Shown here: piece by piece, positions 1 through 60,817 of the stretch
Numbering within the stretch: position 1 is the stretch's first letter
Layout: the number at the start of each line of letters is the position of its first letter
Assembly (NCBI GenBank): GCA_022566355.1
Contig: JADFJB010000009.1
Location: forward strand, 1-60,817
Source: a candidate division KSB1 bacterium
GTDB taxonomy: Bacteria; Zhuqueibacterota; JdFR-76; DREG01
DNA length: 60,817 bases
Direction of reading: 5' to 3'
Program-made: the position numbers and the translations under genes
The notes under the pieces: model-generated
The model's database searches: none
Told to the model about the DNA's origin: nothing
Seen by the model: only the letters and a program-made list of their open reading frames with translations

Positions 1-850
1 TTGAAATCGATTTTAATTTCTTTGGCCCAATTCCTTCCACGAAATGTGAAGCCAATGCACTGCCAAATACGACTGCATTTCGATGCGCTAATTCCGACAG
101 GTGATCGGAATAGGCTAAATATCCCATATAACCCCCGGCGAATGTATCTCCGGCACCGGTAGGATCTTCGATTTTATCCACTGGAAAAGCAGGTAAAAAG
201 AAGAATTCATCATTCATTCGCATCATAACACCGTGCTCTCCCTTCTTGACAATAATTACCTTCGGGCCCATCTGCTGAAGAGAAAGCATTGCGGTCACGA
301 GGTTGGTCTTACCGGTAAGTTGTTTGGCTTCCTCATCATTGATGATTAGGCCATCAACCCTGGAAATGACATCTTCTAACGAATCGATACTCCGATCTAT
401 CCAATAATTCATAGTGTCTAATGCGACAAATTTGGGTTGGTCTATCTGGTTGAGAACATTCAGCTGTAATTGCGGACCGATGTTTGCCAAAAACACAAAT
501 GGCGTTTTGCGAAGAGATTCAGGAATTTTGGGATCGAAATGCTCAAAGACATTCAGGTGAGTAAACAATGTCTCCCGACTTGAAAAATCAAGTGAATATC
601 TGCCGCTCCAACGAAATGTTTCGCCACTCTCTTTTTCTACACCGCTAAAGTCAACATTTCTCTTTTTAAAGAACTCTAAATCTTCTTCTTTGAAATCATC
701 GCCGATGACCCCGACAACATGAACCGGTGAAAAAAAGGAGGCTGCGGCGCTAAAATATGTGGCCGAACCGCCTAATAAATTGTCAAATTTCCCATTTGAT
801 GTTTCAACAGTATCATAAGCGAGAGAACCAACAACAAGCAATGAATTCAT
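1..850 (-). CDS. PfkB/ribokinase-family sugar kinase, 3' end outside window
   Basis: Translation from the ATG at 848-850 leftwards stays open to the window edge (283 codons), so the C-terminal end is missing. The N-terminus shows the Gly-rich PfkB strand (LLGGSATYFSAAA). Near the C-terminus is the family signature DPTGAGDTFAGGYMG, whose Asp is the catalytic base in this family. PfkB kinases transfer phosphate from ATP to a sugar or nucleoside in the cytoplasm; the substrate cannot be read here. The gene starts about 50 bases after the argS stop on the same strand and is probably the last visible gene of the LytR_C-rsfS-argS operon. The visible length is near that of a whole family member, so only a short tail is likely lost. 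Family assignment is strong; the substrate is unknown. Confidence 0.88.
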   Translation of the reverse strand, partial: MNSLLVVGSLAYDTVETSNGKFDNLLGGSATYFSAAASFFSPVHVVGVIGDDFKEEDLEFFKKRNVDFSGVEKESGETFRWSGRYSLDFSSRETLFTHLNVFEHFDPKIPESLRKTPFVFLANIGPQLQLNVLNQIDQPKFVALDTMNYWIDRSIDSLEDVISRVDGLIINDEEAKQLTGKTNLVTAMLSLQQMGPKVIIVKKGEHGVMMRMNDEFFFLPAFPVDKIEDPTGAGDTFAGGYMGYLAYSDHLSELAHRNAVVFGSALASHFVEGIGPKKLKSIS

Positions 851-899
851 TTTAACTCCATCATTATAAAATACTTGTACCTAAACAAGCAGATTATTT

Positions 900-2543
900 T
901 CACATTTTTTCCGGTGCAGAAATGCCAAGAATTTCAAGACCGTTTGCCAAAACCGATTTTACGGCAGAAATTAAGGCTAACCGAGCTTTGGAAAGGTCGG
1001 CATTGTCTGTAACAACTCGAAAATCGAAATAAAATTTGTGGAAGTTGGCTGATAACTCGGTCAAATATTGCGTTAAATTTTGAGGTTCCAAAGTATCGTG
1101 AAGGCGAAGTAGAGTACCAGGATAATCGATCATCTTGCGAATCAAATTCAGTTCGACTTCTTCTTTCAGCAATTCAAATTGAGCTGTTTTGTCGAATATA
1201 ACTCCTTGATTAAGGGCGAATTTCTCAATATTACAAATGCGGGCATGGGCATATTGAATATAAAATACCGGATTTTCATCTGAGTGTGTCTTCGCCAGGG
1301 AAAGATCAAAATTCAAATGTGTGTTCATACCTCGCATTAAGAAAAAATAGCGCGTTACGTCTACACCCACAATATCCATCAATTCATCAAGCGTTACAAA
1401 ATTTGCCTTGCGTGTGGACATTTTTACTTTCTCATTACCCTCTGTTAGAGTTACAAACTGATGAATGAGGACTTTGACGATGGATGTATCATAGCCGAGA
1501 GCTTTCAAGGCTGCAATGACATCCGGATAAGTTGCTATATGGTCTGCACCGAATATGTCCACAACCAGGTCATAATTCCTTTCAAACTTGGTTTTGTGAT
1601 ATGCAATGTCGGGTAATCGATAAGTCGGCTCACCTGTACTTTTTACGATCACACGGTCCTGCTCCAGACCTAACTCAGTTGTTTTTAGCCAGATTGCTCC
1701 ATCCTTTTCATAAGTCAGGTGTTTTTGTTTGAAATCACTTATTACCTGGTCGATTTCACCGTTTTCATATAAAGATTTTTCATTGTAATAACTATCGAAT
1801 TCAATGCCCAATCTTTGTAGCGTGTTCTTAATATCTTGAAAAATGGATTGTTCGGCTGTTTCTTTAAAAACTGAATTTTCAGAGTCTTTCCGGATTGAAT
1901 CACCAAACTTAACTTTTAAGTTTTTTGCAATATCAATGATATAATCGCCTTGATAATGGTCTTCCGGAAAATCGATTTTATCACCCAATAATGCCAGGTA
2001 GCGAAGACGAACCGAATCGCCCAACACCCGCATTTGTCTGCCGGCATCATTGAAATAGTATTCTCGATCTATCTCGTAGCCGCATGCAGCTAATATATTG
2101 CTAATGGAGTCGCCAAGGCAAGCCTGACGACCATGCCCGATGGTTAGCGGTCCGGTCGGATTTGCACTAACAAACTCGACTAGCGCTTTTTTACCAGCTC
2201 CGATTTTGTTGTGCCCGAATTCCTTACCTGCTTTTAATATTTCTTCCAATTTGCAATAGATCCAGTTTGGATTATAGTAGAAATTGATGAATCCAGGCCC
2301 GGCAATCTCTGATTTCAAGATGAAATTTTTGTCAAGTTCTAATACTTGGAGTATCGATGTAGCAATTTCTCTTGGATTTTTTTTAAGTTGTTTTGCTAAT
2401 TTCATTGCCACATTTGTCGCAATATCACCATGTTCCTTAGAGCGAGTCCGTACCAATTCTATTTTTATATCGCTACTATCCGAATTGGATATATTGCGAA
2501 TCGATTTCTGAATGGCTGTACGTAGATATTCTTCGGCTGTCAT
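900..2543 (-). CDS. argS: Arginyl-tRNA synthetase
   Basis: Class I aminoacyl-tRNA synthetase that charges tRNA-Arg with arginine in the cytoplasm. The 547-residue product has the usual length. The N-terminal add-on domain contains the tRNA-binding stretch with EHGDIATNVAMKLAK. The HIGH-like nucleotide motif is TIGHGRQACLGDS near residue 135. The KMSK-like loop is VKMSTRKANFV near residue 370. The C-terminal third holds the DALR-type anticodon-binding domain, starting at FYIQYAHARICNIEKFA. The ATG start lies 7 bases after the rsfS stop, indicating translation as part of the same operon. No missing key residue was seen. Confidence 0.97.
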   Translation of the reverse strand: MTAEEYLRTAIQKSIRNISNSDSSDIKIELVRTRSKEHGDIATNVAMKLAKQLKKNPREIATSILQVLELDKNFILKSEIAGPGFINFYYNPNWIYCKLEEILKAGKEFGHNKIGAGKKALVEFVSANPTGPLTIGHGRQACLGDSISNILAACGYEIDREYYFNDAGRQMRVLGDSVRLRYLALLGDKIDFPEDHYQGDYIIDIAKNLKVKFGDSIRKDSENSVFKETAEQSIFQDIKNTLQRLGIEFDSYYNEKSLYENGEIDQVISDFKQKHLTYEKDGAIWLKTTELGLEQDRVIVKSTGEPTYRLPDIAYHKTKFERNYDLVVDIFGADHIATYPDVIAALKALGYDTSIVKVLIHQFVTLTEGNEKVKMSTRKANFVTLDELMDIVGVDVTRYFFLMRGMNTHLNFDLSLAKTHSDENPVFYIQYAHARICNIEKFALNQGVIFDKTAQFELLKEEVELNLIRKMIDYPGTLLRLHDTLEPQNLTQYLTELSANFHKFYFDFRVVTDNADLSKARLALISAVKSVLANGLEILGISAPEKM

Positions 2544-2550
2544 TTTTTTT

Positions 2551-3006
2551 CTATTTTAGTTTACTTTCTTCCTGTGAAGAAACTACTTCCGGCTCTTCGC
2601 TAATCTCTTCGAATTTCGCATCTCCCCAAAGAGTTTCAAGACTGTAGAAATCTCTTGTATCTCTGTGAAAAATGTGCACTATCGTATCGATATAATCTAA
2701 TAAAACCCATTTTGAGTTTGTATAACCTTCCCGGTTTAGAGCCTTCATTTTCCGTTTTTTCATCTTAAATTCAATATGGTCGCAAATGGATTTTACTTGG
2801 ACTTCAGAATCGGCTGAGCATACTACGAAAAAATCTGTCATGGTCGTAAGTTTACGAAGATCCATGATCAGAATTTTATCAGCTTTTTTCTCTAAAGCAT
2901 ACTTAGCTAACTGTCGTGCCAGTCTCTTTGATTGACGTCTTACTGTAACAGCAGTTTTCATTCTTGAGTTTTTAACAGGTTCTATTTCTATTAAACTTGA
3001 ATTCAT
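2551..3006 (-). CDS. rsfS: Ribosome silencing factor RsfS (Iojap family)
   Basis: RsfS binds ribosomal protein L14 on the 50S subunit and blocks joining with 30S when nutrients are short. The 151-residue product carries the RsfS core: ALEKKADKILIMDLRKL followed by TDFFVVCSADSEVQVKSICD, and near the end the VLLDYIDTIVHIFHRDTRDFY block with the final LWGDAK. It has about 25 extra N-terminal residues and an acidic tail (EEISEEPEVVSSQEES) beyond the core. On the mRNA an AGAGG stretch precedes the ATG at a usual distance, which supports this start. The gene sits between a LytR_C protein and argS; rsfS next to LytR-type genes is common in other bacteria. Confidence 0.93.
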   Translation of the reverse strand: MNSSLIEIEPVKNSRMKTAVTVRRQSKRLARQLAKYALEKKADKILIMDLRKLTTMTDFFVVCSADSEVQVKSICDHIEFKMKKRKMKALNREGYTNSKWVLLDYIDTIVHIFHRDTRDFYSLETLWGDAKFEEISEEPEVVSSQEESKLK

Positions 3007-3018
3007 ACAGCCTCTGTA

Positions 3019-3561
3019 TTATTGAGCAACATCGGAATAGCCTTTTAAATTAGTATAATCACTTCCCAATACAATTGTAGCTTCTACTGCCAAATCGTCG
3101 CTTAAAATGGCATTTACAAGATTATCGGGAATCCCTAAACTTCTGGCTATTTGCAGTGCGTTTTCAGACTTCAAAGAAACCCGGTCAATCACAAACGACG
3201 AATCCACATCGAAACTACGATAATTTTCAGTGATCACTACATCAAATCCTTGTGATCGCAAATAATCTGTAAATTGGATGGCGACCCCTGTAACACCACA
3301 GCCATTGAGTACTTCTACCCGGATCCTTTTTGTAACCGTTTGCCTTTGTGAAACCGTAGGTTCTTGGGCGAAGATGTTTTTTTTCGCAAAAGTGTATTTC
3401 CAGATTATTGAAGCCACAAATCCCAGTATCAGGACGATTAATATTACAATCACCCAATTCAACAATAATTCTGCCAGAGACATTGGCGGTTTGGAAGTAC
3501 GCTTTCGAGGTGTTCTTTTTTTTAGAGCTTGGTTTTTTGGTTGGATACGAGTTCTTCGCAA
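3019..3561 (-). CDS. LytR C-terminal domain membrane protein
   Basis: A 180-residue single-pass membrane protein. A basic N-terminus of about 30 residues is followed by one hydrophobic segment (LLLNWVIVILIVLILGFVA, residues about 32-50). A C-terminal extracytoplasmic domain follows with the LytR_C pattern: RIRVEVLNGCGVTGVAIQFT, then LRSQGFDVVITENYRSF and the ending ATIVLGSDYTNL. This domain occurs alone or behind LytR-CpsA-Psr catalytic domains; the catalytic domain is absent here. Its role is not established, though a cell-envelope role is likely. The only good in-frame start is TTG at 3559-3561 and no clear Shine-Dalgarno sequence was seen, so the start is less certain. It heads the rsfS-argS operon. 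Confidence 0.85.
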   Translation of the reverse strand: MRRTRIQPKNQALKKRTPRKRTSKPPMSLAELLLNWVIVILIVLILGFVASIIWKYTFAKKNIFAQEPTVSQRQTVTKRIRVEVLNGCGVTGVAIQFTDYLRSQGFDVVITENYRSFDVDSSFVIDRVSLKSENALQIARSLGIPDNLVNAILSDDLAVEATIVLGSDYTNLKGYSDVAQ

Positions 3562-3593
3562 TATTTAGTCTTTCGCATACATAACTAGTTGAA

Positions 3594-3627
3594 AGTCAAA
3601 AAAAATAACCGAGAGGTTCTCTCGGTT
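3594..3627 (-). terminator. Rho-independent terminator after the 157-residue envelope protein gene
   Basis: A perfect 9-bp stem (arms 3607-3615 and 3619-3627, loop of 3) lies in front of a run of A residues on the plus strand (3598-3605), which reads as a T-rich tail on the minus strand. It therefore ends leftward transcription coming from the 3713-4186 gene and separates it from the LytR_C operon. Confidence 0.8.
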
Positions 3628-3712
3628 AAAAATAAAGTAGTGAAGGGGGTTTGCAAATCGAATGACAGTATTTCATCAACTGAAATTAATTATCCCGCTT
3701 GTGTTCTCCTTT

Positions 3713-4186
3713 TCATCTAAAAGTATAAGGCATACCATACAGATATTGCCCGGGGTATTGCCGAAATTCAAGCTTAAACTCTGTATTTTCAGATGGAGCA
3801 TACTTTAGTTGAGCCCCTGAAATGAATAAACCATTATTAAAAGGTAAGTTTGGTCGAAGGCCCAATTTATTATTAGAGCTAAGATTATTATTCATTTGAA
3901 GACCCCATTGCAAAGAAACACTCAACGGATTTGAGATTTGATATGTCATGGTATTTAAATACATGGTGCGGCTTAATGAGTTATTACCATAATTCATAAA
4001 AGAGACAGAATAACTTTGCGACATGTGGAATCTATCAGGGTTGAATATCGAACCTGAGACCAGTCCTATTGGATTTATCCCAAAGCGCAGAACATCTTTA
4101 ACATCGATTCCATCCTCCGATTTAAGTTGTGCTGAGGCCATCATAGGTAATAATAAAAGTAAAAAAAGGCATACAAACTTTTTCAT
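3713..4186 (-). CDS. Small secreted, outer-membrane-like protein of unknown function
   Basis: I do not recognise the family. The 157-residue product begins with a clear Sec signal peptide (MKKFVCLFLLLLLPMMASAQ, cleavage after ASA or AQ). The mature part is rich in aromatic and polar alternating residues (SQSYSVSFMNYGNNS, NPLSVSLQWGLQMNNN, AQLKYAPSENTEFKLEFRQY), the pattern of short antiparallel beta strands in an outer-membrane protein. It is too short for a full large barrel. The ATG is preceded by GGAGG at good spacing. A strong terminator lies downstream, so it appears to be a single-gene unit. A role in the outer membrane or periplasm is an inference from the signal peptide and strand pattern only. 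Confidence 0.65.
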   Translation of the reverse strand: MKKFVCLFLLLLLPMMASAQLKSEDGIDVKDVLRFGINPIGLVSGSIFNPDRFHMSQSYSVSFMNYGNNSLSRTMYLNTMTYQISNPLSVSLQWGLQMNNNLSSNNKLGLRPNLPFNNGLFISGAQLKYAPSENTEFKLEFRQYPGQYLYGMPYTFR

Positions 4187-4571
4187 AAAACCTCCGGGGA
4201 TTCAATTAGTAATTATTGTCATTAATCTAATAAATTCTCGGCAAAAGTCAAACGTTATTTAACATAAAATATTTTAATTTACTTATTTTGCAGTTATCCA
4301 ATTCCTGAATAATATTAAAAAATACATTATTACTAGATTTTCATTCTATCCCGTTCTGTTTTATCTATCGAATTTCAAGAAAAGCACCCTCACGTTTCAT
4401 CGGTTTTTTAAGATAATTTGCATTCAATTCATTTACATTGTGACCAATTTTATCTATCAGTTGCATAGGAATTAATAATGTCAGGAATTTAATCTCTGTC
4501 AAAATCATAAGCTCCATCCCATCAAATAAAAGCCCGAAATAAATCGGGCTTTTAATCCTTACACATTTTTT
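4187..4571. other. AT-rich intergenic region with one terminator
   Basis: No convincing coding sequence. The only structure seen is the hairpin at 4528-4553, described separately. The part next to 4187 presumably carries the promoter of the leftward 157-residue gene, but no consensus boxes stand out. Confidence 0.5.
4528..4553 (-). terminator. Terminator after the subtilase gene
   Basis: The 10-bp inverted repeat (arms 4528-4537 and 4544-4553, loop of 6) has a GC-rich core and is flanked by A on one side and T on the other. It can work in both directions, but its position just after the stop of the leftward subtilase suggests it serves that gene. Confidence 0.8.
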
Positions 4572-6800
4572 CTATTTAACGATTACCATCTTTTTGATCT
4601 GATTAAAATGACCGGCAGATATTCTATAGAATAAAACTCCAGAAGGTAAATTCTCTGCATCGAAAGTAACAATGTGTCGGCCGGTTTCTTTATGCTGATT
4701 CACGAGTGTGGCTATCTCCTGGCCGTTAATATTATAGATTTTCAAAGAAACAAACTCACTGTATGGTAAAGTATACGAAATCGTTGTTACCGGATTAAAC
4801 GGGTTTGGATAATTATTTGCTAGATGAAATTGTAACGGCAGAATATCGGATTCAGCAACAGAAGTTAAGCTTGCAGCTTCTGCAATTGCAGCCTGGGCGT
4901 CGATTTTTCCATAGCCCCAGGTATTACTGCCTCCCACAGGAATTGAGCCAGTAAATGCATCCGTTCTGGAAGTTTTGGCAAAGATACTTGTAATGGTAGA
5001 TTTTGTCAGGGTCGAATTTGCTTGTAGCATTAAAGCGACAATGCCAGCAGTCATCGGCGACGCCATGGAAGTTCCTTGCTGCATAACATATGGCCAATCA
5101 TTATCAACTCTTGCAACAATATTCTGTGAGTCTAAAGTAAAATCGAAAGAAGAGCCTCCTGAAGCTAACATGGATCCTGGCGCTGTAATTTCCGGTTTCA
5201 CCCTTTCATCTGCTGTTGGGCCTCGACTGGAAAAATCAGCAATGTTATGAAGTGTCGCGGAAATACCCAGGGTACTGCTATCAATGTCAGTCCACATAGT
5301 TTTGGTGGTATAGGCTCCGGCTGTAATTACACTGTTAGAAGTCCCACCGATCTCGCCAACCGTATAATCCGTGTTGCCATTTTGAAGATCTGGATCTCCC
5401 AGGTCTGAAAACGGTAATCCGTTTCCATCCCCGTGGTTCCACATATGAACGGTGGAATTTGCACTTGTTAGTACAAGAACCATCACATGTGTTGTATTAT
5501 TACTCATTTGCAGCTGGATATTCGGTTTTTGATTCGTAGGCGAACTTGGAACAGCCGCAACTGAAACACTGGCAGTATCTCCATCGGATTCATAAATATT
5601 AACGGAACCGAAGACTGCACTGCTTGCGGCAAAATATTCAGAGCTGCCAAGATGCTCGTCTGTGGTGGTGTCTAAAAGGGCTACCGCAACGGAAAAATCA
5701 CTATTAGGAGAACCCCAAATCTCCACTATTGTTTCTAAAAATCCCGTACCATTATCTGTAAGCTCAACAGCGGTGGCAATGGTGTCACTGCTAAAAGTGT
5801 GAGATATATGAAGAGGTGTGCTGCCCTCGTTTCCTGCTGCACCGACTAATATTTTACCTGGACCAGCAAGTGTGTCAAAGGCTTGATCGAGCGATGAAGT
5901 GCCATCGTGAGGACCGATATGAGTTCCAAGACTCATATTTATGACTGCGGGTTTGCCCACAGAAGCTGCGTAATTAAAAATGTAAGCTACGCCATCTATG
6001 ATACCACTGCCACCACCAACGTGGACATACACAATTTCGGCACCTGGCGCCACACCGCCATACATACCACTAGAACCTTTGCCTGAGCCAGCCGCAATGC
6101 CAGTAACGTGGGTTGCGTGAGAGGCTTGGTCCGCTTCTGTATCCCCTTGTTGCGATAAAATTTCGGCTGGGTCAGCATACTCAGAGCCATAGGAATAACC
6201 GACAGGAGGCGTCCCGGAATCGTCTGCCTGATCCCAGACACGTGTGAGGCGGAGATTGCCATTTTGATCCTGAAGAGTCGGATGAGTAAAATCCAAACCA
6301 CCATCTATAACTCCTACAATGACTCCTTCACCAGTGTAAGATTGGGGTAAACCAATTCCATTATGGACCAAATCTACTTTGGTGTCGGCCCTAGCTGAAT
6401 CTAATTTTGTCTTAACCGGTGTATCGATCTCGATAAAATCCAATCCTCTTATTTTTCCTAATTGCGATAGTGATCGAACCGGAATTTCAGCCGTCCAGAT
6501 ATTCCCGATTTTGCTATTGATGGTAATTCCCAAATCTGACAAATTGGCTTCGTTAAGGCCAGAATTTACTAACATCAAACTTCGCACAATGAGGTCATTA
6601 TTTATTTTTTTGACCAAAAATTCTTTCATCACACTTTTGGAAAATGTCAAAGGCCGTTTATAAAGCTGGGCCTTTTTTATATTCGATTCGACATGTGTGA
6701 GGAATCGTTTTGTTACGGCAGAATATCGATCCTGTGTTTGCCCTTTCGAAGCAAATACCATGCACAAACTAAATATTAGGATAAACTTGATTGTTTTCAT
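4572..6800 (-). CDS. Secreted subtilisin-like serine peptidase (S8) with type IX-style sorting domain
   Basis: A 742-residue secreted protease. Signal peptide: residues 1-22 (FILIFSLCMVFASKGQ). A propeptide-like region follows (about 30-135). The S8 catalytic residues are Asp166 (GVIDGGLDFTHP), His228 (SHATHVTG), oxyanion Asn324 (GAAGNEG) and Ser578 (GTSMASPMTAG), all present. A long insertion between Asn324 and Ser578 is typical of the larger subtilases. The last 80 residues form a sorting domain (NNYPNPFNPVTTISYTLP, then IYNINGQEIATLV), as used for type IX secretion and surface attachment in FCB bacteria. AGGAGA precedes the ATG. The gene lies 63 bases after a small gene encoding a free copy of the propeptide region, probably in one transcript. 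The protein substrates are unknown. Confidence 0.93.
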   Translation of the reverse strand: MKTIKFILIFSLCMVFASKGQTQDRYSAVTKRFLTHVESNIKKAQLYKRPLTFSKSVMKEFLVKKINNDLIVRSLMLVNSGLNEANLSDLGITINSKIGNIWTAEIPVRSLSQLGKIRGLDFIEIDTPVKTKLDSARADTKVDLVHNGIGLPQSYTGEGVIVGVIDGGLDFTHPTLQDQNGNLRLTRVWDQADDSGTPPVGYSYGSEYADPAEILSQQGDTEADQASHATHVTGIAAGSGKGSSGMYGGVAPGAEIVYVHVGGGSGIIDGVAYIFNYAASVGKPAVINMSLGTHIGPHDGTSSLDQAFDTLAGPGKILVGAAGNEGSTPLHISHTFSSDTIATAVELTDNGTGFLETIVEIWGSPNSDFSVAVALLDTTTDEHLGSSEYFAASSAVFGSVNIYESDGDTASVSVAAVPSSPTNQKPNIQLQMSNNTTHVMVLVLTSANSTVHMWNHGDGNGLPFSDLGDPDLQNGNTDYTVGEIGGTSNSVITAGAYTTKTMWTDIDSSTLGISATLHNIADFSSRGPTADERVKPEITAPGSMLASGGSSFDFTLDSQNIVARVDNDWPYVMQQGTSMASPMTAGIVALMLQANSTLTKSTITSIFAKTSRTDAFTGSIPVGGSNTWGYGKIDAQAAIAEAASLTSVAESDILPLQFHLANNYPNPFNPVTTISYTLPYSEFVSLKIYNINGQEIATLVNQHKETGRHIVTFDAENLPSGVLFYRISAGHFNQIKKMVIVK

Positions 6801-6863
6801 GCGATCTCCTTTAGAATTGATGAAATTTGAACGAGCTTCTGAATAATAGGGTAAGTGATAATT

Positions 6864-7268
6864 TTATTTCTTTTTAATCGGCACATCTATCTCGATATAA
6901 TTAACGCCTTTTATACTCCCAAGTGACTCCAGGGAAGTTAGGGGGATTACGACTGTCCAACGTTGGTCTAATTTTGTATTTACATTAATTTTCAGCGGTT
7001 TTAAATCCGATTCCTTAAATGTCAGTTCGACAACAATATTTCCATGAATCACATAAACGCCATTTTCGTTTTTTATGAGAAAATCTTTTTGGATTTTGTC
7101 TGATGGAGTAGGGTTTTTGGCTTGATTTTTAGCCTCAATTTCCAATTGCTTCAATAAATGCTGGGTAAAAGGCGAAAACAATGCTTTTTGGCTGGCACAA
7201 TTTATCTGAAATGAAATAACAAGCATTAAGGGCAGGACAATCGTTGGTTTGTTGAATAAAAGACGCAT
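6864..7268 (-). CDS. Free-standing paralogue of the subtilase propeptide domain
   Basis: The 134-residue product aligns over nearly its whole length with residues about 30-132 of the neighbouring subtilase. Shared positions include FLIKNENG with FLVKKINN, RWTVVIPLTSLESLGSIKG with IWTAEIPVRSLSQLGKIRG, and NYIEIDVPIKKK with DFIEIDTPVKTK. It has its own hydrophobic N-terminal signal (TIVLPLMLVISFQINCASQ); a Cys at its end could be a lipid anchor, but the residue before it (Asn) is a poor lipobox. No catalytic domain follows. It is transcribed ahead of the protease on the same strand. By analogy with subtilase propeptide-like (I9-type) inhibitors and intramolecular chaperones, it may inhibit or fold the protease in trans. 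That role is an inference; the homology is directly visible. Confidence 0.7.
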   Translation of the reverse strand: MRLLFNKPTIVLPLMLVISFQINCASQKALFSPFTQHLLKQLEIEAKNQAKNPTPSDKIQKDFLIKNENGVYVIHGNIVVELTFKESDLKPLKINVNTKLDQRWTVVIPLTSLESLGSIKGVNYIEIDVPIKKK

Positions 7269-7472
7269 AAATTTTAACCTTTGTATTTTGTGATTTATTT
7301 TTTATGTTAAGGATTTCCAAACCGGTCGATATAAGCAAGTAAGTTTTGGAAAGGCATTTAATTATAGAAAAAAATTCATAAAAGCAAGAATTTTTTAATA
7401 TTAGGTGAATGTATTTCCGATGTTATAAAATATCAAATTTTAGTTTTGATTAAGAGAATTCTATCAAATCCA

Positions 7473-7501
7473 TTGACTTCGCTGAAAAAAAAGGATATAC
7501 T
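7473..7501 (+). promoter_or_regulatory. Consensus promoter of the DUF5916 gene, very short leader
   Basis: A -35 box TTGACT (7473-7478) and a -10 box TATACT (7496-7501) are separated by exactly 17 bases. The ATG of the DUF5916 gene begins 8 bases after the -10 box, so transcription would start within a few bases of the start codon and leave no room for a Shine-Dalgarno sequence. Confidence 0.65.
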
Positions 7502-7509
7502 AACCAATT

Positions 7510-9708
7510 ATGCTTTTTTTTACAAAAACAAATTTCTTAAGACGATTGATTTTAGTTTCAGTTTTGCTGGTAATCTTTTCTACTGTTATTTTGCCAGTTC
7601 GAGCTGATGACATAAATTTGTCCAGTGAAATAATAGCAAGTGAGGCTAAAGAATCGCCAAAATTAGATGGATATCTCAATGAAGTTGCCTGGAAAAATTC
7701 TCGTGTTATCGATCAATTCTTTCAGCGGGAACCCAATGAAGGTGCCGTTGCAACAGAACGTACGGAAGTACGAATTATTACTGACGATTATAACTTATAT
7801 ATCGGAGTTATTTGTTATGATTCAGCTCCGGGAAGCATTATTGCTAAAGAAATGGAACGCGATTCCGAACTGGGCCGGGACGATAATTTTTCCATCATTT
7901 TAGATACCTTCAACGATAAACGTAGTGGTTATTACTTTGCCATTAATCCTAATGGCGCCAAGTTCGATGCACAGGTTGGATCAAGTGGTCGGAGAGGGAT
8001 GAATAAGGACTGGGATGGTGTATGGGATGTTCGGACACAAATCACCGATAAAGGGTGGAGCGCCGAGATTGTCATTCCTTTTAAAACGTTGCGATTTAAA
8101 AAACAAGATAAACAAACATGGGGTGTGAATTTTCGCCGCGAAATCGCCCGCAAAAATGAAGAAATACTATGGCAGGGCTGGCGACGAAACGAGGGTATAT
8201 TTCAACTGGGTGCTGCTGGCGAACTGCAAATGCCGTCCAAGATTAAACAAGAGCGTAACTTTATGGTTCTTCCATACTTATCTTCAGGATATGAAAAAGG
8301 TTTTTCTCAATATGATTTTGAAACCGGTGGAACGGGTAAAATAGGTTTTGATGCGAAATATACACTAACCCCAACATTAACTTCTGATTTTACCGTCAAT
8401 ACAGATTTTGCCCAGGTTGAAGCTGATCAGGAAAGAATTAACTTAACACGCTACAGCTTGTTCTTCCCGGAAAAACGCGATTTCTTTCTCGAAAATGCTT
8501 CCAATTTTACCATGGGGAGCCGCTTCCGCGCTTTGGCTTTTTACAGCCGTAGAATCGGCATTGGTGAAGATCGAGAGCCGGTTTCAATCCTTGCTGGCGG
8601 ACGAATTACCGGTAAAGTAGGAAATAACGACATTGGACTACTTTCCATTCGAACGCGTGATACCGGTGAAACCCCAGGCACACAGTACAATGTGGCTCGT
8701 TTCAAGAAAAATATATTCGAACAGTCCCATTTCGGCATGATTTATACGCACAAATCACCCGGAAGTGAATCATCCACTAACCAGGTTGTGGGATTCGATC
8801 TGAGTATGAGAACACGTAAATTCCGTGGCAATCGAAATCTGAATTTTTCATCCTATTATATGCAGAGTTTTTCACCGAAAACAAATTCTCTAAGCAATGC
8901 TTTAAACTTAAGTTTAAGTTATCCTAACGACCTGGTGAATGCAAATCTCTCCTATGCCCAGATAGGCGAAGATTTTAATCCGGAGTTGGGTTATGTGCGT
9001 AGAACCGGGGCTCGCATGTGGTTCGGATTTTTTAACCTGGCGCCGCGACCCAAGATGTTCAACCTGCGCAAAATACAACTCAATTTCCGCGCTTTTTATA
9101 ATACAGATTATGATGGTATGTTGGATTCTGGCGGAATTACATTTCGTCCTATTGGTTTGGTTTTTCAAAGCGGCGATGAATTTGAGTTTAATATTGAAAC
9201 AAAGAACGATTACCTGGATTCTTCTTTTGATATTTTTCAGGATATCGAAATTGCACCTGGTAGATATGATGCGCTTAGCTACCAATTAAAATTTGAAACG
9301 AATCGCAGTCGGCTGGTTTCTACAGAAATCAGTTATGATTTTGGTGAATTTTTTTCAGGAGATCAAAAGGGGATCAACCTGAAAACCCGATTTCGCCTCA
9401 ACCGGCATCTGTCGATCAGTGGAGAATATCGCTATACAAAAACAGATTTACGGGAAGGAAGCTTTAAGACCCGGGAACTTGTTTCTCGAATGAACATCGC
9501 ATTCAACACTCGCCTTACAGCCCGGTTTTTTCTGCAATGGAACAATAACGATGATGAAATCAGCATGAATTTCCGTGTCCGCTGGATTCCAAACCTGGGT
9601 AGTGATTTTTACCTGGTGTATAATGAAATTCAAGACACCGCACTAAGGGGAATTCACACAAAACACAGGGTATTGCTTACCAAGTTTAGCTATTGGTTTA
9701 GTTTGTAG
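7510..9708 (+). CDS. Outer-membrane protein with CBM9-like N-terminal domain and DUF5916 barrel
   Basis: A 732-residue secreted protein. Signal peptide: about residues 1-32 (LILVSVLLVIFSTVILPVRA). Residues about 45-220 resemble the CBM9-like domain (ESPKLDGYLNEVAWKNS, NLYIGVICYDS, VIPFKTLRF). The remainder matches DUF5916: DFAQVEADQERINLTRYSLFFPEKRDFF is its usual core block, cut here at EADQERINLTRYSLFFPEKR, followed by FYSRRIGIG. A long series of alternating-residue strands ends with a C-terminal aromatic stretch (LLTKFSYWFSL), as expected for an outer-membrane beta barrel. The function of this family is unknown; carbohydrate binding or uptake is often suggested from the first domain. The gene is transcribed divergently from the propeptide/subtilase pair and has a consensus promoter 8 bases upstream. 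Confidence 0.85.
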   Translation: MLFFTKTNFLRRLILVSVLLVIFSTVILPVRADDINLSSEIIASEAKESPKLDGYLNEVAWKNSRVIDQFFQREPNEGAVATERTEVRIITDDYNLYIGVICYDSAPGSIIAKEMERDSELGRDDNFSIILDTFNDKRSGYYFAINPNGAKFDAQVGSSGRRGMNKDWDGVWDVRTQITDKGWSAEIVIPFKTLRFKKQDKQTWGVNFRREIARKNEEILWQGWRRNEGIFQLGAAGELQMPSKIKQERNFMVLPYLSSGYEKGFSQYDFETGGTGKIGFDAKYTLTPTLTSDFTVNTDFAQVEADQERINLTRYSLFFPEKRDFFLENASNFTMGSRFRALAFYSRRIGIGEDREPVSILAGGRITGKVGNNDIGLLSIRTRDTGETPGTQYNVARFKKNIFEQSHFGMIYTHKSPGSESSTNQVVGFDLSMRTRKFRGNRNLNFSSYYMQSFSPKTNSLSNALNLSLSYPNDLVNANLSYAQIGEDFNPELGYVRRTGARMWFGFFNLAPRPKMFNLRKIQLNFRAFYNTDYDGMLDSGGITFRPIGLVFQSGDEFEFNIETKNDYLDSSFDIFQDIEIAPGRYDALSYQLKFETNRSRLVSTEISYDFGEFFSGDQKGINLKTRFRLNRHLSISGEYRYTKTDLREGSFKTRELVSRMNIAFNTRLTARFFLQWNNNDDEISMNFRVRWIPNLGSDFYLVYNEIQDTALRGIHTKHRVLLTKFSYWFSL

Positions 9709-9860
9709 ATTTGTTTTTTATGGAGAAATTAAAGAGTGCATCTACCGCGTTGATGCATACATTTCTTGTCTGAGAACCAAATCCTTGGGACGATAATTCT
9801 TGAATACTACAGGAAAATATATTTTAGCGCTATCTTTTATTAAAAAAAAGTAATTAAATT

Positions 9861-10202
9861 TTAATTTAGGTCAAAAACTAATTTAATACCCATTTCAACT
9901 TTTTTTAGAAAAGCTTTGTTTATTGACCCAACACATTTAGTTAAAAATGATTTATCTAAGGTGATAATCTGCGAAATGTTGACCACGGATGTTTTAGATA
10001 AATTTGAATCATTTTTATGTAAAAGTACATTCCCAGGAGCTTCTGCTAATTTCAAATTAGAACTAATAATCACACAGATTATTGTATTTATTTTACTTCT
10101 TGTAAAAGAATCTGATTGGATTATTAAGACTGGTCTTCTATAGCCAGGTTCCGAAGCAACTGAACTTGGAAGTGATGCCCACCATATTTCACCCCTGACC
10201 AT
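9861..10202 (-). CDS. MazF/PemK-family mRNA interferase toxin
   Basis: The 113-residue product has the MazF-fold landmarks: the N-terminal GEIWWASL strand, the RRPVLIIQSDSF block (the conserved RP-VLIVQ region with the catalytic Arg), the VIISSNLK segment with Ser, and the VVNISQIITLDKSFL region. MazF toxins are sequence-specific endoribonucleases that halt translation when the antitoxin is lost. Its ATG overlaps the antitoxin stop by one base (TAATG), the usual coupled arrangement. Downstream towards 9709 there is no further gene. The pair is an accessory insertion between the DUF5916 gene and the aromatic operon. Confidence 0.88.
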   Translation of the reverse strand: MVRGEIWWASLPSSVASEPGYRRPVLIIQSDSFTRSKINTIICVIISSNLKLAEAPGNVLLHKNDSNLSKTSVVNISQIITLDKSFLTKCVGSINKAFLKKVEMGIKLVFDLN

Positions 10203-10438
10203 TACCAGTTTTCCTTTTCAAGGGTCTTAACTTGCAACCGGGTTATAATGGGGTCCATATCACTTGATTCTTTTGTGTATACTTGATTTAATTTTTCAGT
10301 AATATCAGCAGGGATGTGGTTTTCTAAATATTCTTGAATAGCACGACAAAACAAGCTACTCCTTGAGATGCCAAGTTTTTTGGCGGTTTCTTCAGCTTTT
10401 TTGAATAATGCATCTGAAATTGATATCGCAGTTTTCAT
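10202..10438 (-). CDS. Ribbon-helix-helix antitoxin of the MazF pair
   Basis: The 78-residue product begins with a ribbon-helix-helix fold: strand TAISISDALFKKAEETAKK, then GISRSSLFCRAIQEYLEN. This is the MazE/CopG-like DNA-binding half. The C-terminal tail (ITEKLNQVYTKESSDMDPI) would wrap the toxin. It would neutralise the MazF-type toxin and repress its own promoter. The start ATG lies 6 bases after a consensus -10 box, so the mRNA is probably leaderless. Confidence 0.85.
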   Translation of the reverse strand: MKTAISISDALFKKAEETAKKLGISRSSLFCRAIQEYLENHIPADITEKLNQVYTKESSDMDPIITRLQVKTLEKENW

Positions 10439-10444
10439 GCATCA

Positions 10445-10473
10445 AGTATAACAATAGTATAACTCATTGTCAA
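10445..10473 (-). promoter_or_regulatory. Consensus promoter and likely operator of the MazF-type TA pair
   Basis: On the minus strand TTGACA (10468-10473) is followed by 17 bases and TATACT (10445-10450). The antitoxin ATG begins 6 bases further, so the predicted start of transcription falls on or beside the A of the ATG. The spacer and -10 box contain a direct repeat of GTTATAC, a plausible operator for the antitoxin. Confidence 0.7.
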
Positions 10474-10601
10474 GGAAATTCAAAAAAAGATCATATACGT
10501 GGGTAGTATATGAAGACTGTAGATTTTGGAGATATACAATGATGTTTGATATTTAATAATTCTTTCGCGTAGATTTTGTTTTAATTTATCCAATGATTAT
10601 C

Positions 10602-10737
10602 TAGTGTTTGATCGAAAACTCAACAACTAGTGTCATTCCGGTAATCTTTTGAGCCGGAATCTAATCATTCCAAGCATTTAGATTCACGCTAAAAGCATGC
10701 GGGAATGACAGAATGGGTGCTTTTCGTTCAGACACTA
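10602..10737. mobile_element. MITE-like element with 17-bp terminal inverted repeats
   Basis: The ends are inverted copies, TAGTGTTTGATCGAAAA at 10602-10618 and the complement of TAGTGTCTGAACGAAAA at 10721-10737 (15 of 17 match). Inside them lies a second palindromic part running from GTCATTCC (about 10632) to GGAATGAC (about 10702-10709). At 136 bases with no coding capacity it has the build of a miniature inverted-repeat element. A partial relative sits at 49151-49210. Confidence 0.65.
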
Positions 10738-10767
10738 TCTAACCATTAATATTCAAAAAAAATATGC

Positions 10768-10795
10768 TTGCTTTTAATCTGATTGTTCATATATT
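10768..10795 (+). promoter_or_regulatory. Candidate promoter of the aromatic amino acid operon
   Basis: A TTGCTT box (10768-10773) and TATATT (10790-10795) are separated by 16 bases. Transcription would start near 10802, about 30 bases before the leader peptide start codon. The boxes are acceptable rather than perfect; the position relative to the leader peptide is the main support. Confidence 0.5.
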
Positions 10796-10833
10796 ACACT
10801 AAATTCACAATCATCAACAACATATAAAAAACC

Positions 10834-10890
10834 ATGAAAAATTTTACTGCTAATTCCTCCTTTTATTATTTTTATTTTAGGTTTCCCTGA
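10834..10890 (+). CDS. Phe/Tyr-rich leader peptide of the aromatic operon
   Basis: An 18-codon open frame reads MKNFTANSSFYYFYFRFP and stops with TGA at 10888-10890. Eight of 18 residues are Phe (5) or Tyr (3), seven of them between codons 10 and 17. This is the design of ribosome-stalling leader peptides such as E. coli pheL, which also ends in FP. Codons 10-17 lie directly ahead of the antiterminator strand at 10889-10897. The operon downstream makes Phe and Tyr. No clear Shine-Dalgarno sequence precedes the ATG. Too short to be found by ordinary gene callers; the composition and the adjoining RNA switch are the evidence. Confidence 0.8.
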   Translation: MKNFTANSSFYYFYFRFP

Positions 10891-10958
10891 TTGGGAGTAG
10901 ATTAGTGGTTTATTTATTATAAGAACCCTCCCAATCGATTTCGTTGGGAGGGTTTTTT
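10889..10958 (+). promoter_or_regulatory. Transcription attenuator (antiterminator and terminator) of the aro/phe/tyr operon
   Basis: The terminator is an 11-bp perfect stem (arms 10924-10934 and 10944-10954, loop of 9) followed by a T run to 10958. GATTGGGAG at 10889-10897 is exactly complementary to CTCCCAATC at 10928-10936, the left terminator arm, so the two pairings exclude each other. A ribosome stalled on the Phe/Tyr codons leaves 10889-10897 free and gives the antiterminator. A ribosome that reaches the stop codon covers that strand and lets the terminator form. The chorismate mutase gene begins 22 bases after the T run. Confidence 0.85.
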
Positions 10959-10980
10959 ATTTTAATACACGGATAATCGT

Positions 10981-11349
10981 ATGAATGAAAATCTAATTGT
11001 TCGGGGCGTTCGTGGCGCCAATTGTGTGAGGGAGAATACCACCGCGTGCATCCATGATTCCACACGGGAGTTGCTGCAGGCGATGTTGAAAGCCAACGAG
11101 GTCGAAATGGATAGCATCGTCTCTCTCTTTTTTACCCTAACGGCAGATTTGAATGCGGCTTTCCCTGCGGAAGCAGCCAGAAGGTTAGGTTTGAAATTTA
11201 CCCCCCTGCTTTGCACCCAAGAGATTGATGTACCAGGAAGCTTAGCGAAGGTGGTTCGAATTTTAATGCTGATCAATACAAATAAATCCCTGGAAGACAT
11301 TAACCATGTCTTTTTAGGAGAGGCCAAGGTTTTACGGGATGATTTATAA
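10981..11349 (+). CDS. aroH: Chorismate mutase, AroH type
   Basis: Converts chorismate to prephenate, the branch to Phe and Tyr. The 122-residue monofunctional enzyme resembles the Bacillus AroH fold: VRGVRGANCVREN at the N-terminus (active-site Arg), LFFTLTADLNAAFPAEAAR in the middle, and VRILMLINTNKSLEDINHVF and the VLRDDL ending. This is not the all-helical AroQ type. First structural gene after the attenuator; its end overlaps by a few bases with an alternative upstream start of the DAHP synthase. No clear Shine-Dalgarno sequence was seen before the ATG. Confidence 0.93.
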   Translation: MNENLIVRGVRGANCVRENTTACIHDSTRELLQAMLKANEVEMDSIVSLFFTLTADLNAAFPAEAARRLGLKFTPLLCTQEIDVPGSLAKVVRILMLINTNKSLEDINHVFLGEAKVLRDDL

Positions 11350-11362
11350 TTTAGGAGGTAAA

Positions 11363-12397
11363 ATGATCGTTGTGATTAAGAATGAAGAAGGAGACAAAGT
11401 CGTCTCATCTGTAGTTGAACAGATCAAAAAAATGGGATTTCAGGCCCATATTTCCAGGGGCACGGAAAAAACCACCATCGGTGTGATTGGCGATGACCGT
11501 TATATAGCGAAAGACAAAATTGCTGCCCTGGATGGTGTCGAAGCCGTTATTCCGGTATTGAAACCCTTCAAATTAACCTCGCGGGAATTTCAACCGGATA
11601 CGACTTGCATAAAAATTGATGATGTGGTTTTTGGCGAAGAGTTTGTGACGATTGCAGGCCCTTGCTCGGTTGAGTCCAGGGAGCAAATCCTCGAGTGTGC
11701 CCATTTCTTGAAAGAGCAAGGTGTAAATGTACTGCGCGGCGGTGCCTTTAAACCGCGAACTTCGCCATACAGCTTCCAGGGTTTGGGAGAGCAGGCATTG
11801 GAGCTTTTGGCGCAAGCTAAAGAAATCACTAAACTTCCATTGTGTACTGAGGTATTAGCGCCCCAGGATGTGGGACTTATTGCTAAATATGTTGATATTA
11901 TTCAGATCGGTGCTCGGAATATGCAGAACTTTCCTTTGCTGCGTGCGGTGGGACAATGTGAAAGACCAGTTTTATTAAAACGAGGAATGATGTCAACCAT
12001 AGAAGAATTTCTTCTTGCAGCAGAATACATTATGAATGAGGGCAATAAACAAGTTATCTTGTGTGAACGTGGTATTCGCACGTTTGAAAATTATACCAGG
12101 AATACTTTGGACCTGGGGGCTGTGGCATTGATTAAGGAATTGTCCCATTTACCCATTATCGTCGATCCCAGCCACGCAACCGGTAAACGTTCCCTGGTAG
12201 CGCCACTGTCAAAAGCAGCGTTGGCCTTAGGTGCGGACGGTGTGATGGTGGAAGTTCATCCGAATCCGGCGGAGGCGTTGTCGGACGGCGCCCAGAGCTT
12301 GCACTTCGAGGAATTCGAAACCATGATGAATGAATTGAAGACAATCTCTCGTGCGCTGAAGAACGAAGAAGTGGCAAAAGAGAAATTCGCAGTATGA
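11363..12397 (+). CDS. aroF: 3-deoxy-7-phosphoheptulonate (DAHP) synthase, type I-beta with N-terminal regulatory domain
   Basis: First step of the shikimate pathway: PEP plus erythrose-4-phosphate to DAHP. I chose the ATG at 11363 because AGGAGGT lies at 11353-11359; a longer frame begins at 11339 but lacks such a site. The 344-residue product has an N-terminal ferredoxin-like domain of about 70 residues (MIVVIKNEEGDKVVSSVVEQ), as in Thermotoga-type enzymes where it mediates feedback inhibition. The TIM barrel shows IAGPCSVESREQI, GGAFKPRTSPYSFQGLG, KRGMMSTIEEFL, CERGIRTFENYTRNTLD and IVDPSHATGKRSLV, including the metal and PEP ligands. Followed at 10 bases by pheA. Confidence 0.96.
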   Translation: MIVVIKNEEGDKVVSSVVEQIKKMGFQAHISRGTEKTTIGVIGDDRYIAKDKIAALDGVEAVIPVLKPFKLTSREFQPDTTCIKIDDVVFGEEFVTIAGPCSVESREQILECAHFLKEQGVNVLRGGAFKPRTSPYSFQGLGEQALELLAQAKEITKLPLCTEVLAPQDVGLIAKYVDIIQIGARNMQNFPLLRAVGQCERPVLLKRGMMSTIEEFLLAAEYIMNEGNKQVILCERGIRTFENYTRNTLDLGAVALIKELSHLPIIVDPSHATGKRSLVAPLSKAALALGADGVMVEVHPNPAEALSDGAQSLHFEEFETMMNELKTISRALKNEEVAKEKFAV

Positions 12398-12407
12398 GGA
12401 GAAATTT

Positions 12408-13253
12408 TTGACCAACCAATCACAATCCTATCGTGCTGCGTACCAGGGTATTGACGGCGCTTACAGCCAGGAAGCTATCCACCAGTATTTCAAAAAACAA
12501 GTGCATACCATAGGCTGCTCAACTTTCGAAGAGGTCGTAAGAACCGTTGAATCCGGGAAAGCGGAATATGCTTTTATGCCGGCTGAAAATTCAATAGCCG
12601 GAACGATTGTTCAAACATTTGATTTATTGCTGGAATCAACATTAAGTATCATCGGGGAATTTTATCTCCCGATTCACCATAATTTGATGGCGTTGCCGGA
12701 AACCCATTTAAAAGATATCGAATCGGTTTATTCTCATCCACAAGCGCTGGCCCAATGTGCAGAATCCATCAAGAGATTTGGCTTAAAGCCCATTGTCGAT
12801 TGGGATACCGCAGGAAGCGCAAAGCGAATTCGAGAAGAAAGCTTACAAAAGGCGGCGGCAATCGCCGGTAATTATGCGGCCGAGGTGTATGAACTTCAGC
12901 TATTGGCTTCGAATATTGAAGATATAGATCACAATACAACCCGGTTTTTTATTTTAAGCAAGCAAACTTCCAAACGCAGCAAACGCAATAAAACCTCAAT
13001 CCTTTTTACTACACGCCATGCACCAGGTGCCTTGGTCGCATCGATGAAGGAGTTTTCCGATCGCAAGATCAATTTAACTAAAATCGAGTCCCGGCCGGAT
13101 CGCAAGCATCCCTGGCACTATATCTTCTATCTTGATTTTGAAGGCCATATTGAAGATCCGTCTGTCGAAAAAGCCATGCTTAATATCCTCAAACGTGCTC
13201 AGATGGTCAAGATACTCGGCAGCTATCCTTGTGGAGATCAGCATGAAGGCTGA
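12408..13253 (+). CDS. pheA: Prephenate dehydratase with ACT domain
   Basis: Turns prephenate into phenylpyruvate, the committed step to Phe. The start is TTG at 12408 with GAGGAGA at 12396-12402 ahead of it. The 281-residue product has the dehydratase domain (about 1-185): AYQGIDGAYSQEA, FMPAENSIAGTI, YSHPQALAQC, DTAGSAKRI, and the catalytic NTTRFFILSK (TRF motif). The ACT domain (about 198-270) carries APGAL and IESRPDRKHPWHY, the Phe-binding GAL and ESRP motifs, so feedback inhibition by Phe is expected. It is monofunctional, lacking the mutase domain of the proteobacterial P-protein, which is supplied by AroH. The end overlaps tyrA by 11 bases. Confidence 0.96.
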   Translation: MTNQSQSYRAAYQGIDGAYSQEAIHQYFKKQVHTIGCSTFEEVVRTVESGKAEYAFMPAENSIAGTIVQTFDLLLESTLSIIGEFYLPIHHNLMALPETHLKDIESVYSHPQALAQCAESIKRFGLKPIVDWDTAGSAKRIREESLQKAAAIAGNYAAEVYELQLLASNIEDIDHNTTRFFILSKQTSKRSKRNKTSILFTTRHAPGALVASMKEFSDRKINLTKIESRPDRKHPWHYIFYLDFEGHIEDPSVEKAMLNILKRAQMVKILGSYPCGDQHEG

Positions 13254-14082
13254 TGAAAAAACAGCTGTTCTTATCGGTTTGGGACAGATCGGAGGATCGT
13301 TGGCATTAGCGCTTAAAAAAGCCGGTTATTTCAAAACGGTTGGCGGATTTGATGTTAATTCCGACAGATTACAAAAGGCTGGCGATTTCCTGGATTGCAT
13401 GTATTCGAATTTGGATGAGGCCTTATCTGCCGGTGATTTGATTATCCTGGCAGCGCCGGTTTTGGAAAATATCCTAATCCTGGGAAAGGGCTTTCAAACC
13501 TATCCGGATAAACTGTACACTGATGTCGGAAGTACCAAAACTCAAATGATGGAAGAGAGCCGCAAAAAACCCGGAATACGGTTTATTGGCGGGCATCCGT
13601 TTTCAGGCACGGAGAAGGAAGGGGATTCCGGCTGGGACTCAAACCTGTTTTCCGGGAAACCCTATTTCTGGGTTCAGGAGAATAGCCAATCTATTGATGA
13701 CCAGAGTTGCATCATCAATATGATTAAAGCAATCGGGGCTATTCCAAAAGCAATCGATCCCGAAGAACATGACCGGGCGCTAGCTTTAACCAGCCATCTA
13801 CCCATATTGATTTCCCTGGGTTTGGCCGGAATGCTCGATGAAGATGTTTACAGTTCGGATTTTATTGGCAGCGGATTCCTTTCCACGACCCGCATAGCTG
13901 GCGGATCTGCCGAGTTAGGCAGGGATATTTTGATCAGCAATCGCGAGGCAGTTTTGAATGAAATGACACGGTTTAATGAGAATCTTGCTAAATTGGTTGA
14001 AAGTCTGGAAAATTCTAACGAAAATCAACTGTTGGAACTCATGGTTAAATTTAAGCAAAGATATTCAGCAATCTCTCATTAA
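13243..14082 (+). CDS. tyrA: Prephenate/arogenate dehydrogenase
   Basis: NAD(P)-dependent oxidative decarboxylation of prephenate or arogenate on the way to Tyr. I chose the ATG at 13243 because a GGAG site (13233-13236) precedes it and the Rossmann motif begins at once (AVLIGLGQIGGSLALALKKAGY). A longer open frame upstream would run inside pheA. The 279-residue product shows the conserved GGHPFSGTEKEG active-site block, ALTSHLPILISLGLAG with the catalytic His, and the C-terminal helical dimer domain. There is no ACT domain, so control by Tyr may rest on transcription. The start codon overlaps the pheA end, indicating coupled translation. Confidence 0.94.
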   Translation: MKADEKTAVLIGLGQIGGSLALALKKAGYFKTVGGFDVNSDRLQKAGDFLDCMYSNLDEALSAGDLIILAAPVLENILILGKGFQTYPDKLYTDVGSTKTQMMEESRKKPGIRFIGGHPFSGTEKEGDSGWDSNLFSGKPYFWVQENSQSIDDQSCIINMIKAIGAIPKAIDPEEHDRALALTSHLPILISLGLAGMLDEDVYSSDFIGSGFLSTTRIAGGSAELGRDILISNREAVLNEMTRFNENLAKLVESLENSNENQLLELMVKFKQRYSAISH

Positions 14083-14102
14083 ATCATTAATTGTATTTTT
14101 TT

Positions 14103-15383
14103 ATGATTAAGATCAAATCGCCAAATACAATATCCGGTAAAATTTTTGTTCCGGGTGATAAATCCATCTCGCACCGGGGTTTGATTCTGGCGTCGATGGC
14201 TGAGGGGATATCTGAAATTTATGGTCTGTCATCGGGGAATGATGTGCAAACTACCCAAAGTCTCATGAAAAAATTAGGCGTCGAAATAATTCAGATGGAT
14301 GAAGACCTGATGGTTATTACTAGCAGGGGATGGGCAGGTCTGAAAGCATCCGATGCTATTCTTGACTGCGAAAATTCAGGTACATCCGCCCGGCTTTTGA
14401 CCGCCATATTAGCCGGTCATAGCTTTTCATCTGTGATCGACGGGGATGAATCCTTGCGCCAACGCCCGATGGGACGGGTTGTGGAGCCATTGAGATTGAT
14501 GGGCGCTGATATTACCAGTCAGAACTCGAATGATCTTCTGCCATTGGAAATTCAAGGAAAACAATTACACGGTATCGATTATCTAATGCCGATTGCGAGT
14601 GCGCAGGTGAAATCGGCAATTCTTCTTGCCGGATTGAATGCCGAAGGTGAAACAAGTGTAACAGAACCATTCCCAAGCCGGGATCACACCGAACGATTTT
14701 TCTCCTGGCTGAATTTGCCGTTGGAACGGAATCGACTAACCTATAAAATTTCACCATCGAAAGTGCCGGCTTTTTCACTTAAAATTCCGGGTGATTTTTC
14801 ATCGGCGGCTTATTTTGTAGCGCTAGGACTCATTCACCCGAATGCAGAAATTACTATTAGCGATGTAAATCTCAATCCCACACGAGCGGCTTTATTGGAT
14901 GTCCTGCGACGCATGGGTGGGTATATCAGTCTCACAGTCCTGGAAGATAAACCGGAATTGGTGGGGGAAATTACGGTTCGATCATCCGAATTAAAAAATA
15001 CCACCGTTGATGTTTCGGAAATTCCGGCTATGATCGATGAACTGCCATTGTTGGCCGTGGTTGCAACCCAGGCTGAAGGCACATTAAAGCTTACCGGGGC
15101 ACAAGAACTCCGGGTCAAAGAATCGGATCGGATTAGCGCTCTTGTGCCGCAGCTTCGGAAAATGGGAGCCAATATAGATGAGTTGCCGGACGGTTTTATT
15201 GTTGAAGGGTTAACGCCATTAAAAGGAGCGAAACTGGAAGCCTGTAAAGATCATCGCATCGCGATGTCCCTGGCTATAGCCGCTACAATTGCAGAAGGGA
15301 AATCGAAACTTGCTGGTGATGAGTGGGTAAAAATTTCCTTCCCGGACTTTTTTAAAATCCTGAAACAAATTGGCAATAAATGA
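14103..15383 (+). CDS. aroA: 3-phosphoshikimate 1-carboxyvinyltransferase (EPSP synthase)
   Basis: Joins shikimate-3-phosphate and PEP to form EPSP. The ATG at 14103 was preferred over a TTG at 14091, since the protein then begins MIKIKSPNTISGKIFVPGDKSISHR as in homologues; the leading part is quoted only to GDKSISHR. Other landmarks in the 426-residue product: NSGTSARLL, RQRPMGRVVEPL, SAQVKSAILLAGL, PGDFSSAAYF, IDELPLLAVVA, LRVKESDRI and KDHRIAMSLAIA. All substrate-binding blocks are present. The gene follows tyrA at 20 bases. Shikimate kinase (aroK) and aroB/aroD genes are not in the window. Confidence 0.96.
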   Translation: MIKIKSPNTISGKIFVPGDKSISHRGLILASMAEGISEIYGLSSGNDVQTTQSLMKKLGVEIIQMDEDLMVITSRGWAGLKASDAILDCENSGTSARLLTAILAGHSFSSVIDGDESLRQRPMGRVVEPLRLMGADITSQNSNDLLPLEIQGKQLHGIDYLMPIASAQVKSAILLAGLNAEGETSVTEPFPSRDHTERFFSWLNLPLERNRLTYKISPSKVPAFSLKIPGDFSSAAYFVALGLIHPNAEITISDVNLNPTRAALLDVLRRMGGYISLTVLEDKPELVGEITVRSSELKNTTVDVSEIPAMIDELPLLAVVATQAEGTLKLTGAQELRVKESDRISALVPQLRKMGANIDELPDGFIVEGLTPLKGAKLEACKDHRIAMSLAIAATIAEGKSKLAGDEWVKISFPDFFKILKQIGNK

Positions 15384-15392
15384 TTTATTTTA

Positions 15393-15561
15393 GACAGGAT
15401 TTACGGGATAGCAAAGATATAGAGAATTCTGAAAAATACCTATAATGATGTCATTTCGAGGAGTTCACGACGAGAAATCTTTTGGCCGCTACAAAGATGA
15501 CATTCTCTTAATTCTTCAGAAGTTTCATATTACAAATCGTGTTTATCATGTTAATCCTGTC
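15393..15561. repeat. Nested dispersed repeats between aroA and aroE
   Basis: The outer pair is GACAGGATT at 15393-15401 and its inverse AATCCTGTC at 15553-15561. Inside, 15424-15524 is a copy of the GTCATTTCGA repeat family (ends resemble AATTCTGAAAAAT and TTCAGAAGTT), also present at 18469-18618 and 50483-50594. No gene is visible. The insertion separates aroE from the compact aroH-aroA block. Confidence 0.6.
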
Positions 15562-15581
15562 CGGATTTTAAATAAATTGCA

Positions 15582-16424
15582 ATGAAACATCTTGGCCTCC
15601 TGGGATACCCGCTTTCGCACAGCCACTCACCGGCAATGATAAACCGTTTGGCAAAGGCTAAAAATTGGGATTGCAGCTATCAGCCATATTCTATTGAACC
15701 GGAATATTTAAAAGAATTTATTTCTGAAGTTCGTCATCGGCCAATTTCGGGATTTAATGTGACGATTCCCCACAAACAAACCATCCTTTCTTTTTGCGAC
15801 GAATTTTCTCCGGAGGTGCAAGCGATTCGAGCCGTCAATACGATCTGTAACCACAATGGAAAATTAATCGCACACAACACCGATGTCTTTGGTTTTAACT
15901 ATGGATTGGAGCAACTGACAAAGGAGTTCACCTCGATCAAAAGAGCGGTACTATTAGGCGCGGGTGGGGCTGCCCGTGCCGCTGCTTTCGCCCTGGCAAA
16001 AATGGGGTGCAATAAGTTAATTATCGCTTCTCGAACAGATCATCGAAAGATCGAATGGCAAAGAGATTTTGTCGCAATCTTTTCCATGACAAACATTTCA
16101 TTTTGTCCGTTGGATCAAGCCGAATTAGAAAAACATGTCCAGGATGCCAATATGGTTGTACAAACGACACCCGTCGGCATGTTTCCGGAAGAAGATGAAG
16201 CAGTGTCTTTTCCATTTCATGTGCTAACTCAAGATCAATTGGTATTTGATTTGATTTATAATCCGCCGAAAACAAAATTTCTTTACCAGGCAGAAAAACA
16301 AGGCACAAAGATTCAAAATGGATTGACTATGCTGGCTGCGCAAGCGGCAAAGTCATTGGAAATTTGGGGATTTGAAGTTGAGGTGGAGGAAGTTGTAGAA
16401 TCCTTAGAAAAGGTACTTAACTAA
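15582..16424 (+). CDS. aroE: Shikimate dehydrogenase
   Basis: NADP-dependent reduction of 3-dehydroshikimate to shikimate. The 280-residue product has the substrate-binding start GLLGYPLSHSHSPAMINRL, the catalytic Lys in NVTIPHKQTI, the NTDVFGFNYGL block with the catalytic Asp, the nucleotide loop LLGAGGAARAAAFAL, and the C-terminal NGLTMLAAQAAKSLEIWG. It is the fifth pathway enzyme in this cluster. It is separated from aroA by a repeat-filled gap of about 200 bases and from aroC by about 230, so it may depend on read-through or on its own promoter. Confidence 0.96.
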   Translation: MKHLGLLGYPLSHSHSPAMINRLAKAKNWDCSYQPYSIEPEYLKEFISEVRHRPISGFNVTIPHKQTILSFCDEFSPEVQAIRAVNTICNHNGKLIAHNTDVFGFNYGLEQLTKEFTSIKRAVLLGAGGAARAAAFALAKMGCNKLIIASRTDHRKIEWQRDFVAIFSMTNISFCPLDQAELEKHVQDANMVVQTTPVGMFPEEDEAVSFPFHVLTQDQLVFDLIYNPPKTKFLYQAEKQGTKIQNGLTMLAAQAAKSLEIWGFEVEVEEVVESLEKVLN

Positions 16425-16653
16425 AAAGATAGTGTTCTTGAGAAAATCTTGTGACTTTATGACAAGGTGATTATCTTATCAGAGTTAAAGACAATTAGAA
16501 GAAATGGTGTTATGCAATTATCATAAGATTCTTTTTTGATCAGTGGAAAACTGTGTCAATCCGTGGCTAAATGTTTTTTTCTCTCGGGATGATGTCCACT
16601 TATCACGAAACGTTATTCAATCAAATAGAAAAATTAAGGCATAAACCAAAACC
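16425..16653. other. Intergenic spacer between aroE and aroC
   Basis: No gene. An imperfect inverted repeat (CTTGT at about 16448, ACAAG at about 16461) and a stretch around 16539-16575 that reads like the commonly dispersed CTGTGTCAATCCGTGGC-type repeat fragment are seen. No strong promoter or terminator was recognised. Confidence 0.35.
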
Positions 16654-17784
16654 ATGTTAACTTACCACACTGCAGGCCATTCGCATGGAGAACTTCTTAT
16701 CGGAATTTTACAGGGATTCCCTGCTCATGTTCCTATCGATGAAGAATTTATCAACAAAACTTTAGAGCGCCGGCAAGGCGGTTATGGCCGCAGTAAACGC
16801 ATGAGCATCGAAAAGGACAGGATTGAGTTTGTCGCTGGTGTTTGGAAAGGTGAAACAACCGGAGCGCCGATCGGCTTGCTCATAAAAAACAAAGCGAGCA
16901 AATCCCAGGATCAAGTTCGCCCACGCACTATTCCCAGGCCGGGTCACGCTGATTTGGCCGGGGCGTGGAAATATGGTTGGGAACATGACTTTAATCCGGT
17001 CATCGAACGTTCCAGCGCTCGTGAGACAGCCATGCGGGTGGCTATTGGTTCCATCTGCCAACTATTGTTAAAAGGATTTGGAATTGAACTCCTCGGCCAT
17101 GTTAAACAATTGGGATCCGTGTCCCCGGATATACCCGACCTCAACCTATCCCAAATGCGCAATCTTGTCGAAGTCTCGCCATTCTATTGCTGCGATCCAC
17201 AGGCTGACCAAAAGATGAAAGAGCTAATCGACAGCAAAACCGAAGAAGGCAACAGTCTCGGCGGCATTGTTGAAGTACTTGTAGAAAATGTCCCGCCTGG
17301 TTTGGGTGGGTTTAAGCATTTGGAGTTCCGCCTCGACGCGCAAATTGCCCAGGCATTGATGAGCATCCCTTCGGTTAAAGCGGTTGAAATTGGTGAGGGA
17401 TTGGCAGGGGCTGATAAACCCGGTAGTGAAGTTCATGATGAAATCAAAATACAAAATGGAAAAATTCAACGAAGCACGAATAATTCCGGCGGCATAGAAG
17501 GCGGTATGACCAATGGACAGCGAATCATTGTCCGCGCCTATCACAAGCCAATCCCGACGATGATTCGCGGCATAGCGAGTATTGATTTGCTTGACGGCTC
17601 GGCCACGAAAGCGCCCTACATTCGCTCAGATGTCGTAGTGATCCCGGCAGCATCGGTTGTTGCCGAAGCAATGGTTGCATTTATTCTAACCAAAGCGCTG
17701 CTGGACAAATTTGGTCACGATCATTTTGGCGACATTCGTGAAAATTTGCAAAAGTACCTGAAAAGAATTAAATACTATGGTTGA
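16654..17784 (+). CDS. aroC: Chorismate synthase
   Basis: Last step of the shikimate pathway: FMN-dependent elimination of phosphate from EPSP to give chorismate. The 376-residue product has the three classical signatures: the GHSHGELLIGILQGFPA start with the catalytic His and RRQGGYGRSKRM, then RPGHADLAGAWKYG and ERSSARETAMRVAIG in the middle, and GGIEGGMTNGQRIIVRAYHKPIPT near residue 290. Length and motifs are normal. Its product feeds both aroH in this operon and menF at 56.7 kb. A dispersed repeat begins right at its stop codon. Confidence 0.97.
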   Translation: MLTYHTAGHSHGELLIGILQGFPAHVPIDEEFINKTLERRQGGYGRSKRMSIEKDRIEFVAGVWKGETTGAPIGLLIKNKASKSQDQVRPRTIPRPGHADLAGAWKYGWEHDFNPVIERSSARETAMRVAIGSICQLLLKGFGIELLGHVKQLGSVSPDIPDLNLSQMRNLVEVSPFYCCDPQADQKMKELIDSKTEEGNSLGGIVEVLVENVPPGLGGFKHLEFRLDAQIAQALMSIPSVKAVEIGEGLAGADKPGSEVHDEIKIQNGKIQRSTNNSGGIEGGMTNGQRIIVRAYHKPIPTMIRGIASIDLLDGSATKAPYIRSDVVVIPAASVVAEAMVAFILTKALLDKFGHDHFGDIRENLQKYLKRIKYYG

Positions 17785-17885
17785 TTAACCTGAGAAATTC
17801 ATGAACCGCTAAGACGCGAAGACCGCCAAGAAAATAAGTAACACCCTGAGCGGAGTCGAAGGGTGATCAACCTTCGACAACCTTA
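17783..17885. repeat. Dispersed GCGAAGACCGCCAAG-type repeat plus short palindrome
   Basis: 17783-17832 carries the GATTAACC...AATTCATGAACCGC...AAGACGC pattern, an inverted relative of 23836-23885. After it (about 17841-17865) comes a CACCC...GGGTG palindrome with the CGGAGTCGAAGGGTG core, another sequence type often dispersed in environmental genomes. There is no gene. Confidence 0.5.
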
Positions 17886-17915
17886 AGGATCGTATAGAAT
17901 TTAGGAGATCATAAA

Positions 17916-18386
17916 ATGGCAGTAACAACATTTGCAGCAGGATGTTTTTGGGGCGTTGAGGCAGCCTTCCGTGATGTGGATGGCGTCCTCTCAGCAGAAG
18001 TTGGATATACCGGCGGCGAGACAGAAAATCCGACTTATCAAGATGTATGTTCCGGCACAACAGGACATGCGGAAGTCGTCCTGGTTGAATATGATTCCGG
18101 AAAAGTGACTTATGAGCAATTGTTAGATGTCTTCTGGAAAAATCATGATCCAACCACCCTGAATCGACAAGGACCCGATAGAGGTTCTCAATACCGTTCA
18201 GCCATCTTTTATCACTCCCCGGAGCAGAAAGAGGCAGCGATTTCTTCTAAAGAAAACCTGGGCAAATCCGGTAGTTTTAAAGATCCCATCGTAACTGAAA
18301 TCGCACCGGCTTCAGAATTTTATCGTGCAGAAGAATATCATCAGCGCTATTTCGAAAAGCATGGCATTGCGCATTGTCGAATTTAG
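17916..18386 (+). CDS. msrA: Peptide methionine-S-sulfoxide reductase MsrA
   Basis: Repairs the S-epimer of oxidised methionine in proteins. The 156-residue product starts with the active-site motif [13 protein letters not shown] (catalytic Cys near residue 10) and has [24 protein letters not shown], quoted as [18 protein letters not shown], and the [16 protein letters not shown] block, all typical. The C-terminus ends [10 protein letters not shown] without a clear resolving-Cys cluster apart from a final Cys (AHCRI). An aggagat site precedes the ATG. It is placed after the aromatic cluster but separated from it by repeats, so it is probably an independent unit. Confidence 0.95.
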
Positions 18387-18468
18387 TGAACGGATCAAAG
18401 GGATATAACATGGAATAGGTGAACGACCCTGGAATCGGTTGGGAATGAGTAACAAAGTAAAATTTTGA

Positions 18469-18618
18469 AACTTCTGAAAAATAACTGTCATTTCGATGAA
18501 TCCCTTCGGCTCGCTCAGGATAAACTCCGCGAGGAGAATTCTTGCCTTCCTCCAGTCTTTTTGGCCTTGATTAAAAGATTTCTCGTCGTAAAATTCTCGA
18601 AATGACAACCAGAAAGTT
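18469..18618. repeat. GTCATTTCGA-family palindromic repeat, copy 2
   Basis: The left end AACTTCTGAAAAATAAC is followed by TGTCATTTCGA, and the right end carries TCGAAATGACA followed by AGAAAGTT. The ends are therefore inverted copies (with small indels), and the middle holds AAGATTTCTCGTCG. The element is about 150 bases long with no coding capacity. Related copies lie at 15424-15524 and 50483-50594. Confidence 0.7.
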
Positions 18619-18679
18619 GTTTGTAGAAGGATTGGATTAAGATAGGTTTCAGAATAGTTAATCCTCAATAAAGGTACGA

Positions 18680-18916
18680 TATTAGCCCCGCGATTCATCG
18701 CGGGGATTTTGAATGTCTTAAAATTCATAGTCCCAGCGGGATGAAATAAGGAAAAAGATTCAAAACCATTGAATGTGACCAAAGAAATGTCATGATTTAA
18801 TTATATGTTCTCATTCGTCCTTAACAGGACTTTTGATCTTTTGGGGTATCAATGCCTACCAATAAATTGATGGGTTAGTAAACATTCATCCCTGGCGGGA
18901 TTAAATAAGGAAAAAG
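18680..18916. repeat. REP-like hairpin and two direct repeats before the orphan HigA
   Basis: An 8-bp GC-rich hairpin (arms 18686-18693 and 18698-18705, loop TTCA) is followed by two nearly identical 27-28 base direct repeats at 18731-18757 and 18889-18916. They share the core GCGGGAT and the end AAATAAGGAAAAAG. The second lies just before the HigA start. No toxin gene or other coding sequence was seen between 18387 and 18924. Confidence 0.5.
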
Positions 18917-18924
18917 CTGACATT

Positions 18925-19227
18925 ATGGATAGCGAAAAACTAATGCCAATTCATCCGGGGGAGATTTTACTTGAGGAATTCTTGAAACCTATGGGCATCA
19001 GTCAGTACAGATTGGCAAAAGATATCAGCGTACCTGCCAGGCGGATCAATGAAATTGTGCAGGGTAAACGTGCCATTACTCCGGATACTGCACTGAGACT
19101 TTCAAAGTTCTTTGGCCTGTCGGAAAGGTTCTGGATTAACTTACAGGCAAGATTTGATCTCGAACTCGAAAAGGATAGACTCAAAAATCGCCTGGAAAAA
19201 GAAGTTCAAGTTTATACTTCAGCATAG
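18925..19227 (+). CDS. HigA-family antitoxin/regulator without a visible toxin partner
   Basis: The 100-residue product is a compact XRE helix-turn-helix protein of the HigA addiction-module family. The family lead-in IHPGEILLEEFLKPMGIS is followed by QYRLAKDISVPARRINEIVQ (helix-turn-helix) and TALRLSKFFGLSERFWINLQ. HigA proteins normally lie directly after a higB toxin gene and repress the pair. Here the 540 bases upstream hold only repeats, so it is an orphan. It may be a remnant of a module whose toxin was lost, or a stand-alone regulator. Confidence 0.85.
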   Translation: MDSEKLMPIHPGEILLEEFLKPMGISQYRLAKDISVPARRINEIVQGKRAITPDTALRLSKFFGLSERFWINLQARFDLELEKDRLKNRLEKEVQVYTSA

Positions 19228-19408
19228 ATTTTATAGGTATTGAAGAAAAACAGTGTGACAACATAAATGGTTTTGGCTGAATCCATTTTTCTTTTGATTT
19301 TCCCAAACAATTGAGCATATTTCACCAACAGATCTTTAGTTAAAAGTGTTGTTTTTTATGCACTATAAATCAAATGGTTGCTATATAAACTAACTTTTGG
19401 GGACATAT

Positions 19409-19589
19409 ATGAAAACTTCAAGATATCAGGCAGTTACGATTATTTACGATGTGGGAGAAAAACCGGGCAGCGCCATTGCCTCCGTGCGGATATTGTGAAA
19501 AAGGTGAAAACACAAAATATACCCAGGTTGATAGAGAGAAAGTGGCTTGCTTTTGGAATGGAGATGAGTTAGATGATTTGCTGAAATAA
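19409..19589 (+). pseudogene. Broken small zinc-ribbon protein gene
   Basis: One frame from the ATG at 19409 reads MKTSRYQA and then drifts. A second frame gives DYLRCGRKTG. A third, open from about 19476 to TAA at 19587, gives LPPCGYCEKGENTKYTQVD. Put together these look like a small zinc-ribbon protein with paired CxxC knuckles, split by at least two frameshifts. I recognise the ribbon pattern but not a named family. Neither fragment alone is a plausible protein. Alternatively these are assembly errors. Confidence 0.35.
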
Positions 19590-19717
19590 AAAACAAACGC
19601 TTGCCGTTCGTTGTGCAAGACATAGTTGAGACAATAAATGCTACGGGTTTATTTATGCGGAATAAAACAGTAGAATTTAGGCAGAATAAATTTTGGTTTT
19701 AGCTGAACTATAAATTT

Positions 19718-21262
19718 ATGGAAATCTTATTAGCAGGGCCAGGGACAGGCAAAACAACAAAAGTAAAAACCATAATCCGCGAAGATTATGCCCATGCTAA
19801 TAAGATATTAGTTTTATCTTTTACTAATGCCACAATCAACGACTTGAAAAAAAGTTTTAAAGACTTTAAGAATGTTGATTGCTACACCCTTCATAGCTAC
19901 GCGTTGAAAATCAATCACTTACCTCGCCTTCATGTCTTGGATGATTTTTCCGAGGTCCCGATAGTTGAACAATACACCACGAAGTTAAATATTCCTTTTG
20001 TTGATTTATGTAAGTTTTTACAATGTATTAGATTTCCAGAAATGATCAAACAATGCATTGAATTTGTAAAAACAAATTCAGCGTATGCAACAGAAAATAT
20101 TGGTCAATTAGATTTACTAATTGTTGATGAATTCCAAGACTTCAATGAAGTTGAGCGCGAACTAGTTTATTTATTATCAAGTTTTGCAAATAATACATTA
20201 ATACTAGGAGACGACGACCAATCTATATACGGATTTAAAGATGCTGATCCAGATGGAATTATTTCTTTATATCAGAAAAAAGATATCGAAAAAATTCCCT
20301 TTGATAATATCTGCTATAGATGTCCCGACATTATTGTTGAATACTGCTCAAAATTAATAAAACATAACCAACATCGAGTGGAGAAAAAATGGAAGAAGTC
20401 TAATAGAAGTGGTGCAATTATTTTTGAACAAAAATTAACTCAAAAGGAAACTCATGAATATATCACCACAGAAATCAAATCAATCAAAGACACTACACCC
20501 CAAAGTAGCATTTTAATTTTAAGTCCTGTCGGTTTCTACATTGCCCAATTAAAGGAAACTCTCGATGCTGAAAATATTGAATATATCGATTTCTGGTCTA
20601 CAATAATCCATCCCGAGTTGCGCCAAAAAATTTGGTGGTTAAAAGCACTATATGGAAAACATAAAATCTTATTCTTGCTTCTTTTGGGTAAGACCTTGAA
20701 ACTTCACACAAAAACATCCTTTATAAAAATGTTAGATGATTTCTTTAGAAAAGGATTCGAGGAAGAATTATTAATTCAAGAAATAACAAAATTTTACCCG
20801 AACCCTTTTTCTGATTATTTGTCAAGTCCTATTCCTATTTCAGCCTTCTTCGAGCGCCATAAAGATTTTCAAGAATTGAAGGAGTATATTGATGAAGATA
20901 ATATTATCGAATCTCTAAATACTCTTGAGAAATCAATAAATCCTTCACACTCCTTCAAAAATGATGTGGTAAACATTATGTCTATTCACAAATCCAAAGG
21001 TCTTCAGGCAGACTATGTATTTATCATAGGTTTAAACGAAGGGATTATTCCAAATATGGTGCGAGGAATCGATACCATTGAAGCACAAAGACGACTATTG
21101 TTTGTAGGAATGACAAGAGTAAAAGAAAAATTATATATGGTGTCAACCGTAGAATGGGAAGGTAAATACGTCAACAGAGTAGATAAAACTCAATTTAAGT
21201 ATAAGTATTGGAAAAAAGTGTATTATGGGAAAACAACCAGATTCGTAGGAGAAATGCGATAA
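19718..21262 (+). CDS. Small UvrD/PcrA-like superfamily 1 helicase
   Basis: A 514-residue ATP-dependent DNA helicase-like protein. Motifs in order: Walker A (motif I) LLAGPGTGKTTKV at residues 4-16; motif II LLIVDEFQDF near 140; motif III LILGDDDQSIYGF near 165; a degenerate motif IV region; motif V/VI region VVNIMSIHKSKGLQADYVF and AQRRLLFVGMTR near 470. All catalytic motifs are kept, but the protein is some 200 residues shorter than housekeeping UvrD, with reduced accessory domains. The surroundings (TA genes, repeats, higher AT content than the aro cluster) suggest an acquired accessory gene, possibly with a defence or repair role; that is inference. A lectin-like gene follows at 40 bases. 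Confidence 0.85.
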   Translation: MEILLAGPGTGKTTKVKTIIREDYAHANKILVLSFTNATINDLKKSFKDFKNVDCYTLHSYALKINHLPRLHVLDDFSEVPIVEQYTTKLNIPFVDLCKFLQCIRFPEMIKQCIEFVKTNSAYATENIGQLDLLIVDEFQDFNEVERELVYLLSSFANNTLILGDDDQSIYGFKDADPDGIISLYQKKDIEKIPFDNICYRCPDIIVEYCSKLIKHNQHRVEKKWKKSNRSGAIIFEQKLTQKETHEYITTEIKSIKDTTPQSSILILSPVGFYIAQLKETLDAENIEYIDFWSTIIHPELRQKIWWLKALYGKHKILFLLLLGKTLKLHTKTSFIKMLDDFFRKGFEEELLIQEITKFYPNPFSDYLSSPIPISAFFERHKDFQELKEYIDEDNIIESLNTLEKSINPSHSFKNDVVNIMSIHKSKGLQADYVFIIGLNEGIIPNMVRGIDTIEAQRRLLFVGMTRVKEKLYMVSTVEWEGKYVNRVDKTQFKYKYWKKVYYGKTTRFVGEMR

Positions 21263-21302
21263 GCCTCTAACTAAGGTAAATGAAGAGAAGAAGAAAGATT
21301 GG

Positions 21303-22070
21303 ATGGGAGAAAAATACAACAAATTTGGAGTACTATCACATGCTATTTCAGCAACTGATAAGTTAATACGTTTATTGATTTTGTTGGTTGCTGTTGTTTT
21401 GGTTATTGGTTTGACTGTATTTGTTTTGATTAATTATAGCATTCCAGATGCCTTAAAAATAACCATATCCGGGACAACCTTAAGAATTTGAGATAAAGAA
21501 ACTTTAGAAAATATTCTTGTAGACCCAAGAGGGTGGACAAACTCAGGCATAAAAGTCAGTGCTGGTGACGAAATAACTTTTAACGCCACAGGAAGTATTA
21601 ATGTAGCTATGGGGTATATGATAATCGCACAAGAGTATTTCGCTAATAAACAATTAACAAAACCAAATGGTAGTGTTGAAGTGTTTTCAACAGAAGAAAT
21701 CAAAAATAGTCTTTTACCTTTTCCTTGGAATGGACCTACAGGAATTGACCTGCGTGACATGAATAATCCTGATACAATAAACAGAATTCGAACTGAAAAG
21801 AAAAAGCTAGTTTATCCCAAAGGCTCTGTTGGACAACTCTTGTTTTTAGTGTACCCCCATTCTTCAACGCCGGACCTGAGAACTGATATTTCACAATATC
21901 AACTTATGGCATATCATGGCCCGAACACTACAATGTCCGCGCTAAATGATGGTTTCCTTTGCTTTATCGTAAATGACGTTATCACCTTGAAAGAAGAACC
22001 AACTGTATTAAATTGGCAAGACAATATAGGATATTTTGCAGTTCGAATGTTAATTAAATTAAAGGATTAA
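21303..22070 (+). pseudogene. Membrane-anchored PA-IL/LecA-like protein interrupted by an in-frame TGA
   Basis: One reading frame runs from ATG 21303 to TAA 22068-22070 with a single in-frame TGA at 21489-21491 (codon 63). The first part has one membrane segment (LLILLVAVVLVIGLTVFVLI). After the TGA the frame continues at once with a domain resembling the PA-IL galactose-binding lectin fold: GWTNSGIKVSAGDEITFNAT, later GQLLFLVYPHS and FLCFIVNDV, then WQDNIGYFAVRM. No reinitiation start lies close after the TGA until 21609, which would cut off the first strands. The TGA site has no redox Cys motif, so selenocysteine is unlikely. A point mutation is the simplest reading. The gene likely shared a transcript with the UvrD-like gene. 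Confidence 0.6.
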
Positions 22071-22134
22071 CTTTATTCCCACATCGTAGATTCTTTCCAT
22101 ACTTCTCACTCTCGAATCATCATTTGGAAACGGC

Positions 22135-22196
22135 TCATGGCTAAAAAGTTATGCACCCTTTTTCCCGCTTATTTTCCATCTTTGTCCTGGCGGCAA
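22135..22196 (+). repeat. Truncated upstream copy of the wbqC 5' end
   Basis: These 62 bases match 22926-22987, the first part of the wbqC coding region, with only 3 differences. The frame from ATG 22138 reads MAKKLCTLFPAYFPSLSW and then stops soon after the repeat ends. It is therefore a broken duplicate, and with the second copy it brackets the RelE/XRE cassette. Confidence 0.85.
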
Positions 22197-22252
22197 TACC
22201 TAGCCTAACTAAAAATCGAAAAAAACAATACAAATTCGTGGTAATTTTATTC

Positions 22253-22281
22253 TTGATAAATGTAATCCAATGGCTTATTTT
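22253..22281 (+). promoter_or_regulatory. Candidate promoter of the RelE/XRE pair, leaderless
   Basis: TTGATA (22253-22258), 17 bases, then TATTTT (22276-22281). The ATG of the toxin starts 5 bases later, so the mRNA would begin at or just after the start codon. Spacing is ideal but the -10 box is weak, hence moderate confidence. Confidence 0.45.
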
Positions 22282-22286
22282 AAGTC

Positions 22287-22631
22287 ATGCATGTTACGAT
22301 CATAGAATTGCCGGAATATATTAGAAAAGTAGAGAAATTACTGGATGAAGAAGAACGGAACAGTCTTATCTTTTATCTATCGACGCATCCAAAATCAGGA
22401 GTCATTATTCAAGGAAGCGGCGGTGTTAGAAAAATAAGATGGGCACGAAAAGGACGTGGTAAAAGCGGGGGCGTGCGGGTCATATACTTTTTCTATGATA
22501 AAGAAACACCATTATTCATGCTGACCATATTCGGGAAAAATGAGAAAGATAATTTGAATAAAGCTGAACGAAATGAGTTGGCAAAATTGGTTAAAATATT
22601 GGTAGACACACATAAAAGGAACAAGTCATGA
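22287..22631 (+). CDS. RelE/HigB-like toxin of type II TA pair
   Basis: The 114-residue product has the RelE/ParE fold pattern: an N-terminal strand and helix (IIELPEYIRKVEKLLDEEE), the GSGGVRKIRWARKGRGKSGG strand-loop rich in Arg and Lys, then VRVIYFFYDKETPLFMLTIF with the terminal GKNEKDNLNKAERNELAKLV helix. These toxins cleave mRNA on the ribosome. The stop overlaps the antitoxin start by 4 bases. Toxin-first order matches HigBA/NadS-type modules. The pair lies between the two copies of the wbqC 5' end. Confidence 0.88.
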   Translation: MHVTIIELPEYIRKVEKLLDEEERNSLIFYLSTHPKSGVIIQGSGGVRKIRWARKGRGKSGGVRVIYFFYDKETPLFMLTIFGKNEKDNLNKAERNELAKLVKILVDTHKRNKS

Positions 22632-22915
22632 GCGAAGCATTTGAAAGTGTTAAAAAAGGGCTAGCTGAGGCAATAGAATTTGCTGAAGGTAAAGATATCG
22701 GCGCAAAGGTATTTAAACCTACAGAAATAGATGTAAAGAAATTGCGTAAAAAAGTAGGAATGACTCAAGTAGATTTTGCTGCAACTTTCGGAATCAGTGT
22801 CGGAACTTTGAGACATTGGGAAAGGGGAGACCGTTCACCACGAGGCCCTGCGCTGGTTTTATTAAATTTAGTCAACAAAGATGCTCAAAAGATCTTGAAT
22901 GTTCTGTATGGATAA
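22628..22915 (+). CDS. XRE-family antitoxin of the RelE-like pair
   Basis: A 95-residue HTH protein. The N-terminal half (FESVKKGLAEAIEFAEGKDI) is the linker that commonly binds the toxin in NadS/HigA-like antitoxins. The C-terminal half carries a helix-turn-helix: KLRKKVGMTQVDFAATFGIS followed by VGTLRHWERGDRSPRGPAL. It should repress the shared promoter. Its coding end is followed after only 12 bases by the wbqC start. Confidence 0.88.
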   Translation: MSEAFESVKKGLAEAIEFAEGKDIGAKVFKPTEIDVKKLRKKVGMTQVDFAATFGISVGTLRHWERGDRSPRGPALVLLNLVNKDAQKILNVLYG

Positions 22916-22925
22916 ATTGTCCGAA

Positions 22926-22987
22926 TCATGGCTAGAAAGTTATGCACCCTTTTTCCCGCTTATTTTCCATCATTGTCCTGGTGGCAA
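22926..22987 (+). repeat. Downstream copy of the 62-base direct repeat (start of wbqC)
   Basis: This copy contains the functional wbqC start codon (22928-22930) and the first 20 codons. It is 59/62 identical to 22135-22196. The segment between the copies, 22197-22925, is the TA cassette. Confidence 0.85.
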
Positions 22988-23620
22988 AAAAAGGCTGCGT
23001 CTGATTGTGTGGTATTGCTGGATAGCCCATCCTATTCGCACCGCTCGCATATTAATCGCACAAATGTTAAAACCGTGGATGGCAAGAAACTGCTGACCGT
23101 GCCGGTTTTACGCTCGGAGAGCCAATCGTCGCCAATTGGTGATATTCTTATCGATCCTAATAGCAATTGGTATCGGACCCATAGGGCCAGTCTAATTTCC
23201 AATTATAGAAATGCACCATACTTCGATTTTTACTTTCCCTATTTGGAAGAACATTATTCGAATTCCTGGCAGCGATTGATCGATTTAAACCTGGCCGGCA
23301 TCAAATTAATTGACAACCTGCTGCGCTGGAAAACTGACACTGTGTTTTCTTCTACGCTTTCAACCAGCGGCACCCGGGAGGGAAGAGTCATGCAGTTACT
23401 GAGTCAATTTGATTGTGATACATATGTGATAGAATCCCAGGCGAAACCTTATTTTGATGGCTCTATTCTGGAACTTCATGGCTACAAAATCGAAGAAATA
23501 CCAGCTTTGGAAACCATGTACGAACAACAATTTTCCGGCTTCATTGCCAATTTGTCTATTTTGGATTTGATTCTGAATGAAGGGCCCTATTCTGTGAAGT
23601 ACTTAAAATCCGTCGAATAG
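22928..23620 (+). CDS. WbqC-like family protein
   Basis: A 230-residue protein matching the WbqC family: FPAYFPSLSWWQK at the N-terminus, VVLLDSPSYSHRSHINRTNV with the NR pair, LLTVPVL, PIGDILIDPNSNWYRTHRAS, APYFDFYFPYLEEHY, and the C-terminal FSGFIANLSILDLILNEG. The family is found in O-antigen and other polysaccharide or amino-sugar loci; the exact reaction is not settled. The start at 22928 lies within the direct repeat that flanks the TA cassette. An insertion there would have displaced the original upstream region, so the present promoter may be that of the TA pair. Confidence 0.85.
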   Translation: MARKLCTLFPAYFPSLSWWQKKAASDCVVLLDSPSYSHRSHINRTNVKTVDGKKLLTVPVLRSESQSSPIGDILIDPNSNWYRTHRASLISNYRNAPYFDFYFPYLEEHYSNSWQRLIDLNLAGIKLIDNLLRWKTDTVFSSTLSTSGTREGRVMQLLSQFDCDTYVIESQAKPYFDGSILELHGYKIEEIPALETMYEQQFSGFIANLSILDLILNEGPYSVKYLKSVE

Positions 23621-23725
23621 ACAAATTCCAAAAAACAAATTCCCAATATCAAATAACTTGCTATTTATGATTTCATTTTTACCTTGCTGTATCAGCCATT
23701 ATCGCAATTCTCTCTACGAAATTTT

Positions 23726-23885
23726 ACCGCGAAGGCGCAAAGACCGCAAAGAAACAAAGAGTAAGACATAAAAATGTTTTGGAAACTAAGCAACTACAGT
23801 TTAAATGATAAATACTTAAAATTTGTCACTTTTCATCTTGGCGGTCTTTGCGTCTTCGCGGTTCATGAATTATCCAGGTTAATTA
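23726..23885. repeat. Inverted pair of GCGAAGGCGCAAAG-type repeats upstream of the amidohydrolase
   Basis: 23726-23760 reads TTTACCGCGAAGGCGCAAAG and continues with GACCGCAAAG. 23836-23885 carries the inverse GGCGGTCTTTGCGTCTTCGC, followed by GGTTCATGAATTATCCAGG. The two can form a long imperfect hairpin around a 75-base centre. The outer end (AATTATCCAGGTTA) recurs at 25751-25774 and, inverted and diverged, at 17783-17803. Confidence 0.6.
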
Positions 23886-23917
23886 TTTATTTATATAAAA
23901 ATTGGGAGTATAGTCTT

Positions 23918-25600
23918 ATGAAAATACCAAAATATGTATTTGTCATACTGACAGTTGCCCTGGTGGGTTGCGGCGGTCAGAAAAAGTATGATGTTGTGAT
24001 TCGTAACGGCAATGTTTATGACGGCAGTGGTGACGCTGCCTATCTCGCTGATCTGGCCATAAAAGCGGATACGATTGCGTTTATCGGTGAGATTGAAGCA
24101 AACGCCGGCAAGACGGAGATTGACGCCAGCGGTATGGCGGTCTCGCCGGGTTTTATCAATATGCTAAGCTGGGCTACAACTTCTTTGATTGAGGATGGAA
24201 ATTCCCAGGGCGACATCAGGCAGGGAGTGACCCTGGAGGTTTTCGGTGAGGGTTGGTCCATGGGACCTCTGAACGAGAAGATGAAGGAGGAACGGAAAAG
24301 CAGCCAGGGAGACATAAAATACGATATCGAATGGACAACTTTGGGTGAATACCTAGAATACCTGGAAAAACGGGGAATTTCGACAAATATCGCTTCCTTT
24401 GTCGGCGCTACCACTGTTCGAATTCATGAAATTGGTTTTGAAGATCGGCCGCCTACTGATGAAGAATTGCAGCGCATGAAAGATTTGGTCCGCCAGGCGA
24501 TGGAAGAAGGAGCGGTTGGAGTCGGATCTTCTCTTATTTATCCGCCGGCGTTTTATGCAAAAACCGATGAACTCATCGAGTTGTGTAAAGTGGCTGCCGA
24601 GTATGGCGGCATGTATATCTCCCACATGCGCAATGAAGGCAATCAATTGTTGGAAGCGGTCGATGAATTGCTCACCATCGCCCGGGAGGCAAATATTCCT
24701 GCTGAAATTTACCATTTGAAAGCGGCCGGTGATGCGAACTGGCCAAAGATGGATCAGGTTATCAAAAAAGTTGAGGCTGCACAAAAAGAGGGATTGAAAA
24801 TTACGGCTGATATGTATACTTATGTGGCCGGCGCTACGGGTTTAAGCGCCACCATGCCGCCCTGGGTGCAGGAAGGCGGGTTTGATGCCTGGATAGAAAG
24901 ATTAAAAGATACGAATACCCGCAATCGTGTAATTCGCGAAATGATCACGCCAACGGATGAATGGGAAAACCTGCTCATGCTGGCGGGATCGGCTGATAAA
25001 GTGTTGTTGGTTGGCTTCAAAAGCGAAGGTCTTAAACCCCTGACTGGCAAGACGCTTGCTGAAGTTGCCGAAATGCGGCAAAAATCACCGGAGGAAACTG
25101 CCATAGAGCTGGTTATTGAGGACAGCAGTCGTGTTGAAGCGGTCTATTTCCTGATGACAGAAGACAACATCAAAAAGCAGATCGCTTTACCGTGGGTTGC
25201 GTTCGACTCCGATGCCGGGTCTTTGGCGCCGGAAGGTGTTTTTCTGAAATCGAATCCACACCCCCGGGCATATGGCAATTTTGCCCGCCTGCTTGGCAAG
25301 TATGTGCGCGATGAAAAAGTGATACCCTTACAAGAAGCTATCCGGCGTTTGACATCCTTTCCCGCCGGGAACTTAAAAATTAAGAATAGGGGTCTGTTAA
25401 AAGCAGGCTACTTTGCTGATGTGGTTATTTTTGATCCGGCAAAAATTCAGGATCATGCGACCTTTGAGAAGCCTCATCAATACTCCACCGGTGTTCACCA
25501 TGTTTTTGTCAATGGGGAACAGGTGTTAAAAGACGGTGAGCATACAGGCGCTAAACCCGGAAGAGTTGTAAGAGGTCCGGGATGGAAGGGATGGGATTAA
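23918..25600 (+). CDS. Amidohydrolase lipoprotein related to N-acyl-D-amino-acid deacylases, first metal motif lost
   Basis: I chose the ATG at 23918 because a GGGAG site precedes it and it opens a lipoprotein signal (YVFVILTVALVGCGG, lipobox LVGC, Cys18); a longer frame from 23774 runs through a repeat. The 560-residue product has the D-aminoacylase layout: DVVIRNGNVYDGSG, EIDASGMAVSPGFIN, ISHMRNEGNQLLEAV with a metal-ligand His, PAEIYHLKAAG with another, and WVAFDSDAGSLAPEG late. Where the family normally has PGFIDxHxH it reads PGFINMLSWATTS, so both His ligands of the first metal are missing. It may use one metal or have another activity. It is probably periplasmic and membrane-anchored. 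Substrate unknown. Confidence 0.85.
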   Translation: MKIPKYVFVILTVALVGCGGQKKYDVVIRNGNVYDGSGDAAYLADLAIKADTIAFIGEIEANAGKTEIDASGMAVSPGFINMLSWATTSLIEDGNSQGDIRQGVTLEVFGEGWSMGPLNEKMKEERKSSQGDIKYDIEWTTLGEYLEYLEKRGISTNIASFVGATTVRIHEIGFEDRPPTDEELQRMKDLVRQAMEEGAVGVGSSLIYPPAFYAKTDELIELCKVAAEYGGMYISHMRNEGNQLLEAVDELLTIAREANIPAEIYHLKAAGDANWPKMDQVIKKVEAAQKEGLKITADMYTYVAGATGLSATMPPWVQEGGFDAWIERLKDTNTRNRVIREMITPTDEWENLLMLAGSADKVLLVGFKSEGLKPLTGKTLAEVAEMRQKSPEETAIELVIEDSSRVEAVYFLMTEDNIKKQIALPWVAFDSDAGSLAPEGVFLKSNPHPRAYGNFARLLGKYVRDEKVIPLQEAIRRLTSFPAGNLKIKNRGLLKAGYFADVVIFDPAKIQDHATFEKPHQYSTGVHHVFVNGEQVLKDGEHTGAKPGRVVRGPGWKGWD

Positions 25601-25610
25601 AGTGCATATG

Positions 25611-25776
25611 TGATTAACCTAGTTAATGAGTTAAGTTTTTTCTAAAGATAGGTTTATTGCATAAATTGAGAGATACTAGATGCATGATACCGGATACTTG
25701 ATGACCAATGACGGGATGAAATAATTTGAAGTTTTAAGCTTAAAAATATGATTCATAAATTATCCAGGTTAGTTAA
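25611..25776. repeat. Repeat fragments between the amidohydrolase and hemW
   Basis: 25611-25630 (TGATTAACCTAGTTAATGAG) and 25751-25774 (ATTCATAAATTATCCAGG and following) are relatives, in opposite orientation, of the ends of the repeats at 17783 and 23836-23885. Between them lies a GATACTAGATGCATGATACC-type degenerate tandem. The right end reaches into the stop codon of hemW at 25769. Confidence 0.45.
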
Positions 25777-26947
25777 AAATCTCCTCGAACCAATCCACAA
25801 TAACCGGGTAAATCGATTCACTCACCCGCATTCCTTCTTTGGTCAGGGACAAAGTATGGATATCGATCTTGATCCACTTTTGCCAGTCAGGGCCAAATTG
25901 CCCGGAAAGTTCTTTTTTCCAATCCGAAACTGAGATATCAAAACGATCTTTTAAATCTGTAAAGCTGAATCCTTTTACCTGGCGCAACTGCAGGAAAATC
26001 CATTCTTGCAGGTTCATTATCTCCGTTAAATGCTCAGTCTTTGCTACCGGAATTTCATCACCTTCCAGGTTCCGGAGGTATTTTAAAAAATGGTTCACAT
26101 TCCAAAATCGCCGCTGGCCATCGAATGAGTGTGCCGACGGTCCAACACCCAGGTACGGGACCAGATCCCAATAATTTGAATTGTGCTTGCTTTTAAAACC
26201 AGGCAGGGAGAAGTTAGAAATTTCGTAGCGTTGAAATAAACTATTTTCCATTTCATCAACTGCATATTCATAAAACCATTCCTCGGTTTCTTCCTCAACA
26301 GGATTTAGGGTGCCGTTTTGTTTTTGTTTGAAGAAAGGCGTTCCTTTTTCATAGGTCAGGTTGTAGAGAGAAATGTGTTGAACGTTCAATTCAATTGCTT
26401 TTCGAAGGCTATGCCGCCAATCTTGTTTGGATTGACCGGGAATACCAAACATTAAATCCAAACTGATATTCATAAAACCAGCTTTTTGTGCCAGCCGGAT
26501 TGCTGAGATTGCCTGTGATGCGTCATGAATTCGATCAGCAGATTTTAGAACATCATCTTGAAATGCCTGCACACCAAAGCTAGCCCGATTGATTCCCATT
26601 TGTTGATAAGCTAGCAGATCTTCCAACGTTGTGGTCCCCGGGTTTATTTCGATACTGCATTCGGCTAATGTGCTTGTGTCGAATTTTGTTGAGATGGTTT
26701 TGAGAATTTTTCCTAACTGGCTGGTTTTAAGAATAGATGGAGTCCCACCGCCAAAGTAGATGGTTTTGATTTTTTGCTTACCCCAATTTTCATCTGCCCG
26801 CAGTTCGATTTCCCGGATTAAGGCATTTGTAAATCGTTCATAAACGCTGCTGCTGGTTTTACGATAAACCGTAAAGAAATCACAATAACCGCAGATGTGA
26901 TCGCAGAATGGGATATGCAGGTAGAGGCCGATTTCAGTGGCATTCAT
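25769..26947 (-). CDS. hemW: HemW-like radical SAM protein (heme chaperone, oxygen-independent coproporphyrinogen oxidase family)
   Basis: The 392-residue product begins GLYLHIPFCDHICGYCDFF. The spacing C-x3-C-x2-C and the CDF ending are the radical SAM 4Fe-4S motif of the HemN/HemW family. Then come the SAM-binding YFGGGTPS, the SIEINPGTT block, RASFGVQAFQDDVL, LDLMFGIPGQSKQDW and the C-terminal HemN-type domain (YLGVGPSAHSFDGQRRFWN). The protein lacks the longer N-terminal part of true HemN, so HemW, which delivers heme to target proteins, is the better call. It ends inside a repeat and lies 28 bases after lepB on the same strand. Confidence 0.92.
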   Translation of the reverse strand: MNATEIGLYLHIPFCDHICGYCDFFTVYRKTSSSVYERFTNALIREIELRADENWGKQKIKTIYFGGGTPSILKTSQLGKILKTISTKFDTSTLAECSIEINPGTTTLEDLLAYQQMGINRASFGVQAFQDDVLKSADRIHDASQAISAIRLAQKAGFMNISLDLMFGIPGQSKQDWRHSLRKAIELNVQHISLYNLTYEKGTPFFKQKQNGTLNPVEEETEEWFYEYAVDEMENSLFQRYEISNFSLPGFKSKHNSNYWDLVPYLGVGPSAHSFDGQRRFWNVNHFLKYLRNLEGDEIPVAKTEHLTEIMNLQEWIFLQLRQVKGFSFTDLKDRFDISVSDWKKELSGQFGPDWQKWIKIDIHTLSLTKEGMRVSESIYPVIVDWFEEIFN

Positions 26948-26975
26948 TTTTTCATCGGCAATTAAGTTAGAACTG

Positions 26976-27710
26976 CTATCGAATAATATTCGCTATCCGT
27001 CCCCAGCGAATCATTTTAAATAGCTGGTAAAATTTGGCGGTCTTATCCCATGAGAAATAGATGATCAGCGCTTCTCCAACGATGTTTTCTTCAGGGAGAA
27101 ATCCCCAGTAACGGCTGTCAAGACTGTTGTCGCGGTTATCCCCCATCATAAAGTAATGATTTTCAGGCACAACCACTGGACCGTAATTATCTTTGTTTCC
27201 GGCTCCAGCCGGTTTAATTCCGGCTTCCGGATAATTGGGGGGTAGGGTATTAGATAACAGCTTTGAATGTGGCGGGTATTCAACATACTTGCCATTGATG
27301 TAGATTTTCTTATTCTTGATTTCTAAAGTATCTCCGCCAACGGCAATGCAGCGTTTGATATAATCCTGATCCGGGTTTTCCGGGTATTTAAACACAACAA
27401 CATCACCCCGCTCGGGGTCTTTAAATCCAGGTAATCGTACCCAGGGGATTCTAACATTGATAAATGGTATCTTATCCGGAGTTCTTACACCATAGATAAA
27501 TTTATTAACCAGGAGGAAATCACCGACCAATAAAGTGTCTTCCATAGATCCGGTTGGAATTCGAAATGCTTGCACTACAAAAATTCTTAAAATTAAAGCT
27601 GCTACCAAAGCGAATAAAATCGCTTCGCTATATTCTCTAAATATATTTTTGTTTTTTGGCTTTTGCTTTTTGGATGGATCGGTAGTCTGTATAATCGATT
27701 TTCGATTCAT
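26976..27710 (-). CDS. lepB: Signal peptidase I
   Basis: Cleaves signal peptides from exported proteins at the outer face of the inner membrane. The 244-residue product has one N-terminal membrane segment (AILFALVAALILRIFVVQAF). The catalytic Ser is in RIPTGSMEDTLLVGDFLLVN, the Lys in YIKRCIAVGGDTLEI, and box E is MGDNRDNSLDSRYWGFLP. Everything needed for the Ser/Lys dyad is present. It lies between lepA and hemW on the same strand, a gene order (lepA-lepB) found in many bacteria, so these three probably form an operon. Confidence 0.96.
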   Translation of the reverse strand: MNRKSIIQTTDPSKKQKPKNKNIFREYSEAILFALVAALILRIFVVQAFRIPTGSMEDTLLVGDFLLVNKFIYGVRTPDKIPFINVRIPWVRLPGFKDPERGDVVVFKYPENPDQDYIKRCIAVGGDTLEIKNKKIYINGKYVEYPPHSKLLSNTLPPNYPEAGIKPAGAGNKDNYGPVVVPENHYFMMGDNRDNSLDSRYWGFLPEENIVGEALIIYFSWDKTAKFYQLFKMIRWGRIANIIR

Positions 27711-27727
27711 TCTGTACCTTATTAATA

Positions 27728-29530
27728 TTAATTGTCCACTTGTAAAACCGCAAGAAACGCTTCTTGTGGTATCTCAACACGACCCACCTGCTTCATACGC
27801 TTTTTGCCTTCTTTCTGTTTCTCTAAGAGTTTTCTCTTTCTTGATATATCGCCGCCATAACACTTTGCAGTAACATTTTTCCGCAAAGGTCTTATGCTTT
27901 CCCGAGATATGATTTTGCTGCCGATAGCTGCCTGGATCACAACTTCATATAGCTGACGCGGGATCAGCTTACGAAGTTTTTCGCAAAGTTTGCGTCCCCA
28001 GGTATAAGCTTTCTCACTATGAACAATGATCGACAATGCATCAACAGGTTCTCCATTGACGAGAATATCTAATTTAACCAGATTACCCGGACGAAACTCT
28101 AAAAAATTATAATCAAATGATGCATACCCTCTCGTCAGAGATTTTAATTTATCATAAAAATCAAACACGATTTCTGCAAGCGGAAAATGATAATTTAAAT
28201 CGACTCGATTTTTATCAATATAAGTCGTGTTTATATAATTACCCCGTCTACCCATTGCCAGTTTCATTATAGCGCCGATATACTCACTCGGAGTAATGAT
28301 TTGCGAATCGATATAGGGCTCTTCCACAGAACTGATTTCACCCGCTGAAATAAACTCAGCCGGGTTGTCTACCGTTAATACTTTTCCGGCAGTCGTTAAA
28401 ACCTTATATTCCACGTTTGGAACTGTAGTAATCAGGTCGATATCATATTCCCGTTCAAGCCTCTCCTGGATAATTTCCATATGAAGCATGCCGAGAAACC
28501 CACAGCGAAATCCAAATCCCAGGGCTACCGAGGTTTCCGGTTCAAATGACAAAGATGCATCGTTGAGTTGTAATTTTTCTAATGCCGCTTTTAACTCCTG
28601 GTAGTCGTCGCTGGCTGAGGGGAAAAGTCCGCTAAACACCATCGATTTTGCTTCTTGATAGCCCGGGAGCGGTTTGTTCGCAGGTCTGTTTGCGAGTGTA
28701 ATTGTATCCCCGACTTTCGTATCCCGCACTTCTTTTACACCGGCAATAATATAACCGACTTCACCTTGAGATAATACAGGTTGAGGCACTTTCCGTATTT
28801 TTAAGTGGCCGACTTCTTGAACTTCAAAAGACCGACCTGTGGAAATAAATTGAATCCAGTCGCCGGCTTTTAGTTTACCATCAACCACCCGAACCAGGGC
28901 AACTGCGCCGCGATAGGCATCAAAATAGGAATCAAAAATCATGGCACGCAAGGGATCATTAATAATGCCACCTGGTGGAGGAATTTTTTCTACGATTGTT
29001 TCAAGCAATCCAACCATACCCACGCCGGTCTTGGCACTTGCCATGATAATTTCATCATCGGAACATCCGAGCAGGTCAATAATTTGCCTTTTGGTTTGTT
29101 CCGGTTCGGCGCTTTGCAGATCAATTTTGTTGATAATCGGAATAATAACCAGATCATTTTCCAATGCCTTATAAAGGTTACTAACTGTTTGGGCTTCAAT
29201 GCCTTGTGTGGCATCCACAATGAGAAGAGCGCCTTCGCACGCGGCCAAACTGCGAGAGACTTCATAAGAAAAATCTACATGGCCCGGTGTATCGATTAAA
29301 TTAAGGATATATTTTTCACCCTTTGAATTTTGATAATTCATCGTCACCGCATGGGATTTAATCGTAATCCCTTTCTCTTTTTCCAGATCCATGCTATCCA
29401 GAATCTGTGATGTCATCTCCCGACCGGTAACGGTTTTGGTCATTTCCAATAATCGATCCGCTAGAGTAGATTTACCATGATCGATATGAGCAATGATAGA
29501 AAAATTTCGAATATTTTGTGCTTGTACCAC
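27728..29530 (-). CDS. lepA: Elongation factor 4 (LepA GTPase)
   Basis: A ribosome-associated GTPase that back-translocates or remodels stalled ribosomes. The 600-residue product has full length. G1 [16 protein letters not shown], the switch with [16 protein letters not shown]3 [12 protein letters not shown], and G4 NKIDLQSA are all present. Domain II follows, then the LepA-specific C-terminal domain with the basic [20 protein letters not shown] end, which is diagnostic against EF-G. The leftmost codons lie 17 bases before lepB. The 490-base region upstream (29531-30020) is the likely promoter region. Confidence 0.97.
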
Positions 29531-30020
29531 TTTTTTACTTCTTTTTGATTTTAATCTTCTAAAACAATTATCGGATAAATTAGAGGGAAAATATACTAAC
29601 GGCGATGTTGCAATTCAATATAATTTAGCCTATTATAAATGGAAGAATTTCAATTTTTAAATGAACATGGCTTTCTTAACTATATGTTATCTAAATGCTT
29701 AGATAAGCGCTGTCTTTGATATTTATATATCAAAAAAAAATAAAGGATTCCAAATTTAAATAAATTATTTCATTAGAAAAGTTCAAAGTTGAGCCGATAA
29801 TTTGACAATATATTATAAACCTTTGCGATGTATCGGCTCAAACCGACAAGGAATGGAGTGTAAAAAGCTTGAAATCCGAATATCGAAAAAATAAAGAAAT
29901 TTAAATGACAAAATTCTAATGCATTAATTAAAGAAGGACTGTTTTAATAATAGAGTACCATTTCACAACAAAACTTAACTCTAAATATTAAATATTTGAC
30001 TATTAAAAGATGTAAAAGAA
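29531..30020. other. Divergent intergenic region between lepA and the DUF5658 gene
   Basis: About 490 bases, very AT-rich, no convincing coding sequence. It presumably carries promoters in both directions. The only marked structure is the 11-bp inverted repeat at 29789-29841, listed separately. Confidence 0.5.
29789..29841 (+). promoter_or_regulatory. Possible operator: 11-bp inverted repeat around a TTGACA box
   Basis: TTGAGCCGATA (29789-29799) and its exact inverse TATCGGCTCAA (29831-29841) frame 31 bases containing TTGACA (29802-29807) and a TATTATAAA stretch. The arms could be a dimeric regulator site or the stem of an RNA hairpin. No gene starts immediately after, so the function is unclear. 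Confidence 0.35.
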
Positions 30021-30473
30021 ATGACGAGTAAAAAGCAACGATCTGACAAAAATAGGAGAAAAAATTCCACACCGCTTTTTGGCCGGTATACTTTAAGTGG
30101 CAGGCGGATGAAAGCCCGCAGGGAGAAAGAAGAAGAAGAAAATTATTATGTGGATCGATATGAATACAAATACCTGATTTTGATTGTAGCAATTGTTACA
30201 CTTTCCATATCGGATGCCTATTTTACCTTAAATCTTTTAGAAGGCGGTGGAATTGAATTGAATCCTTTTATGGCAATCTTAATCTCTGCAAACTCAAATT
30301 TATTTTTAGTCATTAAAATTTCCCTAACGGCTGGTTGTGTTTTGTTTTTTTTGAGTCACAAAAATTTCCGTGTTTTTGGGCGATTACGAATCGTAAATAT
30401 GATGTATACCGTATTCATCCTTTATGTGGTTTTGATCGTTTATGAGGTTTATTTGATATTAACTTATTTATAA
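30021..30473 (+). CDS. DUF5658-type small membrane protein
   Basis: The 150-residue product has a very basic N-terminal cytoplasmic part of about 45 residues (SGRRMKARREKEEEE), then about three membrane segments: LILIVAIVTLSISDAYFTLN, FLVIKISLTAGCVLFFL, and MYTVFILYVVLIVYEVYLIL. The block DAYFTLNLLEGGGIELNPFM matches the DUF5658 signature (Asp, Thr-Leu, then Gly-Gly and Glu-Leu-Asn-Pro). The function of this family is unknown. It is followed at 45 bases by a glycosyltransferase. Confidence 0.7.
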   Translation: MTSKKQRSDKNRRKNSTPLFGRYTLSGRRMKARREKEEEENYYVDRYEYKYLILIVAIVTLSISDAYFTLNLLEGGGIELNPFMAILISANSNLFLVIKISLTAGCVLFFLSHKNFRVFGRLRIVNMMYTVFILYVVLIVYEVYLILTYL

Positions 30474-30518
30474 CTTATTAAACCTATATTGTAACGAAAA
30501 TCCATCAAATTCATCAAA

Positions 30519-31367
30519 ATGCCTTCCGTATCTGTAATTGTCCCAACCTATAATCGTGAACACTTTTTACAAGAATGTATTGAGTCAGTTTTGAGTCAAA
30601 CATTCAAGGACTTTGAATTGATTGTAGTCGATGACGGATCAACAGATCAAACGGAGGATATTTTAAAACAATATGAAGGTAAACTCCACTATAAAAAGCA
30701 AGAACAAAAAGGACCTTCGAGCGCCCGGAACACCGGCATTCAATATTCCGCCGGCGAATGGATCTGCTTCCTGGATTCCGACGACCTTTGGCTGCCTGGG
30801 AAATTAGCGGCTCAGATGAAGTTTTTCGCAGAAACCCGGGATATTAAGGTCTGCTATACAGAGGAGATTTGGTATCGAAAAAATAATCGTGTAAATCCAG
30901 CAAAAAAACATCAAAAATATTCGGGCTGGATTTATCAAAAAATGTTGCCGTTGTGTATCATCAGTCCATCTTCGGTGATGATCCACCATTCAGTATTAGA
31001 CTTAATAGGCACATTTGATGAGGAATTACCGGCATGTGAAGATTATGATCTCTGGCTGAGAATAGGTGCTGGTTATCCAATTTACTTGCTGCAAGAACAG
31101 TTAATCATTAAAAGAAACGGGCATTCCGGTCAGCAATCGCAAAAATATTGGGGCATGGATCGTTTTAGGATTCTATCTCTGGTGAAAATAATGGAATGTG
31201 GAGAACTATCTAAAGAAAATTATCAAGCTACGGTAAAAATTCTAGAAGAAAAATGTCGCATATTAGCCAATGGATCTAAAAAGCGAGGTAAGGTTAGGGA
31301 AGCGAATGATTATATTGCATTGGCACAAAAATATACTAGTGGCACCGGGGAGACACTGTCTATTTAA
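30519..31367 (+). CDS. Family 2 glycosyltransferase
   Basis: A 282-residue cytoplasmic GT-A enzyme. VSVIVPTYNREHFLQECIES opens the nucleotide-binding domain, followed by LIVVDDGSTDQT. SSARNTGIQYSAGEWICFLD leads to the DxD motif (SDD in FLDSDDLW). ACEDYDLWLRIG is the usual acceptor-side motif with ED. No membrane segments were seen. It transfers a sugar from a nucleotide donor; donor and acceptor are unknown. It stands between a small membrane protein and the selenoprotein with no capsule genes nearby. An AT-rich hairpin (31398-31406/31413-31421) downstream may end its transcript. Confidence 0.9.
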   Translation: MPSVSVIVPTYNREHFLQECIESVLSQTFKDFELIVVDDGSTDQTEDILKQYEGKLHYKKQEQKGPSSARNTGIQYSAGEWICFLDSDDLWLPGKLAAQMKFFAETRDIKVCYTEEIWYRKNNRVNPAKKHQKYSGWIYQKMLPLCIISPSSVMIHHSVLDLIGTFDEELPACEDYDLWLRIGAGYPIYLLQEQLIIKRNGHSGQQSQKYWGMDRFRILSLVKIMECGELSKENYQATVKILEEKCRILANGSKKRGKVREANDYIALAQKYTSGTGETLSI

Positions 31368-31493
31368 AAAATCAAGTAGTTGTCAAAAAGCTGTCAGAAA
31401 TAGAATTTAATGATTCTATTTTGGTTAAGATTGAAATGATTGATCTTGTTGTCTATATTATAAATTCATTTTTCATAAACGTAAGGAGACGAA

Positions 31494-31715
31494 ATGGAAT
31501 TTAGTATTGAATATTGCGGTGTTTGAGACTATTACCCCAATGCTGCCAGTTTGGCGGATTATTTGAAAAAAGAATACAATACTGAACCCAAGTTAATTGA
31601 AAGCAGTGGCGGCGTATTTGAGGTTAAAGCGAACGGCCAACTCATCTTTTCAAAGAAACAGTTGGGGCGTTTTCCTGACCATGATGAATTAAAAACGAGT
31701 ATTGATAGTCTATAA
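31494..31715 (+). CDS. SelW/Rdx-family selenoprotein with in-frame UGA (Sec)
   Basis: The frame from ATG 31494 reads MEFSIEYCGV, then TGA at 31524-31526, then continues DYYPNAASLADYLKKEYN to TAA at 31713-31715, giving 73 residues if UGA is Sec. The UGA falls exactly where SelW/Rdx thioredoxin-like proteins have the second redox residue, making Cys8-x-x-Sec11. The rest also fits the family: SSGGVFEVKANGQLIFSKKQ and GRFPDHDEL. AAGGAGA at 31483-31489 precedes the ATG. A hairpin suitable as a SECIS element follows the UGA. SelW-like proteins are thought to reduce disulfides or act with glutathione. Ordinary gene callers would miss or truncate it. It requires selA, selB, selC and selD elsewhere in the genome. 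Confidence 0.85.
31539..31560 (+). promoter_or_regulatory. Candidate bacterial SECIS hairpin
   Basis: Downstream of the UGA a stem CTGCCA (31543-31548) pairs with TGGCGG (31552-31557, one G-T pair) around the loop GTT. It extends by three A-T pairs (31539-31541 with 31558-31560) past a bulged G at 31542. The loop begins with G, and this G is the 23rd base after the UGA, inside the 16-37 base range described for bacterial SECIS elements. Confidence 0.6.
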
Positions 31716-31730
31716 AATTATGGCGGAACA

Positions 31731-32684
31731 TTGCAGTACAAAAAATTAGGAAAATCTGATTTAGAGGTTTCCACGATTTGCTTTGGTTGTGGTGCGGCAG
31801 GCAAAATGGGTTGGGGGGATGATGTGACTGATGAAAACTCAATTGCGTCCATTCATCGTGCGCTTGACCTGGGAATTAATTTCTTTGACACCGCAGATGT
31901 ATATGGAAATGGTTATTCTGAGGAAGTACTTGCAAATGCTTTAGGATCGCGTAGTAATGAAGTTACCATTGCGACTAAAGTTGGAAATCGTAGGAATGAA
32001 AAAGGCGAAATGTATGGAGATTTGAGTCGTAATTACATTCTGCAATCTGTAGATGATAGTCTCAAACGGTTAAAGCGGGATGTCATCGATTTGTACCAGG
32101 TTCATCGACCCGATGACAATACTCCCATTCAGGAAACTATGGAAACCCTGCTTCACTGTGTTGAAAATGGAAAAATTCGATACATAGGACTTTCGAACCA
32201 GACATCAGAGCAAATTCAAGAATATTTAAATTATGGGAAAATCGTATCACTTCAACCGCCGTTAAGTTTGCTTTATCGTTATGTTGAAGTTGAGTTATTG
32301 CCCTTTTGCCAGGAAAACCAAATAGGTGTTATTCCTTATAATCCTTTAGGTAGAGGGCTATTAGCCGGAAAATATACTACACCGGTTCAGTTCCCGGAAA
32401 AGGATTTTAGGCGTAATTATTTTCTTTTTGCAAATGGCGCTTTTGAGCACAATATTAAAATCGTTCAGACACTAAAACGCTATGCTGAAGTTTTGAATTG
32501 TACCGTTGCGCAATTGGCGATTGCCTGGGTTCTGGCTCATATTTCTGTAACGTCAGCGATTGTCGGGGCAAAACGTCCATCGCAAATTGAAGAAACATCA
32601 GCAGCATTTGAAATAAAATTAACGCATGAAGAGTTAAAGAAAATTGATCGGATTTTAATGAATCCTGACTATAATAGTATGTAA
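31731..32684 (+). CDS. Aldo/keto reductase
   Basis: The 317-residue product is an NADPH-dependent oxidoreductase of the AKR fold. KLGKSDLEVSTICFGCGAAG starts the barrel, GINFFDTADVYGNGYSEEVL holds the catalytic Asp and Tyr, ATKVGNRRNEKGEMYG has the catalytic Lys, LYQVHRPDDNTPIQETM the His, and IPYNPLGRGLLAGKYT and IVGAKRPSQIEETSAAF the cofactor site. The start is TTG at 31731, 15 bases after the selenoprotein stop, with GGCGGA ahead of it, so the two are probably cotranscribed. The substrate is unknown. ispH follows at 17 bases. Confidence 0.92.
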   Translation: MQYKKLGKSDLEVSTICFGCGAAGKMGWGDDVTDENSIASIHRALDLGINFFDTADVYGNGYSEEVLANALGSRSNEVTIATKVGNRRNEKGEMYGDLSRNYILQSVDDSLKRLKRDVIDLYQVHRPDDNTPIQETMETLLHCVENGKIRYIGLSNQTSEQIQEYLNYGKIVSLQPPLSLLYRYVEVELLPFCQENQIGVIPYNPLGRGLLAGKYTTPVQFPEKDFRRNYFLFANGAFEHNIKIVQTLKRYAEVLNCTVAQLAIAWVLAHISVTSAIVGAKRPSQIEETSAAFEIKLTHEELKKIDRILMNPDYNSM

Positions 32685-32701
32685 ATCAACATGAGGATTA
32701 G

Positions 32702-33937
32702 ATGACGGAAACGGCTTTATTTAGAAAAGGTTTTGGATTAAAGAAAGAAGTTAAGAGTGATATTAAGCAGGACTATCACAGCGAGTTAATAACATTCTTG
32801 ATCTCTCATGGCAATGAATTTAAAATTACTGACAATCATATTTTTTTGGCAAAGGACTTTGGCTTCTGTTATGGAGTTGACCGGGCTGTGGAATACGCTT
32901 ATCAAACCCGGCTTAAATTTCCTGACCGGAAAATATATTTAGTAGGGGAAATAATCCATAATCCTTTTGTAAACAACCAGATCACCCAAATGGGTATCGA
33001 AATATTGGATGGTTTGCAACGAAAATCGGCTGATTATTCTTTCCTAAATGCTGATGATGTCGTATTAATACCGGCATTTGGTGTCCAGGATAATACCCTG
33101 GTAAAACTTAAAGAACAAAATTGTATTTTAGTCGATACAACTTGTGGTTCGGTACTTTCAGTTTGGAAACGCGTCGAACAATATGCACGGGATGGATTTA
33201 CGGCAATTGTTCATGGAAAATATGATCATGAGGAAACACTAGCGACATGTTCTCAGGTGACTAAATATCCTGGTGGAAAGTTCGTCGTCGTTTATGATAA
33301 ATCAGAAGCTCAATTAATTTGTGATTTTGTCGAAGACAAGTGTAATGCAGAACTATTAAAGGAAAAATTAGCAAAAACCAGCTCACCGAATTTTGATCCT
33401 GAAAAAGATTTGCAAAAAGTAGGATGCGCAAATCAAACAACAATGCTAAGTTCAGAGTCCCTTGAGATTGCTAATGATGTTGAACAGTCATTCGTGAAGC
33501 GATATGGTTTGGAAGAAGCAAAGGAAAGATTCAGAAGTTTTGATACCATTTGCAGTGCAACACAAGACCGCCAAGATGCGATTATTGAGTTACTCAAAAC
33601 AAAATCTTTGGATTTAATGCTGATTATCGGTGGTTATAACAGCAGCAATACCGGCCATCTCGTGGAAATCGCCAGCCAATACATTCCTTCGTTTCATATT
33701 GAAGGCAGCATCTCTTTACTCAGTGCCACAGAAATTGAACACAAGCTGCCGTTTAAAAAAGATATCGTAATCGAAACGAATTGGCTTAAGAAAGGACCTC
33801 TAAGAATAGGGTTTACTGCAGGAGCATCAACACCAAACAGCCGGATAGGAGAGGTTCTTTATCGGTTCTTAAGTTTTCGAAATGTTTTAGCCGAATCAAT
33901 AAATTCGTTAATCTTTGAAAAAGCAATTGTGAACTAG
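32702..33937 (+). CDS. ispH: 4-hydroxy-3-methylbut-2-enyl diphosphate reductase, long type
   Basis: Last enzyme of the MEP pathway, giving IPP and DMAPP. The 411-residue protein is longer than the E. coli type (about 316) and resembles the plant/cyanobacterial type with an N-terminal extension of about 55 residues. Fe-S cysteines: GFCYGVDRAVEYA, VDTTCGSVLSVW, FDTICSATQDRQDA. Other blocks: VHGKYDHEETLATCS, NQTTMLSSESLEI, IGGYNSSNTGHLVEI and GFTAGASTPNSRIGEVL. GAGGAT precedes the ATG. Its product can feed the polyprenyl synthase at 36.7 kb. The next genes make or sense Fe-S clusters, which IspH needs. Confidence 0.95.
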   Translation: MTETALFRKGFGLKKEVKSDIKQDYHSELITFLISHGNEFKITDNHIFLAKDFGFCYGVDRAVEYAYQTRLKFPDRKIYLVGEIIHNPFVNNQITQMGIEILDGLQRKSADYSFLNADDVVLIPAFGVQDNTLVKLKEQNCILVDTTCGSVLSVWKRVEQYARDGFTAIVHGKYDHEETLATCSQVTKYPGGKFVVVYDKSEAQLICDFVEDKCNAELLKEKLAKTSSPNFDPEKDLQKVGCANQTTMLSSESLEIANDVEQSFVKRYGLEEAKERFRSFDTICSATQDRQDAIIELLKTKSLDLMLIIGGYNSSNTGHLVEIASQYIPSFHIEGSISLLSATEIEHKLPFKKDIVIETNWLKKGPLRIGFTAGASTPNSRIGEVLYRFLSFRNVLAESINSLIFEKAIVN

Positions 33938-33975
33938 CTATTGATGAATAAAACCATAAACCAATTAGTTTTTAA

Positions 33976-34012
33976 AAATGATGTCAATATCTTCTGGAAC
34001 TTGACATCATTT
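33976..34012 (+). terminator. Hairpin after ispH
   Basis: A perfect 12-bp inverted repeat, AAATGATGTCAA (33976-33987) and TTGACATCATTT (34001-34012), with a 13-base loop. The U tail is short and broken, so it may act as a weak terminator or as a regulatory site ahead of the Fe-S genes. Confidence 0.55.
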
Positions 34013-34074
34013 CAAATATTTAATACCTTAGTATACGAATTTTTTAATCTGATTTATCTTAGAAAGGAAAAAAC

Positions 34075-34398
34075 ATGATAACAATTTCCGACAAAGCCCG
34101 TGACGAGCTTAAGCGAATAATGAAATCAGAAAGCAAAGAAGGCCATGGCATAAAGATAGCTGTTAAAGGTGGAGGATGTTCCGGATTGAGCTATTTTATG
34201 GATTTGGTCCCCAAAGCCGAAGAAAGCGACATGAAATTGGAAGACAATGGAATTCAATTGTTTGTTGATCTGGGAAGCACACTTTATTTAGACGGAACTG
34301 TCCTTGAGTTTTCGGATGGATTGAATGGGACAGGGTTTGTATTCAATAACCCAAATGCGACCAGAACATGCGGTTGCGGGCAATCCTTTTCTGCGTAA
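34075..34398 (+). CDS. A-type Fe-S cluster assembly protein (IscA/ErpA/HesB family)
   Basis: The 107-residue product has the three cluster-binding cysteines of the family: GGGCSGLSYFM near residue 38 and the C-terminal TCGCGQSF near residue 101. Such proteins accept or transfer Fe-S clusters or iron to targets, possibly including IspH upstream. AAAGGA precedes the ATG. Which subtype (IscA, ErpA or SufA) cannot be told from sequence alone. It is followed at 12 bases by a DUF2480 protein and then an Rrf2 regulator, forming a small Fe-S-related operon. Confidence 0.92.
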   Translation: MITISDKARDELKRIMKSESKEGHGIKIAVKGGGCSGLSYFMDLVPKAEESDMKLEDNGIQLFVDLGSTLYLDGTVLEFSDGLNGTGFVFNNPNATRTCGCGQSFSA

Positions 34399-34410
34399 CC
34401 CGGAGATTAA

Positions 34411-34689
34411 ATGCAAAGAGTCGGCTCAGTTCCCAAAACTCAAACCATTGATATAGCTGAATTTTTCGACGGTGGAATTATTCGTGAAAAAAGTTTTCGT
34501 GAGAAGGTAGATGGGTTTGATTGGATATCCTATCAAGATAAGAAAGTTGTGATCAAGGGATGCGACAAAGTACCCGTACCAACATGGGCTTATCTTTCTC
34601 TAGTTGCACACTTGGCGCCCTATGCAAGCCGTATTTTTTGGGGTGAACCATGCAGTGCGGTTTTAGTGTACAAAAAGAATTCCAAATAG
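34411..34689 (+). CDS. Short DUF2480-like protein
   Basis: The 92-residue product has the central DUF2480 pattern: REKSFREKVDGFDWISYQDK, then VVIKGCDKVPVPTWAYLSLV and LAPYASRIFWGEP. DUF2480 proteins of Bacteroidetes are usually longer (about 160 residues). The family has no known function but often occurs with Fe-S assembly genes, as here between iscA and rrf2. No signal or membrane segment was seen. Confidence 0.7.
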   Translation: MQRVGSVPKTQTIDIAEFFDGGIIREKSFREKVDGFDWISYQDKKVVIKGCDKVPVPTWAYLSLVAHLAPYASRIFWGEPCSAVLVYKKNSK

Positions 34690-34718
34690 TTTATTCTGCC
34701 AATAACTAAATTGTCAAA

Positions 34719-35159
34719 ATGCTGCGCTTAACGAAAAAAATCGAATATGGTTTAATCGCTCTTAAGCACATAAGCTGCAAATCGAAAGACAATATTTATA
34801 ACGCTAAAGAGATTGCAGAATGTGCACAAATACCAAAAGAATTGCTGGCTAAAGTTCTTCAGCAATTAACCCGCGCAGAAATCATAAGATCCGTACAAGG
34901 CCCCCGGGGTGGATATGTATTAATCTGTGCGCTTCAAGAAATCTCCCTTGCTAAATTCATAACCGTTCTTGAAGGAGAATACGGTCTGGTTCAATGTGCA
35001 TCAGAAACCAAAGACAATTGCTATTTGATTGATTGCTGCAATATCCGATCACCGCTTTTGAAGATTAATCAACAGTTAAAAATATTTCTCGATAATATTA
35101 CTTTAAGCGAAATCCTTTTAACGGAATTGGAATTACCTGTAGCAGTTGTCAAATCCTAA
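34719..35159 (+). CDS. Rrf2-family transcriptional regulator, IscR-like
   Basis: The 146-residue product has a winged helix-turn-helix (LTKKIEYGLIALKHISC, YNAKEIAECAQIPKELLAKV, SVQGPRGGYVL) and a Cys-rich segment (VQCASETKDNCYLIDCCNIR). The spacing of its Cys residues resembles the Fe-S ligand region of IscR, SufR and NsrR regulators. With iscA upstream, it probably senses Fe-S cluster status and represses this small operon. Whether it binds a 2Fe-2S or 4Fe-4S cluster, or nitric oxide, cannot be told. It begins 29 bases after the DUF2480 gene. Confidence 0.88.
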   Translation: MLRLTKKIEYGLIALKHISCKSKDNIYNAKEIAECAQIPKELLAKVLQQLTRAEIIRSVQGPRGGYVLICALQEISLAKFITVLEGEYGLVQCASETKDNCYLIDCCNIRSPLLKINQQLKIFLDNITLSEILLTELELPVAVVKS

Positions 35160-35274
35160 AATATGTATTGATCTAAATAATTTTTATTAGAGAGCAACCC
35201 TGTTGGGATTATATCGTATCTGATTTACTTTTAATCATTTGAATTCAAATCTACTAACAATTTTTGGGTGTTAA

Positions 35275-36495
35275 ATGGATATTCGTGAAAGCACTTACAT
35301 GGCGCTGGAATCGATGCGCGCCAATAAATTTCGTGCATTTCTTACCATGCTTGGAATAATCATAGGTGTGTGGGCGATTATCGGTGTTCAAACTTTTATT
35401 TCAGGTCTAAATCGTTCCGTCGAAGAGCAACTTTCAGTGTTAGGAGCCGGAACATTTTATGTTCAGAAATTCGGAGCCCTCTCTTCCCCACATGATGACA
35501 AATACCGAAATCGCAAAGATATTACCTTCGCCCAGGTTCAAGCAGTTCAAAATAAAGCAACTTTGGTCTCCATTGTTTCTCCGACAGTTGTATCATTCGG
35601 GAATGTAGTCAAAAATAGAGACAAAAAAACCAACCCGGATGTATTATTTTATGGCGCTAATGAATTTTGGCAAGTGGCAAATTCTTACTATGTTGAAGAT
35701 GGCCGGTTCTTAACTGCCCAAGATGTCCAACGGCGCTCCAATGTTTGTGCACTGGGCCAGGATGTTGTGGAGAAGCTATTCCCGTTTACAGATCCAATCG
35801 GACGAGAAGTTAGACTGGAAGGAAGAAGGTTCACCGTAACGGGTATTTTTGAAGAAAAAGGACAGGTGTTTGGTCAAAGTCAAGATAATTACGTCGTTCT
35901 TCCTATAACTACATTTGAGAAATATTTTGGCAAGAAGCGATCGGTTGAATTTGCTGTAAAAGCTAAAAATCCAAAAGAAATGGTTGCAGCAATCGATCAA
36001 GTAACGGGTATTCTGCGTGCCGAACGAAAGGTTTCTCCCGGCAAAGAAAATGACTTTGAAATATTAACCAGAGATTCCCTGCTCGAAACATGGAATAGCA
36101 TAACCAATAATGTTTTCCTGGGCGCTTTGATAATTGCTGGGATGGCTTTGTTGGCCGGCGGTATAGGAAACATGAATATTATGCTTGTCTCAGTTACGGA
36201 ACGCACCAAAGAAATTGGGATTCGAAAAGCGGTTGGCGCCACGCGAAGGGAAATCTTGGGACAATTCATAACAGAGGCTATCATTCTATGTGGAGTAGGT
36301 GGAATTATTGGAGTTATTTTTGGAGTGGTTAGTGGAAATTTAGTGGGGATGCTTATTAATTGGCCGACAACGCTTCCGGTCGTTGCAGCTTTGGTTGGTT
36401 TCTTGTTTTCGAGTGCAGTTGGATTGATTTCTGGCATTTATCCGGCAGTAAAAGCAAGTAGATTAAATCCAATTGAGGCATTGCGCTACGAGTAG
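35275..36495 (+). CDS. MacB/FtsX-type ABC transporter permease without adjacent ATPase
   Basis: The 406-residue inner-membrane protein has one N-terminal membrane segment (RAFLTMLGIIIGVWAIIGVQ), a MacB-type periplasmic domain (about 45-260), and three C-terminal segments (FLGALIIAGMALLAGGIGNM, AIILCGVGGIIGVIFGVVSG, AALVGFLFSSAVGLISGIYP). The cytoplasmic coupling motif TERTKEIGIRKAVGATRREI is intact. Such permeases work with a LolD-like ATPase in lipoprotein, peptide or antibiotic export. No ATPase or membrane-fusion gene lies next to it, so the partner must be elsewhere. Standing alone, its cargo is unknown. Confidence 0.9.
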   Translation: MDIRESTYMALESMRANKFRAFLTMLGIIIGVWAIIGVQTFISGLNRSVEEQLSVLGAGTFYVQKFGALSSPHDDKYRNRKDITFAQVQAVQNKATLVSIVSPTVVSFGNVVKNRDKKTNPDVLFYGANEFWQVANSYYVEDGRFLTAQDVQRRSNVCALGQDVVEKLFPFTDPIGREVRLEGRRFTVTGIFEEKGQVFGQSQDNYVVLPITTFEKYFGKKRSVEFAVKAKNPKEMVAAIDQVTGILRAERKVSPGKENDFEILTRDSLLETWNSITNNVFLGALIIAGMALLAGGIGNMNIMLVSVTERTKEIGIRKAVGATRREILGQFITEAIILCGVGGIIGVIFGVVSGNLVGMLINWPTTLPVVAALVGFLFSSAVGLISGIYPAVKASRLNPIEALRYE

Positions 36496-36654
36496 TTTTC
36501 TTTTCGGGGAATTTTTTCTTAATCTCACGACCATCATTTATTCTAGTTTTTCACCTAAATCATTTGTAATTTAGTTGCCTTAAGGGTTGTGAGAAAACCG
36601 GATTGCCTTTGAATAATAAATTTCCCGGAATTTAAATTAAAAATCAAATTACTG

Positions 36655-37644
36655 ATGGCTATTTCGAATAATTTCGAGTCAAAACCAACGTTCCTTCGTA
36701 ACGAAATCAATACTCACCTGGCTCAGACCATAAGCAAAGAATTTCCGTTTACCTTGTATGAACCTATGCGGTATATGATGGCAGCCGGTGGTAAAAGACT
36801 CCGACCCATTTTTTTATTGCTTGCGTGTGAAGCTGCAGGCGGCAAGTGGGAAGAGGGTTTGGATGCAGCGGTAGCGATAGAATTATTGCATAACTTTACC
36901 CTGATTCATGATGACGTTATGGATCAAGACGATACCCGCCGTGGGCGGAAGACAGTCCACAAGAAATGGGACGTAAATGTTGCCATATTAGCAGGAGATG
37001 GCTTGATAGCTCTTGCTTATAAATCTTTGCTTCGAACCCATTGTAATGATTTAAGCCGGCTTGGTTCTCTTTTTTCAAATACCCTGCTGGAAGTCTGTGA
37101 AGGCCAGGCTTTTGATAAAGAGTTCGAATCGGAGGTAGATGTCTCCTTAGACGATTATTTCAAAATGATCAAAAAAAAGACGGCAAGCTTGTTTGCGATG
37201 TGTGCTGAATTAGGCGCGATTATCGGCGGAGGTACGGAAAAAACGATCTCTGAATTAAGAACATTTGGATTAAACCTGGGAGTTGGTTTTCAAATCCAGG
37301 ATGATCTATTGGATGTTATGGCTAATGAAGAACTTACCGGTAAAACTTGGGGCAGTGATATCCGGCAAAAAAAGAAAACTATGTTGTTAATCCATGCCCG
37401 TAGTGAAGCTTCTCATTCTGACCGTGAAGTTATTGAAGAAATTTTGGCCAAACCGGAAGTGGACAGGCAAGATGTCCTTTTGATGAAAGATGTTTTTCAA
37501 AAGGCGGGTACTTTGTCATTGTCTTCACAAATGCTTGACAAACATTTTAATCTTGCCAGAAAAAGCTTGAATGAAATTGAGAAAAGCGAAGGCCGGTTGG
37601 CGCTTGAGTATTTTTTAGAATCCGTTATCAACAGAACACACTGA
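36655..37644 (+). CDS. Polyprenyl diphosphate synthase
   Basis: The 329-residue all-helical prenyl elongating enzyme shows GGKRLRPIFLLLACEA, the first Asp-rich motif in FTLIHDDVMDQDDTRRG, and the second in GFQIQDDLLDVMANEELTGK followed by GSDIRQKKKT. It condenses IPP with allylic diphosphates. A Phe lies five residues before the first Asp motif, a position linked to chain-length control in this family, which hints at a short to medium product such as GGPP; that is inference. The substrate IPP comes from the MEP pathway (ispH 3 kb upstream). A role in the menaquinone tail is possible but not shown. Confidence 0.92.
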   Translation: MAISNNFESKPTFLRNEINTHLAQTISKEFPFTLYEPMRYMMAAGGKRLRPIFLLLACEAAGGKWEEGLDAAVAIELLHNFTLIHDDVMDQDDTRRGRKTVHKKWDVNVAILAGDGLIALAYKSLLRTHCNDLSRLGSLFSNTLLEVCEGQAFDKEFESEVDVSLDDYFKMIKKKTASLFAMCAELGAIIGGGTEKTISELRTFGLNLGVGFQIQDDLLDVMANEELTGKTWGSDIRQKKKTMLLIHARSEASHSDREVIEEILAKPEVDRQDVLLMKDVFQKAGTLSLSSQMLDKHFNLARKSLNEIEKSEGRLALEYFLESVINRTH

Positions 37645-37897
37645 ATGTACTTTATCTTTCGGTGTTATTCTTTGTTGAATTATTCAGCAAGTATGTTATT
37701 AGGAGGCTCATTTTACCAATTTCAATTCAATCCCATAACAAATGATTTTCTGTATTTGAGTTCATATTCATATTAATAGTATGCGAGCCCTATATGTGCT
37801 ACTAGTAGTTTTTGTACTGTGGGTTGACCCTTGGCCTAAATTCAAATGAGCCGTATGTTAAAAACTTAGATAAAAAATAATTTTTGAGATAGAAATT

Positions 37898-38536
37898 ATG
37901 TTAGCGAATCCAGAGGAATTGGGATTTAATCCTCAAGATCAGAAAATTTGGAATAATCTTTTTTTGAATGTTCCACTTGATTGGAAAACTGCCGAAGCAA
38001 CAAAAGATATGAAGGATTGTTTACAATTTTTCGAGATGCATAATGTGAAATCCGTACTTGATGTGGGCTGTGGTATAGGAATTTGGGCGATGTTTTTAAG
38101 CAAAGCGGGTTTTGAGGTTAAAGGATATGATTTCTCATCGAATGCCATAAAGTTTGCTTCGAGATGGGCAGCTGAGGACAGTGTCCAAATCGAATACAAA
38201 TGTTGTCCAATTACAGGTAATCCCTTCCCTCGTGAAAAGTTTGATGGTGTTATTGCAGCAAAAGTCCTGGATAATATTTCAAAAGACGAATTAGAAATTG
38301 CAATAGCCAAAATCTTCAAATGTTTAAAAGACAAGGATCTATTATTTTGCCTTTTTAATCCATACATGACTCCTGAAGAGATAAAGGAGAAGGAAAAAAG
38401 TGACAACCCAACGAAAGGGATAACGCTTACAATTTATACTGATGTTGAATTGAGAAATCTGTTTCCTCGATTTAAATTGCTGGATTTTAAGGTATATGAA
38501 TATGGATTTAGGGGCCTTTTCCTTAAGAAGTTCTAA
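37898..38536 (+). CDS. Class I SAM-dependent methyltransferase
   Basis: The 212-residue product has motif I VLDVGCGIGIWAMFLSKAGF, motif II VKGYDFSSNAIKFA, and the FDGVIAAKVLDNI strand. These bind S-adenosylmethionine in a Rossmann-like fold. The C-terminal part (IYTDVELRNLFPRFKLLDFK) looks like the closing strands common to these enzymes. No specific acceptor can be inferred. It is flanked by about 250 bases of non-coding sequence upstream and a palindromic block downstream, so it stands alone. Confidence 0.85.
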   Translation: MLANPEELGFNPQDQKIWNNLFLNVPLDWKTAEATKDMKDCLQFFEMHNVKSVLDVGCGIGIWAMFLSKAGFEVKGYDFSSNAIKFASRWAAEDSVQIEYKCCPITGNPFPREKFDGVIAAKVLDNISKDELEIAIAKIFKCLKDKDLLFCLFNPYMTPEEIKEKEKSDNPTKGITLTIYTDVELRNLFPRFKLLDFKVYEYGFRGLFLKKF

Positions 38537-38585
38537 AAATATATGACTTAAAATTATTTTGTTTTAAAGTACAAGAAACGCAGCG

Positions 38586-38774
38586 GTACTTAGTAATGAA
38601 TTGTACATTCAATGTGGTAATAAGTTGTGTTTCATTACCCTATTGAGATGTTAACCGCATTACATTTAATGAAGTACATTTTTGGATCATGAATAAAAAA
38701 AATATGACAACACAAATCAATTTGTGCTTAGTACATGCAATACAAATTTTGGATAGCATCAACTGTGTTGATGC
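38586..38774. repeat. Cluster of palindromes between the methyltransferase and pruA
   Basis: Several hairpins lie in a row: GGTAAT/ATTACC (38616-38621 and 38634-38639) inside imperfect outer arms from GTAC (38603) to GTAC (38674), CACAAAT/ATTTGTG (38711-38726), and a perfect 8-bp GCATCAAC/GTTGATGC with a 3-base loop (38756-38774). There is no coding sequence. It could be a non-autonomous mobile element or a stack of processing hairpins. Confidence 0.4.
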
Positions 38775-38794
38775 GATAGTGTTAGCGTAAACAA

Positions 38795-38828
38795 ACAAAG
38801 CCCGTCCGATTTCTAGAACGGGCTTTGT
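38795..38828 (-). terminator. Terminator after pruA
   Basis: ACAAAGCCCGT (38795-38805) and its exact inverse ACGGGCTTTGT (38818-38828) form an 11-bp stem with a 12-base loop, 18 bases after the leftward pruA stop. A and T flanks on both sides allow bidirectional use. Confidence 0.8.
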
Positions 38829-38846
38829 AATTAATGGCTTGTTTAA

Positions 38847-40478
38847 CTATTCTTCTTGCATAAACGGATATTTGAAGTCCTTTGGCGGGACAAAGTTTTC
38901 TTTAATGGTGCGGGTTGAAACCCAGCGGATGAGATTGAAGATCGAACCGGCCTTGTCATTGGTGCCGGATGCCCTTGCACCGCCGAATGGCTGCTGCCCC
39001 ACCACGGCGCCAGTGGGTTTGTCGTTGATGTAGAAATTTCCGGCAGCATTGCGCAAGATCTTGCTCGCTTGAATTACCGCATAACGATCCTGCGAGAAAA
39101 TGGCGCCAGTCAATGCGTACGGTGAAGTTTCATCACAAAGCTGCAAAGTTTGTTCATATTGATTGTCCGGATAGACATAGACGGTCAACACCGGGCCAAA
39201 TATTTCTTCTTCCATTGTTTTGAATTTCGGCGTTTTAGTCTGGATGATTGTGGGTTGGATAAAATATCCTTTGGAATCATCGTACTCTCCACCGTGCAGG
39301 ATTTCTGCGTCGCTGGCATTCTTTGCGTAATCGATATATTCAGTAATATCCCTGAAAGAATTTTTGTCGATAACCGCATTCATGAAATTGGTGAAATCGG
39401 TAACGTCGCCCATCTTGATTTCTTTGATCATCGCAAGCAAGAATTCTTTTATAGAAGGCCACAGGCTTTCCGGAACATACATCCGAGAAGCGGCCGAGCA
39501 TTTTTGTCCCTGGTATTCGAATGCTCCGCGAATTGCTGCGGTTGCGACTGCCTTTGTGTCGGCGCTTGAATGTACAAAGAGGAAATTTTTACCGCCGGTT
39601 TCACCGACAATACGGGGATAGCTTTTATATTTTTCGATATTGCCGCCAACAGTTTTCCACATTCCCTGGAACGTTGCCGTACTGCCAGTGAAGTGCACTC
39701 CAGCCAGCCTGGGATGATTCATCGCCGGATCGCCGATTGCGCTGCCCGGTCCAGGCACCATGTTGATAACGCCGGCCGGCATTCCAGCTTCTTTCAGCCA
39801 TTCCATGATATAATAAGCGCTGTAAACAGAACTGGATGCGGGTTTCCAAACCACGACATTACCCATCAAAGCCGGGGCCGTGGGCAAATTTGCGGCAATC
39901 GATGTGAAATTAAATGGAGTGACTGCGAAAACGAAACCTTCCAGCGGCCGGTATTCCAACTGGTTCCAAATCGAGCCTTCTGAAGTGACCTGCTGCCCAT
40001 AAAGCTGTTGCATGTAATAAACATTAAATCGCAAAAAATCGACGATTTCACAAGCTGCGTCAATTTCTGCTTGAAAGACATTTTTACTTTGACCAAGCAT
40101 AGTAGATGCATTTAATAATTGGCGATAAGGACCGGCAAGCAATTCTGCGGCTTTCAAAAAAATGGCTGCGCGAGCTTCCCAGGGTGTTTCAGCCCATTGC
40201 TTACGAGCTTCTAATGCAGCTTCTATAGCTTGATGAACATATTTTTCATCACCTTTATGATATTGGCCAAGCAGGTGCTTATGATCGTGGGGACAACGGC
40301 AGTCTGCCAAATTTCCGGATTTAACATCTTCACCGCCAATTACCATGGGTATTTCGATTTCCTTTGACAACATGTCGTCCAGTGTGTTCTTTAACTCGGC
40401 TTTTTCACTGCTACCCGGATTGTAATCGTATATCGGTTCGTTGATTGGATAGGGTACGTCAAAAATTCCGTTGGGCAT
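38847..40478 (-). CDS. pruA: L-glutamate gamma-semialdehyde (1-pyrroline-5-carboxylate) dehydrogenase
   Basis: NAD-dependent oxidation of glutamate semialdehyde to glutamate, the second step of proline breakdown. The 543-residue product is the stand-alone type found in Bacteroidetes and eukaryotes (ALDH4 style): VFAVTPFNFTSIAANLPTAP, VVWKPASSSVYSAYYIMEWL, the cofactor loop VHFTGSTATFQGMW, the general base in RIVGETGGKNFLFV, the catalytic Cys in FEYQGQKCSAASRMYVP, and EEEIFGPVLTVYVY. GGAGG lies 10 bases before the ATG. The proline dehydrogenase partner (putA/prodh) is not beside it. The gene ends at a strong terminator and stands alone. Confidence 0.94.
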   Translation of the reverse strand: MPNGIFDVPYPINEPIYDYNPGSSEKAELKNTLDDMLSKEIEIPMVIGGEDVKSGNLADCRCPHDHKHLLGQYHKGDEKYVHQAIEAALEARKQWAETPWEARAAIFLKAAELLAGPYRQLLNASTMLGQSKNVFQAEIDAACEIVDFLRFNVYYMQQLYGQQVTSEGSIWNQLEYRPLEGFVFAVTPFNFTSIAANLPTAPALMGNVVVWKPASSSVYSAYYIMEWLKEAGMPAGVINMVPGPGSAIGDPAMNHPRLAGVHFTGSTATFQGMWKTVGGNIEKYKSYPRIVGETGGKNFLFVHSSADTKAVATAAIRGAFEYQGQKCSAASRMYVPESLWPSIKEFLLAMIKEIKMGDVTDFTNFMNAVIDKNSFRDITEYIDYAKNASDAEILHGGEYDDSKGYFIQPTIIQTKTPKFKTMEEEIFGPVLTVYVYPDNQYEQTLQLCDETSPYALTGAIFSQDRYAVIQASKILRNAAGNFYINDKPTGAVVGQQPFGGARASGTNDKAGSIFNLIRWVSTRTIKENFVPPKDFKYPFMQEE

Positions 40479-40735
40479 GGAATCCTCCAGGTTATGTAAG
40501 GTTTAAGATTTATCGAATTTGAGCAGAGTGAATATAGAATAAAAATGGTCTGTGATCAAAGAGAAAATTCAATTTTGGCAGCGTTCTCAAACTTCCGGTT
40601 AAAGAAACATGAATGTTGTATTGTTAGTCTTAATTTTTGAAATACAATTAATAAAAATTAGTTGGTGTATGTTAGGTGAATAGTTTATCTTAAAATTTTT
40701 CAAACAAGAAGTATTTTTTCTTTGGAGAATAGTTC

Positions 40736-41749
40736 GTGCAAGACTTTGTGTTCCGCCAGGCAATTCTATCGTTTACTTTGCGCAGATTTTGGAATGTAGT
40801 TAAATCTTTAAGTTCCTTTTTTCTTTCTATCATTATGCGCAAACCTATTATTTGGGGTATTCCGCCAGTACTTACAGTAGAACCCACAAATATCTGCAAT
40901 CTCAAATGTCCACTATGTGTGACTGGCAATGACACGATGTTAAGATCGGCTGGGCGCATGTCTTTTGATACTTTTCGAAATATTATCGATGATATCGGCG
41001 ATAAAATATGGTATGTAATTTTATATCATCAAGGCGAACCTTATATCAATAAAGACTTTTTGCGATGTGTAGGATATGCCAAAGAAAAAGGGCTTTACAC
41101 CGAGACCAGTACAAATGTGCATTACTTAAATCCCCAAAATGCGGAACTCACCGTTCAATCCGGATTGGATGCAGTCATCGTTTCTGTAGACGGTACAACC
41201 CAGGAAAGTTATGAGCGGTATCGGGTAAATGGTAAGCTGGATAAAGTTAAAGAGGGCATTCGTAATCTGGTTGCGGCTAAGAAAAAATTAGGCAGTAAAA
41301 CTCCTTATATTCTATTACAATTTCTTGTCATGAAGCACAATGAACATGAAATTCCCGAGATCGAGGCGTTGGCTAGAGAGCTTGGAGTAGATCGACTGCT
41401 GAAAAAGAATATCCAAGTTGAGAATTACCAGGAAGCCCTTGAATGGCTGCCAGAGAAAGAAAAATATCAACGTTATTCTGTAACAGATTCAGACATACAA
41501 GTACGGAAAGGTGGTAAAGGAGTATGTCCCAGGCCCTGGTTGTCTACCCTCATGAATTGGGATGGCGGCATCGTCCCTTGTTGTTTTGATAAAAATGGCA
41601 AACATTCGATGGGTCATGCCAAGGATCATGATTTTGAAGATATTTGGGTTAACGGTGATTATAAAGAATTTCGGAAAAATATGCTAACCAACCGAAAGTC
41701 GATCGATATTTGCAAGAATTGTAACCAGGGTTTTGGGGTTTGGATTTAG
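40736..41749 (+). CDS. Radical SAM protein with SPASM domain
   Basis: The 337-residue product has the radical SAM cluster motif CNLKCPLC (C-x3-C-x2-C) near residue 62 in LTVEPTNICNLKCPLCVTG. The C-terminal SPASM-like Cys-rich region includes GVCPRPWLSTLMNWDGGIVP, CCFDKNGKHSMG and SIDICKNCNQG. Such proteins modify peptides or small molecules using a 5'-deoxyadenosyl radical. This subgroup is often found with polysaccharide or lipid genes, and the next genes are envelope-related. The start is GTG at 40736 with TGGAGA upstream. Its stop overlaps, tail to tail, the end of a broken paralogue on the other strand. The substrate is unknown. Confidence 0.88.
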   Translation: MQDFVFRQAILSFTLRRFWNVVKSLSSFFLSIIMRKPIIWGIPPVLTVEPTNICNLKCPLCVTGNDTMLRSAGRMSFDTFRNIIDDIGDKIWYVILYHQGEPYINKDFLRCVGYAKEKGLYTETSTNVHYLNPQNAELTVQSGLDAVIVSVDGTTQESYERYRVNGKLDKVKEGIRNLVAAKKKLGSKTPYILLQFLVMKHNEHEIPEIEALARELGVDRLLKKNIQVENYQEALEWLPEKEKYQRYSVTDSDIQVRKGGKGVCPRPWLSTLMNWDGGIVPCCFDKNGKHSMGHAKDHDFEDIWVNGDYKEFRKNMLTNRKSIDICKNCNQGFGVWI

Positions 41750-42716
41750 AGGTCTGATAATTCTATAATTTTGATGTACGGGGCTTTCAAGCCTTCCGTG
41801 CAATTATTACATATCTCGATGGATTTACGGTCGTTCATGACCAATTTGCGAAATGCATTGTACTTGCCATTTTTCCAAACTTGGGTAAAGTTGGTTGGTT
41901 CACGAAAGATATTTGCAAACGCATGTTCAGCATCCTTATCGAAACAACATGGCGCCACGGAGCCATCCCAATTAATCGTCGAGTTCAGCCACAGACGCTT
42001 ACACCAGTTTTTGATATTCCCATTCATTTCGAAACCATCGCCATTACGTTTGTAACGCTGCAGGTCATCTCGATCTGGCAGGAAGGTTTTTGCCTGGCTA
42101 TTTGAATAAACCTGGGCTGTTTTGAATGAGATCCGGTTCACTATTATTCTGTTTGGCGATTTCTATAAGACGATCCATCTCTCCTTGATTGTGTTTAAAT
42201 ACAATGAATTGCAGCTCCACGTGCGGTGTTTTACTGCCCAAACGTTCCTTTGCCTGGCTGATGCGTTGTAAAGTTTCAAACACCAGCTTGAAGTTGCCGC
42301 CAACCCGGTACTTTTCGTAGGTTTCCTGGTTGGTGCCATCCATTGAAAAAATGAGTACATCAAGACCAAGATTGCACCAATTCCTCGGCAGCTTCCTCAG
42401 TACGGATGAAATGCCCGTTTGTGGAGGTTTGTGTCATGATCCCTTTTGAATTCGCATACTTAACGAAATCTAGGAATGAGTGGTTAATGAGGGGTTCACC
42501 CTGGTTCCACAATTGTACCTGTAATACATAATCGCCAACATCGTCGATCAATTTTTTAAAATTAGCGAAATTCAATTTACCTAGCGCCCGGGTCATTTCG
42601 CCGTTACCGGATGGACACATAGGGCACTTCAAATTGCAGATATTGGTTGGTTCAACCATCAAATAAATCGGGTAACCCCACACGATTTGTTTGCGCAGTA
42701 TTTTAGAAAGAAACAT
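41746..42716 (-). pseudogene. Radical SAM/SPASM paralogue broken by two frameshifts
   Basis: Three open frames on the minus strand, 42360-42716, 42098-42343 and 41746-42141, together match the intact gene at 40736-41749 from end to end. The first carries CNLKCPMC and ends in LVQSWS where the paralogue reads VQSGLDAV. One extra T near 42365-42369 explains the break; the next frame resumes with MDGTNQETYEKYRVGG. The second break lies at about 42130-42140 (AKQNN, then RISFKTAQVYS). The third holds the SPASM part WCKRLWLNSTINWDGSVAP and CCFDKDAEHAF. All Cys ligands survive, so the damage is recent or reflects sequencing or assembly errors in homopolymers. Confidence 0.8.
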
Positions 42717-42762
42717 GGAAGTGAATAATTTGATGACATTAACGATCCGTTTTCGAGTAATT

Positions 42763-43743
42763 TTAATCTGTATGATTTGTAGCGATTTGATCAGAGATTT
42801 TATGGGTAGAAACCATGATCTGCTTACGAAATCTACTCGCTTTTATTAAATCCCGAGTTGAGGAAACCACATCTTTAAGTTCTTTGAAATGTTCTTTTTT
42901 CTTCGAAATAAAATAAACCCCGGCTAAGGCCGGAATAATCGAGCCGAGTGCAAATAAAAACAATGATGTTGCAACAGCCTGGGCGGCATTGATGCCATAA
43001 CTATTAAAGAAAAAAACAGCCAACCCCTCTCGCACACCTAATCCGGAAATGCTGATCGGAATCATTCCTGAACCCCATAGGTAAATCGAAGTATGTGCGG
43101 TTGGCCACAATGAAATGGCATTTACTTTGTTGAGCAATATATAATATTGACCTGCCATGAGAGCAAATGTGATTAACGAAAAAACCAGGGTAAAGCTAAG
43201 CATTGTGTAATAATTAGTTTCTTTTTCTTGAAATCGCTTCAAGATGCGCAGTTTGGGGATAAGGAGAATGGTTATCATCAGGACAATTAAGAGAGCAACA
43301 CAATAGGGTGTTAGCTGAGGAAAAGTAAGCGGCAAAACGATTAAGATAAGGAAAAGTTTTATGAAAGTTAAAACGAGTTTTTCCAAACCAAATGCAGCTA
43401 CTTTTCCTTTCTTTTTACCTGGAAGTAAAAATATTTTGCTTATTTCTGCATGACCGCCAGGCAGCATGAGTCGAAATGTAAACCCTGCCAAGAATGATGG
43501 AATGACATCTTCTTTGGCAAAATGATCGGAATTGCAGTTTAAAAGATATTTCCAGCGCAAATACTGTATATATAAACTCAAGAGGCTAAGGAATCCAATC
43601 AGCAATATAGTTCCAAATGTTAGTTGTGCAAAATATTCTAAGAATATCTCGTGATCGACTAAAAATAAAATCCAGGTTACAAGTGTAAGTCCTAATGTGA
43701 CTTTAACAAAATAGATTAATTTTCTTTTAAGTATTTGTTTCAT
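42763..43743 (-). CDS. LPG synthase/UPF0104-like integral membrane protein (flippase-like)
   Basis: I chose the ATG at 43743 (MKQILKRKLIYFVKV) rather than 43776, as it falls just after the upstream glycosyltransferase stop (43748). The 326-residue protein has about seven to eight membrane segments, among them LGLTLVTWILFLVDHEIFLE and TILLIGFLSLLSLYIQYLRW. The signature ISISGLGVREGLAVFFFNSY (GLGVREG) is that of the lysylphosphatidylglycerol-synthase membrane domain family, members of which move or attach lipids and glycans. It lies in one leftward string with GT2 and Wzi genes, so a role in surface lipid or polysaccharide is likely. Confidence 0.82.
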   Translation of the reverse strand: MKQILKRKLIYFVKVTLGLTLVTWILFLVDHEIFLEYFAQLTFGTILLIGFLSLLSLYIQYLRWKYLLNCNSDHFAKEDVIPSFLAGFTFRLMLPGGHAEISKIFLLPGKKKGKVAAFGLEKLVLTFIKLFLILIVLPLTFPQLTPYCVALLIVLMITILLIPKLRILKRFQEKETNYYTMLSFTLVFSLITFALMAGQYYILLNKVNAISLWPTAHTSIYLWGSGMIPISISGLGVREGLAVFFFNSYGINAAQAVATSLFLFALGSIIPALAGVYFISKKKEHFKELKDVVSSTRDLIKASRFRKQIMVSTHKISDQIATNHTD

Positions 43744-43747
43744 GAAG

Positions 43748-44854
43748 TTATTTCCATTTGTATACCTGTAATCCACCGAGGATAGTAAGGAATATAATGT
43801 ATCCCGGGTAAATGATTTGCATAAATAATAAATACGGTATCAATTGTTTCTGTTTAAAAATGATTGCTGCATTGTATAAGCAAGTGAATTCTAATATAAA
43901 CTTCAAGCATAAAAATGCAAGCCATAATAGAAATTGATGCGGGAAAATGATTGGAAAGAGTAAGAATAGAACGTGATAAGCAAATAATCCTATTGGAAGC
44001 AGCATGGATGAAGGGGATCTTATAAATGTTTTACTGTTTTTTCGAATTTGTTGATTCAGGAATTCTTTTTTGCTTTTTAGAGGTTGTGTCAATACAAATG
44101 TCTCGGGATCCGCACAGTAATCAATTTTGCCTGCTTTAGTTCTAAAGCGATCGGTAAGGTGAATGTCATCGCCACTGCGAAATTTTTTCAATGAATTGAA
44201 CCCCCCCACACTTTCGAGTGTAATGGATCGGTATGCCATATTCCGACCGATACTGCTAAAAGCATAGCCCATTTTTGTTAACGCAGCGACAACAATGGCA
44301 GAGAAAAGATTATCGAATTCCTGGAGTCTATGGAAAAAACCTTTGCCGGAAACTAGGAGAGAATGGCCTAAAACCATTGTAACCCCCGCTTCAAAATAGG
44401 GCATCATTTTTCGTAACCAGTCCTTTGGCAAGATGCAATCCGAGTCGGTCGTGAAAATGATCTCACCAGATGAAATCGACACTCCTTCTTGAAGCGCGTT
44501 CAATTTTCCTCGTAATTCTGAACTTTTATTCTGTAATTGCAGCAAGCGCCAATTTGAATGTCGCTGACAAAAACTTTGAATAATTTCTGCCGTTCTATCC
44601 GAAGAACAGTCATCCACAAGAATAATTTCAAACTTGTCTTTTTCGTATTCGAGTTTTTCAAGGCTTTCCAAACAAAGAAAAATTCGTGATTCTTCGTTTC
44701 GGGCAGCAATAATTATACTTATTTTGGGTTGAAATTGGTTAGCAGGTTTTTTGTTTAACCTTTTTAACCCGGTATAAACAATACCCAAGAGAGAGAAGTA
44801 TAGAAGATTTGAGCCAATAAATAGGTAGAGGAGAAGATTAATTTCAATAATCAA
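43748..44854 (-). CDS. Membrane-bound family 2 glycosyltransferase
   Basis: The 368-residue product has one N-terminal membrane segment (LLYLFIGSNLLYFSLLGIVY), a GT-A catalytic domain (ISIIIAARNEESRIFLCLES, ILVDDCSSDRTAEII, TDSDCILPKDWLRK with the DxD motif, SVGGFNSLKKFRSGDDIHLT with the catalytic ED-like pair), a QQIRKNSK stretch in place of the QxxRW motif, and two to three C-terminal membrane segments. This layout suits processive or lipid-linked sugar transfer at the inner membrane. Its start overlaps the end of the Wzi-like gene by 11 bases, and the flippase-like gene follows at once: translation-coupled surface-glycan genes. Confidence 0.88.
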   Translation of the reverse strand: MIIEINLLLYLFIGSNLLYFSLLGIVYTGLKRLNKKPANQFQPKISIIIAARNEESRIFLCLESLEKLEYEKDKFEIILVDDCSSDRTAEIIQSFCQRHSNWRLLQLQNKSSELRGKLNALQEGVSISSGEIIFTTDSDCILPKDWLRKMMPYFEAGVTMVLGHSLLVSGKGFFHRLQEFDNLFSAIVVAALTKMGYAFSSIGRNMAYRSITLESVGGFNSLKKFRSGDDIHLTDRFRTKAGKIDYCADPETFVLTQPLKSKKEFLNQQIRKNSKTFIRSPSSMLLPIGLFAYHVLFLLFPIIFPHQFLLWLAFLCLKFILEFTCLYNAAIIFKQKQLIPYLLFMQIIYPGYIIFLTILGGLQVYKWK

Positions 44855-46559
44855 GTTTAAATCCGAAGTGCAATATGGTGGATTTAGAAATTGAATTGAA
44901 TGTTTTAATTTCTAGGTGGGAGATCGAAAAATCTAAAAACAAGTCGTTGAATAATTCCAACTGGCTGTAAAATTCCAGGTGATTTTCGGTCGTTATAATG
45001 CCTTCAAGAAAATCGCGGGTTTGTCTAGATGCGATTTGATTTCCCAGTAAAGTATCATGTCCAATCAGGATATCACCGCCAATATTTTCATTCAGAAAAT
45101 TATCACCATGTTTCACTTTTCGCCACTTTATGCCAGTTTTAAATCGATAGTGCCATTCCTTCTGTAAATCTGTGTATAACACTTGCGAATTAGGCCCTGT
45201 ACTGAATCCAAGGGATCTGCCGTCATGTATATACCGGTTAATTTTGAATCTATGGGTATAAACCCAGGGCATAATTGCTATGTATTCAAAACGCAATGAC
45301 AGGTTGTTTAAGTGAAAAGGATCGGCTAGGTGCAAGCCAAATTGGAAGCCATGTTTATTTCCAAACCAATCCGTAAATAGTTTACTTGTAGAGAGCTCAT
45401 CGATAAAGACAGTACCGTAAACTTTGCCACCGCGGAAAAGCCGCGCTTCGATGTCCAGGGCTATTGTTTCATTATCGCGGTCACGCAAATAATGCTCAGT
45501 CGCCCGATAAAAGTTAAAAGGGACCAGGTATGCCCATTCAACAGAACGGTTGCCGTAAATGATCAATTCGCTAAGCCCAATTGAAACCCGTGAAGATGGT
45601 GAAAACTCAAAACGATGCGCTGCAATCCACTTTTCAGGATAAACGGGTTGTCCATCAATTGAATCAGAGTTGGCTTGTGAAAGTAGTTTTCCATGCATAA
45701 AGGTAAAACTCCCCCATTTCCAATGTTTACTGATACTAATATAAGGAAACTGTTCAACATTATCTGACAGGATGAGCTGGCTAAATTCACCAAGTCCCCA
45801 TGTAGTTGATTGATGCGCAAACCTGAAATCCATTATGGGAGAACTATAAGCCAGTTCGCCGCCACTACGATCAAAAAATGTTGCTCCGTCGTTTGGAGAC
45901 TGGTTCCATGCTCCTTTCATAATCGGGTCTTGCAGACGATACACTTTGTCGCCGTTTAAAGCCATCTGAGTTACTTCCAGCGCAATAGAGAATCTTTCGC
46001 CTATACTGCCACGAAGCTTAAATGTTTGGGCATTGTTAGTACGATAAACATCGTCATCGCGACGGTCATAGGTAAAATCCTGGATGAAATCGAAATAAAA
46101 ACTATTTGTTGAATCCTCCCAAAGAACAACATGGTTTTCTTCTTCGGGTTGATTTTTCTGAAAGAACCGATTGAAGTCAGATTTGAATTGCTTTAGATTT
46201 GATAAAGGACTATACCAGTTTGACGTTTCCGAAGTATATTTATATTTTAGCAACCGGTTTATCTCAAAACGAAAATCAAGCAAAAAATTGTCGAGTCGGT
46301 TTAAGTCAATGTTGGTAAGTTCTTCACGCTTTGAATTGATTTCAGTTAATATTGTACTGATGCGACCGCGGTCGAAAGGCTTGACTGCATCTCGAATGTT
46401 AGCAATAACGCCTAAAGTTTCCATCCGATCCAGGAAAGAATAAACCGGATGATTGATGGGGACACGCCCCGGGTTATCAGCCCAGAGAATTTTGGCGTTT
46501 AAAGCGACCAGGAGTATGGGGAAAAAATATTTATATTTCATCAGTATTTGAAGACTCAA
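44844..46559 (-). CDS. Capsule assembly protein Wzi family (outer-membrane barrel)
   Basis: The 571-residue product starts with a signal peptide (KYFFPILLVALNAKILWA). The N-terminal part (NHPVYSFLDRMETLGVIANI, then FDRGRISTILTEI) resembles the helical SLH-like start often found in FCB Wzi homologues. The large remainder is a chain of beta strands with AHQSTTWGLGEFSQLILSDN, ISISKHWKWGSFTFMHG, HRFEFSPSSRVSIGLSELI and a final LHFGFKLDY aromatic end, as in outer-membrane barrels. Wzi proteins bind or anchor capsular polysaccharide at the cell surface. The neighbours (glycosyltransferase and flippase-like) agree. Family membership is likely rather than certain. Confidence 0.75.
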   Translation of the reverse strand: MSLQILMKYKYFFPILLVALNAKILWADNPGRVPINHPVYSFLDRMETLGVIANIRDAVKPFDRGRISTILTEINSKREELTNIDLNRLDNFLLDFRFEINRLLKYKYTSETSNWYSPLSNLKQFKSDFNRFFQKNQPEEENHVVLWEDSTNSFYFDFIQDFTYDRRDDDVYRTNNAQTFKLRGSIGERFSIALEVTQMALNGDKVYRLQDPIMKGAWNQSPNDGATFFDRSGGELAYSSPIMDFRFAHQSTTWGLGEFSQLILSDNVEQFPYISISKHWKWGSFTFMHGKLLSQANSDSIDGQPVYPEKWIAAHRFEFSPSSRVSIGLSELIIYGNRSVEWAYLVPFNFYRATEHYLRDRDNETIALDIEARLFRGGKVYGTVFIDELSTSKLFTDWFGNKHGFQFGLHLADPFHLNNLSLRFEYIAIMPWVYTHRFKINRYIHDGRSLGFSTGPNSQVLYTDLQKEWHYRFKTGIKWRKVKHGDNFLNENIGGDILIGHDTLLGNQIASRQTRDFLEGIITTENHLEFYSQLELFNDLFLDFSISHLEIKTFNSISKSTILHFGFKLDY

Positions 46560-46573
46560 AATGGCCTATTGTA

Positions 46574-47620
46574 TTAATTACTAAAAAGCCCTGGGAATTC
46601 TTTCCCTTTAATTCGAGCAAAAAATTGACTCCATATCGTTTTATTGATTCGAATTGATGGTCTCACTCTGAATATTTTTAGTTTTTTGTTGATATCCGGC
46701 TCAGTAGAGTAAAATCCAAATGAAAATATGAAATCCGAGTTTGGATCTACCCAACCAATTATACGGCCAAACCTCATGTCATTAATTATAATTTGATTGC
46801 CTTTTTGTGCAACTGAATATTTGTTTTTTGTAAATCGAAGCAGTCTTTGTAGTTTTTTATCTTTCAAATAGGGTTCCAATAAGTTTTTATTTTTTGCAAC
46901 TAGGTAGAATTGAATGTTCTTTTCACGATCAAAGAGAGAGTAATATCCTTCCCAATAAAAATCATCTTCTTCTGCCACACATCGCCAAAGAATATTATTG
47001 AAAAAAGTTGGAATTGTTAAAATGTTTGAATATTTAATGCCTTGCTGCCGTAAGGATGACTCAAAAACCGAGGTTATATACACCTTATTGACAATCGTCA
47101 AAAATAGGTACAGGGAACTGATTGAGATTCCAAGAACAAGCACCTTTTTCCGAATTGAAGAGGATCGTTTTAGAAATAATACTAAAAGTAAACATAAAAG
47201 AAATGGTATAGTATAGGCCGGATCGATGACTGAGATGGCATTAAACGCCACCGGGTAGGAAGAGAACGGTTGAAATAATTGGGTTCCGTATGTGGTAAAG
47301 CAATCCAGAAATGGATGCGTGATCAAGCACCAGAATGTTAAGTGCAGCCAATCCTTAAACTTTACATTTTGTTGGCGATGAATTTTTTGAATCATATAAG
47401 CAAGAATAGGTGAGAATACTATGGCGAAGACGATAGAATGGCTAAATCCACGGTGATAAGCAACCTGGTATGCAGCATCCAGGAAGGGATTTAAAACCAT
47501 ATCCAGATCAGGAATTGTTCCAGCAAGCGCTCCCCAATAAACAGCCTTGTTACCGATCTTTTTACCAAGAACCAGCTCACCAACTGCTCCACCAAGAGTG
47601 ATTTGTGTGATGGAATCCAA
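46574..47620 (-). CDS. Membrane metal-dependent hydrolase (DUF457/YdjM family)
   Basis: The 348-residue product has DSITQITLGGAVGELVLGKK at the N-terminus, then GTIPDLDMV, YHRGFSHSIVFAIVF and THPFLDCFTTYGTQLFQPFS. The Asp and His residues (IPDLD, HRGFSHS, HPFLD) form the proposed metal site. Four membrane segments lie in the first 190 residues. The last 150 residues are a soluble extension with no recognised motif. Family members are inner-membrane hydrolases of unclear substrate; the E. coli member is in the LexA regulon. It is only 14 bases upstream of the Wzi-like gene on the same strand, so it may head the surface-glycan operon. Confidence 0.85.
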   Translation of the reverse strand: MDSITQITLGGAVGELVLGKKIGNKAVYWGALAGTIPDLDMVLNPFLDAAYQVAYHRGFSHSIVFAIVFSPILAYMIQKIHRQQNVKFKDWLHLTFWCLITHPFLDCFTTYGTQLFQPFSSYPVAFNAISVIDPAYTIPFLLCLLLVLFLKRSSSIRKKVLVLGISISSLYLFLTIVNKVYITSVFESSLRQQGIKYSNILTIPTFFNNILWRCVAEEDDFYWEGYYSLFDREKNIQFYLVAKNKNLLEPYLKDKKLQRLLRFTKNKYSVAQKGNQIIINDMRFGRIIGWVDPNSDFIFSFGFYSTEPDINKKLKIFRVRPSIRINKTIWSQFFARIKGKEFPGLFSN

Positions 47621-47699
47621 ATTCTACCGATTCTTGAAAAGACTATTCGGCTGGAGTTGAATGACGGATTTAATTAAGGTTAGCCCTTGAACCCAGTGT

Positions 47700-48986
47700 T
47701 CACCTTAATTCCATAGGGATATAATCTCTTTTGTCTTCACCGAGGTAGATTTGTCTCGGTCTGGAAATTGCTTGTTCTTTATCGGTTACCAATTCTTGCC
47801 ACTGAGCGAGCCATCCCGGGGTTCTTCCAATTGCAAAAAGCACCGGAAATATTGTTACAGGCAGGTTCATGGCTTCGTAAATGATGCCCGAATAAAAATC
47901 AACGTTTGGATAAAGCTTGCGAGATATAAAATAGTCATCTTGTAAGGCAATTCGTTCCAATTCGTTAGCGATATCAATGATTTCATTTTTGCCTGTCACT
48001 TCGAAGACTTCATCGGCGATTTGTTTAATAATTTTGCCGCGAGGATCGTAATTTTTATATACGCGATGTCCAAAACCCATTAACCTGAATTCGCCTTCTT
48101 TGGCTCGTTTTACATATTCCGGTACTTTGTCTTTTGAGCCAATTTCTCGCAACATTCGCAAAACTTGTTCGTTTGCCCCGCCATGTAATGGACCGTAAAG
48201 TCCTGCAGCAGCAGCAGCAGTCGCACAATAGGGATCTGCTTCCGAGCTACCAACCGTTCGCATGGCGGTTGTGCCACAATTTTGTTCATGATCCGCATGT
48301 AGAATAAAAAGGACATCCATCGCCTTTTCAATTACCGGTGTTGGTTTATATCTTAACTCAGTCATCTTGAACATCATATTGAGGAAATTTCCTGTATAAC
48401 TTAGTTCGTTATCCGGTAAAATATAAGGAAGACCCCTGCTGTGTCGATATGCAAATGCAGCTAAAGTCGGCATTTTTGCAATCAGGCGATAGATTTGCTT
48501 TTCCCTGGATTTAGGATTTGCAATTTGTTTCGAATTTGGATAGAATGTGGATAGCGCTGCAACCGTACTAACCAGAATCCCCATTGGATGGGCGTCATAT
48601 CGGAAACCATCAATATGTTTTTTAACATTTTCATGGAGAATGGTATGATTGGTAATATTCCATGTCCATTCCTCCAATTGTTTCTGATTTGGGAGTTCGC
48701 CATGAATAATCAAGTAGGCTGTTTCTAAAAATGTACTTTTTTCAGCGAGTTGTTCAATGGGATAACCCCGGTAACGCAATATGCCTTTATCGCCGTCAAT
48801 ATCTGTAATAGTGCTCTTGCAAGCAGCTGTGTTTTTAAACCCAGGATCATAAGTCATTAAACCAAAATCTTCATCATTCACTTTAATCTGGCGTAAATCC
48901 ATGGCATTTATTGTTTCATGCTCGATTGGAATTTCGTAGGTTTTCCCAGTTCGATTATCAGTTATTGTCAAAGAATTTTTACTCAT
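47700..48986 (-). CDS. gltA: Citrate synthase
   Basis: Condenses oxaloacetate and acetyl-CoA, the entry to the TCA cycle. The 428-residue product is the type II, Gram-negative-like length. Landmarks: GDKGILRYRGYPIEQLAEKS, the active-site His in LHADHEQNCGTTAMR, PLHGGANEQVLRML, the second His in MGFGHRVYKNYDPRGKI, the catalytic Asp-Phe region NVDFYSGIIYEAM, and the C-terminal RPRQIYLGEDKRDYIP. All are present. It stands alone with its own 390-base upstream region and is not coupled to the DUF457 gene. Confidence 0.97.
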   Translation of the reverse strand: MSKNSLTITDNRTGKTYEIPIEHETINAMDLRQIKVNDEDFGLMTYDPGFKNTAACKSTITDIDGDKGILRYRGYPIEQLAEKSTFLETAYLIIHGELPNQKQLEEWTWNITNHTILHENVKKHIDGFRYDAHPMGILVSTVAALSTFYPNSKQIANPKSREKQIYRLIAKMPTLAAFAYRHSRGLPYILPDNELSYTGNFLNMMFKMTELRYKPTPVIEKAMDVLFILHADHEQNCGTTAMRTVGSSEADPYCATAAAAAGLYGPLHGGANEQVLRMLREIGSKDKVPEYVKRAKEGEFRLMGFGHRVYKNYDPRGKIIKQIADEVFEVTGKNEIIDIANELERIALQDDYFISRKLYPNVDFYSGIIYEAMNLPVTIFPVLFAIGRTPGWLAQWQELVTDKEQAISRPRQIYLGEDKRDYIPMELR

Positions 48987-49150
48987 TACCCGTCCTTTAA
49001 TTATGCAAATTACATTTTGATGGTTGAGAAGTTACAAATTAGTCTGAGCATCAATTAATTTCAACAAATTCGGGTGAAATTGAGCAGGCTAATAAACTTA
49101 TTAAATGACGGACTTTCGTTCCGGAGGTGATGCTGTTAACATGATAATTT

Positions 49151-49210
49151 GTGTCTAAACGAAAGCATTCTTTCTTGTCATTCCCGTACTTTGAGACTGT
49201 GTGAAAACTC
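49151..49210. repeat. Degenerate relative of the 10.6-kb MITE-like element
   Basis: GTGTCTAAACGAAAGC, followed by a TTCTTTCTTGTCATTCCCG stretch, matches the right end of the element at 10602-10737 read on the other strand. A GTGTGAAAACTC sequence follows at about 49199-49210. Only about 60 bases are recognisable. The rest of 48987-49382 holds no gene. Confidence 0.4.
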
Positions 49211-49382
49211 AAAATCTTCCGAAGAATACAGAATATGCGATTAATGTTATCACGATCGGTTACAATATCTCAAAGATGGGGATCATTGGCGAATTGAACG
49301 CTTCGCGCCATAGCGGTCCCATTTTGTCTCCTTATGGGTCATTTTGACATCTAATGATTTAAAATTGAAAACAAGGTAAAGG

Positions 49383-50030
49383 ATGAATTCGATGTCTAGA
49401 AGTTTTATCACTGAAAACCACATTAAAGAGTCAATTGATTTTTCGGAAGTAATGGAACAGGCTTCTGCCAAAGAGAAAAGACTCAATGAGCAATTAAAAT
49501 CTCTGGATCAATCTCAACAAGAAGATTTGAACTTTCTTAGACTCAATAACCATCGAATGCGCAGGGTCTTAAAAACATATTCAGTCTCACCTGAGTTAAG
49601 GTATGGTGTTGAACAAATAAGAGAGCCCCAGACATGGTTAGTCCTTTCAGAGGATTTCTGTGGCGATTCTGCACAATCGCTCCCGATCATCTCAAAGATG
49701 GCCGAATTAAACCCAATGATTTCACTAAGAATTTTATCAAGAGACGATCATCTGGATCTAATGGATCGGTATTTAACCAGTGGAAAGCGGGGCATTCCTA
49801 AACTTATTGTAATTGATAAGAATTTTAATGAAATTTTTAACTGGGGACCACGGCCTAAGGAAGCGGCTAAAGTATTCATTGGCTCTTTAGAATCCGGAAA
49901 GGATAAAGACGAAGCTTATAAAGATTTACATACCTGGTACGCTAAAGATCGAGGGAAAGCCATCGAGGCGGAATTTATAGAAGTTTTGTCGCAAATAATT
50001 GTTGAAAAAGAGGGTGTACTTGCGGCATAA
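49383..50030 (+). CDS. Thioredoxin-like protein with single active-site Cys
   Basis: The 215-residue product has a helical N-terminal half (about 1-85) and a thioredoxin-fold second half: WLVLSEDFCGDSAQSLPIIS, then RILSRDDHLDLMDRYLTSGK and the cis-Pro region RGIPKLIVIDKNFNEIFNWG. The usual CxxC is CGDS here, so only one redox Cys remains. This matches a Bacteroidetes-type family with a W/F-CGD motif, thought to act on thiols, but the reaction is not known. The longer ATG at 49383 is taken; an alternative in-frame ATG lies 9 bases on. No signal peptide was seen. Stands alone, downstream of repeats. Confidence 0.78.
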   Translation: MNSMSRSFITENHIKESIDFSEVMEQASAKEKRLNEQLKSLDQSQQEDLNFLRLNNHRMRRVLKTYSVSPELRYGVEQIREPQTWLVLSEDFCGDSAQSLPIISKMAELNPMISLRILSRDDHLDLMDRYLTSGKRGIPKLIVIDKNFNEIFNWGPRPKEAAKVFIGSLESGKDKDEAYKDLHTWYAKDRGKAIEAEFIEVLSQIIVEKEGVLAA

Positions 50031-50280
50031 ATCAATACAAATATCCTGTGTAAAGTCTGTGTAACTATTTTGAGCTGGAGGATAGAAATTTATCATTTCA
50101 TAAAGTGGATTATAAAGCGTAAATCCTAAAATATATTTTGCCCAACTGTCCTTTGGATTCCTTATTTCAAATTTTAATGCCGTGTCTTTGAACGAAATAA
50201 TTGTTATATGATGTACTCTGTCTTCATTCTCACTTAATTCAAAATCCTCCACCAAAAAAAAACATCAAGTAGTTTTTCCC

Positions 50281-50594
50281 TCGTATCCCTTCCGTGTCTT
50301 TGTGCCTCTGTGGTTCTCTATTTTTATCTGTGCAAGTCGGTGGCCACAATATGTTGTCGAAAAGCGGCAAGTGAGCCCCTGTAGATTATTTTAGCAATCA
50401 AATATTATTTGTTGCATTTACGAACTTATCCAATACATTAATTCTAAAAGTAAAAATTTATCACATGTCTTTCATCAGGTGTAACTTCTGAAAAATAGAG
50501 TATGTCATTTCGACGAAGCGAAGCGAGGAGAAACCTTACTCTAGCTTTGGCATATATCAAAAGATTTCTCGTCGTAAACTCCTCGAAATGACAG
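50281..50594. repeat. Repeat-filled spacer before the VWA/AAA pair
   Basis: 50281-50318 is a degenerate relative of the CACAGAGGCACAAAGACAC-type repeat (reverse strand). 50483-50594 is the third copy of the GTCATTTCGA family, with AACTTCTGAAAAAT at the left and GAAATGACA at the right and the AAGATTTCTCGTCG core. No gene is supported in 50031-50633. Confidence 0.6.
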
Positions 50595-50648
50595 CTTAAA
50601 ATTCACTTATATAGTAATTTCCAAACTGGTAGGTTGAAAGAAATTAAA

Positions 50649-51749
50649 ATGTTAGGTTACAAATTTTCCAAATATATTCCTCAAAAAGACAATAAAACTC
50701 CCTTTGATAAGCTCTTCGATCTGTTCATGCAAACGTTGGTTTACACTTCCGGGGGGGTTGCAGAAGCATTGCATTGGTTGAATACACTCGATCGGCAATA
50801 CAAAATTACTGACAACAAATATGGGATGGGTGACTTCATCCAGGATTTGAAGGATAAGGGATACGTAAAAGAAGACGCCCCGGGTAGTGAGAAATTTATT
50901 ATTACGGCAAGATCGGAACAGACGATACGTCGCAGGTCGTTGGAGGAAATATTCGGAAAACTAAAGAAAACTCAACTTGGTAATCATTCCACAAACTTTA
51001 CCGGAATGGGTGATGAACCCACTTCGGAACACAGAGAATTTCGATTTGGTGATTCCCTCGATCAAATTGCCATGACTGAATCCCTGAAGAATGCCCAGAT
51101 TAATCATGGCATTAATGATTTTAAACTCACTGAAGATGATCTTGAAGTCGTCGAAAACGAATTTAAAGCCCAAACCTCAACCGTATTGATGATTGATATT
51201 TCGCATTCGATGATTTTATATGGAGAAGATCGAATTACCCCGGCAAAAAAAGTTGCCATGGCATTATCTGAATTGATTACAACAAAATATCCCAAAGACA
51301 CGCTTGATGTGATTGTTTTTGGCAACGATGCCTGGCAAATTGAAATCAAAGATTTACCTTATTTGAAAGTCGGTCCTTACCACACAAATACAGTTGCCGG
51401 TTTGGAGTTATCGATGGATATTCTACGGCGTCGGCGTAATCCCAATAAACAGGTTTTTATGATAACCGATGGCAAACCCACATGTATTAAAGAAGGGTTA
51501 CGCTATTATAAAAATCCATTTGGTCTCGACCGCAAGATTGTGAACAAAACACTAAATTTGGCCGGACAATGCAGACGATTAAATGTTGTAATCACAACTT
51601 TTATGCTTGCTCGTGAGCCGTTTTTGCAGCAGTTTGTCCGGGAGTTTACCCGGGTAAACAGTGGCCGTGCATTTTATACGAGTTTAAAGGGGCTTGGAGA
51701 ATATATTTTTGAAGATTACGTTCGAAACCGGCGCAGCAGGGTTAGATAA
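50649..51749 (+). CDS. VWA-domain protein paired with MoxR-like ATPase
   Basis: The 366-residue product (ATG at 50649 preferred over a TTG 15 bases earlier) has an N-terminal alpha-helical part (about 1-170) and a C-terminal von Willebrand factor A domain. The MIDAS metal site is visible as MIDISHSMILYGEDRITPAK (DxSxS), LDVIVFGNDAW with the distal Thr in HTNTVAGLEL, and MITDGKPTC. It is cytoplasmic with no signal peptide. It is followed at 30 bases by a AAA+ ATPase, the standard chelatase-like pair in which the VWA protein acts as adaptor, as in Mg-chelatase BchD/BchI or MoxR/VWA chaperones. The client is unknown. Confidence 0.85.
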   Translation: MLGYKFSKYIPQKDNKTPFDKLFDLFMQTLVYTSGGVAEALHWLNTLDRQYKITDNKYGMGDFIQDLKDKGYVKEDAPGSEKFIITARSEQTIRRRSLEEIFGKLKKTQLGNHSTNFTGMGDEPTSEHREFRFGDSLDQIAMTESLKNAQINHGINDFKLTEDDLEVVENEFKAQTSTVLMIDISHSMILYGEDRITPAKKVAMALSELITTKYPKDTLDVIVFGNDAWQIEIKDLPYLKVGPYHTNTVAGLELSMDILRRRRNPNKQVFMITDGKPTCIKEGLRYYKNPFGLDRKIVNKTLNLAGQCRRLNVVITTFMLAREPFLQQFVREFTRVNSGRAFYTSLKGLGEYIFEDYVRNRRSRVR

Positions 51750-51779
51750 TAATATTCATTCAATAAAACGGAATTTTGT

Positions 51780-53294
51780 ATGTCAGAAAATGTTTTGAAA
51801 ATAAATACTTTTGGTGAATTGAAATCCTCAGGTTATTCACGTACATTAATTAAAGATGAGTTACGAACAAATCTCATTAAGAAATTATCCACTAAAGAAA
51901 AAATATTTAAAGAAATTATCGGGTTTGACGAAACAGTCATTCCCGATATTCAAAGGGCGATTTTATCTCGTCACAATATTATTCTCTTAGGTTTAAGAGG
52001 CCAGGCAAAAACAAAAATTGCTCGTTTGATGGTGAATCTTTTGGATGAATATATCCCTATTGTGAAGGGTTCCGAGCTCAACGACGACCCATTTGCCCCG
52101 GTTTCACAGTTTGCTCGAGAACTTCTTGTCGAGCAAGGCGATGATACGCGTATCGATTGGTTGCATTATTCCCAGCGTTATACTGAAAAATTAGCAACTC
52201 CGGATGTTTCAATTGCTGATTTGATAGGAGATGTGGATCCTATTAAAGCTGCCTCTTTGAAACTTCATTACTCCGATGAGCGCGTTATCCATTTTGGATT
52301 AATCCCGAGGTCCCATCGCTGTATTTTTGTGATCAATGAATTGCCGGATCTGCAGGCAAGAATCCAGGTAGCTTTATTTAATATTTTGCAGGAAAGCGAT
52401 GTTCAAATTCGCGGATTTAAAATAAGATTGCCCCTTGATATGCAATTCATATTTACTGCAAATCCGGAAGATTATACCAATCGCGGCGCTATTGTTACAC
52501 CCTTAAAGGATCGTTTGGAAAGTCAGATTTTAACTCATTATCCCAAATCGATTTCCATTGCAAAGCAGATCACCCGGCAAGAAGCACGGTTACATGAAGA
52601 ACAGAAAATATTGGTTGATGTTCCAGAACTGGCAGAGAATTTGATCGAACAGATTGCATTTGAAGCCAGGAAAAGTGAATATGTCGATCCGAAGAGCGGC
52701 GTCTCGGCGCGACTAACTATTACGGCATATGAAAACCTGGTTAGTTCCGCGGAAAGGCGTGCAATTTTGTGTGGTGAAGAAAAAACGGTTGTAAGGATAT
52801 CTGATTTTTGGGGTGTAGTTTCTGCCATAACCGGTAAGATCGAACTCGTGTATGAAGGGGAATTGGAAGGTCCGGCAAAAGTCGCACAGTATTTGATAGG
52901 CAAATCGATTCGAACCCTCTTTCCTAACTATTTTCCGGATCCTGAAAAACATCGACGTAACCCGCAGACCAGTCCGTTTAAAAGTATTATCGAATGGTTT
53001 GGACAAGGAAACGAGTTGGATATTTTAAATGATTGTTCACAAAGTGAATATATTAAGACATTGGAAAAAATTCCGGGGCTTAAAAAAATTGTCGACCGTT
53101 TTCAATCCAATTCTAAACCTGAACACCGCTACTTACACATGGAATATATTCTCCATGGTCTGGCAGAGTTTTCATTTTTAAGCAAGAACCAATTGGAAAG
53201 AGGATTGCAATTTAAGGATTTGATCAGCAGTATGCTGCCACTATCTGATGAGGAGGACAAAGATCCATTCCTGGATGAAGAAAGGGTTAATTAA
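51780..53294 (+). CDS. Mg-chelatase/MoxR-like AAA+ ATPase
   Basis: The 504-residue product has a P-loop ILLGLRGQAKTKIARLM (Ala in place of the usual second Gly), the Walker B-like CIFVINELPDLQARIQVALF (Asn-Glu in place of Asp-Glu) and sensor 1 DMQFIFTANPEDYTNRG. These substitutions recur in this subfamily as I know it. Residues about 60-270 form the AAA+ module; the C-terminal half is helical and carries an acidic end (LSDEEDKDPFLDEER). With the VWA protein it would form a chelatase- or chaperone-type complex driven by ATP. Not cobalt- or Mg-chelatase specific: no other tetrapyrrole genes are near. Confidence 0.85.
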   Translation: MSENVLKINTFGELKSSGYSRTLIKDELRTNLIKKLSTKEKIFKEIIGFDETVIPDIQRAILSRHNIILLGLRGQAKTKIARLMVNLLDEYIPIVKGSELNDDPFAPVSQFARELLVEQGDDTRIDWLHYSQRYTEKLATPDVSIADLIGDVDPIKAASLKLHYSDERVIHFGLIPRSHRCIFVINELPDLQARIQVALFNILQESDVQIRGFKIRLPLDMQFIFTANPEDYTNRGAIVTPLKDRLESQILTHYPKSISIAKQITRQEARLHEEQKILVDVPELAENLIEQIAFEARKSEYVDPKSGVSARLTITAYENLVSSAERRAILCGEEKTVVRISDFWGVVSAITGKIELVYEGELEGPAKVAQYLIGKSIRTLFPNYFPDPEKHRRNPQTSPFKSIIEWFGQGNELDILNDCSQSEYIKTLEKIPGLKKIVDRFQSNSKPEHRYLHMEYILHGLAEFSFLSKNQLERGLQFKDLISSMLPLSDEEDKDPFLDEERVN

Positions 53295-53310
53295 ATTAGG
53301 GCAGGAGCAG

Positions 53311-53875
53311 TTACGGAATTTCTGCTTTATCTTTCATTTGTTTTAATAATAATTCGATTTTCAATTCCCTGGCCCATATGTTCAAATAATTGTAATCTAT
53401 GTTTTTAAATTGAACCTCATAAACCCGCATTGCATCTGTAAATTGTTTTTCACTTCCATCTGTAAGCTTTGCACATCGAAGTTTTGCTAATATTGTATCT
53501 TCGGGTCTTGAGATTTTTAATTCAACTCCGGTAAATTCTTCCAAATATCTTCTTGAAAATCTAGATTGATCAAATGGATCATTTGTTAAAATCCAAAAAT
53601 CTACTTTATCTCCATCTTGTATATCGAGCAAATTAAACATAGTGTGATTGTCAATTGCTTCATAAATGCTGTCTTCATCCAAGTAATATTCAGGGGACGG
53701 AAAAATCTTTTTCAATTGTTTTACCACTTTTTTATTAATCGCAATTACTATATCAATATCGTGGGTAGATCGAGGTCTCCTTGCAGGCTGGAACAATTGA
53801 ACCCGTAAACATATATTCTATGCGTATATTTTTAAGGGCAGAAATAACTTTTCTCAATAATTCCTGTTGTGACAT
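53311..53875 (-). pseudogene. Nucleotidyltransferase-fold protein with frameshift near its start
   Basis: From ATG 53875 the minus strand reads MSQQELLRKVISALKNIRIE, then YMFTGSIV, and then loses frame. The other frame picks up at about 53796 with RRPRSTHDIDIVIAINKKVV and stays open to 53311. GSIV...RSTHDIDIVI is the split nucleotidyltransferase motif (Gly-Ser and Asp-x-Asp). The remainder (VDFWILTNDPF, LKISRPEDTILAKLRCAKL, FTDAMRVYEVQ) matches this type of protein. A shift of one base near 53800 would restore the gene. Otherwise a short protein from a TTG at 53796 would lack the first motif. It overlaps the small upstream gene by 22 bases. Confidence 0.65.
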
Positions 53876-54069
53876 TTATCTAACCGTCTCATGAGTAATT
53901 GCTTAAATTCTACTTCCGAAAGATCGGGGAATTGTTTTCGAAGTCCATAAATAAATAACTCTTTACTAAACTCAGACAATTCAAATGCTTTCATCAATCT
54001 TTTTTCAGGTCCCATATTGCGAAGTGTTTGAATATAGATTTTATGATTCGGGTATTTTTTAGGATTCAT
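53854..54069 (-). CDS. Small partner protein of the nucleotidyltransferase
   Basis: The 71-residue product has no named domain that I am sure of. It is helical and ends MRRLDKCHNRNY, with FELSEFSKELFIYGLRKQFP in the middle. I recall this pattern (a helical protein ending in NRNY before a nucleotidyltransferase gene) from many bacterial genomes, where the two form a conserved pair, possibly a toxin-antitoxin system; that function is not shown. Its stop overlaps the start of the broken nucleotidyltransferase gene, consistent with translational coupling. The 310 bases upstream (54070-54386) hold no gene. Confidence 0.65.
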   Translation of the reverse strand: MNPKKYPNHKIYIQTLRNMGPEKRLMKAFELSEFSKELFIYGLRKQFPDLSEVEFKQLLMRRLDKCHNRNY

Positions 54070-54386
54070 TATTTATTTCATCTTCAATAATCAAATTAAC
54101 ATGCGGCTAGCAAAAATCTATCGATAATATTAAGAAGTGTCAATAATTATTCCAAATTAGATTTCTCAAATTAATTGCAGTCTTGTATTTTAATATTCTC
54201 ATTCATATTTTAATTGACTGTGTTTCATTTTTGATTTCATTCTAAAAGTGGGATACCGATCTCATCACTTTCATAAGTAAAGTATATGTTTTAGGCGTCA
54301 ATTTTTTTTGGAAAAGCGATGGAATCGGTTTTTAGAATAGATTAATTTTTAAGTTAGATTAGAATTAACAATATCCCAGGTTTATC

Positions 54387-55151
54387 ATGGCTGATCAGTC
54401 TGAAGTAAAATTTTCGATTCAAAACCAAACAGCGATTGTTACATTAAATCGTCCTGAGATTCATAATGCTGTGAATGAAGCAGTGATGGATCAATTGGAG
54501 TCTATATTATCTGAGATTGAGCAGGATAAGGAAATTCGTTCGATGATTCTAACCGGCAGTGGAGACAAAACCTTTTGCGCCGGGGGAGATCTGGCTTTTT
54601 TTGCAGAACTTACAACGCGCATGGAAGGCCAACAGGTTTCCGAAAGAATGCAGGCAATATTGGACCGGATTTGGAACAGTAACAAAGTATCAATTGCTGC
54701 TGTTAATGGACAAGCGCTTGGCGGCGGTTGTGAAATTCTTACAGCTTGTCATTTCCGTATCGCGGCGAAGCATGCCACTCTCTGTTATCGACAGGCTAAA
54801 AATGGAATCATTACCGGTTGGGGTGGTGGCGTTCGACTTTTTCAATTGATTGGCCGGCAGCGTGGATTGCGGCTTCTGTTAACCTCGGAATCGGTTAATG
54901 TTGAACAAGCCTACAAAATGGGTCTCGTAGATTTCATCGTTGATTCCGATCAATTGCTTCCAGCTAGCATGGAATTTGCTGAGAAGATTCAACGAAATTC
55001 TCGGGAAACAAATTCAGCATTTTTGCAGATTGCCCGCTCTTTTGGCAATACTGAATTAGAGCAGACTAAGAGTCTCGAAAAAGAGGCATTTTTAGATCTT
55101 TGGGTTAGTAATGAATTCAGACAATTTTTGAAAAGGTTTGTGAAAGAGTAG
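54387..55151 (+). CDS. Enoyl-CoA hydratase/isomerase (crotonase) family protein
   Basis: The 254-residue product has the crotonase oxyanion-hole motifs TLNRPEIHNAVNEAVMDQLE, CAGGDLAFFAEL and GQALGGGCEILTACHFRIA. In the catalytic region, where hydratases have PE and a second Glu, it reads YRQAKNGIITGWGGGVRLF, so both acid residues seem to be missing. That and the WGGGVRL sequence recall the ethyl/methylmalonyl-CoA decarboxylase branch (ECHDC1-like) more than true hydratases; this is inference. It is not MenB, although it lies just upstream of the menaquinone genes. It is probably separately transcribed, with a 140-base gap to menG. Confidence 0.88.
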   Translation: MADQSEVKFSIQNQTAIVTLNRPEIHNAVNEAVMDQLESILSEIEQDKEIRSMILTGSGDKTFCAGGDLAFFAELTTRMEGQQVSERMQAILDRIWNSNKVSIAAVNGQALGGGCEILTACHFRIAAKHATLCYRQAKNGIITGWGGGVRLFQLIGRQRGLRLLLTSESVNVEQAYKMGLVDFIVDSDQLLPASMEFAEKIQRNSRETNSAFLQIARSFGNTELEQTKSLEKEAFLDLWVSNEFRQFLKRFVKE

Positions 55152-55294
55152 ATAATAAATATTTACTAAAATGCAAATTGGTTCGTCCATCATGAAGGCC
55201 TGAAATCCCTTGCTTTTACGGTCTTTGAATCTTACTTTAACCCCTACTTTACACATTGAATACAATATAATACGAATAGTAAAACGAGTAATAT

Positions 55295-56026
55295 ATGTCA
55301 GAAGAGATTCTAACATTAGAGCCGAAGATTCCTTCTCGATATGAATCCTACAAAATGTTTAATCGCATCGCAGTTCGTTATGATTTTTTGAATCATTTTC
55401 TTTCTGCGGGACAAGATTATCGCTGGCGCAAGAAAGCGGTCAAATTATTAAAGAATGTTCCTAATCAAAAAATACTAGACCTGGCTTGTGGAACCGGTGA
55501 TATCGCACTCACAGCATTAAAGCATAATCCTAATGTGGATTTCTGTATTGGGGTTGATCCGGCTATCGATATGCTGGCGATCGGTGAAGAAAAAAACCGC
55601 GAAAGAAATTTAGAGGGTCGCTTTGAATTAATTCAGGGTGATGGCGCTGAAATACCAATTGCTTCCAATTCATTGGATGCAGTCTTAATGGCATTCGGTA
55701 TTCGAAATGTAGAGAATTTTGAAAAATGTCTTTTGGAGATGTACCGTGTATTAAAGCCTGGTGGAAGAGTAATTATTTTGGAATTCTCGTTACCTGAAAA
55801 TTTTATGATCAAAATTCTTTACTTGTTTTATTTTAGATATATACTTCCGCATCTGGGTGGTTTCATTTCGGGCGATAAAAGTGCGTACAAATATTTAAAC
55901 CGAACAGTTGAAACTTTTTCATATGGAGAAGCATTTTGTGAAAAACTAGAAGAAGTAGATTTTATCCACATTCACATGTCCAAGCTTAGTTTTGGCATTT
56001 CAACAATATATGTGGGAGATAAATGA
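55295..56026 (+). CDS. menG: Demethylmenaquinone methyltransferase (UbiE/MenG)
   Basis: C-methylates demethylmenaquinone, the last step to menaquinone. The 243-residue product has RYDFLNHFLSAGQDYRWRKK (the UbiE signature start), motif I ILDLACGTGDIALTALKH, IGVDPAIDMLAIGEEK, IQGDGAEIPIASNSLDAVLM, and the diagnostic AFGIRNVENFEKCLLEMYRV with LKPGGRVIILEFSLPE. The C-terminal block GEAFCEKLEEVDF closes the fold. First gene of the men cluster here; the start ATG lies 143 bases after the crotonase gene. A Phd/VapC pair separates it from menF. Confidence 0.95.
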   Translation: MSEEILTLEPKIPSRYESYKMFNRIAVRYDFLNHFLSAGQDYRWRKKAVKLLKNVPNQKILDLACGTGDIALTALKHNPNVDFCIGVDPAIDMLAIGEEKNRERNLEGRFELIQGDGAEIPIASNSLDAVLMAFGIRNVENFEKCLLEMYRVLKPGGRVIILEFSLPENFMIKILYLFYFRYILPHLGGFISGDKSAYKYLNRTVETFSYGEAFCEKLEEVDFIHIHMSKLSFGISTIYVGDK

Positions 56027-56060
56027 AAAAATTTATGTTGAAACAAAAAAGTAAAGAATT

Positions 56061-56297
56061 ATGACTACAATTAGTTTAGATGAAATTGCAAGAGATTTAA
56101 AAAAATTTTTTAAACGAGTTCAAAAAGGAGAATCTTTTTTCGTTACTAAAAATGACCAAACTATAGCTGAAATTCAACCTATACATTCAAATTCAGATAA
56201 ATCACGTCCTTATGGATTATGCTCAGGAGAATTTGTTGTGCCAGATGATTTTGACGATGAATTGCCTGAAGAGATAATTAGACTATTTGAAAAATAA
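56061..56297 (+). CDS. Phd/YefM-type antitoxin
   Basis: The 78-residue product begins with the Phd-fold DNA-binding part (TTISLDEIARDLKKFFKRVQ, then KGESFFVTKNDQTIAEIQP), followed by an acidic C-terminal tail (FVVPDDFDDELPEEIIRLFE) that would bind and block the PIN toxin. It should also repress the pair. The stop is directly followed by the toxin ATG (0-base gap). No typical promoter was seen in the 34 bases after menG, so transcription may come from the men operon. Confidence 0.88.
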   Translation: MTTISLDEIARDLKKFFKRVQKGESFFVTKNDQTIAEIQPIHSNSDKSRPYGLCSGEFVVPDDFDDELPEEIIRLFEK

Positions 56298-56681
56298 ATG
56301 AAGTATTTATTGGACACTCATATTTTTCTTTGGTTCATTAGCGGAGATAAAAGGTTGCCAATTCATATGAAGCGAGGAATATGTGAAGCTAATAATGAAG
56401 TTTATTTGAGCGTTGTGTCTATTTGGGAATCAATTATAAAACAAAAACTAGGTAAGTTAATATTGCCAAAGCCAGCTTCTGTTTATTTACCAAAACAGCG
56501 TGAAAAACATTCAATTTCCAGTTTACCTTTGACTGAACCAAGTGTTGCTAAATTGGATGAATTACCCCAAATCCACAAGGATCCATTTGATCGTATTTTA
56601 ATTTGCCAGTCTATTCAATTTAATTTAACAATTATGACAGTTGATAAAATGATTAAGTTATATACAGACAAAACATTCTGA
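56298..56681 (+). CDS. PIN-domain toxin, VapC family
   Basis: A 127-residue ribonuclease of the VapC type. Acidic active-site residues are in LLDTHIFLWF (first Asp), VSIWESIIKQKLG (Glu), HKDPFDRILICQ (Asp) and MTVDKMIKLY (last Asp). It matches the DTHxxLW subtype that pairs with Phd antitoxins. The pair is inserted between menG and menF in the same direction, with only 27 bases to menF, so it does not obviously stop expression of the men genes. Confidence 0.9.
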   Translation: MKYLLDTHIFLWFISGDKRLPIHMKRGICEANNEVYLSVVSIWESIIKQKLGKLILPKPASVYLPKQREKHSISSLPLTEPSVAKLDELPQIHKDPFDRILICQSIQFNLTIMTVDKMIKLYTDKTF

Positions 56682-56708
56682 GATCATCTATTAATTCATC
56701 ATATTATT

Positions 56709-58127
56709 ATGTCTATATCCAATCCGGAAATAAATACTCCCTTTAAGTATCTGTCAGACGAAGCCATTGAAACACAAATTCGTCAAACACTTCAAATAGC
56801 TCAAAGCAATGGCAATGGCAGGGATTTGCCGGTCCCCGTTATTATCACTTTGGAATTTGATAAAATCGATATTTTATCCTGGCTGCAAAGCGTGAATCAA
56901 ACGCCAAAAGTATATTGGTGCAGTAGAGATAATGGTTTTGAGATCGGAGGCATTGGCTCAACCATAACAGTAACTACCCAAGATCCGGAATTGCTTCCAA
57001 AGAAGCTTGCTCTCATCGAAGAGATGATCCACAACAGCCCTGAAAACTCTAAGATCGGATTTATTGGCGGAACAAATTTTGATTTAACTTCAAAGAAAAA
57101 CTCAAACTGGCAGAATTTTCCGACACTTTGGTTTGTGCTTCCGGAAGTATTTATTCATCGCCAGAATGATAGCTATTTTATCAGTATTTCTTCATTATTT
57201 GACAATGGAAGAAGTATTGCAGACTTGAAGTTAGATTTGATGAATAAAATAAAAAGCTTGGATTTTTCAAATGGCAAGGTGGTTGAAGCATCTTGGCCGA
57301 AAGTACTTTCCAGAACTAATTATCCTGAATGGCCGGAATGGCAAACGAATGTTCAAGAATCCCTCAAAAAAATTAAGGATCGAGAGATTGAGAAGGTAGT
57401 TTTAGCAAGAAGAACAGATTTGAAATTCTCTCATCAAATCAGTTGGGAAAAGGTCGTAAGGGCTTTTAAGAAACGGAATAAGAATTGTTTTATTTACTGT
57501 TTCCAGCCTATCGATGGTGTGAACTTCCTTGGAGCAACTCCGGAGAGATTATTCAAGACAAAGGGTCGAACACTGTTAAGTGAAGCGGTTTCGGGAACCA
57601 TCCCGCGGTCAGAATCACCTGTTGAAGATATGGAATCCGGAAACTATTTACTCAACAGTGAAAAAAATCTCCACGAGCATGAATTTGTTGTAGATGCAAT
57701 CAAAAAAATCAAGAATCGTTTATGCGATAACATTTATGCCCAACCATCTCCGAGCTTGTTAAAATTAACCAATGTCCATCATTTATATACCAGGATATCA
57801 GGAAAGCTCAGAGATAACGTTTCAACATATGATATTTTGTCCACTTTGCACCCCACTCCTGCCGTTGGCGGAACGCCAAGATCCAAGGCTCTCAATTTGA
57901 TTAATAAGTTAGAGCCCTTTGATCGTGGTTGGTATGCCGCCCCAATCGGAATCATCTGCCGGGATTGGTCTGAAATTGTAATAGCCCTTCGGTCGGTTTT
58001 ACTGGTTGGTAATTCCGCCAGGATATTTGCCGGAGCCGGGATTGTCCAGGGCTCCGAACCAAGAGCGGAGTGGGACGAGTTGGAAAGTAAAATATCCATC
58101 GCATTAGATATCCTCAACGAGAAATGA
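56709..58127 (+). CDS. menF: Isochorismate synthase
   Basis: Converts chorismate to isochorismate, the committed step of menaquinone synthesis by the Men route. The 472-residue product has the chorismate-binding domain in its second half: KIKDREIEKVVLARRTDLKF, FLGATPERLFKTKGRTLLSE, AVSGTIPRSESP, HEHEFVVDAIKKI, TNVHHLYTRISGKL, LHPTPAVGGTPRSKAL and GWYAAPIGIICRDWSEIVIA, FAGAGIVQGSEPRAEWDELE. The N-terminal part is the less conserved half. Its chorismate comes from aroC, 40 kb upstream. The stop is 3 bases from the menD start. Confidence 0.95.
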   Translation: MSISNPEINTPFKYLSDEAIETQIRQTLQIAQSNGNGRDLPVPVIITLEFDKIDILSWLQSVNQTPKVYWCSRDNGFEIGGIGSTITVTTQDPELLPKKLALIEEMIHNSPENSKIGFIGGTNFDLTSKKNSNWQNFPTLWFVLPEVFIHRQNDSYFISISSLFDNGRSIADLKLDLMNKIKSLDFSNGKVVEASWPKVLSRTNYPEWPEWQTNVQESLKKIKDREIEKVVLARRTDLKFSHQISWEKVVRAFKKRNKNCFIYCFQPIDGVNFLGATPERLFKTKGRTLLSEAVSGTIPRSESPVEDMESGNYLLNSEKNLHEHEFVVDAIKKIKNRLCDNIYAQPSPSLLKLTNVHHLYTRISGKLRDNVSTYDILSTLHPTPAVGGTPRSKALNLINKLEPFDRGWYAAPIGIICRDWSEIVIALRSVLLVGNSARIFAGAGIVQGSEPRAEWDELESKISIALDILNEK

Positions 58128-58130
58128 TTT

Positions 58131-59894
58131 GTGAACCCACCCAACATTAATTACGTTTGGTCAGAAATTCTCATCGAAGAGTTGGTTCGAAACGGGGTTT
58201 GCCGTTTTATTATTTCACCAGGTTCTCGTAATTCACCGCTTGTAATCGCCGCGGCTAAAAATCCAAAATCTCAAACAATAATACATACGGATGAACGGGG
58301 AGCGGCTTTTTACGCCCTTGGATATGCGAAAGCCATTGGCAAACCGGCAGTATTGATTGCGACATCCGGGACCGCCAATGCAAATTATTATCCGGCAGTA
58401 ATCGAAGCGAGTAGAGCGTCAGTACCTATGATCCTGCTCACTTCAGACCGGCCTGTCGAGCTTCGGGATACGGACGCGCCACAAACTATGAACCAGGTGA
58501 ATCTCTACGGCCAGTTTGTCCGATGGAGTTTTGATCTGCCAGCTCCCTCCACAGAAATTGAACCTCAATTCGTACTAACCACTGTTGACCAGGCGGTTTA
58601 TCGATCTATTCGTTCGCCGTCAGGACCCGTCCAATTAAATTGCCAGTTCAGGGAACCCCTTGACCCACGAGCGACCTGGAATGATTTTTCTATTTATTTG
58701 CAGCCAATAAAGAATTGGGAAACTGCCGAAAAGCCTTTTACCGAATACTGTATCCCTATTCTTGGTATGGAAGATAAAACAATAAATGAGAGTATTGCCA
58801 GGATCACAAATTCCCAAAAAAGTTTGATTATTGCCGGACCTATGCATGGTTTCACCAACAATGAAAACATCACAAAGGCAGCAGAAATGTTAGGTATGCC
58901 GTTAATGGCAGATGTAAGCTCCGGATTGAGATTTGGCGGAAAAGGTTCAGCGAACGTCATGGTTCATTATGATTCTGTATTGCGGACTCCCGAATTTATT
59001 GAACAAAATAAACCGGATTTGGTACTTCAACTCGGAGGGCTGCCGGTTTCAAAACCGTTAAGCACATATCTTGAGCAATTTAAACCGGAAACTATTTACG
59101 TAAATGATTCCCCTTTTCGACAAGATCCCTTTCACCAGGTCAGCCACCGCATTGAAATGAATCCACATGATTTCTGCAAAACATTAATCGAAAAAGGTGT
59201 CACAGCTTCCTCACAACTTTTACAATCTTTTGGAAAAGCCGAGCAAGTTGCTGAAGCTACACTAAATGAAATATTCAGCGAAGAAAATACTCTTTCTGAG
59301 TTGGTTGTTGCCCGAATGATCGTCAAGAATTTGCCTGAAAATCATAACCTGTTTGCAGCGAATAGCATGCCGATTCGTGATTTGGATGCCAGTGGCTTGA
59401 AACGTGATGCTAAACTAAATTTTGGAGTGAATCGTGGTGTGAATGGCATCGACGGCACAATCGCAACAGCAGTTGGTTTTGCAGCCGGCAATGGCCGGCC
59501 AACGACGGTAGTTTTGGGCGATCTTGCCATGCTGCATGATCTGAATTCACTTTTGTTGGTACGAAATACTGAAATCCAAATGACTATTGTGTTGATCAAC
59601 AATAACGGCGGCGGGATTTTTTCATTTTTACCTATTGTTCAATCGACCGAAACCTTTGAGGAATTTTTTGCCACTCCCAATGACATAACCTTTGAACATA
59701 CGGCCGCACAATTCGATCTGAATTATTGCAAGCCAACTTCAATAATAGAATGTAAAGAGATGTTGTTGCAAGCAACTTCCGGTGAGGAATCTGTGATAAT
59801 TGAAATCCAAACAGATCGCCAGGAAAATGTGCGGCAACATCAATCTGTCTGGGATCAAATTTCTTCTGCAATTCGCACATCCCTGCATGACTGA
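58131..59894 (+). CDS. menD: 2-succinyl-5-enolpyruvyl-6-hydroxy-3-cyclohexene-1-carboxylate synthase
   Basis: Thiamine-diphosphate enzyme joining isochorismate and 2-oxoglutarate. The 587-residue product starts with GTG at 58131. The N-terminal domain shows IISPGSRNSPLVIAAAKNPK and HTDERGAAFYALGYAKA (the catalytic Glu), ATSGTANANYYPAVIEASRA and SDRPVELRDTDAPQTMNQ. The C-terminal ThDP/Mg domain shows NRGVNGIDGTIATAVGFAAG, VVLGDLAMLHDLNSLLLVRN (GDLxxxHD) and INNNGGGIFSFLPI. All expected blocks are present. It overlaps menH by 8 bases. Confidence 0.96.
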   Translation: MNPPNINYVWSEILIEELVRNGVCRFIISPGSRNSPLVIAAAKNPKSQTIIHTDERGAAFYALGYAKAIGKPAVLIATSGTANANYYPAVIEASRASVPMILLTSDRPVELRDTDAPQTMNQVNLYGQFVRWSFDLPAPSTEIEPQFVLTTVDQAVYRSIRSPSGPVQLNCQFREPLDPRATWNDFSIYLQPIKNWETAEKPFTEYCIPILGMEDKTINESIARITNSQKSLIIAGPMHGFTNNENITKAAEMLGMPLMADVSSGLRFGGKGSANVMVHYDSVLRTPEFIEQNKPDLVLQLGGLPVSKPLSTYLEQFKPETIYVNDSPFRQDPFHQVSHRIEMNPHDFCKTLIEKGVTASSQLLQSFGKAEQVAEATLNEIFSEENTLSELVVARMIVKNLPENHNLFAANSMPIRDLDASGLKRDAKLNFGVNRGVNGIDGTIATAVGFAAGNGRPTTVVLGDLAMLHDLNSLLLVRNTEIQMTIVLINNNGGGIFSFLPIVQSTETFEEFFATPNDITFEHTAAQFDLNYCKPTSIIECKEMLLQATSGEESVIIEIQTDRQENVRQHQSVWDQISSAIRTSLHD

Positions 59895-60687
59895 CACCAA
59901 ACTTCACTTCGTAACAACAGGAAGCAGCAAGAATCCGGCAATACTATTTTTGCATGGATTTCTGGGAGCAGGCAGCGATTGGGATAATATTGCCGATTTT
60001 TTTTCCAATGATTTTTTTTGTATTTTACCTGATTTACCGGGGCATGGTAAAAGTGATATCGGTTTTCAGTTGCAAAATTATTCTTTTCAATCAACCGCCG
60101 AACAACTCATTTCCATGTTAGATGAATACCAAATCCGAACAGCCATTTTTATTGGTTATTCCATGGGAGCAAGGCTGGCTCTCTACACTTATTTTCATCA
60201 TTCGATCCGATTGAAAGCTATGGTCCTGGAGGGAGTTAACCCGGGTTTGAGAACCAGTCTCGAGATAACAGAACGGTTGAAATGGGAAAATCAAATTTGC
60301 GAGCGTTTACAGGACGGAATGGAACCCTTCTTAGATTATTGGACTCATTTGCCACTGTTTCACTCTTTGCACGAATATCCGGAGAAGCTGAATGCTTTGA
60401 AATTAAAACGATTACAAAATCGATCGGATCGACTCATCCTTTCAATGAAAGCAGCAGGTTTAAGCCAGCAAACCAATTTTTGGCCGAGATTAAAACAAAT
60501 CAATGTGCCATTAATGTTGGTGGTTGGAGAAAAAGATGAAAAATTTCTGACAATTACGAAAGAGTTTGTAAAGGAATATCCAAGGGCTGAATTGACGATT
60601 ATCCCGAAAGTGGGGCATAACACCCATTGGGAAAACCCGGAGAGCTATGTAAATAAATTAAATAAATTCTTAAATGGAATTGGATGA
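59887..60687 (+). CDS. menH: SHCHC synthase, alpha/beta hydrolase (MenH)
   Basis: Removes pyruvate from the MenD product to give SHCHC. I chose the ATG at 59887, overlapping the menD stop by 8 bases, because the protein then begins MTDTKLHFVTTG and goes straight into the hydrolase core; a longer frame from 59800 runs inside menD. The 266-residue product has ILFLHGFLGAGSDWDNIADF, LPDLPGHGKSD, the nucleophile elbow IGYSMGARLALY (Ser), and the C-terminal catalytic His in PKVGHNTHWENPESY. The family often has the RLA(L)Y motif as here. menB, menC and menE presumably follow beyond the window; menB is not in it. Confidence 0.92.
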   Translation: MTDTKLHFVTTGSSKNPAILFLHGFLGAGSDWDNIADFFSNDFFCILPDLPGHGKSDIGFQLQNYSFQSTAEQLISMLDEYQIRTAIFIGYSMGARLALYTYFHHSIRLKAMVLEGVNPGLRTSLEITERLKWENQICERLQDGMEPFLDYWTHLPLFHSLHEYPEKLNALKLKRLQNRSDRLILSMKAAGLSQQTNFWPRLKQINVPLMLVVGEKDEKFLTITKEFVKEYPRAELTIIPKVGHNTHWENPESYVNKLNKFLNGIG

Positions 60688-60721
60688 TGGATGGATTTAT
60701 GTAATTAGTTGAGATAATTAA

Positions 60722-60749
60722 TAACCACTAAGGCGCTAAGATCGCAAAG
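60722..60749. repeat. AAGGCGCTAAG-type dispersed repeat fragment
   Basis: ACCACTAAGGCGCTAAGATC followed by GCAAAG is a relative of the repeats at 17783-17832, 23726-23885 and 50281-50318, sharing ACCxC-AAGxCGC and GCAAAG. It sits 35 bases after menH. Nothing else was identified in the last 70 bases. Confidence 0.45.
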
Positions 60750-60817
60750 TTGAAAGATAACAATTTGTTATTTATGAATGACTAGATTAGTTAGGTTTTC
60801 ACTACCAGGGGTTTTCA

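Follow-up and report, generated by a model that had tools for sequence, protein, structure and literature searches.

A ribosome-mediated transcription attenuator very probably precedes the aromatic amino acid genes aroH-aroF of a candidate division KSB1 bacterium, where a short reading frame rich in phenylalanine (Phe) and tyrosine (Tyr) codons is followed by competing RNA strands and an intrinsic terminator. This interpretation had been proposed, from the sequence, in a preliminary description of the window (the whole analysed stretch of 60,817 nucleotides, contig JADFJB010000009.1) by analogy with pheL of Escherichia coli. It is supported by the conservation of the leaders, the co-variation of the strands, the preferential pairing of leaders with their own terminators, the match between leader codons and pathway and a predicted fold switch, and we consider attenuation very likely because of these combined observations. 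The attenuator is a well-supported case of a known type with a phylum-wide reach.

Leader reading frame and competing RNA strands

The following elements, all on the plus strand, were delimited in the window.

10834..10890, plus strand: leader peptide ORF MKNFTANSSFYYFYFRFP, 18 codons, including 5 Phe and 3 Tyr codons
10846..10860, plus strand: strand 1 (about CTGCTAATTCCTCC), within the ORF and 5' of the control codons, pairing with 10893-10909 in the MFE fold
10889..10897, plus strand: strand 2, GATTGGGAG, which overlaps the stop codon and forms the antiterminator's left arm
10924..10936, plus strand: strand 3, AACCCTCCCAATC, serving both as the antiterminator's right arm (10928-10936) and as the terminator's left arm (10924-10934)
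10944..10957, plus strand: strand 4, TTGGGAGGGTT, with the T run, forming the intrinsic terminator's right arm

The ORF extends from an ATG at 10834 to a TGA stop codon at 10888-10890 and has the length and the Phe and Tyr codons previously reported. Its end, formerly placed one base before strand 2, in fact overlaps this strand, the last two bases of the stop codon being the first two of strand 2. No Shine-Dalgarno sequence was found upstream of its ATG, and 9 of the 23 leaders checked showed a Shine-Dalgarno-like match. The full complementarity (9/9) between GATTGGGAG (10889-10897) and CTCCCAATC (10928-10936) was confirmed, as was the terminator, in which 10924-10934 and 10944-10954 form 11 Watson-Crick pairs ahead of a T run and which reaches 15 pairs over 10921-10957 when G-U pairs are counted. 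Taken alone, the 2:3 pairing is unremarkable (p of about 0.10 when the ORF tail and the spacer are dinucleotide-shuffled), because a CCCTCCC arm easily finds partners, and the weight of the argument therefore falls on the comparison with relatives. The whole RNA is predicted to fold into a much more stable structure than its shuffles (z = -5.6). Strand 1, which had been missed in the preliminary description, lies inside the ORF and pairs in the predicted fold with strand 2 and its 3' flank, which would complete a full set of alternative 1:2, 2:3 and 3:4 helices. An Rfam scan of the window gave no match: none of the amino acid leader families (among them those for Phe, Trp and His) reached its gathering score, and T-box did not match either.

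A possible promoter was located upstream of the ORF.

10768..10795, plus strand: weak candidate promoter TTGCTT-16-TATATT, with a predicted transcript start near 10800

The hexamers, spacing and position of this candidate are the same in the same-family relative G001; it is not evident in G002, G003 and G005 and was not recovered by a consensus promoter scan. Just 5' of it, at 10600-10741 (core 10630-10735), stands a repeat with inverted ends (AGTGTTTGATCGAAAA...TTTTCGTTCAGACACT and TGTCATTCC...GGGAATGACA), a MITE- or REP-like element that has 42 matches in the same genome, with at most 96% identity outside the window. At 9861-10438 on the minus strand, divergent from the aro operon, lie a PemK/MazF-like toxin gene and, upstream of it, a small gene that overlaps it by one base and probably encodes the antitoxin. 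Since these nearest genes are on the opposite strand, the terminator was rejected as the end of an upstream gene.

Proposed mechanism and extent of the controlled unit

In the proposed mechanism, RNA polymerase would start 5' of 10834 and a ribosome would follow on the leader ORF. When Phe-tRNA or Tyr-tRNA is short, the ribosome would stall at codons 10-14 (F Y Y F Y, 10861-10875), leaving strand 2 free to pair with strand 3 once the latter is made, so that no terminator would form and aroH-aroF-pheA-tyrA-aroA would be transcribed. When both are plentiful, the ribosome would reach codon 15 and the stop codon and cover strand 2, and the 3:4 terminator would then halt transcription before aroH. 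Where transcription starts, that the ORF is translated and that the unit responds to Phe and Tyr are our inferences.

The geometry required by this scheme was modelled by folding with a ribosome mask that reaches from 15 bases 5' to 14 bases 3' of the start of the A-site codon, a footprint assumed from E. coli. For a transcript cut at the end of strand 3, the 2:3 helix is the most stable fold with the ribosome at codons 10-14, and its pairs are absent with the ribosome at codon 15, 17 or the stop codon; in the fold model, a stall at the control codons is thus predicted to free strand 2, which a ribosome at the stop codon would cover. Once strand 4 is made, the terminator (-19.2 kcal/mol) is more stable than the 2:3 fold (-14.4 kcal/mol) and the decision would therefore have to be kinetic, as it is in the trp system. 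With no ribosome, the cut transcript favours 2:3, which means that the untranslated state is not clearly off, and the finished transcript favours 1:2 plus the terminator.

The genes downstream of the leader are as follows.

10981..11349, plus strand: aroH-type chorismate mutase (CM_1, PF07736; E 2e-41), first controlled gene
11363..12397, plus strand: aroF, DAHP synthase I with a ferredoxin-like N-terminal domain (PF00793, PF18152)
12408..13253, plus strand: pheA, prephenate dehydratase with an ACT domain
13243..14082, plus strand: tyrA, prephenate dehydrogenase, overlapping pheA
14106..15383, plus strand: aroA, EPSP synthase
15582..16424, plus strand: aroE, shikimate dehydrogenase, after a 198-base gap
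16654..17784, plus strand: aroC, chorismate synthase, after a 229-base gap

From aroH to aroA, the genes overlap or are separated by at most 24 bases. This spacing fits the earlier proposal that the leader controls the whole aroH-aroF-pheA-tyrA-aroA block, and it is from the spacing that their control as one unit would follow. The membership of aroE is less sure because of the 198-base gap that precedes it here, yet it is directly 3' of aroA in G002 and G005, with aroC close behind it. The gaps of about 200 bases before aroE and aroC showed no terminator. Reinitiation from the leader to aroH was considered and rejected, their distance being 90 bases.

Conservation of the leader and compensatory changes within the order

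AroH was found in the same-order relatives G001, G002 and G005. In G003, the orthologous aroF has no adjoining AroH and is still preceded by the leader, and no aroF of the window's kind was found in G004 and G006. Each of the four order relatives whose aroF is orthologous has a Phe/Tyr-rich leader at the same place: MISHNSNTPNSFFFSYYFWFQ in G001, MDRIEFVNFSFYYFYFYP in G002, MTISRLRLIDFYVGFYFYYFP in G003 and MKTLSVANYFSNFGGNFYVYFYFP in G005, with C-terminal parts ...SFFFSYYFWFQ, ...FSFYYFYFYP, ...DFYVGFYFYYFP and ...NFYVYFYFP, respectively. In each of them the short ORF ends just 5' of a strand that is complementary to the left terminator arm. The base located 5' of the GGGAG core in strand 2, the base pairing with it in strand 3 and the corresponding one in strand 4 are T/A/T in the window and in G001, C/G/C in G002, A/T/G in G003 and A/T/A in G005. 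On this alignment, strands 2, 3 and 4 vary together, with both pairings kept through the changes. The comparison that the preliminary description had proposed as a check thus yields kept Phe/Tyr codons and compensatory changes in these four relatives and, as described below, in about half of the aroF loci of the phylum.

Survey of aroF loci across the phylum

The survey covered 61 loci, the window and 60 further loci encoding aroF (DAHP synthase). A locus was called positive when a frame with at least 6 Phe, Tyr or Trp in 14 codons had its stop 10-60 bases 5' of a terminator, and 1.15 Mb of sequence from the same loci served as control. A Phe/Tyr/Trp leader was found upstream of aroF in 32 of the 61 loci. 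Leaders with Phe and Tyr only account for 31 of the 61, against none in the control. The same test gave five Phe/Tyr/Trp matches in the control, four of which represent the leader of a single genus (HHWFWYWYY, HQWFWCWYY) and are probably true leaders, because a chorismate mutase operon containing trpB follows them. In genus g9 (L052, L057, L068), a Trp/Phe/Tyr leader (HHWFWYWYYHISGG and variants) precedes a chorismate mutase-like gene, trpB and then aroF. Other residue groups were rarer upstream of the same loci (Lys/Asn 3, Ile/Met 5, Leu/Ile 18), the Leu/Ile matches being, by inference, mostly the same stretches in other frames. About half of the aroF loci of the phylum were not called positive; some of these are second aroF copies and some are weak or truncated.

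The pairing between strands also favoured partners from the same locus. The strand-2 region forms a more stable duplex with its own strand 3 (mean -17.9 kcal/mol) than with swapped partners (-12.5 kcal/mol), a difference that none of 20,000 permutations equalled (z = -11, p = 5e-5). Outside the order of the window, the final codons of the ORF contain strand 2, and the longer antiterminator includes a second helix, exemplified in L064 by GGGTGGG-A-GGTTTGC with GCAAACC-A-GCCCACCC. The gene adjoining the leader also differs, being an AroH-type chorismate mutase (PF07736) in the order of the window and, in other orders, a protein of approximately 90 residues whose sequence pattern, recognised by eye, resembles that of an AroQ-type (CM_2) chorismate mutase. 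The leader and aroF stay in place while the intervening enzyme switches family, from AroQ-like to AroH-type.

Leaders of the tryptophan and histidine pathways

Leaders of the same design were found in other pathways of this lineage. In the genome of the window, a Trp leader, MNNFKTYNSDNDSWWWYSKLCGICMS (SWWWY), with a terminator stands directly 5' of trpE (L181, G000:C109). Relatives from the same order carry WWW or WWWW leaders 5' of trpE and runs of His codons 5' of hisG, and His leaders with terminators were observed upstream of hisG at L183, L184, L187, L188 and L189. No leader was found before pheS, homoserine dehydrogenase or ilvD in the loci examined. Given the Trp leaders at trpE and the His leaders at hisG, the leader residue thus matches the pathway in three cases, which neither chance nor a non-ribosomal sensor would give. 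HisG, homoserine dehydrogenase and IlvD, which several relatives possess, were all without a match in the genome of the window (98.5% complete); the syntheses of His, Thr/Met and Ile/Val have likely been lost in it, with those of aromatic amino acids and Trp being kept.

Amino acids sensed and alternative explanations

Judging from its codons, the leader almost certainly senses Phe and probably Tyr. The earlier claim of dual sensing holds as far as codons of both amino acids are present, and sensing itself is deduced from them: as both occur in the stretch where a stall would be effective, both should be sensed. The alternative that best survives is that the attenuator works as proposed with Phe, or one of the two, as the effective signal, the other codons being passengers. 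It finds a parallel in AroR of Corynebacterium glutamicum, whose Phe-Tyr-Phe leader responds to Phe and not to Tyr (PMC11802643), but across 23 leaders the effective stretch contains Tyr codons as often as Phe codons (79 and 68, respectively) and L048 has 7 Tyr and no Phe there, and we regard this alternative as rather unlikely.

A metabolite- or protein-binding RNA switch (riboswitch, T-box or TRAP-like) using the same terminator is far less probable. A terminator with an antiterminator would suit any attenuator, but no Rfam family matches in the window, leaders of this design elsewhere in the lineage contain Trp codons at trp operons and His codons at his operons, and what is conserved is a Phe/Tyr reading frame with synonymous variation (125 TAT, 26 TAC, 123 TTT and 25 TTC in the leaders). 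That an A+T-rich stretch merely reads by chance as Phe/Tyr codons before an unrelated terminator, as the A+T-rich codons TTT and TAT and the unremarkable 2:3 pairing in the window might suggest, is contradicted by the relatives, by the empty Phe/Tyr control, by the swap test and by the persistence of leaders at 62-64% G+C (L064, L065, L085), and can be practically dismissed. Ribosome-mediated attenuation thus remains the preferred reading.

Wider distribution and comparison with known systems

A search for AroH in named genomes gave no match, and a search with the AroF alignment retrieved 80 loci (L096-L175), all from other phyla and none close to the window. About two dozen of these 80 loci have, upstream of aroF, a candidate Phe/Tyr/Trp-rich frame that is followed by a terminator; they come from records of Calditrichota, Deltaproteobacteria, Geobacteraceae, Chloroflexota, Acidobacteria, Bacillota and Planctomycetes. 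Phe/Tyr/Trp-rich aroF leaders across many phyla seem to be uncatalogued as a class. We tentatively suggest, at somewhat short of even confidence, that a dual Phe and Tyr (sometimes Trp) attenuator could be an old and widespread control of DAHP synthase operons, found throughout the phylum and with similar aroF leaders in other phyla, which persists when an unrelated enzyme takes the first position (AroH-type in place of AroQ-like) and whose codons track the operon content (Trp where trpB is in the operon). The leaders of this uncultured phylum indicate that leader-peptide attenuation, mostly known from proteobacteria and actinobacteria, is common there as a control of aromatic amino acid, Trp and His operons, and that a single leader would govern the entry of the pathway and both branches. 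The approximately 30 leaders form a comparative set in which control codons can be related to operon content, and in which an ancient origin can be weighed against repeated invention.

According to a statement of 2010, no leader peptides had been reported beyond Proteobacteria and Actinobacteria until the case of Bacillus hisS (PMC2965389). The preliminary description, which knew of none in a lineage of this kind, is borne out by the open-access literature, where we found no direct precedent for attenuation in such a lineage, although precedents outside the proteobacteria do exist. The trpL and aroR attenuators of C. glutamicum are among the nearest (PMC11802643, PMC4046766). The aroR leader likewise combines Phe and Tyr codons in the attenuation of a DAHP synthase operon; it differs in having only Phe-Tyr-Phe, in belonging to Actinobacteria and in sensing Phe alone (Neshat et al. 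2014 as cited in PMC11802643; PMC4046766). The uORFC-13-1 motif of Acholeplasma similarly places a predicted Phe-coding uORF and a terminator before aroF (PMC8632094), but it involves at least one Phe residue only, is solely predicted and has another lineage and structure. For Flavobacterium psychrophilum (Bacteroidota), from another phylum, PMC9723704 reports a conserved structured 5' element before pheA and proposes leader-peptide attenuation for amino acid operons, with transcriptome support. The pheL-pheA, trpL and hisL systems of E. coli share with the present one a short ORF rich in codons of the product, alternative overlapping hairpins and a U-run terminator before the first gene. Compared with pheL-pheA, the leader described here has many Tyr codons, a different sequence and no Rfam model match, and a single leader would control the DAHP synthase entry, the Phe and Tyr branches and aroA.

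Follow-up and report, generated by a model that had tools for sequence, protein, structure and literature searches.

SelW-like selenoproteins and the gene in the window

The reading of a stop codon as selenocysteine (Sec) and the SelW family are both well known, and the surprise of finding the two together in a further genome is low. SelW-like proteins are given as the most abundant family in the Sargasso set, with 48 genes, in an excerpt of PMC1088965, and an excerpt of PMC2398784 lists 427 SelW-like selenoproteins and 56 Cys homologues. For the KSB1, the available portion of PMC9012183 reports selA, selB and selD, except in clade II, and reports selC as absent, and two KSB1 records stand in what appears to be a table of orphan-SelD organisms in an extract of PMC5029168. 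Judging by titles, no study of SelW in KSB1 was found among the papers that the literature searches listed.

The window, that is the whole stretch of 60,817 nucleotides that was analysed, corresponds to contig 9 of a draft genome that comprises 213 contigs and 4,622,658 bases and is 98.5% complete. The features described below are collected in Table 1.

Table 1. Coordinates of the selW-like gene, its signals, its neighbours and the selD gene of the same genome.
Feature	Position	Strand	Details	Basis
Shine-Dalgarno-like AAGGAG	31483-31488	+	5-nt spacer to ATG	sequence
selW-like gene	31494-31715	+	73 codons plus stop; reads through a single TGA	profile matches above cut-off
Start codon ATG	31494-31496	+
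In-frame TGA	31524-31526	+	residue 11, second redox position of CxxU
Predicted bacterial SECIS hairpin	31543-31557	+	six pairs, 31543-31548 with 31552-31557; loop GUU, 31549-31551	fold, covariation
Stop codon TAA	31713-31715	+
Aldo/keto reductase	31731-32684	+	adjoins selW in G005 too	Pfam Aldo_ket_red; tblastn 71% in L017
IspH/LytB-like gene	32702-33937	+	near selW in G004 and G005	name read from sequence
selD (L101)	G000:C12:35945-36865	-	same genome, outside the window; one in-frame TGA	374.8 bits

The first-pass annotation had proposed a SelW/Rdx-like protein encoded through an in-frame UGA, preceded by a Shine-Dalgarno sequence, and both the family and the ribosome-binding signal were borne out. 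With Rdx (PF10262) and the NCBIfam entries NF041051 and TIGR02174 as reference families, the read-through product passed the curated profile cut-offs for membership in the Rdx/SelW-like proteins, scoring 71.3 bits against Pfam Rdx (cut-off 22.6), 89.2 against NCBIfam SelTWH_Campy (cut-off 88) and 63.1 against NCBIfam CXXU_selWTH (cut-off 34.2). The CxxC/CxxU motif is present near the N-terminus as C8-G-V-U11, and is also found in relatives. Downstream of the TGA the differences from the gene of a relative (G005) were distributed over the three codon positions as 13/8/34, a bias that suggests purifying selection. The window contains 86 candidates for read-through of an in-frame TGA, 19 of them with a Cys at most four residues away, and in a reading by eye alone selW was the sole recognisable family member among the 86. 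An Rfam search of the window gave no matches.

The gene order selW, aldo/keto reductase, ispH-like is kept in G005, and selW and the ispH-like gene lie together in G004 (tblastn of the IspH/LytB-like protein: 52.8% over 400 amino acids in L018, and 75.9% over 166 amino acids, to a contig end, in L017). Given this gene order common to G005 and G004, selW belongs to this lineage. The stretch 31494-31715 is very probably a true selenoprotein gene of the SelW-like (Rdx) kind, ordinary and well supported, and a real gene which stop-to-stop gene calling would miss. The purified protein would be expected to contain selenium, with Sec predicted at residue 11.

The UGA codon and the hairpin downstream of it

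To place the codon among relatives, 82 genomes of the apparently KSB1 phylum, this one included, were compared, and UGA-bearing SelW-like genes were present in about half of them (43/82). The codon at the Sec position could be read in every one of these 43 genes and was TGA in all of them; in G052 six N bases directly 5' of the TGA make the CxxU motif unreadable. This agrees with the earlier placing of the UGA at the second redox position, and it fits the statement in an excerpt of PMC1794560 that, in organisms which use Sec, Cys homologues of SelW-like proteins are few or lacking. Seven loci came from outside the 82 genomes, two of which (L020 and L021) cover stretches that the count includes already, under L063 and L077. 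Among the remaining five, L019, L022, L023 and L024 carry TGA, and L025, from outside the phylum, is the sole Cys homologue (TGT). As a side observation, G061 has an additional SelW-like match (C144:6399-6545) that is shorter and contains a single TGA and a single TAA, possibly a decayed copy.

The hairpin with a G-first loop that had been noted at the SECIS position is present, and all six of its inner pairs are intact in the own sequence. Its folding energy as a single sequence is ordinary (z -0.94, with 35 of 200 shuffles equally good), as is that of a longer stretch (z -0.38). Folding of the bases after the UGA, which had been proposed as a check, gave the structure, with unremarkable single-sequence stability; the hairpin stands out beyond chance only through its conservation over the 43 genes. 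In the alignment of 48 bases from the TGA onward, gap-free in all 43 genes, 84.4% of the cells of a seven-pair hairpin (the outermost pair of which is not formed by the own sequence) were paired as compared with 70.9% after shuffling, and there were 42 double-sided changes as compared with 16.4. Neither the observed pairing nor the observed number of double-sided changes was reached in any of 500 shuffles, pairing dropped to 24-46% when the hairpin was slid by one to three columns, and RNAalifold recovered this helix in its five inner pairs.

Given that the 500-shuffle test ignores relatedness, covariation at silent sites is the stronger point. An invariant Ala codon has its third base in column 21 of the alignment, and a different codon has its third base in column 33; among the 42 distinct sequences, 41 have these two bases paired. 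When both codons are Ala, so that wobble base faces wobble base, 18 of 19 sequences are paired, the shuffle mean being 7.9 and no shuffle out of 20,000 reaching 18, which makes these silent sites a clean test of covariation for a SelW SECIS. The loop opens with G in all 43 genes, and Ser at the loop codon is encoded by AGT in 30 of 30 cases; a small apical loop containing G is the criterion for a bacterial SECIS in the excerpted text of PMC1088965. Of the features by which bacterial selenoprotein genes are recognised, those of the locus itself (an in-frame UGA, conserved coding sequence downstream and a SECIS hairpin with a small G-containing loop) were found, and the pattern of conservation indicates that the hairpin 3' of the UGA is probably a conserved SECIS of the ordinary bacterial kind.

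Selenocysteine machinery in the genome and in the phylum

The selD gene of this genome carries its TGA at the place which, in the Cys homologues of G002 and G003, is taken by the first Cys of GCACK (alignment by eye), with a hairpin downstream, and is predicted to be a second selenoprotein gene. Since selW and selD both carry an in-frame TGA, the genome has two genes needing Sec. In G003 two selD genes were seen (L104 and L099), with TGA in one (C80) and Cys in the other (C137).

Searches of the draft for the remaining apparatus, which is present in close relatives, were negative. There was nothing for selA, and for selB only matches below the cut-off, the best of which resemble other translation GTPases and CysN in sequence. 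The Rfam model of tRNA-Sec gave only ordinary tRNAs below the cut-off, as judged on the best 8 of 11 matches, and a tRNA-Sec pattern allowing up to three mismatches gave a single three-mismatch match without resemblance, the same pattern finding the true tRNA-Sec in G002, G003, G005 and G006, not in G004. A phylum-specific model, built from 25 phylum genes and used to score 150 first-look candidates per genome, found no tRNA-Sec in this genome or in 12 other SelW-bearing genomes, and gave 95.9 bits for the positive control G005. The idea that the generic Rfam model had simply overlooked the tRNA-Sec was rejected, given that the pattern and the phylum-specific model were also negative. ARAGORN found no tRNA-Sec at the one locus of this genome given to it. 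The 12 further genomes with SelW-TGA and no tRNA-Sec found are G004, G019, G022, G026, G035, G043, G050, G053, G067, G070, G075 and G078; some of them are rated 99-100% complete, and dropout is the one explanation proposed. The first-pass annotation had called for selA, selB, selC and selD and would have taken a complete genome devoid of Sec machinery as grounds for rejection: selA, selB and tRNA-Sec were not found in what is a 213-contig draft, and selD is present.

Over the phylum, selA was above the cut-off in 63 of the 82 genomes, including both family relatives, which have selA-selB, and selA and selB were adjacent in 5/5 order relatives examined. A tRNA-Sec at 60 bits or more (strict filters) was found in 49 of the 82 genomes, contrary to the absence of selC in the portion of PMC9012183 available, and ARAGORN called a tRNA-Sec with anticodon TCA at all 25 of the tRNA-Sec-bearing loci given. 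G002, G003, G005 and G006 have a tRNA-Sec with anticodon TCA, on a contig separate from that of selA-selB. Use of Sec, as had been proposed, is thus supported for the lineage by selA, selB and tRNA-Sec in relatives and by the UGA-bearing selD of the genome itself.

At least one of selA and tRNA-Sec was present in 41 of the 43 genomes with SelW as compared with 27 of the 39 without (Fisher's Exact Test, p = 0.0025, uncorrected for shared ancestry). Counting a tRNA-Sec as missing on the search at 60 bits or more with strict filters plus the phylum-specific model for the 13 negatives, 7 of the 43 SelW genomes lacked selA, 13 lacked tRNA-Sec and 2 lacked both (2.1 expected if independent). For the 25 that are at least 94% complete the corresponding numbers were 3, 8 and 1 (0.96 expected), and for the 11 that are at least 98% complete they were 1, 3 and 1 (0.27 expected). 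Among these 11, the genome studied here is the only one without selA and the only one without both.

An attempt to place a selAB gap by way of flanking genes failed, the two genes that lie beside selAB in relatives both being missing from this genome: an MFS transporter gene (searched for without a positive control) and a membrane-protein gene (three controls positive). Separately, tRNA-Sec lay no more than 1 kb from the end of a contig in 15 of the 49 genomes (7.9 expected) and selA in 6 of 30 (6.2 expected), and tyrosine-recombinase-like motifs were seen by regular expression near the tRNA-Sec of G003, G033 and G036; it is possible that tRNA-Sec serves as an integration site and that assemblies break there.

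Weighing the explanations and comparison with known systems

We consider it highly likely that the locus encodes a SelW-like selenoprotein by way of UGA 31524 and a SECIS, and that SelA, SelB and tRNA-Sec are present in the organism, their genes falling into gaps of the draft. The hairpin directly 3' of the UGA would act as a bacterial SECIS and recruit SelB with Sec-tRNA-Sec, the UGA would be decoded as Sec, and the product would be a small redox protein of thioredoxin fold that carries a CxxU site. Specificity for a particular SelB is frequent among the SECIS elements of bacteria. Loss of the three genes to an assembly gap is the most likely cause of their absence from this draft; a recent real loss in the species is possible, and that the species truly lacks all three genes and still keeps a conserved pair of UGA genes (selW, its SECIS intact, and selD) seems improbable to us. 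In a real recent loss selW and selD would be stranded and would now end at the UGA, and several searches failing for all three genes is what one would expect; selA and SelW are lacking from entire families within the phylum, and the missing MFS and membrane-protein genes are as compatible with a deleted segment as with a gap. However, selW and selD are intact with no other stop, the SECIS has kept its pairing, two losses would probably be needed given that in relatives tRNA-Sec is on another contig than selA-selB, and drafts from this phylum often miss selA or tRNA-Sec, so that we regard this course of events as quite unlikely. If the loss were true, the lineage would be just past losing Sec decoding, or UGA would be decoded by machinery not recognised here.

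Decoding by such machinery (a diverged SelB or tRNA, or an archaeal-type route), or of UGA as another amino acid, would account for the lack of canonical machinery in the genome, but is very improbable given the ordinary bacterial SelA and SelB of the order relatives, the tRNA-Sec with anticodon TCA in four of the relatives and a SECIS of the ordinary bacterial kind. Misreading of a Cys codon, TGT or TGC, in sequencing or assembly could appeal to the TGT of L025 at the same codon; it is in practice refuted by the TGA in all 43 phylum genes and in four loci outside them, and its probability is minute. That a short open reading frame has acquired a family-like extension by accident, as the 86 read-through candidates in the window might lead one to suspect, is already refuted by the family cut-offs passed and by the conservation and covariation, and we give it next to no credence.

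The result leaves existing knowledge of selenocysteine decoding unchanged. The nearest solved relatives by sequence are 2ljk (C17orf37, E = 3e-7), 2fa8 (Atu0228, E = 6e-7) and 2npb (selenoprotein W, E = 0.11); the matches are distant and span most of the query, and the protein described here is shorter (73 residues) and UGA-bearing. The selD of the same genome resembles Sec-containing bacterial SelD, with UGA at the catalytic Cys position. With the SelW-like selenoproteins of bacteria the gene shares the CxxU motif, the length, the GGxFE core and the UGA with a downstream SECIS, and it differs from them only in its host lineage and in the machinery missing from the draft, with no structural difference seen.
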